From Roseiflexus sp. RS-1 (GTDB lineage: Bacteria > Chloroflexota > Chloroflexia > Chloroflexales > Roseiflexaceae): a stretch of DNA of 64,000 bases. Positions 1 to 64,000 of this stretch are shown here, one piece after another. The stretch is from the NCBI RefSeq assembly GCF_000016665.1, contig NC_009523.1, forward strand, positions 3,347,501 through 3,411,500. Reading direction: 5' to 3'. Positions within the stretch are counted from its first letter, which is position 1. Every line of letters begins with the position of its first letter. The position numbers and the translations under genes are program-made. Below the pieces are notes generated by a model. It was given only the letters and a program-made list of their open reading frames with translations, was not told the DNA's origin and ran no database searches.

Positions 1-36
1 TACCGCCGCGACATTGGCGCGAGGGCGATCCAATGA
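1..36 (+). CDS. 3' end of an upstream gene (partial)
   Basis: Eleven codons (ending ...DIGARAIQ) run into a TGA at 34-36 that overlaps the purN ATG as ATGA. This stop/start overlap is typical of translationally coupled genes, so I infer that an upstream gene ends here. The fragment is too short to identify. Confidence 0.35.
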   Translation, partial: YRRDIGARAIQ

Positions 37-686
37 GCGCTTCGGCGCAACCCTACCAGATTGCTGTGCTGATCTCCGGGAGCGGGTCGAACCTTCAGGC
101 GCTGCTGGACGCGCAGCAGGCGGGAGACCTCGGCAATGCGGAGATTGTCCTGGTTGTCAGCGACCGCGCCGACGCCTACGGGTTGCAGCGCGCTCTGAAG
201 CGCCGCGTCGCCGCAGCCTTCATACCGCTGCGGCATCCGCGCGATCCTGCTGCGCGCGCCGCCTGGGAACGTCGCCTGGCGGACGTTGTCGCCGCATTTG
301 CGCCAGACCTGATCGTCCTTGCCGGTTTTATGCGCGTGCTCTCACCGGTATTTCTGGATCGATTTCCTGACCGGGTCATCAATCAACATCCGGCGCTGCT
401 CCCCGACGACGGCGGCGATACCTTTGTCACATCGCGCGGCATCGTTATTCCAGCGCTCCGTGGCGCACACGTCGTTGCTGATGCGATCCGGCTTGGTCTG
501 CCGGTCACCGGGTGCACCATTCATCGGGTCACTCCGGCGGTTGATGATGGACCGGTGCTGGCGCGCGCCGAAGTGCCGGTGCTGCCCGGTGATGATGAAG
601 CCACGCTTCACGAACGCATCAAAGACGTGGAGCACCGTCTGATCGTCGAGGTTGTGGCGCGGTTGGTGCGGGAAGGGCGACAATGA
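33..686 (+). CDS. purN: Phosphoribosylglycinamide formyltransferase PurN
   Basis: Transfers formyl from 10-formyl-THF to GAR in the third step of de novo purine synthesis (cytosolic). The 217-residue protein has the N-terminal phosphate-binding motif SGSGSN (about residues 15-20), the catalytic stretch NQHPALLP containing the family Asn and His, and VDDGPV holding the family's catalytic Asp. Between NxHP and VDxGP there is a longer loop (DDGGDTF...IPALRG) than in the E. coli enzyme; similar loops occur in other bacterial PurN proteins. The start overlaps the preceding stop as ATGA, supporting an operon with an upstream gene outside the window. It ends 21 bp from the convergent cyclase gene. 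Confidence 0.95.
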   Translation: MSASAQPYQIAVLISGSGSNLQALLDAQQAGDLGNAEIVLVVSDRADAYGLQRALKRRVAAAFIPLRHPRDPAARAAWERRLADVVAAFAPDLIVLAGFMRVLSPVFLDRFPDRVINQHPALLPDDGGDTFVTSRGIVIPALRGAHVVADAIRLGLPVTGCTIHRVTPAVDDGPVLARAEVPVLPGDDEATLHERIKDVEHRLIVEVVARLVREGRQ

Positions 687-707
687 CAGGATGTGGTCGC
701 ACGATCA

Positions 708-3617
708 TCAGACGTGGCATTGCACTTCATACACGATTTCATACGCCAGGTGCGCTTCCTGCTTCCCCTTGAGCTGGACATGACCGATTGGACGCAACTG
801 CCACGGCAGGTCACAATCCGGCGGCAGTGCATCGATCAGACGATGGGACACAATAATCTGATCGGCGCGCGCCAGTCCACTCAGGCGATTCGCCGTATTG
901 ACAACATCTCCGATCACGGTGTAGTCGAGGCGTTGCGGTGATCCAATCGTCCCGACGAGCGCCGACCCGTAAGCGACCCCCACGCCCATCCCCAGATCGA
1001 GACCAAGGGTGCGACGCCAGATGTTGCGCAGATCGTGGAACGCCAGTTGAAGATCGACCGCTGCGCGCAACGAACGGGGCACATCGTCATCACGGGCGAT
1101 AGGCACCCCGAACACCCCGATCAACCCGTCGCCCAGAAACTTGTCGACCGTGCCGCCGTGACGGTAGAGCGCCTCGGTCATTGCGGTAAAGTAGCGATTG
1201 AGGATCTCCTCGACGAGGATATGCGGCGCCAGACCTTCGGCGAGCGTGGTATAGCCGCGTATATCGGCAAACAGCACCACAATATCGCACTCCTGCGGTG
1301 CGCCGAACTCTCCGCCGCCCGCCAGGACCTCTTCGACCACCTGGGGCGACACATAGCGTCGAAACGTCGCGCGCAGGCGCTCCTGTTCAGCACGCTCAAG
1401 TTCTTTGATCGCAGTAATATCCTGCATGACTGCCACGCGCCCGATCAACGCATTATCGGCGCCGCGCACCGGCGCGACGCTGACATTGAAGATCGCGCCA
1501 TCGGGCAGAGCGACTTCCACCATCGGTTGACCATTGTCGGAAGCGCCGTTCAACGCACGGAGCAGATCGCGATTCTCGACTAACTGATCGAGCGAGCTCC
1601 CAGACGTGGCTGTCAGGTGGAGGCGTTGCTCCGCTGCCGGGTTCGCCAGCAGCAACCGGTTGTGCGGATCGATCAACAGAATCGGATCGGCAGCGCTGCG
1701 CAGCACGGCGCCCAGCGTCGAGCGTTCGTCTTCCACCTCGTGATACAGACGAGCGTTTTCTATCACCTGCGCCAGCAAACTTGCAACCGTCTCGAGCAGC
1801 GTGAGATCGGTCGCCTGGAACTGCCGTTCATAACCGCTGACATCGAGCACAATCAGCCCGATCTGCCGGCTTCCTGTCAGCAGCGGCGCGATTGCCAGCG
1901 TCGTAACGCCAGCCGCCACAAGTTCGGTTGCGCATCCAGCCAGGCGCTCATCGCTCACCGGAAGCACACGGGGAGCGGGAAGCGAGATCGTTTCGGCAAG
2001 CGCGCGCCAGGGGAGACGATTCCTGATGCTATCGGTGGCATGCACCGCACTATCCATGGCATGGGCGCCCGGATCGGTGAGGACGATGCCACATCCGACA
2101 ACGTCGAAGATTGCAGCAATCGCGCGCGCGGCGATGGTCAGATTTTCCGCTGCATCCAGGCGCGCCGTCATTGCCAGCGACAGGTTGTTCACCATGCCGA
2201 GTTGACGCACGCGCCGCTGCTCCATATCGAACAGGCGTGCGTTATCCAGCGCAATGCCCAGCTGGCTTGCCAGTGTCGAAAGAAGCCGGATATCGGCGTC
2301 GCCGAACGCTTCAGGCACAGGCGACATGACCGCCAGAGCGCCAAAGACCTGGCGCGCCGTCTGGATCGGCACTGCCAGATCCGAGCGCACGCTGCGATCA
2401 AGAGCCGCCGACATTGCGAGTTCCGTCTGAAGCGTATCGGCGATAAGATACGGTTCGCGGCGCAGAATCGCCTGTCCGGCAGCGCTGACTTCCGAGAGCG
2501 TCACCTGCCCGATTGCCTGTTCGATGGCGCGGTTGCCTGCGGCGGCGCGCAGCACCAGACGGTCCTCCTCCTGGAGCACGACAGCGACCAGCGGATAGCC
2601 AAACGTATGATGGATCAGGTGCGCCACCAGGCGGAGCAGTTGATCCGGACTCATCAACTCGGTCAGGTAGCGACTGATCTGATTGATGCGTTGGAGTTCC
2701 TCGGCGCGGCGCTCGAGCAGATCACGCTGGATGCGGGTCAGTCGGAACAGTTCCGCATTTTCGAGCGCAATTGCGCTCTGTGCTGCCACAGCATTCAGCA
2801 ATTCCAGATGCTCCTCACCAAAATAGCCGGGAGTATGGTGCACCAGCGTAATCGCGGCAAGGGCGCGCCCTTCGCGCACCAGCGGCACAGCGGCGACGCT
2901 TCGCACTGCGCGCTGCTGGGCATTCACCGCGATCCAGCGCGGATCGTCACGGGTATCATTGATAATCAACGGTTGTCGCTCGCGCAGCACCCACCCGGCC
3001 ACACCCTGACCGAGAATGTCGGTCAATGGAATGGTTGGGCGGTTGCGCGTGCTGGAGAAAAGGCGCGGTTGGTCGCTGGCAAGCACCAGAATGCTGGCGC
3101 GCACCGCACCGACGGCATCGGCGAGCCGGTTGAGAAACTGGGTGAGCAACCGATCAAGATCAAGCGTCGTTCCCAGTTCGCGCGTCAGGTGCAACAACAA
3201 TTCGGTTTTCCGCTGCTCGGCGCGCAGCGAGCGCTGACTGCGTTGCAACCGCAGCATTGCGCGCACCCGCGCAAGGAGTTCAGCCAGATCGACCGGTTTG
3301 ACCAGGAAATCGTCGGCGCCGGCATCGAGCGCCGCAACTTTTGCCTCTGGATCGCTATGCCCGGTGACCAGGATGACCGGAATAAACGGACGATCCGGGT
3401 CGGACTTAATGCGCTCCATCACCTGACGACCGCTGACCCCCGGCAATGCCACATCCAGCAACACCAGATCAGGGGTGACGAGTTCCAGGTACGCCAGCGC
3501 CTCTTCGCCGGTGGTGGCGAGCGACACGCGATACCCGGCATTGGACAGGAGAATCTGAAGCATACGACGCACACTGGCGTCGTCATCGACCACGAGGATG
3601 TGTGCCAGTTCGGTCAT
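708..3617 (-). CDS. Response regulator with three GAF, a PAS and a class III nucleotide cyclase domain
   Basis: A 969-residue soluble signalling protein. Order: receiver domain (about 5-122, phospho-acceptor D55, K107), GAF-like domains at about 150-290, 320-465 and 480-625, a PAS domain (about 635-740) and a class III adenylate/guanylate cyclase domain (about 775-930). The cyclase looks active: metal-binding D785 (FADIRGYT) and D830 (DKFLGDG), purine-selecting K826 and D898 (an adenylate-cyclase pattern), and transition-state N907/R911 (VNTANR). It probably makes cAMP in response to phosphorylation and to ligands of the GAF domains. The ATG at 3617 is chosen because the receiver fold begins right there; the open frame continues upstream only by crossing the rplU leader. 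No partner kinase is adjacent. Confidence 0.92.
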   Translation of the reverse strand: MTELAHILVVDDDASVRRMLQILLSNAGYRVSLATTGEEALAYLELVTPDLVLLDVALPGVSGRQVMERIKSDPDRPFIPVILVTGHSDPEAKVAALDAGADDFLVKPVDLAELLARVRAMLRLQRSQRSLRAEQRKTELLLHLTRELGTTLDLDRLLTQFLNRLADAVGAVRASILVLASDQPRLFSSTRNRPTIPLTDILGQGVAGWVLRERQPLIINDTRDDPRWIAVNAQQRAVRSVAAVPLVREGRALAAITLVHHTPGYFGEEHLELLNAVAAQSAIALENAELFRLTRIQRDLLERRAEELQRINQISRYLTELMSPDQLLRLVAHLIHHTFGYPLVAVVLQEEDRLVLRAAAGNRAIEQAIGQVTLSEVSAAGQAILRREPYLIADTLQTELAMSAALDRSVRSDLAVPIQTARQVFGALAVMSPVPEAFGDADIRLLSTLASQLGIALDNARLFDMEQRRVRQLGMVNNLSLAMTARLDAAENLTIAARAIAAIFDVVGCGIVLTDPGAHAMDSAVHATDSIRNRLPWRALAETISLPAPRVLPVSDERLAGCATELVAAGVTTLAIAPLLTGSRQIGLIVLDVSGYERQFQATDLTLLETVASLLAQVIENARLYHEVEDERSTLGAVLRSAADPILLIDPHNRLLLANPAAEQRLHLTATSGSSLDQLVENRDLLRALNGASDNGQPMVEVALPDGAIFNVSVAPVRGADNALIGRVAVMQDITAIKELERAEQERLRATFRRYVSPQVVEEVLAGGGEFGAPQECDIVVLFADIRGYTTLAEGLAPHILVEEILNRYFTAMTEALYRHGGTVDKFLGDGLIGVFGVPIARDDDVPRSLRAAVDLQLAFHDLRNIWRRTLGLDLGMGVGVAYGSALVGTIGSPQRLDYTVIGDVVNTANRLSGLARADQIIVSHRLIDALPPDCDLPWQLRPIGHVQLKGKQEAHLAYEIVYEVQCHV

Positions 3618-3706
3618 ACCACCGCACAAAAGGAGCGGAATCGAACGCGCGAACCTGCACGTTCCACTCGCTATTGTATATCCTGCTGGAGCGATATGCA
3701 ACGTGT

Positions 3707-3735
3707 TTGACGCTGCGCCCTCACTCTGGTATAAT
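3707..3735 (+). promoter_or_regulatory. Consensus sigma-70-type promoter of rplU-rpmA-rpmE
   Basis: TTGACG (3707-3712), a 17-bp spacer and a perfect TATAAT (3730-3735). The start of transcription should be near 3742, about 90 nt before the rplU start codon. Confidence 0.85.
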
Positions 3736-3750
3736 AGCGCGAGCGAGTGT

Positions 3751-3813
3751 AAGAGAGTGGATTCGCCACTCTCTTCTTCTTGTCTGTGACGACGGGCGCC
3801 CATACTCGCGCCC
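3751..3813 (+). promoter_or_regulatory. Two-hairpin leader of the L21 operon
   Basis: Two perfect inverted repeats lie between the promoter and the rplU ribosome binding site. The first has a 10-bp stem (3751-3760 with 3766-3775) and loop ATTCG, followed by a pyrimidine-rich tract. The second has a 6-bp stem (3794-3799 with 3808-3813) ending 10 nt before AGGAG. L21 leaders with autoregulatory structure are known in other bacteria; that this one works the same way is inference. Confidence 0.6.
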
Positions 3814-3834
3814 AACAGGTTGAGGAGCAGGGCA

Positions 3835-4197
3835 GTGTACGCTATTGTACGCGACCGCGGGATGCAATACCGCGTTGAGGAAGGGCAGGCGCTCGATATT
3901 GCATTGCTCGACGCCGAGCCGGGAAGCGAAATCGAACTCGGTGATGTGCTGTTGATCGGCGGTGAGCAGCCGCGAGTCGGGACGCCAACCGTCGATGGCG
4001 CGAAAGTGGTGGCGACCGTTCTGGGAACCATAAAGGGTGACAAGATCGTTGTGTTCCGCTATAAGAATAAGAAACGCTACCGCCGCCGCACGGGTCATCG
4101 GCAGGAATATACGCGCGTGTCGATCAGCAAAATTATTGTCGATGCCGATGAGCAGCATGTGACGGGTAGTATGGAAGGAGAGACCAATGGCGCATAA
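3835..4197 (+). CDS. rplU: 50S ribosomal protein L21
   Basis: A 120-residue L21 of the large ribosomal subunit, beginning MYAIV as is usual for the family and carrying the conserved basic segment [14 protein letters not shown] that contacts 23S rRNA. I chose the GTG at 3835 because AGGAG (3823-3827) sits 7 nt upstream; the TTG at 3820 would place that Shine-Dalgarno inside the gene. It is first in the operon with rpmA, whose start overlaps the rplU end by 11 bp. The promoter and a structured leader lie immediately upstream. Confidence 0.96.
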
Positions 4198-4444
4198 GAA
4201 AGGGGTCGGCAGTTCACGCAATGGGCGCGACAGCAACCCGAAAATGCTGGGTGTCAAGCGCTTTGGCGGTGAGCGCGTCCAACCGGGGACGATCATCGTT
4301 CGCCAGCGCGGCACAAAGATCAAACCGGGCAACAACGTTGGCCTTGGGCGCGATTATACGATCTATTCGCTGATCGAGGGCGTTGTCACCTTCGAGCAGC
4401 ATTCGCGCAACCAGAAGCGCGTGAGTGTCTACGCTACAGAGTAG
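4187..4444 (+). CDS. rpmA: 50S ribosomal protein L27
   Basis: An 85-residue L27 beginning [16 protein letters not shown], the typical bacterial N-terminus that reaches toward the peptidyl-transferase centre. No cleavable N-terminal extension of the Firmicutes kind is present. It overlaps the rplU 3' end and has a GGAGAG Shine-Dalgarno inside rplU, so the two are translationally coupled. Order rplU-rpmA is the near-universal bacterial arrangement. Confidence 0.97.
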
Positions 4445-4454
4445 GAGCGCATCC

Positions 4455-4757
4455 GTGAAAAAGGGTATTCATCCCCAGAACTATAACACGCAGGTGGTGT
4501 GCGGCACGTGTGGAACAGTCTGGCCCGTGATCAGCACCCGCCAGAACATGCGTGTCGATGTTTGTTCGCGCTGCCATCCGTTCTATACCGGCGAGCAGCG
4601 CATTGTTGATACTGCCGGTCAGGTTGACCGCTTCATGCGCCGCCTGCGCACGAGTCAGGATCAGCAAGCGGAAATTGCGCGCCGCCGGGCGGAACGCGAG
4701 AAGCCCGAACCAAAGAAGCGCAGCCTGTTGAAGGAAATCTACGGCGAAGAGGCGTGA
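4455..4757 (+). CDS. rpmE: 50S ribosomal protein L31, zinc-binding form with a basic tail
   Basis: A 100-residue L31 starting MKKGIHP at a GTG 11 nt after the rpmA stop, with TAGGAG as ribosome binding site. C16, C19, C37 and C40 form the zinc site of the C+ type of L31. After the family core (about residue 70) there is a highly charged extension of roughly 30 residues rich in Arg, Lys and Glu, longer than E. coli L31. The last 19 bp overlap the 3' end of the convergent WYL regulator. Confidence 0.95.
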
Positions 4758-5710
4758 TAGATCGCCGCCATCCGCCGCGCCTGCTCCCGAATATCTTCGC
4801 GCAGCGCGGCGGGCGCCAGCACTTCGACATCCCCGCCCCAACTCAGGATCCACTGGCGAATCTCCCGAATTCCTCCCACCCGCAAGATCATATCACAGTC
4901 GCCGTCGCTGCGATCAATAACCTGCTGGCTATGATGCCAGACGCTCTCGCGCACCCGACGGGCTGCCTCACCGGTGAAGCGTAACCGCACTTCCACTTCG
5001 GTCTCGTTCATGATGCTCCATGCAGAGGCCAGGTGCGCATAGGGGTCGAAGTTCTCAGGAATGGTGTATATTTCATCGAGGATCGTCGCCTGCTCGATGC
5101 GTTCGAGTTTGAATGTGCGCAGCGCGCCACGCAGTCGATCATGAGCAATGACGTAGGATGCCGGTTCGCTGCGCGCTACTTCCAGCAGGTACGGCTCAAT
5201 CACGCGCTGCGTCGTCTCCCCGTTCATCGCACGGTAGCGGATATCGACACACTGCCGATCCGCCCATGCGCGGGTGATCGTTTCGAGAATGCGAATATAC
5301 TCCGTTCGCCGCGCTCGCGCGCGAATGAGATCGGCCACCCGTGCAATGTGGGTGGAAACGGTCGTGTCGGGAAGGCTCGCAGCGAGTTTCTGCAATGCCG
5401 ACACGACATGTGGGTTGTGCTCGTCGCTATGATGCGAAAGCAGGCGTGCCGCAAAGAACAACGCGACCGCTTCGTTGAGGTTCAATTGCACCGTTGAGAG
5501 ATAGGTCTCGCGCTCGATGCCGTAGCGTCCCCCCTGCTGCCATACCGGTACGCCCATTTCTTCGAGCGCAGCAAGATCGCGGTAGATGGTGCGCCGATCA
5601 ACACCGCACCGTTCAGCAAGATCGACGACGCGCAAACCACCAATAGCATTGTAGAGCAGATGTTCTATCCGGCGCAAACGCGCCGCTTTGCTCCGGGACC
5701 GATCTGACAT
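4739..5710 (-). CDS. WYL-domain transcriptional regulator (YafY type)
   Basis: A 323-residue regulator with an N-terminal winged HTH of the HTH_11/DeoR kind (residues about 10-65, [18 protein letters not shown]) and a C-terminal WYL domain (about 150-230) followed by the WCX extension. Proteins of this family bind DNA and sense small ligands or nucleic acids through the WYL fold. The segment at the usual W-Y-L site reads SYVIAHD, so the name-giving tryptophan is absent. It follows the small membrane protein at 5749 by 38 bp in the same direction. The target is unknown; nothing nearby suggests a defence island. Confidence 0.85.
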
Positions 5711-5748
5711 GACGACGTCCGGTTCAGCGACTGCCTGGCGCCAGACTG

Positions 5749-6165
5749 CTAGACCAATCCGGACAGACGCAGCGCTACCATTGCGGCGAGCAGGAGTGTG
5801 GCGAGGATTGCGATCCGGCGAAGATCGTGGCGGGCGATCTCGTAATCGAGCGAGTAATCGACCGGTTCCAGCGCAGGGCGTGCTGCCCGTCGCTGCCGAC
5901 GCGATGAGGCGCTCAGTGCCGTCTCACGTTCGGTTGACGCGCGACTTGCAGCGGCAGCAGGCGGAAGTTGCCTGGAGACGGTTGATGCCGGCACGTGCGC
6001 TAAAACCGGAGACTGCACCGCTTCACCTTCGGTCAGAGCCGGGGTTTCCGTCACAGCTTCATCGGGCAATGGACGTGTTTCTACGGTTCGCCCAGGCGCC
6101 GCGCGCTGTTGCGACCGGGCGCGCTGTTGCTGACGACGACGTTGTGAACGCGATTGTGATGGCAT
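5749..6165 (-). CDS. Hypothetical tail-anchored protein, Arg/Gln-rich N-terminus
   Basis: A 138-residue protein I do not recognise. The first 30 residues are very rich in Arg and Gln (SQSRSQRRRQQQRARSQQR), the middle is Ala/Pro/Glu-rich and probably disordered, and the last 25 residues form one hydrophobic segment (IAILATLLLAAMVALRL), suggesting a C-terminal membrane anchor with a basic cytoplasmic head. I chose the ATG at 6165 because GAAAGG precedes it; a GTG at 6180 is the alternative. It may be co-transcribed with the WYL regulator 38 bp downstream. Confidence 0.6.
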   Translation of the reverse strand: MPSQSRSQRRRQQQRARSQQRAAPGRTVETRPLPDEAVTETPALTEGEAVQSPVLAHVPASTVSRQLPPAAAASRASTERETALSASSRRQRRAARPALEPVDYSLDYEIARHDLRRIAILATLLLAAMVALRLSGLV

Positions 6166-6199
6166 GGAACGACCTTTCACCTCGAAACTCCTGCTCGCT

Positions 6200-6228
6200 A
6201 TTATAGCACGTAACCGGCAACGATCACA
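6200..6228 (-). promoter_or_regulatory. Possible promoter for the minus-strand pair at 6165
   Basis: A perfect TATAAT on the minus strand (6200-6205) lies 35 bp upstream of the ATG. The best -35 at 17-bp spacing is TGTGAT (6223-6228), a poor match, so the call rests mainly on the -10 box. The rest of the gap 6166-6413 shows nothing clear. Confidence 0.45.
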
Positions 6229-6413
6229 GATGGTTTGCTATGCAGACTCCAGGAGACAGGGTGTTCCTGTACGCTTTATGACGTGCACGATGCACCTTTT
6301 TTCAACCTTTCTCATCATCATCTCAGGCAGAAGTCGTTGTCTTGTGGTAGACTTCTTCATGTTCAGTCATTTCTGCTGGATCTCACGCGACGTTCCATGC
6401 CGGGGAGAGGCGT

Positions 6414-7829
6414 ATGCGCGTGCTGGCGCGTCTACTGACAGCAACAATCGTTCTTCTGGCTCTGGCGATCTATGCGCTGCCAGCGCCGGTTCAGGCTCAG
6501 GCGACGCTGCCACAGTGGTATGAGCTGCGCACGCAACGCTTCGCAATCCTCTACGCTGATGGCGATCTTGCGCATGCTGAGGAGTATGCGACATTCGTCG
6601 ATGAGGTGTACGACGAAATAACATCGATCTTCAGTCACGCCGTACCGACGCCGGTCACGTTGCGTCTCTACCCGAACCGCCGCGCGTATGATACAGCCAA
6701 TCCGCTGGCAGCGCCGATTCGCGGGATCATTGCGCATGCCGACTTCCGCCGGAACGAGGTGGTTGTCATTCTTGATCAGACAAACGCACAATCACCGGAA
6801 GAGATCAAGAACAATGTGCGCCATGAGTTGACCCATATTGTGCTGGCGGAACTCTCCGCCAATCGTCTGAATGTCGGTTTCCACGAAGGCATCGCTCAGT
6901 ATGTCGAGCGCCCTTCACCGGAACTGGAACGTAAGGTAACGGCATTGCGACAGGCGCTGGAGCGCGATGAACTGCTTCCCTGGAGTGCGCTCGATGATCG
7001 GGATCAGATCTATGGCAGTCCGCAGATCGGCTATCCGCAAACCCTCTCCATCGTTGCGTTCCTGGTCGAGCGTTATTCGTTCGTCAAACTGCGCGAGTTT
7101 ATAACCGTGAGCGGGCGCAGCAGCGGGTATCGCTCGGCGCTCGAACGGGTGTATGGCACGCCTGCGACTGAGCTGGAGCGTATGTGGCGCGAATGGTTGC
7201 CGTCGTACCTCGAAGGCGGGTTTCGCCATAATGCGCTCACTGAGTACGATCTCACTCCTGTCGAGACGCTGGTGGCGGAAGGTCGCTATGCTGAAGCCAG
7301 GCGCGAACTGGAACTGGCGATCCCATGGTTGCGCAATACCCAACAGAACGATGTATTGACGCGCGCCCAGGATTTACTGAGGCGAAGCGAATTGGGGCTG
7401 ACCGCCGAAGAACTTGCACGCCAGGCACGCACTGCGCTCGAGGCGCAGGAGTACGCAAAGGCGTCTGATCTCGCGCAGCGCGCGCTCAAAGCCTACACTG
7501 CGCTCGACAATGCCGACCGTATCGAGACGCTGCGCGTCTATGCGGCAATCGCCAATCGCGGATTGCGCGCCACCCAACTGCTCGAACAGGCCACGACCCT
7601 TGCCGGAGACTGGCGAACATTCGCCGATGCGCGGGCTGTTGCCGATCTGGCGGCGTCTGAGTTTCTCTCACTCGGCAACCAGGAACACGCTGCGCGCGCC
7701 CTTGAACTGCGCGCTGAAATCGACCGTGTGCAGACTCTCGCCGGATTGGTGCTGCTCCTTGTCGGGCTGGGAGGTATCACTGTCGGCGTAACGCGCCGCC
7801 TGGTTGTGCGCGAGGCGGAGGTCTGGTGA
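6414..7829 (+). CDS. Secreted, membrane-anchored peptidase MA family protein (gluzincin)
   Basis: A 471-residue protein with a signal peptide (hydrophobic residues 9-24, likely cleavage after VQAQA), an extracytoplasmic zinc metallopeptidase domain and a C-terminal transmembrane helix (about 440-460). The zinc motif is HELTH (H137, E138, H141) with a downstream third ligand E158 in HEGIAQY, the gluzincin pattern of the peptidase_MA family. Residues about 275-430 are helical and repeat-like (Ala/Leu/Glu-rich), possibly TPR-like. It is the first gene of a five-gene plus-strand operon and its stop overlaps the next start as TGATG. The substrate is unknown. Confidence 0.8.
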   Translation: MRVLARLLTATIVLLALAIYALPAPVQAQATLPQWYELRTQRFAILYADGDLAHAEEYATFVDEVYDEITSIFSHAVPTPVTLRLYPNRRAYDTANPLAAPIRGIIAHADFRRNEVVVILDQTNAQSPEEIKNNVRHELTHIVLAELSANRLNVGFHEGIAQYVERPSPELERKVTALRQALERDELLPWSALDDRDQIYGSPQIGYPQTLSIVAFLVERYSFVKLREFITVSGRSSGYRSALERVYGTPATELERMWREWLPSYLEGGFRHNALTEYDLTPVETLVAEGRYAEARRELELAIPWLRNTQQNDVLTRAQDLLRRSELGLTAEELARQARTALEAQEYAKASDLAQRALKAYTALDNADRIETLRVYAAIANRGLRATQLLEQATTLAGDWRTFADARAVADLAASEFLSLGNQEHAARALELRAEIDRVQTLAGLVLLLVGLGGITVGVTRRLVVREAEVW

Positions 7830-9238
7830 TGCCGGAACGCCATCATCCATTGATAGAACAGTTGCACCGCCTGGCAACCGAACGTTGGGCGCGACGCGCT
7901 CTTCGCACTGTCCTTCAGTCGGTGTCGGTTGCGATCGGCGTGTGGTGCGTCGGAATGGGTGCACGGCTGCTCTGGAACCTGGAGATCGATGTGCAGACGC
8001 TGACAGCCGTTGCCCTCGCCATTGTGGGTATTGCACTCATCACCCTGCTGCGCCCGCCAATGCGCCCGACAGACGCGGCTCGTCGCCTCGACCGACGCTT
8101 CCGCCTCAATGAGCAACTGGCGACTGCGGTCGAGATGCTTCAAAGCGGCAGGCAACTCTCGCCAATGACGGTGCGTCTGCTCGATCAATCGACTCACACA
8201 GTGCAGCAGGTGCAGTGGTACATTAATCAGCGTCAGACGGCACCATGGACTGATCTGTTGACTCTGCTGGCGCTGGCGCTGGTGGCGGGTGGATTATTGC
8301 TGCTCTCAGGCATCAGCGGGATGGCGCTCAATCCATCGGTGGCATCGTTGCCGGCGCTGCCTCCATCAGGCACGCTCCCTTTGCCATTCCCGGCGGACGA
8401 CGGCGGTCCGATTGCCGGCAGTGATCAGTTCATCCCGCTCGATCCCGGCGAGGAGATGATGCCTTTCCGACCAGGAAACGCCGCCGGTGATCAACAACCT
8501 GCTTCGACCCCGGCTCAGACGACACAACAATCTGCCGCAGACCCCAGGACGCTCGAAGCGCTGGCAAATGCGCTGCGTGACCTGGGCGCAACGCGACCGG
8601 TTGCCGATGCGCTTGACCGTGGCGATACCGCAGCTGCAGCGCAACGCTTGCGTGAACTTGCCGATCAGGCGGGCGCACTGTCCGAAGAAGCGCGGCAGGC
8701 GATTGGACGTGCGTTGCAGGACGCGGCGCGCACTATCGAACAGCGGGATCCGGCGCTCGCCGGGCAGGTGCGTCAATCGGCGCGCGATATTGCCGGTCAG
8801 CAGCGTGCTGCTCAGGGACTCGAAGAACTGGCGCAGGCAATTGATCGATTAGGGCAATCTTCGTCTGCCAGTGCTCCATCATCGAATGAGCCGGGCGAGG
8901 GGCAGGCGAACACCCCTGGCGGTCAACCGGGACAATCCGGTGCAGATGGCGCAAACCAGCAGAGCGCGCCTGGAAGTGCAGCGGGCAACAACCCCTCCGG
9001 CGAACAACGCCCCATCGCTCCTGCTGGACGCCTCGGCGTTGAAGGACAACCGGTGACAATTGAGGCGCAGGGCGGCGGGCAGGGTACTGGCGTAATCAAC
9101 AATCCAGACGCTTCCCTGCAAAGTGGCGTCGGAACAGTCTCTGGCGGGGAGTCGGGCACAGGCGGCGCAATCGGCGCCGACCCGTTGCGCATTCCCCTCG
9201 ACGAACGCGATGTGGTTCGGGAATATTTTCAGCCCTAA
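7829..9238 (+). CDS. Membrane protein with low-complexity Gln/Gly/Pro region, vWA operon
   Basis: A 469-residue protein I recognise only loosely (similar in layout to DUF4175-like proteins found beside BatA genes). It has two hydrophobic helices near the N-terminus (about 28-48 and 55-72) with a charged stretch RRLDRRFRLNEQLATA after them, and a third helix at about 140-162. The rest is probably extracytoplasmic: an Ala/Gln-rich helical segment (about 230-345) and a Gly/Asn/Gln/Ser-rich tail. The start ATG overlaps the previous stop (TGATG), and the last 29 bp overlap the start of the DUF58 gene, so the operon is tightly coupled. Confidence 0.7.
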   Translation: MPERHHPLIEQLHRLATERWARRALRTVLQSVSVAIGVWCVGMGARLLWNLEIDVQTLTAVALAIVGIALITLLRPPMRPTDAARRLDRRFRLNEQLATAVEMLQSGRQLSPMTVRLLDQSTHTVQQVQWYINQRQTAPWTDLLTLLALALVAGGLLLLSGISGMALNPSVASLPALPPSGTLPLPFPADDGGPIAGSDQFIPLDPGEEMMPFRPGNAAGDQQPASTPAQTTQQSAADPRTLEALANALRDLGATRPVADALDRGDTAAAAQRLRELADQAGALSEEARQAIGRALQDAARTIEQRDPALAGQVRQSARDIAGQQRAAQGLEELAQAIDRLGQSSSASAPSSNEPGEGQANTPGGQPGQSGADGANQQSAPGSAAGNNPSGEQRPIAPAGRLGVEGQPVTIEAQGGGQGTGVINNPDASLQSGVGTVSGGESGTGGAIGADPLRIPLDERDVVREYFQP

Positions 9239-10133
9239 ACCGCAGGCGGAGATACCGCCGCTGTTCAATGAAGCCTTTCTACGCCGCCTGGAACGGCTGA
9301 GCCTGCAGGCGCAGCGGACCCTGCGCGGTCGCCCATCTGGCGGCGCACATCTCAGCCATCGTCTGCTGCCCACGTCTATCTTTAGCGATCATCGCCCGTA
9401 CAGTGTCGGTGACGATTATCGCTATGTTGACTGGAATGTGTATGCGCACCAGGATGCACTCTTCGTCAAACTGGGCGAGATCGAACAGGATGTTACTATT
9501 CATCTGCTGCTGGACGCATCGCGCTCGATGGCATGGGGGTCTCCTGCCAAACTGCGCGCTGCGCAATTGATTGCCGGAACGCTTGGGTATCTGGCGCTGG
9601 CGCACAATGATCGGCTTCATGTGACGTCATTCGATGCCGCAGTGCGCCGTGAGTTCGGACCGGCACAGGGAAAATCGCGCCTGATTGAGATGTTACGGTT
9701 CATCGAGCAGGTGCAACCGGGCGGCGAAACCAACCTCAGATCGGCGCTCGAAACGTATGCGCGCCACCATCCACGCGGAGGGTTGCTGGTCGTCTGTTCC
9801 GATCTGCTTGCGCCTGAAGGGCTTGAGGAGGGATTACGCGCGTACCCACCACCGACATGGCAGACACTCGTGATCCATCTTCTCGATCCGCGCGAACTGA
9901 ACCCTGAACGTCTCGGTCCCATCGAGCTTGAAGATGTTGAGACGGGTAAACTCCTGCCATTGATTATTGATGATGAGACAATTGCACACTACCGTCGTAA
10001 TCTTGCCGCCTGGCAGCGGACGATCGAATCGATCTGCGGGCGACGAGGCGCAACATATGCGCGTGTGCTCAGCACGTGGCCGCTCGAGCGACAGATTATT
10101 CCATATCTGCGCGCACGCCAGATACTGACATAG
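9210..10133 (+). CDS. DUF58 protein with vWA-like fold
   Basis: A 307-residue cytoplasmic protein of the DUF58 family, known for its link with MoxR AAA+ ATPases and BatA-type vWA proteins. The family signature YRYVDWNVYAHQD lies at about residues 70-82, and a MIDAS-like metal motif DASRS starts at D102. I chose the ATG at 9210 because the protein then begins just before the conserved region; the frame is open further upstream only inside the previous gene. The overlap with the preceding gene is 29 bp, and the next gene starts 3 bp after the stop. No MoxR ATPase is present between 6.4 and 14.5 kb, where one is usual. Confidence 0.88.
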   Translation: MWFGNIFSPKPQAEIPPLFNEAFLRRLERLSLQAQRTLRGRPSGGAHLSHRLLPTSIFSDHRPYSVGDDYRYVDWNVYAHQDALFVKLGEIEQDVTIHLLLDASRSMAWGSPAKLRAAQLIAGTLGYLALAHNDRLHVTSFDAAVRREFGPAQGKSRLIEMLRFIEQVQPGGETNLRSALETYARHHPRGGLLVVCSDLLAPEGLEEGLRAYPPPTWQTLVIHLLDPRELNPERLGPIELEDVETGKLLPLIIDDETIAHYRRNLAAWQRTIESICGRRGATYARVLSTWPLERQIIPYLRARQILT

Positions 10134-10136
10134 CGT

Positions 10137-11966
10137 ATGAGTTTTCTGTTGCCACTCGGATTACTGGCGCTGCTCGCCCTACCGATCATCGTGCTTCTGC
10201 ATCTGCTGCGCGAACGACGTCAGCGCGTGCCGGTTCCGAGTCTGTTGCTCTGGGCACATCTTCCTCGCCGGATCGACGGTGAGCGGAGTCGTCGTCTGCC
10301 GCTGACGCTGTTGTTGTTGCTGCATCTTCTGGTTGCTGCGCTGCTTGGCTTCGCGCTGGGAGGACCGCAGATCGCGGGTGCGCTCGCCCCCGACGCACGT
10401 CATACTGCGCTGATCATCGATACTTCGAGCAGTATGGCAGCCACCGATGGGGGGGCAAGCCGCTTCGAACAGGCGCGACAACGCGCTCGCACCCTTATCG
10501 CAGCAACATCTCCTGGCGACCGGATCACGCTGATCGCTGCCGGACCCCGGGCGCAGATTGTTGTATCGGGCGAAGATCCCTTCGTTCTCACCGCAGCGCT
10601 CGACACCCTGCGACCCGGCGGCGTCGGAGCGGCGATCAACGAGGCGCTGACGCTGGCGGAAGCCGCTCTCGACCCGCAGTTCAGCCGACGGATTGTTGTG
10701 GTGACCGATGGGGCATTGCCGCCACAACCGGCGCGCGATGTCGCGGTACCAGTGGAGTGGGTGCAGATCGGTTCAGCGGTTCCCAATCGCGCGATTATCG
10801 CCTTTGCCAGTCGTCCCTGGGGAGGTCGCATCCAGGTGTATGCGCGGGTTGCCAGTTACGACACCGCGCCATTCAACGGGACGCTGCGGATCGTTTCTGG
10901 TAATCAGGTGCTGGCGGAGGAACAGGTCACGATTGCGCCAAACGGCGAAACTGAAATCAGCTGGACATTGCCGGGCGGCGTGGAGACGCTGCGCGCAGTG
11001 ATCGATGGACGCGACGCGCTGCCGCAGGACGACTCCGCCTATCTGAGCGTGGCACAGGGGCGTCCAATCACGGTGATCCTGGTATCGAACCAACCGGCGG
11101 CTCTCCGCCGCGCTCTTGAAGTTATCCCCGGCGTCACTGTCGTCGCCACGACCCCTGCTGCTTATGCGACCACATCTGAGCGCGCGATCGCCGATCTGAC
11201 GATCTTCGATGGTTTTCTCCCCGATGCCTGGCCCCAGGGATCGGTGCTGGTGATTGCACCACCGCCAGATTCATCGTTGCTGCGCGTGACGTCCGATCTT
11301 CAACCCCTCGATGCCGGAGCGCCACTGCGTCAACGCGGCAGCACGCTGGAAGGGCTTGGTTTTGGCGGTGTCGTGTTCAATGCTGTCAGGCGGATCGAGC
11401 CACCACCATGGGCTGAAGTGCTGCTGGCATCCGGCGACCTGCCGCTGATTCTGCGTGGGCGAACCGAGGGTCATGAAATTGCGATCTGGACGTTCGATCT
11501 TGCCGGTGGCAACCTGACGACACGCCTGGCGTTCCCGCTTCTGGTGGCTCGCACGGTGCGCGACCTGGCGCCACCGCCGTTGCCACAGGCGGTGCGTGCT
11601 GGCGAAATGCTGATGATCCGACCTGATCCACGCGCAACGGCACTGGTGATCCGCAGTCCCGACGACCGACGCATCGAAGCGCCGGTTGCATCGGTCGTCA
11701 CACTCGATACCCTGATCGAACCTGGATTCTATACAGTGGAAGAACAGCGTGGCGGCGCCACCGTTCTCGCTGGCATAGTGGGCGTCAACGCGGGCGCAGC
11801 GATCGAATCGAACCTGCGCCCGCAAAGCGCACCGCCGTTGCGCGCGCCCGGAAATGATCCCGGGAGCGCGTCTGGACAGCATATGATCGATCTGTGGCCC
11901 TGGCTTGCCGGCGCTGCGCTTATCGTTCTGGCGATTGAATGGGTGTATGTGTTACGACGCCGGTAA
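10137..11966 (+). CDS. BatA-like membrane protein with vWA domain
   Basis: A 609-residue protein. The N-terminus matches the BatA domain: two helices (about 3-23 and 57-75) separated by a basic loop (LLRERRQRVPVPSLLLW). A vWA domain follows with the MIDAS motif DTSSS from D95, then beta-rich extracytoplasmic segments, and a final transmembrane helix (about 585-605) ending in VLRRR. In better-known clusters such proteins act in the envelope together with DUF58 and MoxR; that role is transferred here by family and context only. Confidence 0.85.
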   Translation: MSFLLPLGLLALLALPIIVLLHLLRERRQRVPVPSLLLWAHLPRRIDGERSRRLPLTLLLLLHLLVAALLGFALGGPQIAGALAPDARHTALIIDTSSSMAATDGGASRFEQARQRARTLIAATSPGDRITLIAAGPRAQIVVSGEDPFVLTAALDTLRPGGVGAAINEALTLAEAALDPQFSRRIVVVTDGALPPQPARDVAVPVEWVQIGSAVPNRAIIAFASRPWGGRIQVYARVASYDTAPFNGTLRIVSGNQVLAEEQVTIAPNGETEISWTLPGGVETLRAVIDGRDALPQDDSAYLSVAQGRPITVILVSNQPAALRRALEVIPGVTVVATTPAAYATTSERAIADLTIFDGFLPDAWPQGSVLVIAPPPDSSLLRVTSDLQPLDAGAPLRQRGSTLEGLGFGGVVFNAVRRIEPPPWAEVLLASGDLPLILRGRTEGHEIAIWTFDLAGGNLTTRLAFPLLVARTVRDLAPPPLPQAVRAGEMLMIRPDPRATALVIRSPDDRRIEAPVASVVTLDTLIEPGFYTVEEQRGGATVLAGIVGVNAGAAIESNLRPQSAPPLRAPGNDPGSASGQHMIDLWPWLAGAALIVLAIEWVYVLRRR

Positions 11967-11978
11967 AGGTTGACACTG

Positions 11979-14534
11979 ATGATCCTTCGCAATCCACAGT
12001 TTCTGGCGTTCCTGATGCTCGTGCCCCTGATCATTGGCGGCTGGCTCTGGCGACGCGGTCGCCTGCCGGCAATGGCGCTCGTGCTGCGGGTTGCCATTGT
12101 CACGCTCATTATCGTTGCACTGGCGAATCCCGTTATGCTGCACGGGCGAATTGAGACCGCCGCTGCACCGCTCATCGTCGTGCTGGTTGACCAATCGGAC
12201 AGCCTGACCGATCAGGGGAAGGCGACACTCCGTGCGCGTGCAGCGGCGCTTGCCGCAGGTAGCAGCACCCCCGTGCAGATTATCACCTTTGGTGCGACCG
12301 TGGCGGCAGAAGGCGGGACGTTACGCAGCGATCAGACCGACATCGCGGCTGCACTGCGTGCAGCACGCGGGTTGATCGGCGCCAGTGGCGGTCGGGTGGT
12401 GCTGCTCTCCGACGGTCTTCAGACCAGGGGGGACGCACTCGCCGAAGCGCGGGCGCTGGCGCTTGCCGGTATCCCGGTCGATACGGAACAGTATCAGGCG
12501 CCAGCATTGTCCGAGTTCTGGATTGCAACGGTTGAGACGCCAGCCACCTTGCGCGAAGGGGAGGAGTTTACCGCCCGAATCGTGATGGTCAGCACCGTTG
12601 CTACCGGTGTGCAACTGGAGATCACCGCTGGCAATGAGCGTATGGTGACGCAGCAGGTGCGTCTATCGCCCGGCGAAAACACCTACCTGTACACCGGTCG
12701 CGCCGGTGAGCCGGGCATTCTGCGCCTCCAGGCGACGATCAGCGGTCAGCCCGACACGCTTGCGCGCAACAATCGCGCCGGTGCAGCTATGCTCGTTGCC
12801 CCAATGCCACGTATTTTGCTGGTGGAAGGATCAGACGGCGCTATCAGCGCACCATTGCGAGGCGCGCTCCGTGAAGCAGGCGTCATTGCGGATGTAGCCG
12901 ATCCGACGGCGCTCCCCGCCCAGATCTCGGCGCTCGGTCTCTACGAAGGAATTGTACTGATCGACGTGCCTGCAAGCGCGCTGACCTTCGACCAGATGGC
13001 GACGTTGCGCGAATTTGTCCGCAGCGAAGGGCGCGGCTTACTGGCGATTGGCGGACGATCAAGTTTTACGCTCGGCGCCTACAAGAACACTCCCCTGGAA
13101 GAAACACTGCCGGTCGAAATGACCCCGCCCCCACGTCCAGAACGCTCGGATACGACCCTGCTGTTGATCATCGATCAATCTGCCAGCATGGGACCCGAAA
13201 CCGGCATCTCCAAATTCACGATGGCGAAAGAAGCCGCCATCATGGCGACCGAGTCGCTCCGCCAGGAGGATCGCATCGGCGTGCTGGCATTCGATGTCTC
13301 GACCCGCTGGGTGGTTGATTTTCAGCCGGTCGGCGTTGGTTTGAGCCTGGCTGATGTGCAGCGCCGCATCAGCACGCTGCCGCTTGGCGGCGGAACCGAC
13401 ATCTACAACGCACTCCAGGAGGGATTGCCAGCACTGGCGCAGCAACCCGGACGGGTGCGCCACGCAGTGCTGCTCACCGATGGTCGTTCGTTCACCGACG
13501 ACCGACAGGCATATCGGATGCTGCTCGAAGAAGCGCGCAGCCAGAATATCACCCTCTCGACGATTGCCATCGGCACAGACGCCGACATCAATCTGCTCCA
13601 GGAACTGGCGCGCTGGGGGGCGGGGCGGTATCACTACGCCGCCGAACCAAACGATATTCCGCGCCTGACGCTGCTCGAGAGCGAAATTGTGCGCACAGAA
13701 CCGCAGGTTGAGGGCGATTTCCGCGCCGAGCAGACCGCTCCGCATCCCATGTTGCGCGACTTCGCGCCGGAGCAGATCCCCGGTTTGAAAGGATATGTGG
13801 CCACGCTTCTGAAGCCCGGCGCCGATCTGGTGCTCCGTTCCCCTGATGGCGACCCGGTGCTCGCTGTCTGGCAGTATGGGCTTGGGCGCGCCGCTGCGTG
13901 GACGCCTGGTGCAGAAGCGCCATGGGCTGCCGACTGGTCAAACTGGCCCGATTACGGTCGTTTCTGGGCGCAACTGATTCGCTACACTCTCCCTGAGCCG
14001 GATAGCGGTCCGCTTCAAGTGCGCGCCATCCGTGACGGCGATAGTGTGCGCATCGTCGCCGACTCCGTCGCACCGGGCGGCAGACCGCTAGACCTGGCGG
14101 ATACCCAGGCGACGATCGTGCTGCCGGATGGTTCATCCCGACTGATTACACTCCGTCAGACAGCGCCCGGACGCTACGAACAGGCGTTGACCCTGACGAC
14201 CGACGGTTCGTATGCAATCGAAGTGCGCCAGCAAAAGGGGAATGAGGTGCGCTCGGCGCAGATCGGCTATGTGCAACGCTACCCCGATGAATACCTGCCT
14301 CCCGCCGATCCGCAGGCCGGCGCGCGGCTGTTGAACGACATCAGCGCCATCACTGGCGGAACAGCGCTCCGCGGCGGACCGCTCGTAACGCCGGGCGTCG
14401 TTCCTCTTAGCGCTGAACGGGCGCCGGATACCGGGCTGTGGCCCTGGTTGATCGGTCTTGCGGCGTTTCTCTGGATCATTGAGATCGCGCTACGGCGTGG
14501 GTGGTTACGACTACCGCAGCGCTTCACCCGCTGA
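11979..14534 (+). CDS. Large membrane protein with two vWA MIDAS motifs and a GATase1-like segment
   Basis: An 851-residue protein, last in the operon. Two N-terminal helices (about 8-24 and 32-50), a first MIDAS motif DQSDS at D71 with a following vWA-like region, a segment resembling a class I glutamine-amidotransferase-like fold (about 275-385, ILLVEG...GLLAIGG), then a second, canonical vWA domain with DQSAS at D399 and the later TDG motif, a beta-rich region, and a C-terminal helix (about 820-840). I chose the ATG at 11979 because AAGG precedes it by 9 nt; a TTG at 11970 is in frame. It most likely faces the periplasm or cell surface. Function unknown. Confidence 0.82.
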   Translation: MILRNPQFLAFLMLVPLIIGGWLWRRGRLPAMALVLRVAIVTLIIVALANPVMLHGRIETAAAPLIVVLVDQSDSLTDQGKATLRARAAALAAGSSTPVQIITFGATVAAEGGTLRSDQTDIAAALRAARGLIGASGGRVVLLSDGLQTRGDALAEARALALAGIPVDTEQYQAPALSEFWIATVETPATLREGEEFTARIVMVSTVATGVQLEITAGNERMVTQQVRLSPGENTYLYTGRAGEPGILRLQATISGQPDTLARNNRAGAAMLVAPMPRILLVEGSDGAISAPLRGALREAGVIADVADPTALPAQISALGLYEGIVLIDVPASALTFDQMATLREFVRSEGRGLLAIGGRSSFTLGAYKNTPLEETLPVEMTPPPRPERSDTTLLLIIDQSASMGPETGISKFTMAKEAAIMATESLRQEDRIGVLAFDVSTRWVVDFQPVGVGLSLADVQRRISTLPLGGGTDIYNALQEGLPALAQQPGRVRHAVLLTDGRSFTDDRQAYRMLLEEARSQNITLSTIAIGTDADINLLQELARWGAGRYHYAAEPNDIPRLTLLESEIVRTEPQVEGDFRAEQTAPHPMLRDFAPEQIPGLKGYVATLLKPGADLVLRSPDGDPVLAVWQYGLGRAAAWTPGAEAPWAADWSNWPDYGRFWAQLIRYTLPEPDSGPLQVRAIRDGDSVRIVADSVAPGGRPLDLADTQATIVLPDGSSRLITLRQTAPGRYEQALTLTTDGSYAIEVRQQKGNEVRSAQIGYVQRYPDEYLPPADPQAGARLLNDISAITGGTALRGGPLVTPGVVPLSAERAPDTGLWPWLIGLAAFLWIIEIALRRGWLRLPQRFTR

Positions 14535-14595
14535 AAGCGTGCGATACCACTCCCCTGTCTCTACAGCCAGTTTTCCACATAACGCCAGCCGGATA

Positions 14596-14604
14596 TGGTA
14601 TTAT
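14596..14604 (+). promoter_or_regulatory. Extended -10 promoter candidate for the acyltransferase
   Basis: TG-G-TATTAT forms an extended -10 element 48 bp upstream of the ATG at 14652. No good -35 box is seen. The gap 14535-14651 holds nothing else clear. Confidence 0.45.
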
Positions 14605-14651
14605 TCAATTGAACTGTCATATCGACACCTTCACACTCCGCAGCGTTTCAT

Positions 14652-15512
14652 ATGCGCACCACTGAACCGCAGGCGACTGTCCTGCAGAACGCCACTCCTG
14701 CCATCCCTGCGAATCGCAACGCAGTCGGGAAGGAATTGATCTATCGCACACTGGTGCTGCCCGCCTGTCGCTCGATGTTCGATCGGGTCTGGATTGCCAT
14801 TGAGGGTCCTGTTCCCCATCCTGCCGAGGGCCCGGTTATTGTCTACATGAACCATCCAGGATGGTGGGACGGCTATATGGCGTTCCTGGTGGACAAGATC
14901 GTGCTCAACGAGCGGTTCCAGAGTTATATCATGATGGAAGAGAAGCAGTTGCGCGTGTACCGGTTCTTCACCTGGTGCGGCGCATTTTCGGTCGACCGGC
15001 GCCGCCCCGGCGAGGCGGAGCGGTCGATTGCCTACATCAGTCGTTTGTTGCGCGAACGACGTGACCGCATGCTCTGGATACTGCCGCAGGGACGGATCGT
15101 GCCGAACGATCGTCGTCCGTTGAAGGTCTATCCCGGAGTAGCGCGCATCGCCAGGCAGGTGGGGGATGTGATCTTCTGGCCCATCGCGCTGCGCTACGAG
15201 TTTCGCGGCGAACAGCGCCCCGAAGCATTCATTCGCGTGGGTCCGCCCCATACCTGCGATCCGACACTCCCCGAAGAGATGATCGTGAGTCTGGTGCAGA
15301 CGCGTCTGACCATTGCAGTCGACGCACTGCGCGACGAGGTGAACGAAGAACGTCTGGAAGCCTACCGCACCCTGCTTCGCGGACGACGCGGCATTAACCG
15401 CGTGTGGGATGACGTTGTCGCCGTGTGGCGCCGATCCATACAGCGACTATCAGGAAGATCACGCCAACCAGACCGGCCAGCGGATACCCGCGCGCCAGAT
15501 TCGCAGCAGTGA
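14652..15512 (+). CDS. PlsC-family acyltransferase, possibly carotenoid-related
   Basis: A 286-residue acyltransferase. The HX4D motif is NHPGWWD (N67, H68, D73), the second block has GAFSVDRRRPGEAERS, and the usual FPEGTR block reads LPQGRI, so it is a divergent member rather than a standard 1-acylglycerol-3-phosphate acyltransferase. It lies tail to tail with a CruF-type carotenoid gene and overlaps its 3' end by 119 bp. Because Roseiflexus is known to make fatty-acid esters of a carotenoid glucoside, esterification of a carotenoid sugar (CruD-like role) is a reasonable guess; phospholipid synthesis is the alternative. Confidence 0.75.
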   Translation: MRTTEPQATVLQNATPAIPANRNAVGKELIYRTLVLPACRSMFDRVWIAIEGPVPHPAEGPVIVYMNHPGWWDGYMAFLVDKIVLNERFQSYIMMEEKQLRVYRFFTWCGAFSVDRRRPGEAERSIAYISRLLRERRDRMLWILPQGRIVPNDRRPLKVYPGVARIARQVGDVIFWPIALRYEFRGEQRPEAFIRVGPPHTCDPTLPEEMIVSLVQTRLTIAVDALRDEVNEERLEAYRTLLRGRRGINRVWDDVVAVWRRSIQRLSGRSRQPDRPADTRAPDSQQ

Positions 15513-16233
15513 AGAAGATGCTGCTCAGGATAAAGAGCAGGGCGGGTACATACTGCCAGACGAATGCGACGATGCGCTCGCGCTGCGCTAAGAGCGACAG
15601 CGGCACGCGGTCGGACTCGTTCTCGCCGTTCTGGGGCAGGATCGTTGCAACGACAAGCGCAATCAGGAACCCGACCACCCACCAACCGGCAAAGTTTTGT
15701 GGCGGCACACCATAGTACAGACCGCCGTCGATCCAGAACCAGTAGTTGTTAATGAGTGTAGCAACCGTTTCGATCTGGAGATCAAGCACAACGATCAACA
15801 CACCGGTGAGCGTCGCAAGCCCGATACGTCCGCCGCGTACACCCAGGGTCAGGCGCGCCAGTTGCCACGACCCGAAACCTGCCATCAACCAGGCAAGCGT
15901 GATTGGAACCGGCACGACTCCCAGTATCTGCGGTTGTAGCATATCGGTATACTGGTAGCGACCGAACGGCAATCCTGTTGTTTCACCGATATGCTCGACC
16001 GCCCATGCCAGTACCGCCGCCAGCCCGACTGCCAGTGCGCCACGCGCGCCATACATCCCCAGTGCCCAGAAGATAACCGCCAACCCCTGGACAATCAGCA
16101 TCGCAGCGCCCATCCAGAGACCCCACGCTGGAACGGCATCGAGCGCAACGGTGACGGTCGAACCGGGAAATACGGCACAGTACGCAAAAAAACACACCAG
16201 GGACAGCATCCGAAACACAGGTGATGGTGACAT
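15394..16233 (-). CDS. cruF: CruF-type carotenoid biosynthesis membrane protein
   Basis: A 279-residue integral membrane protein with about seven hydrophobic helices. The family hallmark EHIGETTGLPFGRYQYTD lies near residues 80-97, followed by GVVPVPITLAWLM; a second conserved block is NNYWFWIDGGLYYGVPPQNF. CruF proteins hydrate the psi end of carotenoids (1',2' double bond) to give the 1'-hydroxy group that is later glycosylated or methylated. The ATG at 16233 is chosen as the start nearest the first helix with family-like length; 16209 is possible. The start codon shares CATG with the divergent glycosyltransferase start at 16232. Confidence 0.85.
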   Translation of the reverse strand: MSPSPVFRMLSLVCFFAYCAVFPGSTVTVALDAVPAWGLWMGAAMLIVQGLAVIFWALGMYGARGALAVGLAAVLAWAVEHIGETTGLPFGRYQYTDMLQPQILGVVPVPITLAWLMAGFGSWQLARLTLGVRGGRIGLATLTGVLIVVLDLQIETVATLINNYWFWIDGGLYYGVPPQNFAGWWVVGFLIALVVATILPQNGENESDRVPLSLLAQRERIVAFVWQYVPALLFILSSIFFTAANLARGYPLAGLVGVIFLIVAVWIGATRRQRHPTRG

Positions 16234-17704
16234 GGACGGAGATACCAGCGAACGCAACGAACGATCTGCACTCCTTTTGCTCTGCATACTCTTCCTCACC
16301 ACACGGTTGCCGGGATTGATGGCGATTCCCCTTTTCAATGACGAAGCGGTGTATCTCTCCCGTGCCCAACATTTTCCCGACCAATTCCTGTCTACGATTC
16401 ACGATGGCAAACTTATTCATGAACTGTTGCTTGCCGCGCTTACGCATCTGCCACTGGATCCGCTCGTGAGCGGCAGGCTCCTTTCGGTCGTGTGCGGCTG
16501 GCTGACCGTCATCGGATTGTGGCTCAGCGGAAAGATGGTCGCCGATCAGCGCGCAGGCATCCTTGCCGGTCTTCTCTACATCTGTTCACCGCTGGCTATC
16601 GTCCACGACCTGCTGGCGATTCCCGACGCGATGCTTGCCAGCGTCGCCAGTTTTGTGCTGGCATTGAGTCTGCGCCTCAATCAGATGTCAAACCCACACC
16701 GCTGGCATGCGGCGGGTGTCGGCGCACTCGTGGCGCTTGCCAGTCTGGTCAAACTACCTGGAGTGTTCCTGTTCGCGCTCCCGGCTTTGACCATGCTCAT
16801 ACACACGATGCCGCCTGAACAGCAGCATCGGCGGTGGGAGATGGTGCGCACCGCGCTGATCGTCACATTGCTGGCGCCTGCTGCATTTGCACCCTTCAAC
16901 TATGGCGGCGCTGAGAGCCACAAAGTTGGTGCGCTCAATCTGATGCTCCAGATTGAGCGTGTGGGACAAAACCTGTATCAAATCGGCGAGTGGATCACGA
17001 TTGCCATGCCACTGTCGGCGCTTATGATTGCTGGCATTGGTCTGGCGACATCCCAGACACGCCGACAGCACCTGTTTCTCTTTCTCTCCGCCGGTCTGTT
17101 CTGTCTGGCGCTTGCCGTTATCGGGAGCGTCCTCTATCCCCGCTATATCCTGCCCGTGTGGGTTCCGATCCTTTTTGCCGCAGGACTGAGCCTGAGTCAA
17201 CACCGACAACGTCGCAAAGCCCTGCGCGGCATCAGCGCGGCGCTGACCCTGGTCACGTGCCTGTGGGGCGCCTTCTTTGCCTTCCAGTACATCCGCAATC
17301 CGGCATATGCTCCCCTGACGACCGCTGATCGCCATCAGTATGTCGAAACGTGGACAGCAGGCTACCATGTGGCAGAGATTGTGTACCAGTTGCGTACCGA
17401 GGCAGAGCAATCAGGCAGCATCATTCTGGCAAGCCCGTTGCAAACGCGCCTTATTCACCTCGGACCCACGATCTATCTGAACGATGATCCGCGTATTGCA
17501 TTCATTGACATCGATATGCAGGCAACCGACGCCCGACAACAACTCAGCGATCTGGCAGCACAGCGCCCGCTCTACATAGCGCTTGATGCCGAAGAGATTG
17601 TAGCGTTCGATATCGAACGGCGCTTCCCTGAACTCAAACGCATACGCGAATGGCGCAATCCGTACAGCGCCATGACATTCTTCCTGTACGTCTGGTCACC
17701 GTAG
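16232..17704 (+). CDS. GT39-like (ArnT/PMT-type) membrane glycosyltransferase
   Basis: A 490-residue protein with about ten to eleven hydrophobic helices. After the first helix comes an Asp/Glu-bearing loop (FNDEAVYLSRAQHF), the pattern of GT-C enzymes such as GT39, which transfer sugars from polyprenyl-phosphate donors on the outer face of the membrane. The C-terminal 110 residues are soluble and extracytoplasmic. I chose the ATG at 16232 (AGGTGA upstream); a longer reading from 16151 would run through the cruF coding sequence. It converges on the hydantoinase gene with a 9-bp overlap. The acceptor is unknown. Confidence 0.75.
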   Translation: MDGDTSERNERSALLLLCILFLTTRLPGLMAIPLFNDEAVYLSRAQHFPDQFLSTIHDGKLIHELLLAALTHLPLDPLVSGRLLSVVCGWLTVIGLWLSGKMVADQRAGILAGLLYICSPLAIVHDLLAIPDAMLASVASFVLALSLRLNQMSNPHRWHAAGVGALVALASLVKLPGVFLFALPALTMLIHTMPPEQQHRRWEMVRTALIVTLLAPAAFAPFNYGGAESHKVGALNLMLQIERVGQNLYQIGEWITIAMPLSALMIAGIGLATSQTRRQHLFLFLSAGLFCLALAVIGSVLYPRYILPVWVPILFAAGLSLSQHRQRRKALRGISAALTLVTCLWGAFFAFQYIRNPAYAPLTTADRHQYVETWTAGYHVAEIVYQLRTEAEQSGSIILASPLQTRLIHLGPTIYLNDDPRIAFIDIDMQATDARQQLSDLAAQRPLYIALDAEEIVAFDIERRFPELKRIREWRNPYSAMTFFLYVWSP

Positions 17705-19279
17705 AGGCGCGCCAAACCCGCCGCCGCCAGGCGTTTCGATGCGCAGAACATCTCCGGGAAGCATCTCGACCGTCGTTTTGCCAGGCAGCAGACGCTCTTC
17801 CCCGTCGCGGATCAGAACATTGCGTCCACGCAACCCGGCAGCGCCGCCGTTCAAGCCATACGGGGCGTAGACGCGCCGTTCACTCAGCAGGCTGACCGTC
17901 ACCGGCGCGCAGAACTCAACTTCACGCACCAGACCATCGCCGCCACGCATTCGTCCTGCGCCGCCTGATCCGTGTCGCAATCCATAGCGACGAACGATGA
18001 GCGGGAACTGCCGTTCCAGCGCCTCGACAGGCGTATTGAGGGTGTTGGTCATATGCACCTGCACGCCGCTGAGACCGGGAAGCGTCGGGCGGGCGCCCAT
18101 TCCGCCGCCGAGCGTTTCGTAGTAGGCAAACGATGCGCCATTCGACGCGACTCCTCCAAACGTCCAGTTATTCATCGTTCCCGCCGAAGCAGCCGGAATA
18201 CGGTCGGGCAACGCCTGAGCCAGCGCCCCAAACACCACATCGACGACCCGCTGCGCCGTTTCGACGTTTCCCCCTGCAACTGCCGCCGGAGGGCGCGGCG
18301 CCAGCATACACCCTTCGGGAATCCGAACGTCGAGAGGCGCATATGCGCCGGCGGACAACGGCATATCAGGCGGACCGAGACAGCGGAAACAGTAGATCAC
18401 TGCTGACTCGGTGACGGCGCGTGGGGCATTGAGCGGACCACGACACTGCTTTGCTGTTCCTGAAAAGTCTACGATTGCGGTCTCGCCATGGATGTCGATG
18501 CGCACACGGATGATGAGCGGGTCGAGGTCAACGCCATCGTTGTCCAGCATATCCTCGAACGTATACGTTCCATCTGGGATCGCCGCGATCACTGCGCGCA
18601 TATGGCGCTCGCCATACGCCAGGAGCGCCTCCATGTGGCGCGCTACCCAGGCGGGGGAGTGACGTTCCGCCAGTTCCGCCAGGCGTTGTGCGCCGATGCG
18701 GTGACAGGCAAGTTGCGCTGCCAGATCGCCGCGTCGCTCATCGGGGGTGCGTGAGTTGCGACAGATCAACCCGATGACCGACTCATCGGGGGTGTCGCCA
18801 CGCACCAGAAGGGTTGGCGGGATGATCAACCCCTCCTGGTACACCTCACGGCTCATTGGCATTGAACCGGGGGTCATACCACCGACATCGGCGTGGTGAG
18901 CGCGCGTCGCCGTATAGCCGATCAGCACGCCGTCGGCACACACCGGAGCAACGGTAGTAATATCGGGCAGGTGCGTACCGCCGAGGTAGGGATCGTTGAG
19001 CGCCACGACATCACCCGGAGCGAGCGTGCCGCGCGCCAGCGCCGCCTCGACCGAGCGCGGCATCGCCCCCAGATGCACAGGAATGTGCGCCGCCTGCGCC
19101 ACCATGCGCCCCTGAGCGTCAAAGACCGCGCACGAAAAGTCGCGTCGCTCCTTGATATTTGTTGAGAGTGCGCTCCGACCGAGCGCCGCTCCCATTTCTT
19201 CGGCAATCGCGGCACAGCGATTGCGGAATACTTCCAGATCAACGGGATCAACAGCAGGATCAAAAGAGAATGAAAACAT
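17696..19279 (-). CDS. Hydantoinase B / 5-oxoprolinase subunit B family protein
   Basis: A 527-residue member of the HyuB family. The N-terminal signature DPVDLEVFRNRCAAIAEEMG and the block TNIKERRDFSCAVFD are typical, as is GGGGFG close to the C-terminus. HyuB works with HyuA in ATP-dependent opening of hydantoins or 5-oxoproline. No HyuA gene is present next to it in this window, so its partner must be encoded elsewhere or it acts alone; the substrate cannot be told. A promoter candidate lies immediately upstream, with almost no leader and no clear Shine-Dalgarno. Confidence 0.88.
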   Translation of the reverse strand: MFSFSFDPAVDPVDLEVFRNRCAAIAEEMGAALGRSALSTNIKERRDFSCAVFDAQGRMVAQAAHIPVHLGAMPRSVEAALARGTLAPGDVVALNDPYLGGTHLPDITTVAPVCADGVLIGYTATRAHHADVGGMTPGSMPMSREVYQEGLIIPPTLLVRGDTPDESVIGLICRNSRTPDERRGDLAAQLACHRIGAQRLAELAERHSPAWVARHMEALLAYGERHMRAVIAAIPDGTYTFEDMLDNDGVDLDPLIIRVRIDIHGETAIVDFSGTAKQCRGPLNAPRAVTESAVIYCFRCLGPPDMPLSAGAYAPLDVRIPEGCMLAPRPPAAVAGGNVETAQRVVDVVFGALAQALPDRIPAASAGTMNNWTFGGVASNGASFAYYETLGGGMGARPTLPGLSGVQVHMTNTLNTPVEALERQFPLIVRRYGLRHGSGGAGRMRGGDGLVREVEFCAPVTVSLLSERRVYAPYGLNGGAAGLRGRNVLIRDGEERLLPGKTTVEMLPGDVLRIETPGGGGFGAPLR

Positions 19280-19299
19280 ATGAGAACATCGTCACTTGT

Positions 19300-19327
19300 A
19301 TTTTACTTTTTCTATGGTACCATACAA
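19300..19327 (-). promoter_or_regulatory. Promoter candidate for the hydantoinase B gene
   Basis: On the minus strand TTGTAT (19322-19327), a 16-bp spacer and TAAAAT (19300-19305), 20 bp before the ATG at 19279. A 10-bp palindrome ATGGTACCAT lies in the spacer. The gap 19280-19421 is clearly AT-richer than its surroundings and must also hold the promoter for the response regulator, which I cannot place. Confidence 0.5.
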
Positions 19328-19421
19328 AGAAGAGAAGTAGAATTCAGATCGTTACATCCCCGCCTTCATCGCGCCAGAACACACATCATACCCGTCTCGA
19401 TTACCGAAGAGGGGTGTTACC

Positions 19422-19829
19422 ATGGTCAGGCAACCACTCCGCATCCTGCTCGTCGAAGATGACAGCACAATCGCCAGCGTCATTGCACTTGGATTGCGAA
19501 CGCTTGGCGTGCCGTACCTGCTCGACATCGCCTACTCCGCCGAAGAAGGATTGGAATTGTTCAACCAGCATGCCTATGACCTGGTGATGAGCGACTATAA
19601 TTTGCGCGGGATGAATGGATTGTCATTACTTATAACGATAAGACAGGCAAAACCCGATCTGCCGACGGTGCTGTTCACGGCATACGATACCCCGAAGTTG
19701 CAACGTGATGCGCAGAGCGTCGGGATCAACGGATATATTGCCAAGCCATTCCTGATCGAAGATTTCGTCTCCCTCGCACGCAATCTGCTCCCTGCTATCG
19801 AGAACGAAATCGGCGCAAGTCCTTCGTAA
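19422..19829 (+). CDS. Single-domain response regulator
   Basis: A 135-residue stand-alone receiver domain. Acidic pocket E12/D13/D14, phospho-acceptor D58 (MSDYN), switch residue T87 and K108 (AKPF) are all present, so it should be phosphorylated. It has no output domain, so it probably acts by protein-protein contact, like CheY or Spo0F. No histidine kinase is adjacent, so it is an orphan in this window. Confidence 0.9.
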   Translation: MVRQPLRILLVEDDSTIASVIALGLRTLGVPYLLDIAYSAEEGLELFNQHAYDLVMSDYNLRGMNGLSLLITIRQAKPDLPTVLFTAYDTPKLQRDAQSVGINGYIAKPFLIEDFVSLARNLLPAIENEIGASPS

Positions 19830-19835
19830 GCAACA

Positions 19836-20015
19836 CTACTTTCTCCCCCGACGCCGCAACCAGAGTGCGGCAATTGCTGCAATAATCAGCAGAATCGCCC
19901 ATGGAACCGGTATCGCATAGACAAGCGCAATGCTGTAGGCGACTCCTATCAGCACGGTTGCGATCATGACGAACGCCAGGATCGTTCCTTCCCAACCTGG
20001 TGATTTTTCTGGCAT
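19836..20015 (-). CDS. Small two-helix membrane protein
   Basis: A 59-residue protein (MPEKSPGWEG...) with two hydrophobic helices (about 12-32 and 35-52) and a basic end (LRRRGRK). A good Shine-Dalgarno (AGAGGAA) lies 6 nt before the ATG at 20015; the frame extends upstream, but the extension has no such site. The pattern resembles small predicted inner-membrane proteins of unknown function. It is convergent with the response regulator (6 bp apart) and divergent from the transporter gene. Confidence 0.6.
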   Translation of the reverse strand: MPEKSPGWEGTILAFVMIATVLIGVAYSIALVYAIPVPWAILLIIAAIAALWLRRRGRK

Positions 20016-20081
20016 AGCAATTCCTCTGTTCTTCTGGCAACAACGGGACCCTCCATCAGAAGCGCACCGCTCTGGATTTAC

Positions 20082-20110
20082 TTGTCCAGAGTCGACAATC
20101 GGCGTATAAT
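20082..20110 (+). promoter_or_regulatory. Promoter of the YidE/AspT-type transporter gene
   Basis: TTGTCC (20082-20087), a 17-bp spacer and a perfect TATAAT (20105-20110). Transcription should start near 20117, about 70 nt before the gene. Confidence 0.75.
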
Positions 20111-20139
20111 CGGCGCGGACTGGTTGCATGCTTCCCTGT

Positions 20140-20171
20140 GCGCCGCCGCACAAGCGGGCGGCGCTCTTTTT
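20140..20171 (+). terminator. Terminator-like hairpin inside the transporter leader
   Basis: An 8-bp GC-only stem (20140-20147 with 20157-20164) is followed directly by TCTTTTT. It has the form of an intrinsic terminator but lies between a strong promoter and the start codon of the gene it would serve (20189), so it may act as an attenuator. Confidence 0.6.
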
Positions 20172-20188
20172 GTGTGAGTTGCACGGCA

Positions 20189-21838
20189 ATGGCCTGGTTG
20201 ATTGAACTGCTCAAAAGCAATACGCTGCTGTTGCTCTTCATCGTCGCCGCGATCGGCTATCCCCTCGGTCGCGTCCGTCTCTTCGGACACAGTCTCGGCG
20301 TCGCTGCCGTTCTGTTCACCGGTCTGGCAATCGGCGCGCTCGATCCAGACCTGAAACTGCCGGAGGTCATCTATACGCTTGGTCTGGTCGTGTTTGTCTA
20401 CACGATTGGATTGAGCAGCGGCGCAGGATTCTTTGCCTCATTCCGGCGAAAAGGGTTGCGCGACAACCTGCTGATCGTCGGGATGCTGATCATTGCAGCA
20501 CTGGCAGTCGTCGGTGTGCAGTACGCCTTCGGGTTGCGTCCAACCGTCGCCGCCGGTTTGTTTGCCGGGAGCCTGACCAATACGCCAGCGCTGGCTGCCG
20601 TGTTGGAGCAGATCAAGATCATCGCGCCTGCCGACACACGTGATCGGCTGCTGGCAGACCCGGTGGTAGGGTATTCCATCGCCTACCCGATCGGCGTGAT
20701 CGGGATGATCATCACGATCGCCGTACTCCAGCGTATGTGGCATGTTGATTATACCGCCGAAACTCAGAGTCTGCGCGATCTTGGCGCGGTAGGGCAGAAG
20801 CTGGTCAACCGAACGGTGCGTATCATGCGCCCGGAGATCAGTGTATTGACCATCGATGAATTGCTGCGCGCCAAACAGTGGCGGGTCATTTTTGGCAGAA
20901 CGCTGCGCAATGGCGAAATGATCCTCGCCGATGGATCAACCCGTTTGCAGCACGGCGATCTGGTCAGTCTGATCGGTACAGAGGAGGAAGTGACCGAAGC
21001 GGCAGCCTTCCTTGGCGAGATGACAACGGAACGCCTGGAACTGGATCGCAGCAAACTCGACTTCCGGCGGATCTTCGTCTCCAATCCGCGGGTCGTTGGG
21101 CGCCCCCTGCGCGACCTGCAATTGCCACAACGCTACGGTGCACTCGTCACGCGCGTGCGACGCGGCGACATAGAACTGCTGCCCCACGGCGATACCGTGC
21201 TGGAACTCGGTGATCGCGTGCGGGTCGTGGCACTGCGGGAACGCATGGACGAAGTGAGCGAGTTCTTCGGCGATTCATACCGTGCGCTGAGCGAGATCGA
21301 CATCCTCACGTTCAGCCTGGGACTGGCGATGGGGCTTCTGATCGGCATGATCCCAATCCCGCTTCCAGGCGGGACCGTCTTTCGACTCGGCGTCGCTGGC
21401 GGTCCACTGGTGGTGGCGCTGATCCTTGGGGCACGTGAGCGCACCGGGCCACTGGTGTGGAACATCCCCTACAGTGCCAATCTGACCCTGCGCCAGATCG
21501 GTCTGGTGCTGTTTCTGGCAGGCGTTGGCACGCGCTCCGGCTATGCGTTCGTCAGCACATTCACCCAGAGCGGCGGGATTGCGCTCTTTGGCGCCGGGGC
21601 GGGCATCACGTGCGGCATTGCGTTCATGACACTGTGGATCGGTCACAAACTGTTGCGCATTCCGATGAGTCTGCTGATAGGAATGCTTGCCGGCTTGCAG
21701 ACCCAACCGGCTGTCCTTGCCTTCGCCCTCGAACAAACGAAGAATGACGCGCCGAACATCGGCTATACGACGGTCTACCCGATGGCGATGATCACCAAGA
21801 TTCTGCTGGCGCAGGCGCTTGTGGTATTGTTGCGGTGA
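20189..21838 (+). CDS. YidE/YbjL/AspT-family transporter with two TrkA-C domains
   Basis: A 549-residue membrane protein. Five or so N-terminal helices (about 5-200), a central soluble part with two RCK_C (TrkA-C) domains (about 215-275 and 290-370), then five or six more helices. This helices-RCK-RCK-helices layout with the repeated antiporter half is that of the AspT/YidE/YbjL family, whose studied member exchanges aspartate and alanine. I chose the ATG at 20189; an upstream in-frame start at 20138 would lie inside the leader hairpin. The substrate is not predictable. A decayed NHL gene overlaps its 3' end on the other strand. Confidence 0.85.
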   Translation: MAWLIELLKSNTLLLLFIVAAIGYPLGRVRLFGHSLGVAAVLFTGLAIGALDPDLKLPEVIYTLGLVVFVYTIGLSSGAGFFASFRRKGLRDNLLIVGMLIIAALAVVGVQYAFGLRPTVAAGLFAGSLTNTPALAAVLEQIKIIAPADTRDRLLADPVVGYSIAYPIGVIGMIITIAVLQRMWHVDYTAETQSLRDLGAVGQKLVNRTVRIMRPEISVLTIDELLRAKQWRVIFGRTLRNGEMILADGSTRLQHGDLVSLIGTEEEVTEAAAFLGEMTTERLELDRSKLDFRRIFVSNPRVVGRPLRDLQLPQRYGALVTRVRRGDIELLPHGDTVLELGDRVRVVALRERMDEVSEFFGDSYRALSEIDILTFSLGLAMGLLIGMIPIPLPGGTVFRLGVAGGPLVVALILGARERTGPLVWNIPYSANLTLRQIGLVLFLAGVGTRSGYAFVSTFTQSGGIALFGAGAGITCGIAFMTLWIGHKLLRIPMSLLIGMLAGLQTQPAVLAFALEQTKNDAPNIGYTTVYPMAMITKILLAQALVVLLR

Positions 21839-22232
21839 GAACCGGTGACAGGTAGAGCATCCCGCTGACGATATGCATCGAACCTCGTGGATGGGTGACA
21901 ACGACCGATATGCGCCGCTTCAGCCGTCCCTGATGATCATACTGATCCAGCATTCCCTGTGTATCGTCCAGCACATAGATATTGCCGCCATCATCAACGG
22001 CGACATCCCAGGGTACAAGGGGTTCAGCCACAGGGATTGTCATTCGATGGGATCCATCGGCAGCAAATTGTTGAATCCGGTGATTGATCGTATCACAGAT
22101 GTACGTGTTCCCCCGGCGATCAACTGCAAATGATTGCGGTCCAAAGCCGCTTGCATTCCGGGGAACATCCACGCTTCCCGGTTCGCGTCCGACAGGAATG
22201 AAGACCGAGAGGGTTTGTTCATATGCCCGGTC
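21792..22232 (-). pseudogene. Remnant of an NHL-repeat (beta-propeller) gene
   Basis: About 130 codons read as NHL propeller repeats (FAVDRRGNTYICDTINHRIQQF, then VAVDDGGNIYVLD). The reading frame follows directly on the TAA of the membrane protein at 22233-22235, in the same frame, and has no ATG; the only candidate start is a GTG at 22172 inside a conserved repeat. At the other end the match stops near 21840, where the frame runs into the antisense of the transporter gene. It therefore lacks both ends of a normal propeller. Either a truncated stand-alone NHL gene or a lost C-terminal domain of the membrane protein. Confidence 0.6.
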
Positions 22233-24251
22233 TTATAACAGGTCATGCCGCTTAATCAAGAGGTAGAACCACCAGCGCTCGACCGTCACAGCACACAAGA
22301 ACAGTATCACCATTATGGTGATAGATCCGCCATATCGCCACCGTTTCCAAAGCATATCCAGCGCCAGGGCAGCACTAATACACATCAGCGGCATGACGAA
22401 TAAGATATGCTTGAGCACCATGTCAGCCACATATGCACTGACAAAGGTGTAAAGAACGAAAATACCCAACCATGCGCTCCACAGTCCTGCGTACCGACGA
22501 CCGTGACGATCAAGATAGAGCAATCCGATACCGGCAATTATCAAGATTAACAAGAGGTCAGTGGTATGATTGCGCAGAAAAATGGTATTGGCAAGAAAAT
22601 TGCTTAAAGGGCTTTCACGTGGTTCTACGTCGGTTCTCAACTCAGAACCAGCCATAGAAACGATATTATTGAAAATAGACGGGATGGTTGAATTTACGAA
22701 AGATGAAGTAAATTGCACGTGATAGATAGCAAAAACAAATGTTTCTGCCAATACCATTCCAATAAACAAGACAGTTATCAATCTACGATTTTTATCAAAA
22801 CATTGTAGTATACCGAATACTATTAGAATGAAAAGCATAGTAAATGTCATAAAACCGATAATAGTGTAAGAAAGAATAGATAACACCAGAAGCACAAACC
22901 AAACGCCAAATCTCCACCTATCGCGCAGTTCTGGCATTTTATGATAATTCAGCACCAAAAATGTCAAAACTAACAAGGAAGCCCACAACCCAAACTGTGT
23001 CGGATAATTTCCCCATGACATTAAGAAGTAAGGCATAGGTAACAGATGATACAATCCCGATCCGATCAACGCTGCCCGTTCGCGTTGAAGTGTCTTCAGG
23101 ACGATCAGGAAGATCATCAATCCTTTACTGGTATCGAGCAGAGCATTTAATCCATTCATGACATCGCCGATCGCAATGCCCGACAACCAATGGATTAGCG
23201 CAATGATCAGATACCAGAGCGGCGAGTAGGGTAGATACCCTGCTTCGAGACCAACAGTGTCGCCCAGGAACGAGGTAAAACCCGGACGATACAGTTCGAT
23301 AAATCGTCCGTCGAGCACCATATGCACCCGCTGCGTATGAGGTTGCTCGTCGATAAAGATAGCGTGCGGATAAAGCGCGCCACCAACTTTGAACAGCAGG
23401 GCAGCACCGAACATGCACCATAACCATGTCCAGCCGACGCGGCTGACAGTGAGGCTATGACGTTGTAGAACCGTCCGTATCAGACGCTCACATGGCCACA
23501 GAATAAGATGGAGGAGCCCAACCGTGGCAAGCCAGTGAGGCAGCGCAACTGTGACGAACAACCGTGCGTGAAATAGTCCGACAAGACCCAGTAGCAGTAT
23601 ACCGCCCGTCAGTAAGGCTGATACTTCGCCCCGCAAACCCACACGGCGCCAGAACCACCAGACGAGGGTGATCACCATCAGCATCTGCACGGTTGTTGTC
23701 AGTGGCGGCCATCTTCCCTCGTCCTGCACCTCAATTACATCCACTGCGACGCCCAGAAGCCGGGGGTCATCATCAGAAGGCCGATACAGATCGCTTGTAA
23801 ACGTTATGTTGAGATCGCCCCATGTCGGCGGAAGAAGCAGGTCATAATTCGCAGGCATCTTGTACGTTGGAAACGTCACTGTCGCGTCACCCGAGCCAAT
23901 GGTGAGCACCGGTGCATGGTGCGGTTCAGGGCGCCAGCCGCTCATCCGCAAGCGCACGAGGTAAGGTCCTGAAGCGACCCCCGGTAGAACTATTGTTGAC
24001 TGTGCGCGCGTATAGACGAAATCAAATTGCGTATTTCTTTCATTTTCATAGAAATGATGGAGATACGGTCGAGCGTATGAGTCACCGATGTTCAGCACAA
24101 CAACTGGGCTGAACTGGTACACGATCGCTAAACCGATAACCGCAACAAAGTAAAGTGCTATAAGTGGTGAGATAACCGGCATAACATGCCAGCGGCGCTG
24201 AACGCTCAAGAACAATCGTCCTGCACTTTGGGCATGCGATAGTATTCCCAT
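22233..24251 (-). CDS. Large multi-pass membrane protein, possibly GT-C-like
   Basis: A 672-residue protein with one N-terminal helix (about 25-45), an extracytoplasmic beta-rich domain (about 50-190) and about eleven further helices. A loop with FIDEQPHTQRVHMVLDGRF after a helix recalls the acidic first loop of GT-C glycosyltransferases, but I cannot name a family. Its DNA is clearly AT-richer than its neighbours, especially 22.5-23.0 kb, which suggests transfer from another source. The ATG at 24251 has GGAAG 8 nt upstream; a GTG at 24260 is possible. It follows lacZ by 71 bp with no visible signal in the gap. Confidence 0.65.
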   Translation of the reverse strand: MGILSHAQSAGRLFLSVQRRWHVMPVISPLIALYFVAVIGLAIVYQFSPVVVLNIGDSYARPYLHHFYENERNTQFDFVYTRAQSTIVLPGVASGPYLVRLRMSGWRPEPHHAPVLTIGSGDATVTFPTYKMPANYDLLLPPTWGDLNITFTSDLYRPSDDDPRLLGVAVDVIEVQDEGRWPPLTTTVQMLMVITLVWWFWRRVGLRGEVSALLTGGILLLGLVGLFHARLFVTVALPHWLATVGLLHLILWPCERLIRTVLQRHSLTVSRVGWTWLWCMFGAALLFKVGGALYPHAIFIDEQPHTQRVHMVLDGRFIELYRPGFTSFLGDTVGLEAGYLPYSPLWYLIIALIHWLSGIAIGDVMNGLNALLDTSKGLMIFLIVLKTLQRERAALIGSGLYHLLPMPYFLMSWGNYPTQFGLWASLLVLTFLVLNYHKMPELRDRWRFGVWFVLLVLSILSYTIIGFMTFTMLFILIVFGILQCFDKNRRLITVLFIGMVLAETFVFAIYHVQFTSSFVNSTIPSIFNNIVSMAGSELRTDVEPRESPLSNFLANTIFLRNHTTDLLLILIIAGIGLLYLDRHGRRYAGLWSAWLGIFVLYTFVSAYVADMVLKHILFVMPLMCISAALALDMLWKRWRYGGSITIMVILFLCAVTVERWWFYLLIKRHDLL

Positions 24252-24322
24252 ACGACCCACTTCCGATTACCCCATCCCCTGCCAGCGATCCTCAGCAAGA
24301 GTGTGCCAGGCGTTGCAGAAAT

Positions 24323-28878
<4,556 letters not shown>

Positions 28879-29138
28879 GAGAGCATCCTTTTGTGCAGTT
28901 CTACAAATCCGACGGACGTGCCGCCAGAGAAAACCAACCGCCCGCCTATTGTACACGATCCCGCACTGAAGGTTTCACGACAATCACGGTGCAGGAAGAC
29001 GCTGGCAACCTGCGAACGCGCCCCGTATTGTAAGCAAATTGATCGCATTTTGTTAACCATTCTACAACGTTCGGGTTCAACCGATACAGTATGATGATGC
29101 CAGAAGAGCATCACTATGAACGAGCAGAATGAACGCAT
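28879..29138. other. Divergent intergenic region between glnA and the HAMP/STAS gene
   Basis: This 260-bp gap must hold promoters for both directions. On the minus strand TACAAT (28948-28953) could be the glnA -10 box, with only a weak -35 match about 18 bp upstream. For the plus strand I see AT-rich sequence around 29035-29095 but no convincing pair of boxes. Confidence 0.35.
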
Positions 29139-30818
29139 ATGGCCTCGTCTGCCCGCACAATCACACCTCTTGTTCTCGGACGCGACCTGTCGCTTCGTTC
29201 GCGTCTCATCCTGGGATACGGCATTGTCGTCTCCCTGACGCTGATCTTCGGTCTCTTCATGTTCGTTCACCTGAGCGCCATCCGCAACCGCCTGGAGCAA
29301 CTGAGCTCCGATGTCACCATCGACACGCGCTACAGCATTGAGGCATTCACTGCTATCGCCGATGCGCAACGCCAGGTGGATCGGTATCTGCTGCAACCGG
29401 ACGAGAGCAGATACCGGGATGCAGTACGCCAGTTCGATACGTTGCAACGCACAATTGAGCGCCTGCAACGAGACGCGCACAACCCGGCAATGCGCGAGCA
29501 TCTGAAACGAATACAGGCGCAGGCAGCAACCTACCGCCAGATATTCGACGAGACCAGCACCAGCATCACTGCTCAGCAGCGCATGCGTGACGATCTGTAC
29601 ACCATGTTCTTGCAGCAATACCAGACGATTGAGCAGGCGATCAGCAATGCCAGACCGGTGACGTCAGGCGATTATCTGGCGCTGATGGATCTGAGCCGGG
29701 CGAGTACGCGCCTGCAACTGGCGTATGTCTGGGTCGGGCAGATGGAGAGCGACAATACGATAGGCGCCGCCGATAACGCGATTGCCGAACTGCGTCAGGC
29801 GCGCACCTTCCTGCGTCGCTATCTCGTTTTGAACAGTCAGACACGAGTCGTCCAACCGGACGATCTCGAACGGTTGCAGAGCGTTTCTGAAAGTTTTGAT
29901 CGCTCGCTCAAAAGTATTGCCAGCCTGTCGAGCGCCTACATTCGCACCGAAACGCTGATCAACAGTCGCCTGAGACCTCAGGCGGGTCAACTGTCACGTG
30001 AAGCGTCTGCGCTCTCGGACACGGCGCTGTTGCAGTTAACGGTTGCCACGAAGGAGATCGATCAGGAGACCGCTCGTACTCAAACGATTGGCGGCGGCGT
30101 GCTCGCCATCCTCCTGGTCGCTGGCATTGCGCTCGGCGTATTGCTGGCGTCGCTGATCACCCGTCCGCTGAGTGAACTGGTCGCTGCTACCGCCCGTCTG
30201 GCGCGCGGCGAGGGAGAAGCTCGCGTTCGACCGCGGGGAGGGCGCGAACTGGTGCTGCTGGCGCATGCATTCAACGATATGGCTGCTGAACTTGAGCGCG
30301 AGCGCGCCGAGGTGCGTTATCAGAACACACTGCTGGCAGAGCGCGCAACTGAACTCGAACGCGCGCTGGCGCAACTGCACGAGGAAACCGCAGCGCGCGA
30401 ACAACTCAGCGCAACAGTACGACAGTTGAGCGTGCCAATCATTCCAATCATGGAAGGGGTGCTGGTTGCGCCGCTGGTTGGGGAGATCGATGCGGAGCGC
30501 GCCAGCCTGTTGCAGCGCCGTCTCCTCGAACGGATCGTCGCGGAACGCGCACAGGCGGCGATCCTCGACATCACCGGCGTGCCTGTGGTGGATGCTCAGG
30601 TCAGCATCTGGCTGATCCAGGCGACAACCGCAGCGCGATTGCTGGGAGCGCGTTGCATTCTGGTCGGCATCAATCCCGAAGTGTCGCAGGCGCTCGTTGC
30701 CAGTGGCGTTGACCTGGGCGATCTGGTGACCAGAGCCACACTACGCGAGGGATTGGAATATGCGGTAAAGATGCTGCGTCGCTCGTCGTTCGCGATGGTC
30801 AATGGTGATCGGCGTTAA
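29139..30818 (+). CDS. Membrane sensor with HAMP and RsbR-type STAS domain
   Basis: A 559-residue protein. Helix about 22-46, an extracytoplasmic four-helix sensor region (about 47-305), second helix (about 310-333), HAMP domain (about 334-388), a coiled coil, and a C-terminal STAS domain (about 430-545) of the RsbR/RsbS kind. The first RsbR phosphosite is kept as T479 (DITGV), while the position matching the second (QTLV in RsbR) is alanine, A518. It may be a transmembrane input to a stressosome-like or partner-switching pathway. No kinase or phosphatase partner is adjacent. The Shine-Dalgarno is weak. Confidence 0.83.
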   Translation: MASSARTITPLVLGRDLSLRSRLILGYGIVVSLTLIFGLFMFVHLSAIRNRLEQLSSDVTIDTRYSIEAFTAIADAQRQVDRYLLQPDESRYRDAVRQFDTLQRTIERLQRDAHNPAMREHLKRIQAQAATYRQIFDETSTSITAQQRMRDDLYTMFLQQYQTIEQAISNARPVTSGDYLALMDLSRASTRLQLAYVWVGQMESDNTIGAADNAIAELRQARTFLRRYLVLNSQTRVVQPDDLERLQSVSESFDRSLKSIASLSSAYIRTETLINSRLRPQAGQLSREASALSDTALLQLTVATKEIDQETARTQTIGGGVLAILLVAGIALGVLLASLITRPLSELVAATARLARGEGEARVRPRGGRELVLLAHAFNDMAAELERERAEVRYQNTLLAERATELERALAQLHEETAAREQLSATVRQLSVPIIPIMEGVLVAPLVGEIDAERASLLQRRLLERIVAERAQAAILDITGVPVVDAQVSIWLIQATTAARLLGARCILVGINPEVSQALVASGVDLGDLVTRATLREGLEYAVKMLRRSSFAMVNGDRR

Positions 30819-30869
30819 GCGCATCCGACGGCGTCTGGTCTTTTCCCCGCCGCATGCCGTTTCCTTTTC

Positions 30870-30921
30870 CAACGACGACGTCACTGCAAACACGCACCGC
30901 CGAGACGCCGAGGGCACAGAG
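30870..30921 (+). repeat. 52-bp interspersed repeat, copy 1
   Basis: Begins CAACGACGACGTCACTGCAA and ends in GCACAGAG. A second direct copy lies at 31037-31088 with about six differences. The intergenic stretch 30819-31133 contains no gene. Confidence 0.75.
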
Positions 30922-30986
30922 AACCTCAAACATGATAATGTGTGTGCGGTGAAGCGTGCGTTTGAGCGACTCGATATAGCATTTTC

Positions 30987-31013
30987 CTCTGCGAACGCTG
31001 CGCCTCAGTGGTG
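30987..31013 (-). repeat. Inverted partial copy of the 52-bp repeat
   Basis: Read on the minus strand this 27-bp segment starts CACCACTGAGGCGC and ends GCAGAG, matching the 3' half of the two direct copies at roughly three quarters of positions. It lies between them, so the region can fold. Confidence 0.5.
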
Positions 31014-31036
31014 CCCTACCCTTTTTGCAGCGGTCT

Positions 31037-31088
31037 CAACGACGACGTCACTGCAAACATGCACCGCTGAGACGCCGGGTGCGCAGAG
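31037..31088 (+). repeat. 52-bp interspersed repeat, copy 2
   Basis: Direct copy of 30870-30921, with the first 23 bases identical. The core GAGACGC...GCAGAG resembles widespread short intergenic repeats in large bacterial genomes. Confidence 0.75.
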
Positions 31089-31133
31089 TCCCATTCCATC
31101 TATCTCCCTGCGCCTGCTGCGCCGCTGCACCGT

Positions 31134-32960
31134 TCACGCTGCCCAGAGCAGCGGTTCATCGCGGAACTGGCGGCGATGCAATTCGGCGTACAATCCGCCG
31201 CGCGCGAGCAGTTCTTTGTGTGTGCCGCGCTCGACGATTCGCCCCTGATCGAGCACCAGCACCAGATCGGCATCGTGCACGGTCGAGAGACGGTGGGCAA
31301 TGACGAAACTGGTGCGCCCACGCAGCAAACGACGCAGCGCCTGCTGGATCAACTGTTCGGTGCGCGTATCGACGCTGCTGGTCGCCTCATCGAGAATAAG
31401 GATGCGTGGGTCTGCCAGGATTGCGCGTGCAATCCCGATCAACTGACGTTGCCCCTGACTGAGGTTGCTCCCCCGTTCACTCAGGTGCGTCTGGTACCCA
31501 TCCGGCAGTCGCATGATGAAATCATGCGCATTTGCAGTCCTTGCAGCCGCTTCAACCTCTTCATCGGTCGCGTCGAGGCGTCCATAACGGATGTTATCGG
31601 CGATTGTACCGGAGAAGAGAAAACTATCCTGGAGCACAACTCCCATCTGGGAGCGCAGACTGGCGCGCGTCACCCTGCGCACATCAACGCCGTCGATCAA
31701 TACCGCCCCGGCGCTGACATCGTAGAAACGTCCGATCAGGTTAACCAGCGTCGTTTTGCCAGCGCCGGTCGGACCAACCAGCGCAATCGTCTGCCCTGGC
31801 TCGGCAACCAGGCAGATATCCTTGAGCACGTAGCGCTCTTCATCCACCGGTTGATCTCCGGGGCGAGCGCCATAACTGAACCACACGTGATCGAACTCGA
31901 CCCGTCCCTCGATCCGTGGCAGTTCCTGCGCATCGGGAGCGTCAACCAGATTGGGGGGCGTGTCAAGCAGCGCAAAAATACGCTCCGCTGCCGCCAGCGC
32001 CGACTGAGCAGTCGTATAAAACGCCGAAAGCGCCTGCACCGGGCGGAAGAACTGCTGCACATAGGTCAGGAATGCCACAACCACACCGATGGTCACCACG
32101 TCTTGCAGAACCAGCCAGCCGCCAAACCCTGCCACGATAGCGACAGCAACGGTCGAGAGTATATCCACAGCTGGCATAAACGCTGACGTAATCGCGGTCG
32201 CATTCACGTTTGCATCACGGTTCGCCGCGTTGCGCTCCGCGAAGCGCTGCTGGTTGAGCGCAGTGCGCGTAAACGCCTGCGCAACCTTGACGCCTGCAAT
32301 TTCTTCCTGAATATCCGCCGACACATCGCCAATCGTCGCACGGGTGCGTCGGAACGCCCGGCGCGACAACTGCGAGAACAGACCGGTCATCCAGATCATC
32401 ACCGGGATAACGACGAAGCTTGCCAGCGCCAGTCGCCAGTCGAGGGCGATCATTGCCACCAGGATGCCGATCAATCCGAACAGGCTGCCGAGCACCTGTA
32501 CCAGACCCTGACCCATCAACTGGGTGATCACTTCGGTGTCGTTCACCACACGCGACATCAACTCACCAGCCGGGCGGCGGTCGAAGAAGCGCAATGACAT
32601 CCGCTGCAATGCAGCGAAGATTTCGCTGCGCAGCTGCGCCAGCACCTGTTGCCCCACCTCACCCATCAGCATGAACTGATACCGTCCGGCAGCCAGACCG
32701 GCGACATACACCACCAGGAGCAATAGCATCAGGCGATTCAATTCGTTCCCATCACGCTGTGCGATTGCGCCATCAATCGCCACGCCGATCAGCAACGGAC
32801 CCAGCGCCTGAGACGTTGCTGCAATCACAACCAGCACAAGGATCGCCAGTAATCGCCGCCAGTAGGGGCGCAGATAGCCAAGGAGCCGACGCGCGACCGC
32901 GCCCCGCTGTTCCGCCCGCTCTTGCGGCAACTCGGCGACCCGCTGCAACATATGCATCAT
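31134..32960 (-). CDS. ABC exporter half-transporter, catalytically canonical subunit with altered signature
   Basis: A 608-residue type IV ABC exporter subunit: six-helix membrane domain (about 25-330) and a nucleotide-binding domain. Walker A is GPTGAGKTT, Walker B with catalytic Glu is ILDEATSSVD (E525), and the H-loop histidine is H556. The signature motif is degenerate, LSQGQ (500-504) in place of LSGGQ. Together with the subunit at 33481, which has the opposite pattern, this points to an asymmetric heterodimer. Its ATG overlaps the stop of the flavin-protein gene as ATGA. Probable drug or lipid exporter; the substrate is unknown. Confidence 0.9.
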   Translation of the reverse strand: MMHMLQRVAELPQERAEQRGAVARRLLGYLRPYWRRLLAILVLVVIAATSQALGPLLIGVAIDGAIAQRDGNELNRLMLLLLVVYVAGLAAGRYQFMLMGEVGQQVLAQLRSEIFAALQRMSLRFFDRRPAGELMSRVVNDTEVITQLMGQGLVQVLGSLFGLIGILVAMIALDWRLALASFVVIPVMIWMTGLFSQLSRRAFRRTRATIGDVSADIQEEIAGVKVAQAFTRTALNQQRFAERNAANRDANVNATAITSAFMPAVDILSTVAVAIVAGFGGWLVLQDVVTIGVVVAFLTYVQQFFRPVQALSAFYTTAQSALAAAERIFALLDTPPNLVDAPDAQELPRIEGRVEFDHVWFSYGARPGDQPVDEERYVLKDICLVAEPGQTIALVGPTGAGKTTLVNLIGRFYDVSAGAVLIDGVDVRRVTRASLRSQMGVVLQDSFLFSGTIADNIRYGRLDATDEEVEAAARTANAHDFIMRLPDGYQTHLSERGSNLSQGQRQLIGIARAILADPRILILDEATSSVDTRTEQLIQQALRRLLRGRTSFVIAHRLSTVHDADLVLVLDQGRIVERGTHKELLARGGLYAELHRRQFRDEPLLWAA

Positions 32961-33430
32961 ATGCGTTGCTCCCTGATCGTTTTCAACGTTCTGACCGGAC
33001 TCAACCTGAGAATCGGAAGGCGTCGCGTTGTGCGCCGCCGATATTCCTCATAGGCGGGATAGATAGCAACCAATCGCCGCCACAATCGCTCATATTCCTC
33101 CGGATCATCGATCTCAATAGCGACAGCAGAGGTCACAAGCCCGTGATCCTCAACCACGACGCGCGGATCGGCGCGCACATTGAGATACCAGTGCGGCGGC
33201 GTATCGCTGCCGCCCCACGAGCCAACCACAACGTAGTCGCCGCCGTCACGCACGAACAGCAGAGGGGTAATGCGTTTTTTTCCGCTGCGCCGCCCGGTCG
33301 TGACGAGAAGAATGCAGTGGCGCCCCAGAAACGGATGCGGCAATGCGCCGCGCGTCAACCGATAGAGCGCCACGTGCGTCGCTGTCGCCACTTTGACCAG
33401 TTGAACAAAGAGTGGGTGATGTTTTGCCAT
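32957..33430 (-). CDS. DDN-family (nitroreductase/deazaflavin-dependent) oxidoreductase
   Basis: A 157-residue split-barrel protein of the DUF385/DDN family, with the signature LVTTGRRSGKKRITPLL and the flavin-loop WYLNVRADPRVVVE. Relatives use F420 or FMN to reduce quinones and nitro compounds. The start at 33430 gives family length; an upstream start would be built from the AACGTT repeats. The gene sits between two ABC exporter genes and overlaps the next by ATGA, so it belongs to the MarR-led operon. Which cofactor it uses cannot be told. Confidence 0.82.
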   Translation of the reverse strand: MAKHHPLFVQLVKVATATHVALYRLTRGALPHPFLGRHCILLVTTGRRSGKKRITPLLFVRDGGDYVVVGSWGGSDTPPHWYLNVRADPRVVVEDHGLVTSAVAIEIDDPEEYERLWRRLVAIYPAYEEYRRRTTRRLPILRLSPVRTLKTIREQRI

Positions 33431-33461
33431 AGAAATCACGATCAAAGACGTAATAACGTTC

Positions 33462-33495
33462 AACGTTGAACGTTCACCTTTCAACGTTCAACGTT
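33462..33495. repeat. 13-bp AACGTT-type inverted repeat
   Basis: AACGTTGAACGTT (33462-33474) pairs perfectly with 33483-33495 across an 8-base loop; another AACGTTC unit precedes it at 33455. It covers the last codons and stop of the upstream ABC gene and the spacer before the flavin protein, so it could be an mRNA-stabilising or processing hairpin. Confidence 0.7.
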
Positions 33496-35301
33496 CAACA
33501 TTTCCTCCTCCACGGTCTCGACCTCTTCTCGCACACCGCCAAACTGCGAGTCGATGATCTCGCCGTAGAGGGCGCTGGTCGCCAGCAACTCCTCGTGCGC
33601 ACCCTGCGCGACGATGCGACCGTTATCGAGCACCAGGATCAGATCGGCACGGCGCACTGTACTGATGCGTTGTGCAATCACAAACGAGGTGCGCCCCTCC
33701 ATCAGTCGTTCGAGCGCCAGTTGAATCTGATACTCAGTTTCCGCATCGACGGACGAGGTGCTATCATCGAGGATCAGAATGCGCGGATCACGCAGAAGGG
33801 CGCGCGCGATGGCGATCCGCTGCTTCTGACCGCCCGACAATCCAACGCCGCGCTCGCCGATGATCGTGTTGTATCCGTTGGGCAGGGCAGTAATGAACTC
33901 GTGCGCCTGCGCCGCGCGTGCAGCTGCTTCGACTTCGGCATCGGTCGCATCGGGGCGACCGTAGGCAATATTGTCGCGCACGCTGCCGCTGAACAGCGTG
34001 GTATCCTGCAACACGATTCCGATCTGCGCCCGCAGACTTTCGAGCGTTACGTCACGCACATCGATCCCGTCGATAGTGACGCGACCGTGGGTGACATCGT
34101 AGAAACGCGGGATGAGATTGATAATTGTACTCTTCCCGGCGCCGGTCTTCCCCAGGATTGCCACCGTCTGTCCTGGCTCGGCAACAAATGAGACATCTTT
34201 GAGGATGTACTTCTCCTCGCGTATCGGGCGCCGCGCATCGGACGCCGGATGGTCGTTCGCCCTGACGCCATAGCCAAACCAGACATGATCGAACACAACG
34301 CGCCCCTTGACCGGCGGAAGCGGACGAGCGCCGGGACGGTCATGCACTTCGCTTTCGACATCGAGCACTTCGAAGATGCGCTCGGCGCTCACCGCTGCAC
34401 GAGCCAGCTGCGCCATGATCATGCCCAGCATCATCAGCGGCATGATCAGCAACGCCAGGTAGGTGTTGAACGCTACAAGTTCGCCGATGGTCAATGCTCC
34501 GCCGATCACCTGATACCCGCCAAACCAGATCACCGCCAGCGTACCAAGGTTGCCGATAAAGAAGATCAGGGGGAATGCCAGCGACATGGCGCGGATCGAT
34601 TGCAGGTTGGCGTCGAGCAGACGCTGATTCAGGCGACCATAGCGCTGCCACTCATACGGTTCACGGGCGAATGCCTGCACCACCCGCACACCGGCAAGAT
34701 TCTCCTGCAACGCCGTGTTGAGCGCGCCCAACCGCTGCTGGATCTGATCGAACAGCGGTCGCACCACATTCATGAAGAAGCCGATGACTCCCGCCATCAA
34801 TGGCACGGTCAGCAGCACGAGCAGCGCCAGTTGCCAGTTCATCAGCAGCATCGCCGTGATGCACCCGATAATCAGCGCAGCGGCGTTCAATAACTGCAAC
34901 AGACCCATGCCGATGAAGGTGCGAACCTGTTCGACATCACTGGTGATCCGGGTCATTAACTGCCCGGTCTGCGCCCGATCGTGATAGGAAAAACTCAGCC
35001 CCTGAATTTTGGCGAAGAGCGCGTTGCGCAGATCGTAGGCAACCGCCTGTGACGCTTTTTCAGACCAGAAACCGGACGTGAAACTGAACACGCCGCGAAT
35101 AATCGCGATCCCCACCAGTGCAACCGACAGCCATGCCAGCGCACCCGGATTGCGTCCTGCGATGCCCTGATCGATCAGCAGTCGCAGGGCTTGTGGCGTG
35201 ACAAGGTTGGCGCCAGCCGCCAGGACAAGGCTTACAAATGCGCCAAAAGCGAGCCAGAGATACGGCTTCAAGAACGTCAGCGAGCGGCGAAGCGGACTCA
35301 T
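33481..35301 (-). CDS. ABC exporter half-transporter, degenerate catalytic site with normal signature
   Basis: A 606-residue subunit with a six-helix membrane domain (about 15-310) and a nucleotide-binding domain. Walker A GKTGAGKST and signature LSGGQ (488-492) are standard, but the catalytic Glu after Walker B is Asp (ILDDSTS, D513) and the H-loop His is Gln (Q544). Paired with the subunit at 31134, one composite ATP site would be canonical (its Walker B/H with this LSGGQ) and the other degenerate, as in BmrCD or TM287/288. Its start overlaps the MarR gene stop as ATGA. The acidic C-terminal tail is encoded by the repeat region. Confidence 0.91.
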   Translation of the reverse strand: MSPLRRSLTFLKPYLWLAFGAFVSLVLAAGANLVTPQALRLLIDQGIAGRNPGALAWLSVALVGIAIIRGVFSFTSGFWSEKASQAVAYDLRNALFAKIQGLSFSYHDRAQTGQLMTRITSDVEQVRTFIGMGLLQLLNAAALIIGCITAMLLMNWQLALLVLLTVPLMAGVIGFFMNVVRPLFDQIQQRLGALNTALQENLAGVRVVQAFAREPYEWQRYGRLNQRLLDANLQSIRAMSLAFPLIFFIGNLGTLAVIWFGGYQVIGGALTIGELVAFNTYLALLIMPLMMLGMIMAQLARAAVSAERIFEVLDVESEVHDRPGARPLPPVKGRVVFDHVWFGYGVRANDHPASDARRPIREEKYILKDVSFVAEPGQTVAILGKTGAGKSTIINLIPRFYDVTHGRVTIDGIDVRDVTLESLRAQIGIVLQDTTLFSGSVRDNIAYGRPDATDAEVEAAARAAQAHEFITALPNGYNTIIGERGVGLSGGQKQRIAIARALLRDPRILILDDSTSSVDAETEYQIQLALERLMEGRTSFVIAQRISTVRRADLILVLDNGRIVAQGAHEELLATSALYGEIIDSQFGGVREEVETVEEEMLNVER

Positions 35302-35780
35302 GAAACTTCTCCTGAGACAGAACCAACCGATAGCGGACAGGAAGTATTGAGCAGCGTGTGCAGGGCGCTCAGTCCGTCATACAGGCGCGCACGATCATGG
35401 GCGTCGAGTTGCGCGATCAGGGCAGCGGCGACATCTCTGGCGGCGTGGACCATTGCCGCATGCGCTGCATGACCGGCAGGCGTCAGGTGCAGGACGACTT
35501 TACGGCGGTCATCCGGCGCAGTGGTGCGCGCCACCCATTCGCGTTGCACCAGCACATCAACTGTGCGCGACATCGACGATGGCGTGACCTGATGCGCTGC
35601 GGCAAGTTCGCTCAAACTCCACGGGCGCGCTGCAAGCATCGCCAGCATGCGCAGTTGCACCAGCGTCGGCATGTCATCATCGTCGCTGTAGCGCTGGCGC
35701 ATGGCGCTGGCAATGGTGCGCATCAAGCCTGGAACAGTATCGAGCAGCAGCGCTGCGCATTCGTAAGCGGAGGCAGACAT
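35298..35780 (-). CDS. MarR-family transcriptional regulator
   Basis: A 160-residue winged-HTH regulator with WSLSELAAAHQVTPSSMSRTVDVLVQREWV as recognition region and the DDRRKVVLHLTPAG wing. It leads an operon with the two ABC subunits and the flavin protein (overlap of 4 bp with the first), so it very likely controls that exporter and itself. I chose the ATG at 35780, since the upstream ATG at 35804 would leave only about five bases of leader from the mapped promoter. Confidence 0.88.
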   Translation of the reverse strand: MSASAYECAALLLDTVPGLMRTIASAMRQRYSDDDDMPTLVQLRMLAMLAARPWSLSELAAAHQVTPSSMSRTVDVLVQREWVARTTAPDDRRKVVLHLTPAGHAAHAAMVHAARDVAAALIAQLDAHDRARLYDGLSALHTLLNTSCPLSVGSVSGEVS

Positions 35781-35810
35781 GGAAAACGATGTACCATACA
35801 ACATTCAGAC

Positions 35811-35845
35811 AGTACAACTATACCTGAATTGTGATCGAGCGTCAA
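35811..35845 (-). promoter_or_regulatory. Promoter of the MarR-ABC operon, with repeated ACAAC boxes
   Basis: On the minus strand TTGACG (35840-35845), a 17-bp spacer and TATAGT (35817-35822). Overlapping and just downstream of the -10 box are two TTGTA-type half-sites (at about 35797-35801 and 35813-35817), a plausible site for autoregulation by the MarR protein. Confidence 0.7.
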
Positions 35846-35879
35846 ATCCGCCGAGGGTGGAAGGTTGTCACAGGGGGCG

Positions 35880-36395
35880 TCAACATCCTGCGTGTGATTC
35901 GCCCGACGGTTGAGCATCGAGGAGCGACGACGCTCGTCGCAGGTGATCGACGGTGAGCGTATAGGCGCGTGCGAAGCCGCCGACATACCGCGCGCCGTCG
36001 GCAGTGAAACGGTAGAGATTGAAGTCGGCAAAATCGAAGAGCATCGCCGCCGCCGGATGACGCGCAAGGTAGCGTTCGCGTCCGGTTGCATATTCCGGGG
36101 TATCTTTTGCCACCAGGTCAACGACGCCGCTCAACGTGATGCGCGCCAGCGTTTGCACATCCGCCGTTGCGGGAGTCTCCGGCTCGGCGATCAGCAGTGC
36201 TGCACGTCGATCGGCGCGCAGGTGACGGGTGTGTGGCGAGAGATCGCTCAAATGGAGCAGATACCCGCACAGATCATCCTCGACAGCATACGCCACCAGC
36301 GACACAAACGGCGCACCTTCAGCCAGCGTTCCCAGTGAGGCGACACGCTGACCGCGTATGAGCCGTGCCACGAATGGAAGTTCTTCTTGAAGCAT
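35880..36395 (-). CDS. HugZ-like pyridoxamine-phosphate-oxidase-fold protein
   Basis: A 171-residue split-barrel protein. The N-terminal block VASLGTLAEGAPFVSLVAYA and the segment LHLSDLSPHTRHLRADRRAALLI are typical of HugZ/PPOx-like proteins, and FNLYRFTADGARYVGGFARAY matches the C-terminal HugZ signature. Relatives bind heme and degrade it, or bind FMN. AGGGAG lies just before the ATG at 36395. It is divergent from lysJ, 84 bp away, with no clear promoter in the gap. Confidence 0.78.
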   Translation of the reverse strand: MLQEELPFVARLIRGQRVASLGTLAEGAPFVSLVAYAVEDDLCGYLLHLSDLSPHTRHLRADRRAALLIAEPETPATADVQTLARITLSGVVDLVAKDTPEYATGRERYLARHPAAAMLFDFADFNLYRFTADGARYVGGFARAYTLTVDHLRRASSLLDAQPSGESHAGC

Positions 36396-36479
36396 AGCGA
36401 CTCCCTGTGCATTTTCAGGTATGATACTGCTGATTGCCCAACCGGTCGTCACACACCGCCATTCAGGAGATGATTGATC

Positions 36480-37649
36480 ATGACGCTACCTCTCAGTGAG
36501 TCTATCATATCCGCCGAGGCAGCATACACCTCCGGCGTCTACCCCAAACGTCAGGTTGCGATTGTCCGCGGCGAGGGGGCGCTGCTCTGGGATGCCGATG
36601 GACGCATGTATATCGACTGCGTTGGCGGACAGGGCGCTGCGAACCTGGGGCATGCCCATCCCGCGATTGTGGCAGCCATTCGTGAACAGGCGGAGCGCCT
36701 GATCAGTTGCCCGGAGATTTTCTACAACGACCAGCGTGCCGCGTACCTGACGGAACTGGCAGCCGCGCTGCCCTTTGCCGCGCGGATTTTTCTGTGCAAC
36801 TCGGGCGCGGAGGCGATCGAGGGCGCAATCAAAATCGCGCGCCTGAAGACCAGACGAACCGGGATCGTTGCAGCTGTGCGCGGGTTCCACGGTCGCACGA
36901 TGGGGGCGCTTTCGGCAACGTTCGAGCCGAAGTACCGCGAGCCGTTTATGCCGCTGGTGCCCGGTTTCTCCCACGTGCCGTACAACAACGTGGCGGCGAT
37001 TGAGTCTGCCGTCACCGGGGAGACCGCAGCGGTTCTGCTGGAACCGGTACAGGGCGAAGGCGGCGTTCATCCTGCGCTGCCAGGGTATCTGCAGGAGGTC
37101 GAGCGCATCTGCTGCGAACGCGGCGCGCTGCTGATCATCGACGAGGTGCAGACCGGTTTCGGGCGCACGGGTGCGTTGTTCGCCATCGAGCATCATGGAA
37201 TTGCACCGGCTCTCCTCTGTCTGGCGAAATCGATCGCTGGCGGGTTGCCGATGGGCGCCATCGCTATCAATACCGTCCTTGGTCCGCTGCCGCCAGCCAG
37301 TCATGGAACCACGTTCGGCGGATCGCCGCTCGTCTGCGCCGCCGCGCGTGCTGCGTTGCGCACGCTGCGTGATGAGGATTTGCCACGCCAGGCTGCGGAG
37401 AAGGGTGCATACTTCCTCGAACGCCTCAGCGCGCTGCGTCTTCCGCGCGTGCGCGCTGTGCGCGGTCAGGGGTTGCTGATCGGCATCGAACTGAAAGAGC
37501 GGGTGCAGCCCTTCCTGGTTGCGCTGATGGAGCGTGGCGTGCTGGCGTTGCCCGCCGGACCGAATGTGCTGCGGTTGCTTCCGCCGCTGGTCATCACGCA
37601 CGAGCAGATCAACGCCGTGATCGCTGCAATCGCTGAGGTGCTGGCATGA
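36480..37649 (+). CDS. lysJ: LysJ-type aminotransferase (amino-group carrier pathway)
   Basis: A 389-residue class III aminotransferase close to acetylornithine aminotransferase. PLP lysine is K250 (CLAKSIAGG), with [13 protein letters not shown] and [11 protein letters not shown] as further family blocks. Its partner lysK overlaps it by 4 bp, which identifies it as the enzyme that aminates the semialdehyde bound to the LysW carrier in lysine (and/or ornithine) synthesis. AGGAGA sits 9 nt before the ATG. The other genes of the pathway (lysW, lysX, lysY, lysZ) are not in the window. Confidence 0.87.
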
Positions 37650-38746
37650 CGCTCGATCCCGTCGCCCTGCTCACCCGTATGCTGGAAATCCCGTCTGTTT
37701 CCACCCAGGAAGCGGAACTGGCGCACGTTCTGACGGTGGAAATGGCGCGCCTGGGGTTCGACAGTTTCGTTGACGAAGCGGGAAATGCGGTCGGCATCGC
37801 TGGTGCCGGTCCCGATCTGGTGCTGCTCGGTCATATCGACACCGTTCCGGGGCAGATCCCGGTGCGCATTGAGAACGGCAGGCTCTACGGTCGCGGCGCG
37901 GTTGACGCCAAAGGACCGTTCGCCACGTTCATCTGCGCTGCGGCGCGTCTGACAGCGTCGGGGGAGCGTCTGCCATTCCGCCTTGTGCTGATCGGCGCCG
38001 TGGAAGAAGAAGCCGCCTCATCGAAAGGCGCCCGCCATGCTGCTGAACGCTATCGCCCTATCGCCTGCGTTATCGGCGAGCCGAGCGGGTGGGATCGGAT
38101 CACGCTCGGGTACAAGGGGCGCCTGCTGGTGGACGGATTCTGGGAGCAGCCGATGAGTCACAGCGCCGGGCGCGAGTCGTCCGCTGCTGAACGCGCCGTC
38201 GCCTGCTGGAACGATGTCGCCGCCTATTGTGCAACGTACAACCAGGGGCGCGAGCGACTGTTCGACCAGTTACTCCCCTCGTTGCGCACGATCTGCAGCC
38301 GGAGCGATGGGTTGACCGAGCAGGCGGAACTGACCATCGGCGTGCGCCTGCCGCCGGATGTCCCCCCCGACATGCTGGCATCCGCCATCGCCGGGCATTC
38401 TCACGGCGGCAGGTTACGCTTCCGCGATCTCTGCCCGGCATACCGGGCAGACAAGAACAACCCGCTGGTGCGCGCATTTCTCCGGAGCATCCGGGCATCT
38501 GGCGGAACGCCCGGATTCCTGCTCAAAACCGGTACATCCGATATGAACGTTGTCGGTCCGATCTGGCGCTGCCCCATCCTGGCTTACGGACCGGGAGACT
38601 CGAACCTCGACCACACACCGGATGAGCACATTCTCATCGACGAGTACCTGCGCGCGATCAAGGTGCTCGAAGACGCACTGCGGCATCTGACAGAAGTTGG
38701 GGAGGAGCAACGTTCCAACAGCGCGCGGGACGGCGCTGTCGTCTGA
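37646..38746 (+). CDS. lysK: LysK-type carrier-protein-lysine hydrolase (M20 family)
   Basis: A 366-residue M20 zinc peptidase. Metal and catalytic residues H63 and D65 (GHIDTVPG), D87 (AVDAKGP) and E120/E121 are present. GYKGRL and the block [12 protein letters not shown], followed by [12 protein letters not shown], are hallmarks of LysK, which cleaves lysine or ornithine from LysW. It overlaps lysJ as ATGA. In some lineages LysK serves both lysine and arginine synthesis; which applies here cannot be read from the sequence. A long intergenic repeat region follows. Confidence 0.87.
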
Positions 38747-39226
38747 CACCAGACTTTACCCCTGCCTCCTTCCTCGTAAGAGGCGAGTTCCTGAGAGAGA
38801 TAAACGGTTTTTTGCATGCCATGCGCTTTTGCCCCTCATCCCCCCAACCCCCTTCTCCCACAAGGGGAGAAGGGGGAGTCTGGGCTTCAGGAAGCCCAGA
38901 ATGAATGAAGATTGAGAATTTATTCCGCTATCCCGCGCTAGCCGTGGGGCTGAAGCCCTCGGCTAGCCAAGGCGAAGCCCGCCTGCGCGGGCTATACCGG
39001 ATTATTTATTCAAAGACCACGAGAAAAGGAATGCAAGGGCTTCCCAAAAAACCTACCCCTGTAAGCAACTCCCTTCTCCCACAAGGGAAGCAGGGGGAGA
39101 CAGGTTGTCCTGAAGCACAAAACAAGAGAAGGAACACAGGGCTTCCCAAAAAACCTACCCTGCAAAAGCCTATGAGTGCGGGACGCCCTCGCTCCGTGGC
39201 GAACAGCGCAGCTTGCGAACCAGAAA
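38747..39226. other. Intergenic repeat block left of the rha cluster
   Basis: No gene is seen. It contains the 53-bp repeat, an element at about 38930-39000 (GCTAGCCGTGGGGCTGAAGC...) that recurs in inverted form at 50999-51066, and two direct copies of GGGCTTCCCAAAAAACCTAC at about 39037 and 39139, whose inverse stands at about 51144-51172. Confidence 0.75.
38826..38878 (+). repeat. Left copy of the 53-bp inverted repeat bracketing the rha cluster
   Basis: Matches the reverse complement of 51208-51260 at 52 of 53 positions; weaker similarity continues outward to about 38780. Inside is a perfect 12-bp hairpin with loop ACAAG. A shorter, diverged copy lies at about 39068-39100. Confidence 0.85.
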
Positions 39227-39262
39227 TCGAAACATCTCGAAAGCACTTGACAACACTCGAAA
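39227..39262 (+). promoter_or_regulatory. Phased TCGAAA boxes, candidate RhaR operator
   Basis: Three exact TCGAAA hexamers begin at 39227, 39237 and 39257, so they are spaced 10 and 20 bp apart on the same face of the helix, and they flank the -35 box at 39247. Direct repeats in helical phase suit DeoR-family binding; autoregulation by the gene at 39321 is inferred. Confidence 0.6.
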
Positions 39263-39275
39263 ATCACGTTACACT
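39247..39275 (+). promoter_or_regulatory. Promoter of the rhamnose operon
   Basis: A perfect TTGACA (39247-39252), a 17-bp spacer and TACACT (39270-39275), with transcription expected near 39282, 40 nt before the regulator ATG. Confidence 0.8.
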
Positions 39276-39320
39276 CTAGCGCAACCGCTTCCGCACAACG
39301 CATATCCGGCTTACGAGCGT

Positions 39321-40103
39321 ATGACCGATATTGGCAATGACGCACTTCCGCCAGAGGTGCGACGCGATCAGATCATGGCGCTCCTTCAGCGTTACGGGCA
39401 GATCTCCGTCAAACGGTGCGCCGAACAGCTTGGCGTCTCCGAGGTGACGATCCGCAATGATTTTGCCCTGCTCGAACGCGAAGGCTTGCTCCGGCGCATC
39501 TGGGGCGGCGCCGTGCTCGACCGACCGTTGTGGCCGGAAGGAAGCTTCGCTTCACGATTGAAGGTCCGGGCGGAAGAAAAGGAACGAATCGCACGCGCAG
39601 CAGCACTGCTGATTAACGATGGCGATACCGTCATGCTCGACGCAAGCACCACCGCCTATGCGATTGCGCGTCAGATCGCCGACCGGCGCAACCTTACCGT
39701 CATCACCAACGGCATGCACCTGGCGCTATCGCTTGGCGCCCATCCCGCCATTACCACCATCGTCATCGGCGGGCAGGTGCGCGGCGACACCGGATCGCTG
39801 ACCGGTACGCTCGCCGAAGAAATGTTGCAGCGGTTGCACGCGGATAAAGGCTTCTTCTCAGCCCGCGGATTGACGCTGGCGAAAGGGCTGACCGAGAGTT
39901 CCATCCCGGAAGGTCTGCTGAAGGCGGAAATGATCCGCCATGTCGATCAGGTTATTGCAGTGCTCGACAGCAGCAAACTGGGAGTCAGTTCACTGACCAG
40001 TTTTTGTCCGGTTGAGGCGATCCACCGCCTGATCACCGCCGGACCTGACGCCGATGAGCGCAGTGCACCCTTTATCGAACTCTTCCCGGTGATGATCGTC
40101 TAG
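39321..40103 (+). CDS. rhaR: DeoR-family regulator of rhamnose use
   Basis: A 260-residue DeoR regulator: N-terminal HTH (about 17-70, [27 protein letters not shown]) and C-terminal sugar-phosphate-sensing domain (about 85-240) with [10 protein letters not shown] and ITNGMHLAL. It heads the rha operon, 10 bp before the transporter ATPase, so it should respond to a rhamnose catabolite such as rhamnulose-1-phosphate. DeoR-type RhaR regulators have been described for Chloroflexales. I chose the ATG at 39321 because it lies downstream of the mapped promoter; the longer open frame begins upstream of it. Confidence 0.85.
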
Positions 40104-40113
40104 CGAGGAGAGC

Positions 40114-41619
40114 ATGCACGCTGCACCTGTTCTGGAGATGCGCGATATTTCGCGCCGGTTCGGCAGCACCCAGGCGCTCGACGGTGTCAGTCTGAGCCTG
40201 TATCCGGGTGAGATCCACGCGCTGTTGGGCGAGAATGGCGCCGGTAAATCGACCCTGATCAAAATCATGACCGGGGTGCATCAACCGGACAGCGGTCAGA
40301 TCCTGCTCGATGGGCGGCCCGTGCGTATCAGAAGCACACTGGAGGCGCAACGATTGGGGATTGCGGCGATCTATCAGGAGCCGCTGATGTACCCTGATCT
40401 CAGTGTGGCGGAGAATATCTTCATTGCTCACGCTGATCGGGGTCTCTGGGTCGACTGGGGGCGCCTGTACCGTGACGCAGAGGAGATTCTGGCGCAGCTC
40501 GACGTGCGTCTGGATGTACGTCAACCGGCGCGCGGTTTGAGTGTGGCTGCCCAGCAAACGGTCGAGATTGCCAAAGCGTTGTCGTTGCAGGTGCGTGTAC
40601 TGATCATGGACGAGCCAACGGCGGCGCTATCGGCGCACGAGGTAGATCAACTCTTTGCGATTGTGCAGCGCTTGCGTGATCAGGGTGTGGCCGTCCTCTT
40701 CATCTCACACCGCCTGGAGGAAGTGTTCCGCCTTGCCGACCGGATCACCGTTTTCCGCGATGGGCGATTGATCTCATCAGCGCCGAGAAATGAGATCACG
40801 CCTGAACAGGCGATCCGCGACATGGCCGGGCGATCAATCGAGCAACTCTTCCCACGCCGCGATACGGTGCGCGATCGCGTCCTGGTGCAGGTGCGTGATC
40901 TTGGGCGCACTGGCGTCTTCAGCGGCATCTCGTTCGACGTGCGTGAAGGGGAAGTGTTAGGGTTCGCCGGATTGGTCGGCGCGCGCCGCACCGATGTCGG
41001 GCTGGCGCTTTTCGGCATTGCACCAGCAGATAGAGGAACGATGACCATTGATGGACACCCGGTGCGTATCACCAATCCGACACAGGCGATGCGTTACGGC
41101 ATTGCATATGTGAGCGAAGATCGGCGTGGATTGGGTCTTTCGTTGCCGATGTCGATTGCTGCCAACATCACACTTCCAGCATTACACCGCTACCTCTCGC
41201 CGCTTGGGCTGATCCGTCGCACTGCCGAGATCGCCGCCGCCGAAGAGTACCGCCGACGCCTGTCTATCCGCGCTCCATCAGTCGATGTCGAAGTGAGCCG
41301 GTTATCCGGCGGCAATCAGCAGAAAGTCATGCTGAGCAAATGGCTGAACACCCGCCCACGGCTTCTGATCCTCGATGAGCCGACACGTGGCATCGATGTG
41401 GGCGCGAAAGCTGAAGTGCATCAGATGATCGATGATCTTGCCGCCGAAGGAATTGCAATCATCCTCATCTCCTCCGACCTGCCGGAGGTGCTTGCGATGA
41501 GTGACCGGGTGCTGGTGATGCGCGAAGGGCGGCAAATGGGCATCTTTAGCCGGCAGGAAGCGACGCAGGAACGGGTGCTGGCGGCTGCGATGGGGCAGTC
41601 GGCGCTGGTGACCGGGTAA
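40114..41619 (+). CDS. rhaT: Rhamnose ABC importer, double ATPase subunit
   Basis: A 501-residue sugar-importer ATPase of the RbsA/MglA kind with two fused ABC domains. The first has Walker [10 protein letters not shown] and Walker [11 protein letters not shown]; its signature reads LSVAAQQ. The second has a degenerate Walker A (GLVGARRTD) but a good signature LSGGNQQK and Walker [12 protein letters not shown]. This asymmetry is normal for the family. Position between rhaR and two permeases, with the mutarotase and isomerase behind, supports rhamnose (RhaT) as substrate. Confidence 0.9.
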
Positions 41620-41652
41620 GCGTCCTGGAAAGCAGAAACAAGGGTGAGCACG

Positions 41653-42675
41653 ATGGCAACGTGGCGGCAAAGAATACGCCCGGAACAGATCCGTGAACTG
41701 AGCCTGGTTGTGTTGATCGTGGCAGCGCTGCTGATCTTCGCCTGGCAGATCGAGAACTTTCTGTCGGCGCGCACGTTCAATCGGATTGCCGGGAGCGTCG
41801 CAATCATCGGCATGGTGGCGATCGGTCAGACGCTGGTGGTGTTGACCCGGAATATCGATCTCTCGGTTGGGTCGATTGTTGGCTTTACGGCGTACTTCGT
41901 CGGCGCGCAACTGGCGGCGAACAACGATATGTGGCCGCTGGCAGCCGTGGCGCTCGCCGCCGCCGTTGGGGGAGCGATGGGACTGGTCAATGGGCTGATC
42001 GTGGCATATGGACGGGCGCCAGCGATCATCACCACCCTGGGAACGCTGGCGATCTACCGTATGCTGCTGATCAACTACTCCAATGCGCGCACTGTCACCG
42101 TGGACTCGTTGCCGCCGTGGGTGGTCGAACTGAGCCGACAGAACCTGTTTATGATTGGCGACTTCGCCGTGCGCCCGTTGATCGTGGCAACACTGGTCAC
42201 AGTGGTCGTGTTTCAACTGGTGCTTGGGTACACCGTCTTCGGACGACGCCTCTACGCGATCGGCTCGAATCCCGAGGCGGCGCGCTTTGCCGGGTTGCCC
42301 GCCCAACGCATCGTTCTGACCGCCTTCACCCTCTGCGGCATGCTCGCAGGGCTGGCTGGATTCCTCTTTCTCGCCCGCTTTGGCAATATCACCGCCGTTG
42401 CCGGGCAGGGCATCGAACTCGAGTCAGTTGCAGCTGTTGTGGTCGGCGGCGTCAACACCTTTGGCGGATCGGGCACAGTGTTCGGTGCGCTGCTTGGCGC
42501 GTTCCTGATCGATCTGCTTGGTCAGGGCTTGTTGCGCTGGCTGGGGATCAGCGAATTCTGGCGTGATGCACTGCTGGGTCTCCTGATCCTGCTGGCAGTT
42601 GCATCAGATGCCGTCATCATGGGCTGGCTCCGTCGGTTGTGGGAAAGGCGCATGGAGGTGAGTCATGCCCACTAA
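41653..42675 (+). CDS. rhaP: Rhamnose ABC importer, permease 1
   Basis: A 340-residue permease of the RbsC/BPD_transp_2 family with about nine or ten helices. The block [24 protein letters not shown] and the cytoplasmic loop [15 protein letters not shown] are family hallmarks. AAGGG precedes the ATG at 41653; a GTG at 41644 is in frame. Its 3' end overlaps the second permease by 11 bp. Confidence 0.88.
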
Positions 42676-43678
42676 CCTGCGCCGCCTGATCGGTTGGGAG
42701 GGGTTGCTTCTCTGCATTCTCGCGCTCGTTGTTGTGATGAATACGAATCTCGCGCCAGCGTACCTGAGCCTGGCAAATCAGATCAACCTCTTCCATCTTT
42801 CGATTGAAAAGATCATCGTGGCGCTGGTGATGACGTTTGTGATCATCAACGGCGAGATCGATCTGTCTGTCGCTTCGGTGATGGGGTTGGCGGCATGCCT
42901 GGTAGCTGTGCTGTTCGAGAGCGGCACGCCGATGGCACTGGCGATCCTGGCAGCACTGCTCGTCGGCGCGCTCTGCGGCGCATTCAATGGCTTCTGGGTG
43001 GCATACGTTGGATTGCCGTCGCTGGCGGTGACCCTGGCTGGCATGATTGGCTTTCGAGGTGTGGCGCGCATCCTGATCGAGGATCGCTCGATCGGCGGTT
43101 TCCCTGAATGGTTTACCGCTCTGGGTCAACAACCGCTTATCGGTCCATTTCCCTTGAGCCTGATCCTTTTTGCCCTTCTCTTCGTCCTGGCGTTCGTGAT
43201 CTTGCAATTCTCCGGCGTCGGACGCCTGATCTATGTGGTCGGCAACAATGCCGCCGTGGCGCGGTATTCGGGTATTGATACACGACGTCTCAAACTGGGT
43301 ATCTTCATCGCCTCCGGGTTGATCGCGTCACTTGCTGGCGTTCTGCTGGCAGCGCGTCTCGGCGCAGTGCGCGGCAATACCGCCGAGGGGTTCGAACTTG
43401 ACATTATCACTATGGTGTTGCTCGGCGGGGTCAGCATCTTTGGCGGCACAGGCAACCTGGCTGGCGTTGGTCTGGCGATCCTGGTCATTCTCAACCTGCG
43501 CAATGGGATGTCGTTGCTCAATGTGACCGGCAATGTCCAGACCGGCGTTATCGGGATGTTGCTCATTCTATCGGTGCTTGTTCCCAACCTGGTGCAGATG
43601 ATAAGTGAACGATTGCAACGGCGCATAGCGCCACGAAAGGAGGCGCCTATCGAAACTGAGTCTTCGGTGTCTTCGTAA
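42665..43678 (+). CDS. rhaQ: Rhamnose ABC importer, permease 2
   Basis: A 337-residue permease, paralogous to the one before it: about nine helices, [17 protein letters not shown] in place of the RbsC motif, and [15 protein letters not shown] as the ATPase-contacting loop. Rhamnose importers of the RhaSTPQ type have two different permeases, matching this arrangement. An AGG-containing site inside rhaP precedes the ATG. Confidence 0.88.
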
Positions 43679-43735
43679 CCGTTTCCTGTGAACGTTGCGG
43701 TTCGTGTGAGTTCTCATTGTCCAGAGGAGTGTGCC

Positions 43736-44883
<1,148 letters not shown>

Positions 44884-44947
44884 CAGTCCGCAGCGCGGCG
44901 GGGCATGGCACACCCTGCCGCGCTCCCTGAGTGCGAGGAGACGATCC

Positions 44948-45271
44948 ATGAAACGGGTCGGGTTTACCCTCAAAGTCAAACCTGAACTCATTGACGAGTA
45001 CAAAGCCATCCACGCCAGCGTCTGGCCCGACATGCTCGATGCCCTGCGTCGGCATGGATGGCGCAACTATACGCTGTTCATGCGAGATGACGGCCTGCTC
45101 TTCGGCTATGTTGAAGTACCGGAGAGTTTTGCCGCCGCGCTGGCTGGCATGGCGACCGAAGAGGTCAATGCACGCTGGCAGGCGATGATGGCGCCATACT
45201 TCGAGAACCTGAGCGGCGCCTATGCCGACCAGAGCATGGTTGAATTGGAAGAAGTGTTCCACCTGGATTGA
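44948..45271 (+). CDS. rhaM: L-rhamnose mutarotase
   Basis: A 107-residue RhaM (interconverts alpha and beta anomers of L-rhamnose). The catalytic histidine is H22 in YKAIHASVWPDM, with RRHGWRNYTLF and later the Trp in NARWQAMMAPYF typical of the family. GAGGAG precedes the ATG by 8 nt. It lies between the binding-protein gene and the isomerase, as expected for entry of rhamnose into the pathway. Confidence 0.95.
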   Translation: MKRVGFTLKVKPELIDEYKAIHASVWPDMLDALRRHGWRNYTLFMRDDGLLFGYVEVPESFAAALAGMATEEVNARWQAMMAPYFENLSGAYADQSMVELEEVFHLD

Positions 45272-45298
45272 GCCGGCAGTTCCGGCGAGGAGGCTTGC

Positions 45299-46582
45299 AT
45301 GACATTCACAGCGCCGACTCCCGCACAGATTGAAGCCGCTTACGCCGCCGCCCGTGAACGGTATGCGGCGCTTGGCGTCGATACCGAAGCGGCGCTGGCG
45401 ACCCTGGCGACGATCAGCCTGAGCCTGCACTGCTGGCAGGGGGATGATGTCGCCGGTTTCGAGAATCCCGGAGGACCGCTCGAAGGCGGAATTGCTGCGA
45501 CCGGTAACTATCCGGGCAAGGCGCGCAACGCCGACGAATTGCGCAGCGATCTCGATATGGTGTACCGCTTGTTACCCGGTCGTCACCGTCTCAACCTCCA
45601 CGCCATCTATGCCGAAACGGGCGGAGTTAAGGTCGGGCGCGACGAACTGCGCCCTGAGCATTTTGCAGCCTGGCTCGACTGGGCAAAAGCGGGTGGGCAC
45701 GGGATCGACTTTAATCCGACATGCTTTTCGCATCCACTGGCAGCCGATGGTTTGACCCTCTCCCATCCCGATCCGGCGATCCGCCGCTTCTGGATCAACC
45801 ACTGCATCGCATGTCGTCGCATCGGCGCCCACTTCGGGCAGGCGCTGGGCACGCCATGCATCACAAACATCTGGATTCCAGACGGCATGAAGGATAACCC
45901 GGTTGATCGGTTGGGACCACGCGAGCGTCTGCGCGAATCACTCGATGCCATCCTGGCTGAACCGCTCGATCCGGCGCATAACCGTGACGCGGTGGAAGCC
46001 AAACTCTTCGGCATTGGCTCCGAAAGCTACGTCGTTGGCTCGCACGAATTCTACCTGGGGTATGCGGTCCGTCGCCCTGGCGTGATCCTTTGCCTCGACA
46101 CGGGGCATTTTCACCCGACCGAACTGGTCTCGGACAAAATTTCGTCCGTGCTGCTGTATGTAGACGACATCCTGCTGCATGTCAGTCGCGGCGTGCGCTG
46201 GGACAGTGATCACGTCGTGACGTTGAGTGACGAGACGCACGCCATCATGCAGGAGGTGGTGCGTGGCGGCTTTCTGAGCCGCACCCACATCGGGCTGGAT
46301 TTCTTCGATGCCAGTATCAATCGGGTTGCTGCCTGGACAATCGGCGCCCGCAATGCCCTGCGCGCGCTGTTGATTGCGCTCCTCGAACCGACCGAACGCC
46401 TGCGCGAACTGGAACGCGCCGGGGATTTCACGGCGCGCCTCGCCCTGCTCGAAGAGTTGAAGGGCATGCCGTGGGGGGCAGTGTGGGATGCCTGCTGCTA
46501 CCGCCATGACGTGCCGGTGGGCGCCAGTTTCCTGAATGAGGTGCGTCGCTATGAAACCGACGTGCTCGCGGCGCGTACCTGA
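45299..46582 (+). CDS. rhaA: L-rhamnose isomerase, RhaA type
   Basis: A 427-residue metal-dependent aldose-ketose isomerase converting L-rhamnose to L-rhamnulose. It is collinear with the E. coli enzyme: [88 protein letters not shown] and [13 protein letters not shown] are all present and include the family's metal ligands. AGGAGG lies before the ATG. It is thus of the RhaA class and not of the RhaI class found in many other bacteria. Confidence 0.96.
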
Positions 46583-46641
46583 TTGCTCGCGTGTATCATG
46601 GTGAGGGAAGACGATAGCCTTTCAACGCAGGGAGAACCCTG

Positions 46642-48831
<2,190 letters not shown>

Positions 48832-48843
48832 AGAGGTGCGACC

Positions 48844-50301
48844 ATGAGCGAAGAGGCGCATTTTCTGGCGATTGACATCGGCGCTTCCGGCGGTCGGGTG
48901 ATCCTGGGTCGCTGGGATGGAAGTCGCTTTGCCCTTGAGGACATCCATCGCTTTGCCAACGGTATGGAGGAGCGGGATGGTCACCTGTTCTGGAATGTTG
49001 ACCGGCTCTGGCGCGAAATTCAGGCAGGGATGCGGCGCTATGCCGCCTGTGAGGACGATGCGCGGTTGAAAGGCATCGGCATTGACACATGGGCGGTCGA
49101 TTATGTCTTGCTCGATGCCCACGGTGCGCCGCTCGGCGATCCCTACGCCTATCGCGATCCGCGCAACGAAGGGATGGCGGAACTGGTTGACCAGATTATC
49201 CCGCCCCAAGAACTGTACGAACGCACCGGTTTGCAGCGTCTGCCCTTCAATACGCTCTATCAGTTGTACGCCGAACGGAACGATCCACGCCTGGCGGCGG
49301 CAGCAATGCTGCTCCTCATCCCCGACTTCTTCCACTACCGCCTGACCGGCAAACAGGTGGCAGAGTACACCAACGCCACGACAACTATGTTCCTCGACGC
49401 CAGAAGGCGGACATGGGCAACCGACCTGCTTGAGCGGTTGGGGTTGCCAGCCCATATTCTGCCGCCATTGGTGATGCCGGGTACACGCCTTGGTCCGCTG
49501 TCGCCAGACGTTCAGCAGGCGGTTGGGTTCCGTTCCCCGGCAGAAGTGATTGCCGTCGGCAGCCACGACACTGCCAGCGCTGTGGCGGCTATTCCGGGTC
49601 TTGACGAGCACAGCGCCTACATCAGCAGCGGCACCTGGAGTCTGGTCGGTGTTGAACGAACCGAACCGCTTATCAACGAGGAGGCGCGCCAGTTCAATGT
49701 CACAAACGAGGGTGGCGTGTATGGCACGATTCGTCTGCTGAAAAACGTAAGCGGACTATGGCTCTTGCAGGAATGCCAGCGGCGTTGGAATGAAGAGGGA
49801 CTGCATCTCACCTGGGATGCGATTGTCGCTCAGGCGGCAGCAGCGCCGCCGTTGCGTTGCCTGATCGACCCCGACGCACCAGAGTTTTTGCCCGTCGGCG
49901 ACATGCCCGCGCGCATCCGTGACTATTGCCAGCGCAGCGGTCAACCAGTTCCCGAGACAGTGGGCGAAATCGCGCGGTGCTGCCTGGAGAGCCTGGCATT
50001 ACGCTACCGCCAGGTGATCGATGCCCTGGAACATCTCACCGGTCAATCGATCTCGACCGTACGGATTGTGGGGGGTGGGAGCCAGAATGCGCTGCTCTGC
50101 CAGTTGACCGCCGACGCATGTCGGCGCACGGTAGTCGCCGGTCCTGCCGAGGGCACGGCTTTGGGAAATATCCTGGTTCAGGCGATTGCGACAGGTCATC
50201 TCCCTGATCTCGCAACGGCGCGTCAGGCAGCGGCGGCGTCGGTTCCGCAGCAGGTGTACACTCCCCAGACAACGGTTCACCGGGAAGCCGATAGCCGATA
50301 G
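48844..50301 (+). CDS. rhaB: L-rhamnulokinase
   Basis: A 485-residue FGGY-family kinase phosphorylating L-rhamnulose at C1. The N-terminal phosphate loop is AIDIGASGGR, followed by GIGIDTWAVDYVLLD with the catalytic-loop pattern, SSGTWSLVG in the middle and the C-terminal IVGGGSQNALLCQLTADA, all typical of RhaB. It starts 12 bp after rhaEW with GAGGTG as binding site. It is the last gene of the cluster; its final codons merge into the repeat block that follows. Confidence 0.95.
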   Translation: MSEEAHFLAIDIGASGGRVILGRWDGSRFALEDIHRFANGMEERDGHLFWNVDRLWREIQAGMRRYAACEDDARLKGIGIDTWAVDYVLLDAHGAPLGDPYAYRDPRNEGMAELVDQIIPPQELYERTGLQRLPFNTLYQLYAERNDPRLAAAAMLLLIPDFFHYRLTGKQVAEYTNATTTMFLDARRRTWATDLLERLGLPAHILPPLVMPGTRLGPLSPDVQQAVGFRSPAEVIAVGSHDTASAVAAIPGLDEHSAYISSGTWSLVGVERTEPLINEEARQFNVTNEGGVYGTIRLLKNVSGLWLLQECQRRWNEEGLHLTWDAIVAQAAAAPPLRCLIDPDAPEFLPVGDMPARIRDYCQRSGQPVPETVGEIARCCLESLALRYRQVIDALEHLTGQSISTVRIVGGGSQNALLCQLTADACRRTVVAGPAEGTALGNILVQAIATGHLPDLATARQAAAASVPQQVYTPQTTVHREADSR

Positions 50302-50525
50302 CCGATGGTCGATAGGGTCACCGCTGGAGTTCGCGTTCCGCGCAGGCGGGCTTCGCCCTGGTTAGCCGGGGGGGGTTACCCCGACGGCACGAGGCGCATA
50401 CGGAGGGGCGCAGCAGCGCTGCACCCGTGCAGGGGGCGCGGGGGCGCAGCGTCCCTGATGGTCTTTGAAGAACTAATCCGCTCTCGCCCGCGCAGGCGGG
50501 TTTCGCCCTGGATAGCCGAGGGCTT

Positions 50526-51088
50526 ATGGTCTTTGAGGAAATAATCCGCCATAGCCCGCGCAGGCGGGCTTTGCCCTGCATAGCCGAGGGCTTCAGCCCG
50601 ACGGCACGCGGCGCATACCGGATTAGATTCTCAATCTCCATCAGCCCGACGGCGCAAGGCGCATACCGGATTTATAGCAGTTCTCAGATACGTTGACCCG
50701 TGCCTGGATTGCTAGAGCGTTCTATTGTCGTGCGCCGCAGCGGGCTGATGGTCTTTGAAGAAATAATTCGGTATAGCCCGCGCAGGCGGGCTTTGCCCTG
50801 CATAGCCGAGGGCTTCAGCCCGACGGCACGCGGCGCATACCGGATTAGATTCTCAATCTCCATCAGCCCGACGGCGCAAGGCGCATACCGGATTTATAGC
50901 AGTTCTCAGATACGTTGACCCGTGCCTGGATTGCTAGAGCGTTCTATCGTCGTGCGCCGCAGCGGGCTGATGGTCTTTGAAGAAATAATTCGGTATAGCC
51001 CGCGCAGGCGGGCTTTGCATTCCATAGCCGAGGGCTTCAGCCCCACGGCTAGCGCGGTAGAGCGGAATAAATGATCAATCTCCATAAG
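50526..51088 (+). repeat. 222-bp tandem repeat, two full units and a partial third
   Basis: Units start with ATGGTCTTTGA at 50526, 50748 and 50970, so the period is exactly 222 bp. The first two differ at only a few positions (clustered at the start and one near the end); the third keeps about 100 bp and then diverges. A still weaker partial copy precedes them at 50457. Confidence 0.9.
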
Positions 51089-51207
51089 CCCTGGCTGAGG
51101 TCAGGCAAGCCCTGCGGGCTGGATCAACCCGGCGCCCCCCTTACAGGGGTAGGTTTTTGGGGAAGCCCCTGCGTGCCATCTTCCGTTTCAGGCATCAGAA
51201 CACCCGA

Positions 51208-51260
51208 ACTCCCCCTTCTCCCCTTGTGGGAGAAGGGGGTAGGGGGGATGAGGGGCAAAA
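51208..51260 (-). repeat. Right copy of the 53-bp inverted repeat bracketing the rha cluster
   Basis: Reverse complement of 38826-38878 with one mismatch. Weaker similarity goes on to about 51310. The nearby element at 51137-51172 (reading GGGGTAGGTTTTTGGGGAAG) is also inverted relative to the left-hand block. Confidence 0.85.
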
Positions 51261-51502
51261 GGCGCAGGAATGCTGCAAACCGCGCATTGCTCCTAAGAAC
51301 TCTACCCTTGAGAGCCCGGCGCCCCCCGGCATAGGGAAGCGCGACGGACACACCAGCCCTGCAGGGGCTTCCACGCGCTCAGGGAGGGCTTGAGCCCGCA
51401 CGAGCGGAGTCGCGCGCCTGACGACGGACGATGGCGGATGGCTTCTCTCGTAGACCGAAATGTATTTCGGTCGCCGTGCAGGGCGCGTAATGAAAGAAAC
51501 CG

Positions 51503-52000
51503 CTACTTCACGGAGCGCTCCGGGATCGGTCGCACATCGGCGCCCCAGGCGCGCAGTTCGCGCACGACGGCATCCACGAGATCATCAAGATGGGCTTCAC
51601 ACTCAGGGGTCAGTTCCAGCCCTGGTTCAGAGGTTCCCGGTTCCATTCCCCACAGCACGACCCGCTGCGGTGATGAACCTGCTGCGCCACGAAGGGCGAT
51701 CAGTTCGTGCAGACGGACATCCTGCGGCAACAGGTGCATGGTTTCTGCCCAGGCAACCTCCTCCCCTTCGAGGCGTATGAGCGATCCAGGACGTTGACCA
51801 CGATGAATGGCGTCGATGATCAGCACATCCTCGACGCCTTCGAGGAACGAGAGGAGTGATAATCCAAGCGCACCTGCATCGATAGCCTCGACGTCGTCGG
51901 GCAGGATGTAGCGTTCCGTCAGACGACGCAATGCACGCACTCCTAACCCCTCATCCTGCAGGAGTACGTTCCCCAATCCCATCACAAGTATCGGCGCCAT
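51503..52000 (-). CDS. Hydrogenase maturation endopeptidase (M52 family)
   Basis: A 165-residue HyaD/HupD/HycI-type protease, which clips the C-terminus of the large subunit of a [NiFe] hydrogenase after nickel insertion. The nickel-sensing residues are present: E17 (LQDEGLGV), D63 (IIDAIHRG) and H98 (RLHEL), matching E16, D62 and H93 of HybD. GGAGG precedes the ATG at 52000. No hydrogenase structural or hyp genes are nearby, so it is an orphan here. Confidence 0.88.
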   Translation of the reverse strand: MAPILVMGLGNVLLQDEGLGVRALRRLTERYILPDDVEAIDAGALGLSLLSFLEGVEDVLIIDAIHRGQRPGSLIRLEGEEVAWAETMHLLPQDVRLHELIALRGAAGSSPQRVVLWGMEPGTSEPGLELTPECEAHLDDLVDAVVRELRAWGADVRPIPERSVK

Positions 52001-52277
52001 TGCTCTCCTCCCCTCGCTCAGCAATGATACGAGAACGGGTTCCCTCCCTGCAAATGCACGCCCCCTCTCCTGTCTGCTCCACCTTACCTGCAATTTTCTG
52101 TGTTCTTTCATCATACCACGAATTTTAACCACGCCCCTTTGACATGAACATACATTACGCATTTGAGGGCGCAAAAAAGTGATAGTGAAAGGCTGGTATC
52201 ATACGCCTCCAGGGGGCGGAAAAATCTGCGGATCGTATCGAGATGCTCAACATGCGCAGTGAGAGAAGGAGAGTTGT

Positions 52278-54503
52278 ATGGTGCGGTCAACAGGCATCGG
52301 TGTGCTGACCAGCGGTGGCGATGCGCCGGGCATGAATGCCGCTTTACGTGCGGTTGTGCGTACCGCGCTGAGCCGCAGCGTGCCGGTGTACGCCATTTAT
52401 GAAGGATACCGCGGTATGGTGGAAGGCGGCGACCGTATTCGCCCGCTTGGTTGGGATGATGTCGGCGGCATTATGCATCGTGGCGGAACGATCATTGGCA
52501 CGGCGCGCTGCCGCGAGTTCCGTACCCGCGAGGGACGGTTGCAGGCTGCTGCGAACCTGATCGCACACGGGATCAATCGCCTGGTGGTCATCGGCGGCGA
52601 TGGCAGCCTGACCGGCGCCGATACGTTTCGTCGCGAATGGTCCAGTCTGCTGGCGGAACTGGTGGAAACCGGCAAACTATCACGCGACACCGCCGCGCAG
52701 TACCCCTTCCTGGCGCTGGTTGGACTGGTCGGATCGATCGACAACGATTTTTACGGCACCGACATGACGATCGGCGCCGATTCGGCGCTGCACCGCATTA
52801 CTGCTGCCATCGATGCGCTCGTCAGCACGGCTGCCAGCCATCAGCGCACCTTTGTCGTCGAGGTTATGGGACGGCACTGCGGGTATCTGGCACTGATGGG
52901 GGCAATTGCCGGTGGCGCCGATTATGTGCTCATCCCCGAAAATCCACCTGAACCGGGCTGGGAAGATCGCATGTGCACGCTGCTGCGCGCCGGGCGCGCG
53001 TCCGGTCGACGCGAAAGTATCGTTGTCATCGCTGAGGGCGCGCGTGATCGTGATGGCAATCCGATCTCAGCCGACTATGTCCGGCGGGTGCTGGAGGAGC
53101 GCATGGGTGAAGATGCGCGCGTCACAATCCTGGGACACGTGCAGCGCGGCGGAACACCGAGCGCCTTCGACCGCTGGATGAGCACGCTGGTCGGGTATGC
53201 GGCTGTCGAAGAATTGTTGAGCGCCACACCCGAACGTGAGCCGCAGTTGATCGGTATGCGCTACCATCGTATCACCCGTCAACCGCTGATGCACTGCGTG
53301 GAGCAGACGCGACAGGTGGCGACGGCGATCAATGCTGGCGACTATCAGCGTGCGATGGAACTGCGCAGCGGCAGTTTCAAAGAGATGTTCCAGACTTTCC
53401 AGGCGCTCAGCAGCGCCCTGCCAAGCGTCACCCGTGCGCGCAAAAGCCGGATAGCGCTGCTGCATGCCGGCGGACCCGCCCCCGGTATGAACACCGCCAT
53501 CCGCGCGGCAGTGCGCCTTGGTCTCGATCAGGGGCATACCATGCTGGTGGTGCGCAACGGCTTCGACGGTCTTATCGCCGGAGAGATCAGTGAGTGCGAG
53601 TGGCAGACGGTTGATGGTTGGGGGGCGATGGGCGGCGCCGAGCTGGGAACCAGCCGACGGGTGCCTGCCGGTGAGGACCTGGCGGCAGTTGCGCAGGCGC
53701 TAACCAGGCATCGCATCGACGGCTTGCTCGTCATTGGCGGGTGGAACGGTTACCAGGCGGCGCATCGTCTCTATCAGGAACGCGCCGCGTATGAATCGTT
53801 CAACATCCCGATTATATGTCTGCCTGCCTCGATCAATAATGACCTGCCAGGATCGGAGTTGAGCATTGGCGCCGATACGGCATTGAATGCAATCGTCGAA
53901 TCGCTCGACCGCATTAAGCAATCGGCGGTGGCAGTGCGACGCACCTTTGTGGTTGAGGTGATGGGACGCTACTGCGGCTATCTGGCGTTGATGAGCGGGC
54001 TGGCATCGGGTGCGGAACGGGTCTATCTGCACGAAGAGGGTATAACGCTCGACGATCTGCGCACCGACATTCAGATGATGATCGAGGGATTTCGCCACGG
54101 GAAACGTCTCAGCCTGATCATTCGCAACGAGTATGCGAACCGTCTCTATACGACCGACGTCATCTGTGCTCTGTTCGAGGAAGAAGGAAAGGACCTGTTC
54201 GATGTGCGCCGCGCCGTGCTGGGTCATTTGCAGCAGGGAGGCAGTCCGTCACCCTACGACCGCATCCAGGCGACACGCCTGGCGGCACGCTGCATTCGCT
54301 TCCTGAGCGAGGAACTCGACCGCGGCACGGCGGCTGCGGCGTTTATCGGCTTTGTCAACGGCAAGGTGCGCGTGTTCGACCTGGGCGAATTGCCGCATAT
54401 GGTCGATGCCGCCTTCCGTCGTCCAAAAGATCAATGGTGGCTGGAACTGGCGCCGATTGCACGGGCGCTCGCACAACAAAAGTACGATACGAGGGAAGCA
54501 TGA
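52278..54503 (+). CDS. Double-length 6-phosphofructokinase, eukaryote-like
   Basis: A 741-residue protein made of two fused PFK domains (about 1-375 and 388-735). The N-half is catalytic: ATP-type GGDGS (106-110), catalytic Asp D155 in SIDND, then GTDMTIGADSALHRI and GRHCGYLAL. In the C-half these are lost: GGWNG (487-491) and SINND with Asn in place of the catalytic Asp (N520), while LGHLQQGGSPSPYDR is kept. This is the catalytic-half plus regulatory-half plan of animal and fungal PFK; bacterial PFKs are usually single-domain, about 320 residues. AAGGAG precedes the ATG. It is coupled to the rhamnosidase gene by an ATGA overlap. The gap 52001-52277 shows no clear promoter. Confidence 0.92.
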   Translation: MVRSTGIGVLTSGGDAPGMNAALRAVVRTALSRSVPVYAIYEGYRGMVEGGDRIRPLGWDDVGGIMHRGGTIIGTARCREFRTREGRLQAAANLIAHGINRLVVIGGDGSLTGADTFRREWSSLLAELVETGKLSRDTAAQYPFLALVGLVGSIDNDFYGTDMTIGADSALHRITAAIDALVSTAASHQRTFVVEVMGRHCGYLALMGAIAGGADYVLIPENPPEPGWEDRMCTLLRAGRASGRRESIVVIAEGARDRDGNPISADYVRRVLEERMGEDARVTILGHVQRGGTPSAFDRWMSTLVGYAAVEELLSATPEREPQLIGMRYHRITRQPLMHCVEQTRQVATAINAGDYQRAMELRSGSFKEMFQTFQALSSALPSVTRARKSRIALLHAGGPAPGMNTAIRAAVRLGLDQGHTMLVVRNGFDGLIAGEISECEWQTVDGWGAMGGAELGTSRRVPAGEDLAAVAQALTRHRIDGLLVIGGWNGYQAAHRLYQERAAYESFNIPIICLPASINNDLPGSELSIGADTALNAIVESLDRIKQSAVAVRRTFVVEVMGRYCGYLALMSGLASGAERVYLHEEGITLDDLRTDIQMMIEGFRHGKRLSLIIRNEYANRLYTTDVICALFEEEGKDLFDVRRAVLGHLQQGGSPSPYDRIQATRLAARCIRFLSEELDRGTAAAAFIGFVNGKVRVFDLGELPHMVDAAFRRPKDQWWLELAPIARALAQQKYDTREA

Positions 54504-57199
54504 CACATCTCAACGCCGGACATCTCCGCTGTGAGTACCAGGAAAACCCGCTTGGCATCGATGTGCTCAACCCGCGCCTGAGCTGGCGACTGTTCAGTGA
54601 TCGGCGCGGCGCGCGGCAAACGGCGTATCGTATCATTGCCGCACCTTCCGCCGACGATGTGACGGCGGAGCGGAACCTGATCTGGGATAGTGGTCGCGTT
54701 GAGTCGGATCAATCGATCCACGTGGTCTATGCTGGCGAACGTCTCCGCTCGCGTCAGCGCGTCTTCTGGCGCGTCCAGGTGTGGGACGAAACCGGCAGCC
54801 TTGCCGTGGGTCCGATTGCCTGGTGGGAGATGGGATTGCTGCGCCGCACCGACTGGTCGGCGTCCTGGATCGGCGCAACACTTGTCGGCGGACGCTGGAC
54901 GACCATTCCGGCGCCGTTGCTGCGGCGCTCATTCACGCTCGATGCGCCGATTGTTCAGGCTCGCCTGTACATCACGGCATCAGGGTTGTACGAGTGTACG
55001 ATCAACGGGCAGCGCGTCGGCGAGGACGTATTCACGCCGGGTTGGACCGACTATCGCCAGCGAGTGCAGTACCAGGTCTACGATGTGACGGGTCTGGTGC
55101 GCACCGGTGAGAATGCCATCGGAGTCATCCTCGGCGATGGATGGTACTGCGGGCATGTGGCATGGTCTGGTCGGCAGCAGTACGGCGATCGCCCCAAACT
55201 GCTGGCACAACTGGTTGTAACGCTCGCCAACGGCAAAACGCAGACGATTGTGAGCAACCGTTCCTGGCGGTATGCCTTCGGTCCGATCCTGGAAAGCGAT
55301 ATCCTGCACGGCGAGAGTTACGATGCCAGACTGGAGATCCCCGGATGGGACACACCCGACTTCGATGATTCTTCCTGGCAGCCTGTGGAACTCTTCACCG
55401 CGCCCGACATCGCCCTGGTCGCAATGCGCGGTCCGACCGTCCGGCGCCACGAAGAACTGCGTCCGATCACACCGCCGACCGCCTTCCATTCTCATCAAAC
55501 GACCCGCTGGGTCTTCGATCTGGGACAGAACATGGTTGGCCGGGTCCGCCTGCGTGTCCGGGGTCCGGCAGGCGTGACGGTAACGATCCGGCATGCTGAG
55601 ATGCTCAACCCGGATGGCACGATCTACACTGCCAACCTGCGCAGCGCCCGCGCGACGGATCACTATACGCTGCGCGGCGACAGTGATGGGGAAGTGTGGG
55701 AACCGCGCTTCACCTTCCATGGTTTCCGGTATGTCGAACTCTCCGGGTACCCCGGCGTCCCCGACATGGAGGCTGTCACCGGTATTGTCATCCACTCCGC
55801 CACCCCGCCGACCGGCGAGTTCAGTTGTTCCGACCCGCTGATCAACCAGTTGCAACACAATATCGTCTGGGGGCAGAAGGGCAATTTTCTCGAAGTTCCA
55901 ACCGATTGCCCGCAACGCGACGAGCGCCTGGGATGGACGGGTGACGCGCAGGTGTTCATCCGCACGGCTGCCTTCAACATGCACGTTGCGCCGTTCTTCA
56001 CCAAATGGATCCGCGACCTGGAGGATGCACAAAGCCCTGAAGGCGCATACCCGCCGGTTGCGCCACTGGCGGGCATCGGCGGGTTGACCGATGGCGGACC
56101 GGCCTGGGCGGACGCGGGCATTATCTGTCCATGGACAATCTATCTGTGCTATGGTGACACGCGCTTGCTGGAAGAGCACTATCCTTCAATGCAGCGTTTT
56201 GTCGAGTATCTGGAACGGAGCAGTCGTGACTTCATCCGCTGCTACGAGGAGTATCCCGGTTTTCGCGGATTCGGCGACTGGCTGGCGCTCGATGGGAGTG
56301 GCAGAACCGATGGCGGTACCGCGAAAGACCTGATCGGCACGGCCTTCTTTGCCCACAGCGCCCGGCTGCTCAGTCGTATCGCAGCGATCATCGGGCGCTC
56401 ACGCGACGCAACCCGCTATCGTCGCCTGTTCGAGCGGGTGCGCCAGGCATTCATCACGCGCTTTGTGACAGGAGCAGGTCGGGTGACAGGCGAAACACAG
56501 ACCGGTTATGTCCTGGCGCTGCACTTCGACCTGCTGCCGCCGGAGTTGCGCCCGGCCGCCGCAGATGCGCTGGCGCGCGACATCCTGGCGCGCGGTGTTC
56601 ACCTCTCAACCGGATTTGTCGGCACTCCGTATCTGCCACATGTCCTGACCTCTGTCGGACGCCTTGATCTCGCCTATGCGCTTCTGCTGCAACAAACCTG
56701 GCCCTCGTGGCTGTACCCGGTGACCCAGGGCGCAACCACGATCTGGGAACGGTGGGATGGCTGGACGCACGACCGAGGGTTCCAGGATCCGGGCATGAAT
56801 TCGTTCAACCATTATGCGTATGGCGCAATCGGAGAATGGCTGTACGCCACCGTCGCCGGTATCGACGTCGACCCCGAATGTCCTGGCTACCGTCATCTGG
56901 TGCTGCGCCCGCGTCCTGGCGGCGGGCTGACCTCGGCGCGCGCGGCGCTTGATACGATGTATGGGCGCGCAGTGAGTGACTGGCACATTGACGGAGATCG
57001 TTTCGTCTGGACGATTGTCGTGCCGCCCAACACAACAGCCACCGCATATGTTCCTGCTGTTGAAGGAACCATCGTACAGGAAAGCGGTCGCCCGGCAGAG
57101 GAATCAGAAGGTGTCACCCTTGTCCAGCGCGACGAGGAGACGGCTGTGTACCGGGTGGCGTCGGGCAATTATACATTCGTAGCGGAAAGGGTCGGTTGA
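54500..57199 (+). CDS. Alpha-L-rhamnosidase, GH78
   Basis: An 899-residue inverting glycosidase that frees L-rhamnose from glycosides. Order: N-terminal Ig-like domain starting NPLGIDVLNPRLSWRL, the jelly-roll Bac_rhamnosid_N domain (about 140-310), a second beta domain, the (alpha/alpha)6 catalytic barrel (about 445-790) and a C-terminal beta domain. The acidic motif PTDCPQRDERLGWTGDAQ supplies D469, E475 and D482; the probable general base is E750 in WERWDGW. No signal peptide is seen, so it probably acts on imported oligosaccharides. Its start overlaps the pfk stop as ATGA. Confidence 0.94.
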   Translation: MTHLNAGHLRCEYQENPLGIDVLNPRLSWRLFSDRRGARQTAYRIIAAPSADDVTAERNLIWDSGRVESDQSIHVVYAGERLRSRQRVFWRVQVWDETGSLAVGPIAWWEMGLLRRTDWSASWIGATLVGGRWTTIPAPLLRRSFTLDAPIVQARLYITASGLYECTINGQRVGEDVFTPGWTDYRQRVQYQVYDVTGLVRTGENAIGVILGDGWYCGHVAWSGRQQYGDRPKLLAQLVVTLANGKTQTIVSNRSWRYAFGPILESDILHGESYDARLEIPGWDTPDFDDSSWQPVELFTAPDIALVAMRGPTVRRHEELRPITPPTAFHSHQTTRWVFDLGQNMVGRVRLRVRGPAGVTVTIRHAEMLNPDGTIYTANLRSARATDHYTLRGDSDGEVWEPRFTFHGFRYVELSGYPGVPDMEAVTGIVIHSATPPTGEFSCSDPLINQLQHNIVWGQKGNFLEVPTDCPQRDERLGWTGDAQVFIRTAAFNMHVAPFFTKWIRDLEDAQSPEGAYPPVAPLAGIGGLTDGGPAWADAGIICPWTIYLCYGDTRLLEEHYPSMQRFVEYLERSSRDFIRCYEEYPGFRGFGDWLALDGSGRTDGGTAKDLIGTAFFAHSARLLSRIAAIIGRSRDATRYRRLFERVRQAFITRFVTGAGRVTGETQTGYVLALHFDLLPPELRPAAADALARDILARGVHLSTGFVGTPYLPHVLTSVGRLDLAYALLLQQTWPSWLYPVTQGATTIWERWDGWTHDRGFQDPGMNSFNHYAYGAIGEWLYATVAGIDVDPECPGYRHLVLRPRPGGGLTSARAALDTMYGRAVSDWHIDGDRFVWTIVVPPNTTATAYVPAVEGTIVQESGRPAEESEGVTLVQRDEETAVYRVASGNYTFVAERVG

Positions 57200-57225
57200 T
57201 CGCTTTTCGCCCGGCATCCTTCCGC

Positions 57226-57248
57226 GGGGCGCAGCAACGCTGCGCCCC
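57226..57248 (+). terminator. GC-rich stem-loop after the rhamnosidase gene
   Basis: A perfect 10-bp stem (57226-57235 with 57239-57248) and loop AAC, 27 bp after the stop. It lacks a T-run, so it may be an RNA-stabilising hairpin or a REP-like unit and not a true terminator; a similar word appears near 50403. Confidence 0.5.
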
Positions 57249-57304
57249 TCCTGCATATTATTCGCATTTGCGCAATTTTATATGTAGATTTACCTGCTAT
57301 TCTG

Positions 57305-57313
57305 TGCTATACT
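57305..57313 (+). promoter_or_regulatory. Extended -10 promoter candidate
   Basis: TG-C-TATACT (57305-57313) forms an extended -10 in an AT-rich stretch. Transcription would start near 57320, giving a leader of about 155 nt for the gene at 57477. The leader contains a perfect 8-bp hairpin (57409-57416 with 57421-57428). Confidence 0.5.
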
Positions 57314-57476
57314 ACCAATTGTGACCCAAACCACGATCCCAACGTCGGTATCGTTCCTCGCCGCGTTTCTGGTGACTTCACGCTCGATTGTTTGGGTGGC
57401 GAAGCGCGTCAGCGACTGTGGTCGCTGATGCAGGGAAGGCGCGGCTTGCGAAATCCAGTTCTTTAAGGAGGGGACG

Positions 57477-57878
57477 ATGACTCAGACTGAGCGCGACGTG
57501 CAGCGGTGCCCGAATTGTGGCGCAGAGTGGCGCCCGACAACATCTATCACCGGCGCCGACATCACCTGTCCGGTCTGTTTTTACCACTTCGAGGCGACTG
57601 CTGTCAGGCAACAGCGTGCACCATTCAGTGTGCGTGAATTTGCCGAGCAGATCAGCGCACTCATCAATCGCGCGCGGACGGAAGGCTTGAGCAACGATGT
57701 GATCACCAAAGTGCTGCGCGACGAACTTGCCTACAACGCAGAATTAGCCAATCCCAGTCATACCTTCCATGTTCAGATCGTCGATCTCGGTCCTGCTGAA
57801 GGTATGACACGCATGTTGCCTCCCAACGAAGCGCGGATTATGGTGCAGCGACGCAGCACGCCGATCATCAAGCGCTAG
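57477..57878 (+). CDS. Small zinc-ribbon protein of unknown function
   Basis: A 133-residue protein I do not recognise. Two knuckles, CPNCG (residues 11-15) and CPVC (31-34), should bind one zinc ion at the N-terminus. The rest is mixed alpha/beta (VREFAEQISALINRARTEGLSNDVITKVLRDEL) and ends in a basic tail, RRSTPIIKR. A very strong Shine-Dalgarno (AAGGAGGGG) precedes the ATG, and its own promoter lies upstream, so it is probably well expressed. Confidence 0.75.
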   Translation: MTQTERDVQRCPNCGAEWRPTTSITGADITCPVCFYHFEATAVRQQRAPFSVREFAEQISALINRARTEGLSNDVITKVLRDELAYNAELANPSHTFHVQIVDLGPAEGMTRMLPPNEARIMVQRRSTPIIKR

Positions 57879-57893
57879 CTGTTGCCGTCCGGC

Positions 57894-57940
57894 AACTGGC
57901 GCTCGTCAGATGCGTCACCGTTACGCAGAGCGCCAGTTTT
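57894..57940 (+). terminator. Strong bipartite stem-loop, likely terminator
   Basis: An 11-bp perfect outer stem (57894-57904 with 57928-57938) and a 5-bp inner stem (57911-57915 with 57923-57927) stand 16 bp after the stop of the zinc-ribbon gene and run into TTTT. A small hairpin (6-bp stem, 57881-57896) overlaps its left arm. Confidence 0.65.
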
Positions 57941-58024
57941 CCGCGCACCCTTCCCGATCCTTCCAGACAGGGTCCTGTGCGCCGCAACCGGGCGCGATTG
58001 TGACATTGTTGTCGGAGTGTTTCC

Positions 58025-61000
58025 ATGAACCTTGCCACGTTGACCAGCGATCTCTCGCACCGGTTTGACACATTGACCCGTACCGTGCAGCAGACGTTTT
58101 CCTTCATCCGACGGCGCCAGCCGCTGTCGGATCGCCCGATCCGCGGGGTGATCCTGACGACCGGGCAACTCGAAGAACGCGCGCGGGCGCTCGCCGCCGA
58201 ACACACGGTCGTTCTGCAACCCGGCAAAGCGCGCGCTTTGCTCGCGTCGGTGGATCGCAATCATCGCCTGCTGCGCCTGGCGTACCAGACGCTCGCCGCC
58301 GATGCTGCGCAACGCCAGCCGCTCACTCCTGCCGCTGCCTGGCTGGTGGACAACTACCACGTTATTGTCGGTCAGATCCGCGAAATTCGTCAGGACCTGC
58401 CCGGCGGGTACTACCACGAACTTCCGAAACTGAAAGGCGGACCCCACGACGGTAAACCGCGCGTCTATGCGTTGGCGCTCGAACTGATCGAGCATACCGA
58501 CGGTCGGATCGATCTCGAACAGTTGACGCGCTTTGTCCTGGCATATGAAGCAGGGGCGCCGCTCTCGATCGGTGAGATTTGGGCAATCCCGATCATGCTG
58601 CGTGTCGGGTTGATCCAGAACCTGGGACGCCTGGCGCGCCTGATGATCGATGAGCGTCGCCTGCGCCTCGAAGGAGCAGCGTGGGCGGAACGGATCCTGG
58701 CGCAGAAGCATGTTGGCTCCTTCGAGGGAAATACTGCCTTTCGACAACTGGCGCGGATGCACCCCCAACTTCCGCTGCCGCTCGCCGTCGAACTGATCCA
58801 GCGCCTGCGCAACCAGGAAGGGGAGTTCGACATCGCCCAACTGATGGTCTGGCTGGAACAGCAACCTTCCATCCCCTATAACACCGCCGAGGAAATCATT
58901 CTCGCCGAACAGCGGCGTCAATCCGCCAATCAGGTATCGGTCGCCAATACGATCACCAGCATGCGGACGATGGACGCGGTCGACTGGCCCGACTGGTTCG
59001 AGCGCGTCAGTCTGGTCGAACAGGTGTTGCGTCAGGACCCGGCTGGCGCGTATGGGCAAAGCACCTTTGCCACCCGCGACCGCTACCGACACGAACTGGA
59101 GCGTCTGTCGCGCCGTAGTGGATTGAGCGAAGACGCCATTGCGCGACGGTTGATCCACATTGCTGCACGCGCCCGGGAAGAGGGACGTCCACTGCGCGAA
59201 ACGCACATCGGGTATTACCTGGTCGATGAAGGGCGCTTTGCCTTTGAGGCGGCGCTGGGGTGTCGCCTGACGCCCGGCGAGGTGGTGCGTCGTGCAGTTC
59301 TGCGTCATCCCGAAGTGGTCTATCTTGGCGCGATTACGGCAGGAACTGTCGCCATCACCGCTGCCGGCATTCGTTTTGCCCGCCCGACTGCGCGCAGCGA
59401 GCCTTCCGCCGTTCCACCGATCCTTACCGCCGCCCTTTCGCTTACGGCGGTCATTCCGGCATTCGCGCTGGCGAAAGAACTGGTTGATCGCGCAGTTACG
59501 CGCCTGATACCCCCGCGTACCCTGCCACGACTCGATTTTCGTCATGGCATTCCGCGCGAACTGCGCACAATCGTTGTCGTGCCGACATTGCTGCTCACAC
59601 CCGATAGCATCCGCACGCAGATCGAGTCGCTGGAAGTGCTGGCGCTTGCCAATCAGGACCCGCACCTGCATTTCGCACTGCTCACCGATTTCGCCGATGC
59701 GCCTCAACAGCATATGCCGGAAGATGAGCGCCTGCTCGCCCTGGCAGTCAGCGGTATCGAAAGGTTGAACGAACGCTACAGCAGCGACCGCTTCTTCCTG
59801 CTGCATCGCCGCCGCGTGTGGAATGAGCGACAGGGTTGCTGGATGGGATGGGAGCGCAAACGCGGGAAACTTGAAGAGTTCAACCGGTTGCTCGCTGGCG
59901 CACACGATACCACCTACGAGACCTTCATCGGCGATCTCAGCATTCTGCCACAGATCCGCTATGTCATTACGCTCGACGCCGATACGCAACTGCCGCGCGA
60001 TACGGCGCGCGCGTTGATCGGCACACTGGCACACCCACTCAACCAGGCAGTGATCGACCCGCAGACGCAGCGTGTGGTGCAGGGTTACGGCATTCTTCAG
60101 CCGCGTGTCGGCATCGACCTGCCGAGTGCGTTGCGCAGTCGCTTCGCGCGTATTTCATCGGGGAATGTCGGTGTCGATCCCTACACCACTGCGGTCTCCG
60201 ATGTCTACATGGACCTGTTCGGCGAGGGGATTTTCGCCGGGAAAGGCATCTACGACCCGGTCGCAATGCGGACGGCGCTGCACGACCGTTTCCCGGAGAA
60301 TACGCTCCTCAGCCACGACCTGATCGAGGGATGTTATGCGCGCGCGGCACTCCTCTCCGATGTCGAACTGCTCGACAGTTACCCAACGACATATGCGGCT
60401 TACTCGGCGCGTCAGCACCGCTGGGTGCGCGGTGACTGGCAGATTGCAGGATGGCTCCTGCCGCGCGTTCCACGTGCATCGGGCAGCAGCGCACCGAACA
60501 TCCTGCCGTTGATCAGTCGCTTCAAAATCGCCGATAATCTGCGTCGCAGTCTGACTCCGCCAGCAACGCTCGCTCTCCTGGTCGCCGGATGGTTCGTTCT
60601 CCCCGGTCGCCCTGCCGTCTGGACGCTGCTGGCGCTTGGGCATTACCTTGCGCCGCTGACCTTTGCCGTCATAAGCCTGCGGTTGATGCCAGCCGACTGG
60701 CGCTACCTGCGCACTCATCTGATCACGACGATCGGAAGCCTGCGCTGGACGGCATTGCAACTGCTGTTGAACGTTGCCATGCTTCCCGATCAGGCATGGC
60801 TGAATGTGGACGCTATTGTCCGCACTCTCTGGCGCATGGGAGTGACCCATCGGCGGATGCTCGAATGGGAGACGGCGGCACAGGCGCAGCGACGCCTCAC
60901 CGATTCGTTCGACTATCTCGTCAGGCGGATGGCGCCGTCGGCGGTTGTGGCGCTGGCACTGGTAGTGATGCGCATTGATCGCCTGCGCGCGTCGTGGCTT

Positions 61001-64000
61001 CCCGCGCTGCCGGTTGTGGCGTCGTGGGTTACGGCGCCCTTCTTCGCTCGCTGGCTCGATCAGGAGTACATCCCGCGCCTTGTTGCACCGCTGAGCGTCG
61101 ATGATCGCCGGATGCTGCGCCGCGTGGCGCGCGCAACCTGGGCATACTTCGACCGGTTCGTTGTGCCGGAGCAGAACTTCCTGGCGCCGGATAACTTTCA
61201 GGAAACGCCGCGACCGGTGGTGGCGGAGCGCACTTCGCCAACCAACATCGGGTTGCAACTGCTCGCCGACCTGGCTGCCGTCGATTTTGGCTACCTGGGT
61301 GCGCGCAGTCTGGTGGAACGCGTCGAGCGTGTATTCGACACGATTCAACGGATGGAGCGCTTCCGCGGACATCTGTACAACTGGTACGATACGCGCACCC
61401 TGCATCCCTTGCCGCCGCTCTATGTTTCGACCGTTGATAGCGGCAATCTTGCCGGTCACCTGCTCACTCTGCGCCACGGGTTGCGCGCACTCATCGAACG
61501 CCCGGCATACGGACCGTGGATCATCGAAGGGCTGCGTGACATCCTGGAAATCATCCAGGAACGGTTGCCCGCCGATGCGCGCGGGCGCACCTCGCTGGTT
61601 GCGCTCCTTCAGGCGCTCGATGCCACCCCGGAGACGCTGGAAGGGTACCGCGCGCGGTTGCTGCAGGCTGCCGACCTGGCGATCATCCTGGCGCGCGAGT
61701 CGCGTGTGGCTGAGTGGGCAGAAGCGCTGGCACGTCAGGTGTACAGCCTCCTCGACGATATGCCGCACGATGATGTGCCGTCAGCGGCGGAAGATCCGCA
61801 GTTCCGCGCTGCTGTCGAGCGACTGACAGACATGTGCATCGTTCTGATCACAGAGATGGACTTCCGCTTCCTCTACGACGAGCGTCGCCGCCTGTTCGCC
61901 ATTGGTTACAATGTCAGCGAAGGACGGCGCGACAATTCGTACTACGATCTGCTTGCGTCTGAAGCTCGACTCGCAAGTTTCATCGCCATTGCGCTTGGCG
62001 AAGTGCCGCAGGAACACTGGTTCTATATCGGGCGCAAGATTTCGCCAGCGGTGGCAACCCCGACGTTGCTCGCCTGGAGCGGCACGATGTTCGAGTACCT
62101 TATGCCGCTGCTGGTGATGCGCAATTTTCCCGAAACCCTGCTCGACTCGACCTATCGCGGGGCGGTTGAACGTCAGATCGCCTACGCCGCCGGGCGCGGT
62201 ATTCCGTGGGGCATCTCCGAATCGGCGTTCAATCTGCGCGATTCGCAGATGAACTACCAGTATCGCGCATTCGGCGTGCCAGGGTTGGGATTGCAGAGCG
62301 GACTGGCAAACGATCTGGTCGTTGCGCCATATGCGACGCTGCTGGCATTGCAGGTCGCACCCAACGAAGCCATCGCCAACCTCCGTACTCTGATGGAGTA
62401 CGGCGCATTCGGCGCGTATGGCTTCTACGAGGCGATCGACTTTACGCCCGAACGCCTGCCGCCTGGCGTCAGGCACGCCATCGTTCAAACCTATATGGTG
62501 CATCACCAGGGGATGGGACTGCTGGCGCTCGATAATTTGTTGCACGACAACATCATGCAGCGTCGCTTCCATGCCGAGCCAATCGTGCAGGCCACTGAAT
62601 TGCTGCTCCAGGAGAAGATCCCTGCCGACCGGCCCCTGCCGTTGCCGCAGGAGAGCGCCGTCAGCGAAATCACAACCACACCGGACGTCGCGCTCGAACG
62701 TCACTTCACAACGCCGCATACTGCAGCACCATATGCCTACATCCTCTCCAACGGCGTCCTGACCACGATAGTCACCAACGCTGGCGGCGGCGGGAGTCGC
62801 TTTACCCTGCCCGAACGCACAACGACCGTTGCGCTTACCCGCTGGCGACCCGACCCGACCCGCGATGCGTCCGGCAGTTTCGTCTATGTGCGCGATGTAC
62901 GCAGCGGCGTCACCTGGTCGCCGACGTACCAGCCGCTCCGAACACTTGGCGACGATTACCGCGTCACCTGCGGCGCCGGACGGGTCGAGTTCCGCCAGCA
63001 CTACGCTGGCGTCGACACGCGCCTGGAGATGACCGTATCGCCCGAAGACCACGTCGAGGTGCGGGTTCTGACTCTGGTGAACACGACGGCGCAACCACGC
63101 GAACTGGAAATTACCACCTATGCCGAGATTGTGCTTGCGCCCGACGCCGCCGACGCCGCCCATCCGGTCTTCTCGAACCTGTTCGTCGAGACATCGTTCG
63201 ATCCCACAAGCGAAGCGTTGCTGGCGACACGCCGACCGCGCGCGCCGAACGATGAACGCCTGTGGGTTGCTCAGACGATCGGCGTGCGTGGGCGCGCCCT
63301 GGGTGAGCCGGAGTACGAAACCGACCGCATGACTTTCATCGGGCGCGGGCGCGATCCTTCACGTCCACAGGCGCTCGACCGCCCGCTGAACGGTCGCATT
63401 GGCGCAGTGCTCGACCCGATCTTCAGCCAGCGACGCCGGGTGCGGATCGTGCCGGGCGGACAGGCGCAGGTCATCATGACGATGGCGGTTGCGGCGACAC
63501 GCGAGGATGCGATCCGCCTGGCGGATCACTACCGCGATGCTGTCATTGCAATGCGTGCCTTCGATATGGCGCGCATCCAGGCGCAGGTCGAACTGATGCA
63601 TCTGGGCATCAACGCCGACCAGGCGCACCAGTTCCAGCGCCTGGCATCACTCACTCTCCTCCCCGATCCGGTGCGCCGCGCCGCATCTGAGGCGCTGCTG
63701 CGCAACACCAAAGGGCAGCCAGGTCTGTGGGCATACGGCGTCTCCGGTGATTACCCGATTGTTGTCGGGCGCATTGCGCCCACTTCTGATACATCACTGG
63801 CGCGCTCGCTGATCCAGGCGCACGAGTACTGGCGCCTGAAGGGGGTGCTCATCGATCTGGTGCTGCTGGTCGAGGATGGCGCCGATTATCGCCAGGAGCG
63901 GTATGAGCAGATCATGGCGCTGGTGCGCAGCAGCCGGTCGAGTCGCTGGCTCAACCAGCGTGGCGGGGTCTTCGTGCTGCGCACCGGGATCATGCCTGAA
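58025..64000 (+). CDS. GT84/GH94 cyclic beta-glucan synthase-like protein (NdvB-like), partial
   Basis: Open to the window edge: 1992 codons are visible and the C-terminus is missing. After a soluble N-terminal part come two helices (about 435-490) and the GT84 glycosyltransferase domain with the DxD-type motif ITLDADTQLPR, EGIFAGKGIYD and the Q-x-x-RW-type RQHRWVRGDWQ. More helices follow (about 845-1010), then a glucoamylase-like region (about 1030-1530) and the start of a GH94-type phosphorylase module. NdvB makes, elongates and cyclises beta-1,2-glucan at the inner membrane, and this protein has the same plan. GGAG lies 7 nt before the ATG. It may make an extracellular or storage beta-glucan. 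Confidence 0.85.
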   Translation, partial: MNLATLTSDLSHRFDTLTRTVQQTFSFIRRRQPLSDRPIRGVILTTGQLEERARALAAEHTVVLQPGKARALLASVDRNHRLLRLAYQTLAADAAQRQPLTPAAAWLVDNYHVIVGQIREIRQDLPGGYYHELPKLKGGPHDGKPRVYALALELIEHTDGRIDLEQLTRFVLAYEAGAPLSIGEIWAIPIMLRVGLIQNLGRLARLMIDERRLRLEGAAWAERILAQKHVGSFEGNTAFRQLARMHPQLPLPLAVELIQRLRNQEGEFDIAQLMVWLEQQPSIPYNTAEEIILAEQRRQSANQVSVANTITSMRTMDAVDWPDWFERVSLVEQVLRQDPAGAYGQSTFATRDRYRHELERLSRRSGLSEDAIARRLIHIAARAREEGRPLRETHIGYYLVDEGRFAFEAALGCRLTPGEVVRRAVLRHPEVVYLGAITAGTVAITAAGIRFARPTARSEPSAVPPILTAALSLTAVIPAFALAKELVDRAVTRLIPPRTLPRLDFRHGIPRELRTIVVVPTLLLTPDSIRTQIESLEVLALANQDPHLHFALLTDFADAPQQHMPEDERLLALAVSGIERLNERYSSDRFFLLHRRRVWNERQGCWMGWERKRGKLEEFNRLLAGAHDTTYETFIGDLSILPQIRYVITLDADTQLPRDTARALIGTLAHPLNQAVIDPQTQRVVQGYGILQPRVGIDLPSALRSRFARISSGNVGVDPYTTAVSDVYMDLFGEGIFAGKGIYDPVAMRTALHDRFPENTLLSHDLIEGCYARAALLSDVELLDSYPTTYAAYSARQHRWVRGDWQIAGWLLPRVPRASGSSAPNILPLISRFKIADNLRRSLTPPATLALLVAGWFVLPGRPAVWTLLALGHYLAPLTFAVISLRLMPADWRYLRTHLITTIGSLRWTALQLLLNVAMLPDQAWLNVDAIVRTLWRMGVTHRRMLEWETAAQAQRRLTDSFDYLVRRMAPSAVVALALVVMRIDRLRASWLPALPVVASWVTAPFFARWLDQEYIPRLVAPLSVDDRRMLRRVARATWAYFDRFVVPEQNFLAPDNFQETPRPVVAERTSPTNIGLQLLADLAAVDFGYLGARSLVERVERVFDTIQRMERFRGHLYNWYDTRTLHPLPPLYVSTVDSGNLAGHLLTLRHGLRALIERPAYGPWIIEGLRDILEIIQERLPADARGRTSLVALLQALDATPETLEGYRARLLQAADLAIILARESRVAEWAEALARQVYSLLDDMPHDDVPSAAEDPQFRAAVERLTDMCIVLITEMDFRFLYDERRRLFAIGYNVSEGRRDNSYYDLLASEARLASFIAIALGEVPQEHWFYIGRKISPAVATPTLLAWSGTMFEYLMPLLVMRNFPETLLDSTYRGAVERQIAYAAGRGIPWGISESAFNLRDSQMNYQYRAFGVPGLGLQSGLANDLVVAPYATLLALQVAPNEAIANLRTLMEYGAFGAYGFYEAIDFTPERLPPGVRHAIVQTYMVHHQGMGLLALDNLLHDNIMQRRFHAEPIVQATELLLQEKIPADRPLPLPQESAVSEITTTPDVALERHFTTPHTAAPYAYILSNGVLTTIVTNAGGGGSRFTLPERTTTVALTRWRPDPTRDASGSFVYVRDVRSGVTWSPTYQPLRTLGDDYRVTCGAGRVEFRQHYAGVDTRLEMTVSPEDHVEVRVLTLVNTTAQPRELEITTYAEIVLAPDAADAAHPVFSNLFVETSFDPTSEALLATRRPRAPNDERLWVAQTIGVRGRALGEPEYETDRMTFIGRGRDPSRPQALDRPLNGRIGAVLDPIFSQRRRVRIVPGGQAQVIMTMAVAATREDAIRLADHYRDAVIAMRAFDMARIQAQVELMHLGINADQAHQFQRLASLTLLPDPVRRAASEALLRNTKGQPGLWAYGVSGDYPIVVGRIAPTSDTSLARSLIQAHEYWRLKGVLIDLVLLVEDGADYRQERYEQIMALVRSSRSSRWLNQRGGVFVLRTGIMPE

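Follow-up and report, generated by a model that had tools for sequence, protein, structure and literature searches.

A gluzincin peptidase-led vWA operon and its MoxR-bearing sister operon in Roseiflexus sp. RS-1

Gene layout and protein architecture of operon A

The window, i.e. the whole stretch of 64,000 nucleotides of the Roseiflexus sp. RS-1 genome that was analysed, contains five co-directional genes (operon A, 6414-14534) that follow each other nearly without gaps (-4, -29, +3, and +3 bp). All are located on the + strand. The leading gene w1 (6414..7829) encodes a gluzincin peptidase with a Pfam match to Peptidase_MA_2 (45.8 bits vs. a cut-off of 32.4) and to no other family above its cut-off. 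It is followed by w2 (7826..9238), which encodes a membrane protein with three long N-terminal helices and a helical domain (residues 240-347) and has no Pfam family above cut-off. The third gene, w3 (9210..10133; the ORF opens at 9123, with the ATG at 9210 as the preferred start), encodes a DUF58 protein (129.9 bits) without a membrane helix. The product of w4 (10137..11966) is a BatA-type protein (BatA, 40.9 bits; VWA_2, 56.4 bits) with two N-terminal transmembrane helices, a vWA ectodomain predicted to face outward, and a C-terminal transmembrane helix. Finally, w5 (11970..14534, TTG start) encodes a double-vWA protein (VWA_2, 65.1 bits) with a GATase1-like domain (53.1 bits) and a predicted outward ectodomain. 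The DUF58 gene adjoins the BatA-type vWA membrane gene, as in Bat/MRP-type operons, and the MoxR gene that such operons also carry has no PF07726 match inside the window. Genes, Pfam matches, and PF07726 scan thus agree with the first-pass annotation of a five-gene vWA operon led by a gluzincin peptidase and devoid of MoxR. The grouping is more than chance, as 12 genomes of the order have the five genes side by side, and relatives show the same gene order with gaps close to zero; the loci of two genomes (G015, G029) are cut by the end of the retrieved sequence or contig. Of the proteins flanking the operon in the window, three were scanned: one is an acyltransferase, one a WYL-domain regulator, and one has no assignment.

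The peptidase consists of a zincin domain (residues ~35-266), a helical region (281-420), and a C-terminal hydrophobic helix. Its HExxH motif lies at 6822-6836 (residues 137-141, + strand) and the third ligand, Glu158, at 6885-6887; H137, E138, H141, and E158 are invariant in all 24 aligned peptidases, the gluzincin pattern of HExxH plus a downstream Glu. In the structure model (pLDDT 89.5), residues 29-272 share a gluzincin fold with the M30 peptidase lugdulysin (Z 16.9, rmsd 3.8, 228 residues aligned), followed by M9 and M1 entries as the next matches. These matches were obtained via re-alignment of Foldseek candidates, with Foldseek itself returning nothing for the model at E <= 0.001. As w1 has a signal-like N-terminal helix in addition to the C-terminal one, the protein is predicted to be membrane-anchored. 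The earlier description as a secreted metallopeptidase is corrected accordingly. The topology of w1 itself is less clear than that of its partners, since its C-terminal end is net positive in just 12 of 32 rows. It is plausible that this putative peptidase is the effector of the complex.

All four DxSxS motifs in the three vWA proteins are present and conserved in orthologs: DASRS of w3 (9513-9527), DTSSS of w4 (10419-10433), and DQSDS and DQSAS of w5 (12189-12203 and 13173-13187; all + strand). The motif is kept in 23/23 orthologs of w3 and at both sites in 23/23 of w5, and in w4 the first D and last S are found in 32/32 sequences, with S (n = 24) or T (n = 8) as the middle residue. The w4 site lacks the MIDAS Thr, which is replaced by G in 21 of 32 sequences. 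The complete MIDAS set DxSxS-T-D is found in the window in w3 and at both w5 sites, so that the four MIDAS motifs initially proposed correspond to four DxSxS motifs and three complete sites. The orientation was read from charge bias: the w4 loop is net positive in 32/32 and the w5 loop in 23/23 sequences, and the stretch after helix 3 of w2 in 0/23. On this basis, the ectodomains of w1, w4, and w5 and the YF tail of w2 are predicted to lie outside the membrane.

The tail of w2 (9179..9235, + strand; window sequence IPLDERDVVREYFQP) is encoded 3' of a disordered, Gln/Gly-rich linker (residues 356-451). Among the stretches measured it is the most conserved one, with a mean column conservation of 0.80 vs. 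0.39 for the linker (23 rows), and its YF is present in 57 of 61 homologs. The w2 model (mean pLDDT 69.2, confident in the helical parts only) places a short helix at 458-467 within the tail. Tethered via about 100 disordered residues, the tail is the likeliest candidate for a built-in vWA ligand. In addition, w2 shares a loop (residues 75-139) with its MoxR-led paralog, in which A85 and D89 are invariant over 22 rows of both operon types. An assignment of w2 to DUF4175 was rejected, with PF13779 matching one of 22 homologs (E 0.026) and not matching the window protein at E <= 0.1.

Linkage of the peptidase gene across relatives

In the order, 33 genomes carry the peptidase gene, which is linked to the operon in 12, unlinked in 20, and located at a contig end in one. 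The first-pass annotation had held that absence of the peptidase from the operon in relatives would speak against it. Taken literally, such absence is seen in 20/33 genomes, yet the peptidase gene is still present in all 20, and linkage requires just two changes on the peptidase tree, in which 6/6 outgroup rows (loci picked by peptidase alone) are linked. The tight coupling is thus weakened, but the association is not removed. These comparisons support the view that the peptidase is an old partner of a conserved membrane gene set.

In six outgroup loci (L086, L088, L089, L091, L200, and L208), the peptidase and MoxR share one cluster, and an independent scan found the peptidase linked in 18 of 57 strong matches, many of them on short contigs. 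Counted on all frames, the 33 order loci include MoxR in 1 and the peptidase in 12, and the 35 BatA loci outside the order include MoxR in 20 and the peptidase in none. Seven A-like loci outside the order (L095, L096, L099, L120, L121, L122, and L124) have neither MoxR nor peptidase, indicating that some lineages can do without the peptidase; the B-type locus L123 likewise has no MoxR.

In Herpetosiphon aurantiacus (G022), the operon is scattered with all five genes kept, w1, the w2-w3 pair, w4, and w5 being found at four places (orthology of w2, w3, and w5 by score, not by tree). The peptidase is absent in all six genomes of genus g2, and in G003, the only one of these checked for every gene, w2, w3, and w5 are missing as well. 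Across the 40-genome order set, 32 genomes have both the peptidase and an A-type BatA, seven have neither, one (G021) has the peptidase alone, and none has BatA alone. The seven comprise six genomes of one genus and G023, an assembly gap, and therefore represent few independent events. G023, which is of the same genus and has neither the peptidase nor an A-type BatA, was not accepted as a case of loss, as its flanks stop at contig borders. Tree rows required profile scores of 150 (MoxR), 100 (DUF58), 200 (BatA), and 150 bits (peptidase), and the BatA tree leaves out the BatA of g2 (L071, L072; about 84 bits). Bootstrap values refer to the peptidase tree, and all other trees have SH-aLRT support only.

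Sister operon B and the MoxR complement

The same genome encodes a sister operon (operon B) consisting of a zinc ribbon gene, a w2 homolog, MoxR, DUF58, BatA, and double-vWA genes. Operon B carries MoxR and the zinc-ribbon gene without a peptidase, whereas operon A carries the peptidase without MoxR. The homologs are in the same order, with 41% identity for DUF58, 31% for BatA, and 30% for the double-vWA protein, and weak similarity for w2. The genome has six PF07726 matches (five over the cut-off, one below); of the five over the cut-off, only the operon B protein falls into the operon-MoxR clade (35 rows of a 42-row tree, SH-aLRT 100). An unlinked MoxR is thus present, and the lack of MoxR is true of operon A, not of the genome.

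One in-clade MoxR was found in each of the six Chloroflexales genomes tested, i.e. the source genome and five more. The outgroup genome G098 encodes two in-clade MoxRs and two such operons; a further divergent MoxR (L249) sits at the clade border with a support of 23, giving a count of two or three. The later MoxR tree used all 30 loci (wider Walker pattern), and the MoxR trees leave out five weak matches (one at the cut-off) as well as the sixth, below-cut-off match of the source genome. Near operon A, MoxR is found in 1 of the 33 order loci, the flanks of a few of which are short; this gene (G015, L024) belongs to another clade and lies on the opposite strand beside a DUF58 gene. The MoxRs from the A clusters of the outgroups fail to group into a single clade, and that of L091 groups with the Chloroflexales B MoxRs, so that the tree fits either MoxR loss from A or separate gains.

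A possible trans-acting motor and comparison with known systems

The best reading of operon A is an extracytoplasmic vWA-peptidase complex paralogous to a MoxR-vWA machine, whose function we infer from sequence. In its specific form, operon A would be the peptidase-bearing paralog of the Chloroflexota MoxR-DUF58-BatA-vWA membrane machine with the operon B MoxR as its motor, a proposal to which we give an even chance. The two operons may thus share one ATPase. The w2, BatA, and double-vWA proteins would form a membrane complex with the vWA ectodomains, the w2 tail, and the peptidase outside the membrane, and the inner DUF58 protein would couple it to the operon B MoxR via the cytoplasmic loop of w2 (75-139). 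ATP hydrolysis would then remodel the complex, while the MIDAS sites could keep hold of client proteins, or present them, so that the peptidase can cleave or release them. Operon A would probably serve to mature cell-surface proteins or to control their quality.

An alternative that we regard as possible but clearly less probable is that operon A functions with no AAA+ ATPase at all, as a static scaffold that holds the peptidase in position and uses its MIDAS sites to bind ligands. Indeed, none of the 33 loci in the order (a few of them with short flanks) has a matching-clade MoxR, and MoxR is also missing from the seven A-like loci outside the order. However, DxSxS and the MIDAS Asp are retained in 23/23 A-type DUF58 proteins, the A85 and D89 of the w2 loop are invariant over the 22 A and B rows, and 6/6 tested genomes encode a matching MoxR. 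One of the four other-clade MoxRs of the genome is an unlikely motor: the gene beside operon A in G015, together with its DUF58 neighbour, would fit, but it is the only such case among 33 loci, and the MoxRs of the six peptidase clusters (L086, L088, L089, L091, L200, and L208) do not belong to that clade.

Slightly less probable than the static scaffold is that the peptidase acts independently, as an exported protease that is merely co-transcribed, with the vWA genes serving something else. This would agree with the 20/33 unlinked genomes and the 0/35 BatA loci outside the order that carry it, but not with the linkage in all six outgroup loci picked by peptidase alone and in 18/57 strong matches of the independent scan (many on short contigs), nor with the co-occurrence in the 40-genome set (32 both, 7 neither, 1 peptidase alone, 0 BatA alone), although this reflects few independent events. 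Least probable is a cofactor-insertion chaperone resembling NorQD, in which a MoxR-vWA pair drives metal insertion (PMC13036017), with the peptidase trimming the matured client; here, the scanned flanks encode the acyltransferase, the WYL-domain regulator, and the unassigned protein, and the vWA domains of w4 and w5 are predicted outside the membrane.

Extending the proposal of a trans-acting operon B motor, an ancestral cluster that held both peptidase and MoxR might have given rise to one branch with the peptidase (A) and another with the motor (B), with the B motor driving A in trans and the YF tail of w2 acting in both as a tethered internal ligand of the outward vWA MIDAS sites. We put this forward tentatively; if true, ATP hydrolysis inside the cell would gate an outward-facing metalloprotease. 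MoxR-vWA systems are widespread, and for most of them clients and ATP coupling are unclear. With the presumed enzyme and the presumed motor in two operons of one genome, Roseiflexus allows a clean genetic test of whether a vWA machine can use a motor in trans and has a dedicated protease as its output, and the conserved YF tail offers a short, testable binding motif.

We found no description of a metallopeptidase-led DUF58-BatA operon in Chloroflexota in the open-licence literature. A related arrangement is the mycobacterial ripA-ripB-moxR1-DUF58-vWA neighbourhood, in which, like in operon A, an exported hydrolase is encoded upstream of a DUF58-membrane-vWA set; MoxR1 reportedly interacts with RipA there and mediates its transport (PMC12067865). 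Unlike w1, RipA and RipB are NlpC/P60 peptidoglycan endopeptidases rather than zincins, MoxR is present, and the accessible portion of that source does not mention a double-vWA gene or w2 (PMC12067865). No NlpC/P60 match in w1 exceeded its cut-off. The MoxR-vWA ternary conflict systems join MoxR and vWA to peptidases, rarely a metallopeptidase, and DUF58 and BatA occur zero times in the main text available for this source (PMC7159879); the MoxR-vWA pair in one locus that characterizes them is not found in operon A, the window having no MoxR. The Bat operons of Bacteroides, Borrelia, and Riemerella share with operon A the DUF58 and BatA-type vWA membrane proteins, but they also encode TPR proteins as well as MoxR, whose gene comes first in Riemerella, and the parts of the sources at hand mention no metallopeptidase and report a link to oxidative stress (PMC5700661, PMC11834572). 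The cmdA-D genes of Rhizobium leguminosarum are likewise a vWA/MoxR operon, whose mutants show changes in envelope and morphology as described in PMC5700661.

Gene content and predicted topology of operon A

Operon A consists of five genes in one direction (window 6414-14534, + strand); the first two junctions are overlaps, of 4 and 29 bp, and each of the last two is a 3-bp gap. The first-pass annotation was right in describing five genes with a peptidase and without MoxR in the window; its reading of them as an envelope assembly or protein-processing complex with the peptidase as effector stands in part, and the sister operon, the sole in-clade MoxR, the outgroup clusters, and the co-retention reported below are new. 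The first gene, w1, encodes a gluzincin peptidase (Pfam Peptidase_MA_2, 45.8 bits), whose HExxH motif and downstream Glu are unchanged in all 24 aligned orthologs. From the N-terminus, its AlphaFold2 model (pLDDT 89.5) runs through a helix, the zincin domain, and a helical region to a hydrophobic C-terminal helix. Foldseek by itself returned no match to this model at E <= 0.001; once the Foldseek candidates were re-aligned, the zincin domain matched M30 lugdulysin (Z 16.9, rmsd 3.8 across 228 residues), with further structural matches to M9 collagenases and M1 aminopeptidases. The membrane protein w2 has no Pfam family above the cut-off, and its model (pLDDT 69.2) shows long N-terminal helices, disordered stretches, a confidently modelled helical domain (residues 240-347), and a short last helix. 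According to Pfam, w3 is a DUF58 protein, w4 combines BatA with a vWA domain, and w5 carries two vWA domains and a GATase1-like domain.

All four DxSxS motifs noted in the first pass are present and conserved, but in the window proteins only three belong to a complete MIDAS (DxSxS-T-D, as defined in PMC13036017), namely that of w3 and both sites of w5. The Thr position holds T or S in 20/23 w3 orthologs and, at the first w5 site, in 23/23, and T in 23/23 at the second. The MIDAS-like site of w4 lacks the Thr, with G there in 21 of 32 orthologs, and keeps the Asp in all 32.

In all orthologs of w4 (32/32) and w5 (23/23), the loop that joins membrane helices 1 and 2 is net positive, placing it inside by charge and the following vWA ectodomain therefore outside. 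In w2, net positive charge was found at the N-terminus (23/23) and in segment 75-139 (22/23) and never after helix 3 (0/23); in w1, at the N-terminus in 26/31 and at the C-terminal end in just 12/32. From this bias, the outer side is the predicted location of the peptidase, the w2 tail, and all three vWA domains carried by w4 and w5; the DUF58 protein, which has no membrane helix, is predicted to be inside. In 23 A-type proteins, conservation of the w2 tail is 0.80, roughly double the 0.39 of the preceding linker. The last two residues of the tail are YF in 57 of the 61 homologs, which come from both types of operon; of the others, two have FF, one lacks the motif, and one is truncated at a contig end. 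Operon B, the MoxR-bearing sister operon of the same genome, has the tail and no peptidase, which makes it unlikely that the tail serves mainly as a peptidase substrate; it may instead be a vWA ligand.

Two neighboring genes were also observed. A PlsC-like acyltransferase (window 14652-15512) lies 117 bp past operon A and has a homolog near the orphan w4 in all six Herpetosiphon-like loci (L067, L068, L069, L080, L081, and L082). Upstream, on the opposite strand, is a WYL-domain regulator (window 4739-5710, - strand), with homologs close to operon A at loci L022, L024, and L026.

MoxR, the sister operon, and a possible shared motor

A MoxR profile search of the genome (5,801,598 bases, one contig) gave five matches above the cut-off and one below, none of them in the window. 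The MoxR at 2,343,041 belongs to operon B (L010:5347-14583; G000:C1:2335000-2351000), which encodes a zinc ribbon protein, a w2 homolog whose Gln-rich linker is very long, and MoxR, DUF58, BatA, and double-vWA proteins. Identities between operons A and B are 41% for DUF58, 31% for BatA, and 30% for the double-vWA protein. In a 42-row tree, the MoxRs that accompany operons of this kind in the phylum lie within a clade of 35 (SH-aLRT 100), which contains only one of the five MoxRs of this genome above the cut-off, that of operon B; the unlinked MoxR that the first pass suggested looking for exists, as a single in-clade copy. With 30 more loci added (clade of 42 rows, support 100), six of six Chloroflexales genomes (G000, G001, G007, G022, G027, and G030) have one in-clade MoxR each, and the outgroup genome G098, which bears both a peptidase-MoxR cluster (L089) and an operon B (L118), has two. 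A later tree including a divergent G098 MoxR (L249, 195 bits) placed this row at the clade border with support falling to 23, so that G098 may have either two or three; each of the six Chloroflexales genomes still counted one.

Separately, G015 carries next to operon A, on the opposite strand, a MoxR-DUF58 pair from another clade (L024:7420-9704); the nearest MoxR in the Roseiflexus genome is L008, sited elsewhere. Two genomes carry a tandem pair of double-vWA genes in operon B (L074:9650-15268 and L075:457-6301).

Going beyond the observed gene content, conservation, paralogy, and MoxR count, we infer complex formation, a shared motor, the type of client, and the role of the w2 tail. In NorQD, remodelling of the client is proposed to result from twisting and stretching of the vWA protein NorD by its partner, the NorQ ring (PMC13036017), and mycobacterial MoxR1 is reported to interact with the exported hydrolase RipA, whose gene lies upstream of a MoxR-DUF58-vWA set (PMC12067865). 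By analogy with both systems, the MoxR of operon B might work with the DUF58 protein of operon A on the inner side, and strain might be transmitted via w2 to the outer vWA-peptidase complex.

Linkage and co-retention of the peptidase

Among 40 Chloroflexales genomes, the peptidase was found in 33 and BatA in 36. It is linked to operon A in 12 genomes (six of family f1, five of f2, and G031) and unlinked in 20 (twelve f4 and eight f3); the thirty-third, G021, falls at a contig end, and its single long BatA is B-type (1052 vs. 381 bits). In most relatives the peptidase is therefore missing from the operon, the outcome that the first pass named as refuting, but the gene is kept in the genome, and all 32 genomes of decided linkage also have an A-type BatA. 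Seven genomes lack both, comprising all six of genus g2 and G023, an assembly gap. In g2, A-type w3 and w5 are absent from both genomes examined (G003 and G026; the single 197-bit w5 match of G026 lies in its B-like operon L071), as is w2 from the one examined (G003). Two changes between linked and unlinked states are enough to explain the peptidase tree (41 rows, 40 scored, L043 omitted), in which six of six outgroup rows, some of them long-branched, are linked.

In the Herpetosiphon-like genomes (g6), operon A is dispersed, with w4 amid unrelated genes. All six retain the peptidase and w4, as well as matches to w5 (576 to 594 bits) and w3 (241 to 251 bits, over ~204 to 206 for the B-type); w2 adjoins w3 in the four searched, and five scattered w2 copies that were read keep the tail. 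In G022, taken as Herpetosiphon aurantiacus, the w2-w3 pair lies at 0.56 Mb, w4 at 0.79 Mb, the peptidase at 5.27 Mb, and w5 at 5.34 Mb. In G037 (f4), one contig holds the peptidase and, at a distance of 23 kb, the w2-w3 pair, and a second contig holds w4-w5. Retention of the gene set once the operon dissolves, seen in few independent events, is the best evidence for a common function.

A scan of 301 genomes of the phylum identified six outside the order with a peptidase match above 200 bits, and operon genes adjoin it in all six. Peptidase, w2, MoxR, and DUF58 are consecutive in L086, L088, and L089, with BatA and double-vWA genes in addition in L086 (peptidase position from the phylum scan); L091 has peptidase, w2, DUF58, double-vWA, and MoxR genes; L090 (same class) is arranged as in the window and has no MoxR; and L087 is truncated past w2. 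Titled records, one genome per species, were scanned independently and yielded 79 peptidase loci, of which 57 score at least 200 bits against our profile; operon genes lie beside the peptidase in 18 of these 57, and many of the rest are short contigs. A matching MoxR is also present in L200, L208 (cut by the locus end), and L221 (the same region as L088), and the L200 and L208 MoxRs belong to the operon-MoxR clade. Among the 35 BatA loci chosen from beyond the order, MoxR is present in 20 and the peptidase in none; the A-like L095, L096, L099, L120, L121, L122, and L124 and the B-type L123 have neither. The 79-row BatA tree separates a Chloroflexia A group (34 rows, support 99), an A-like group (12, 98), and a B group (33, 96). 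In the DUF58 tree, two A groups were recovered (25 rows, 88, including L091 on a long branch, and 9 rows, 90), and the B rows are not gathered as a single clade.

Two further peptidase loci were noted. In a Chloroflexaceae MAG (L180), the genes of operon B for the zinc ribbon protein, the w2 homolog, and MoxR have a stand-alone peptidase gene ~3 to 4 kb away on the opposite strand. A Chloroflexaceae-like peptidase with 49% identity to w1 is encoded on a contig that is labelled, possibly through a binning error, as Candidatus Gracilibacteria (L181, JAAUTF010000772.1).
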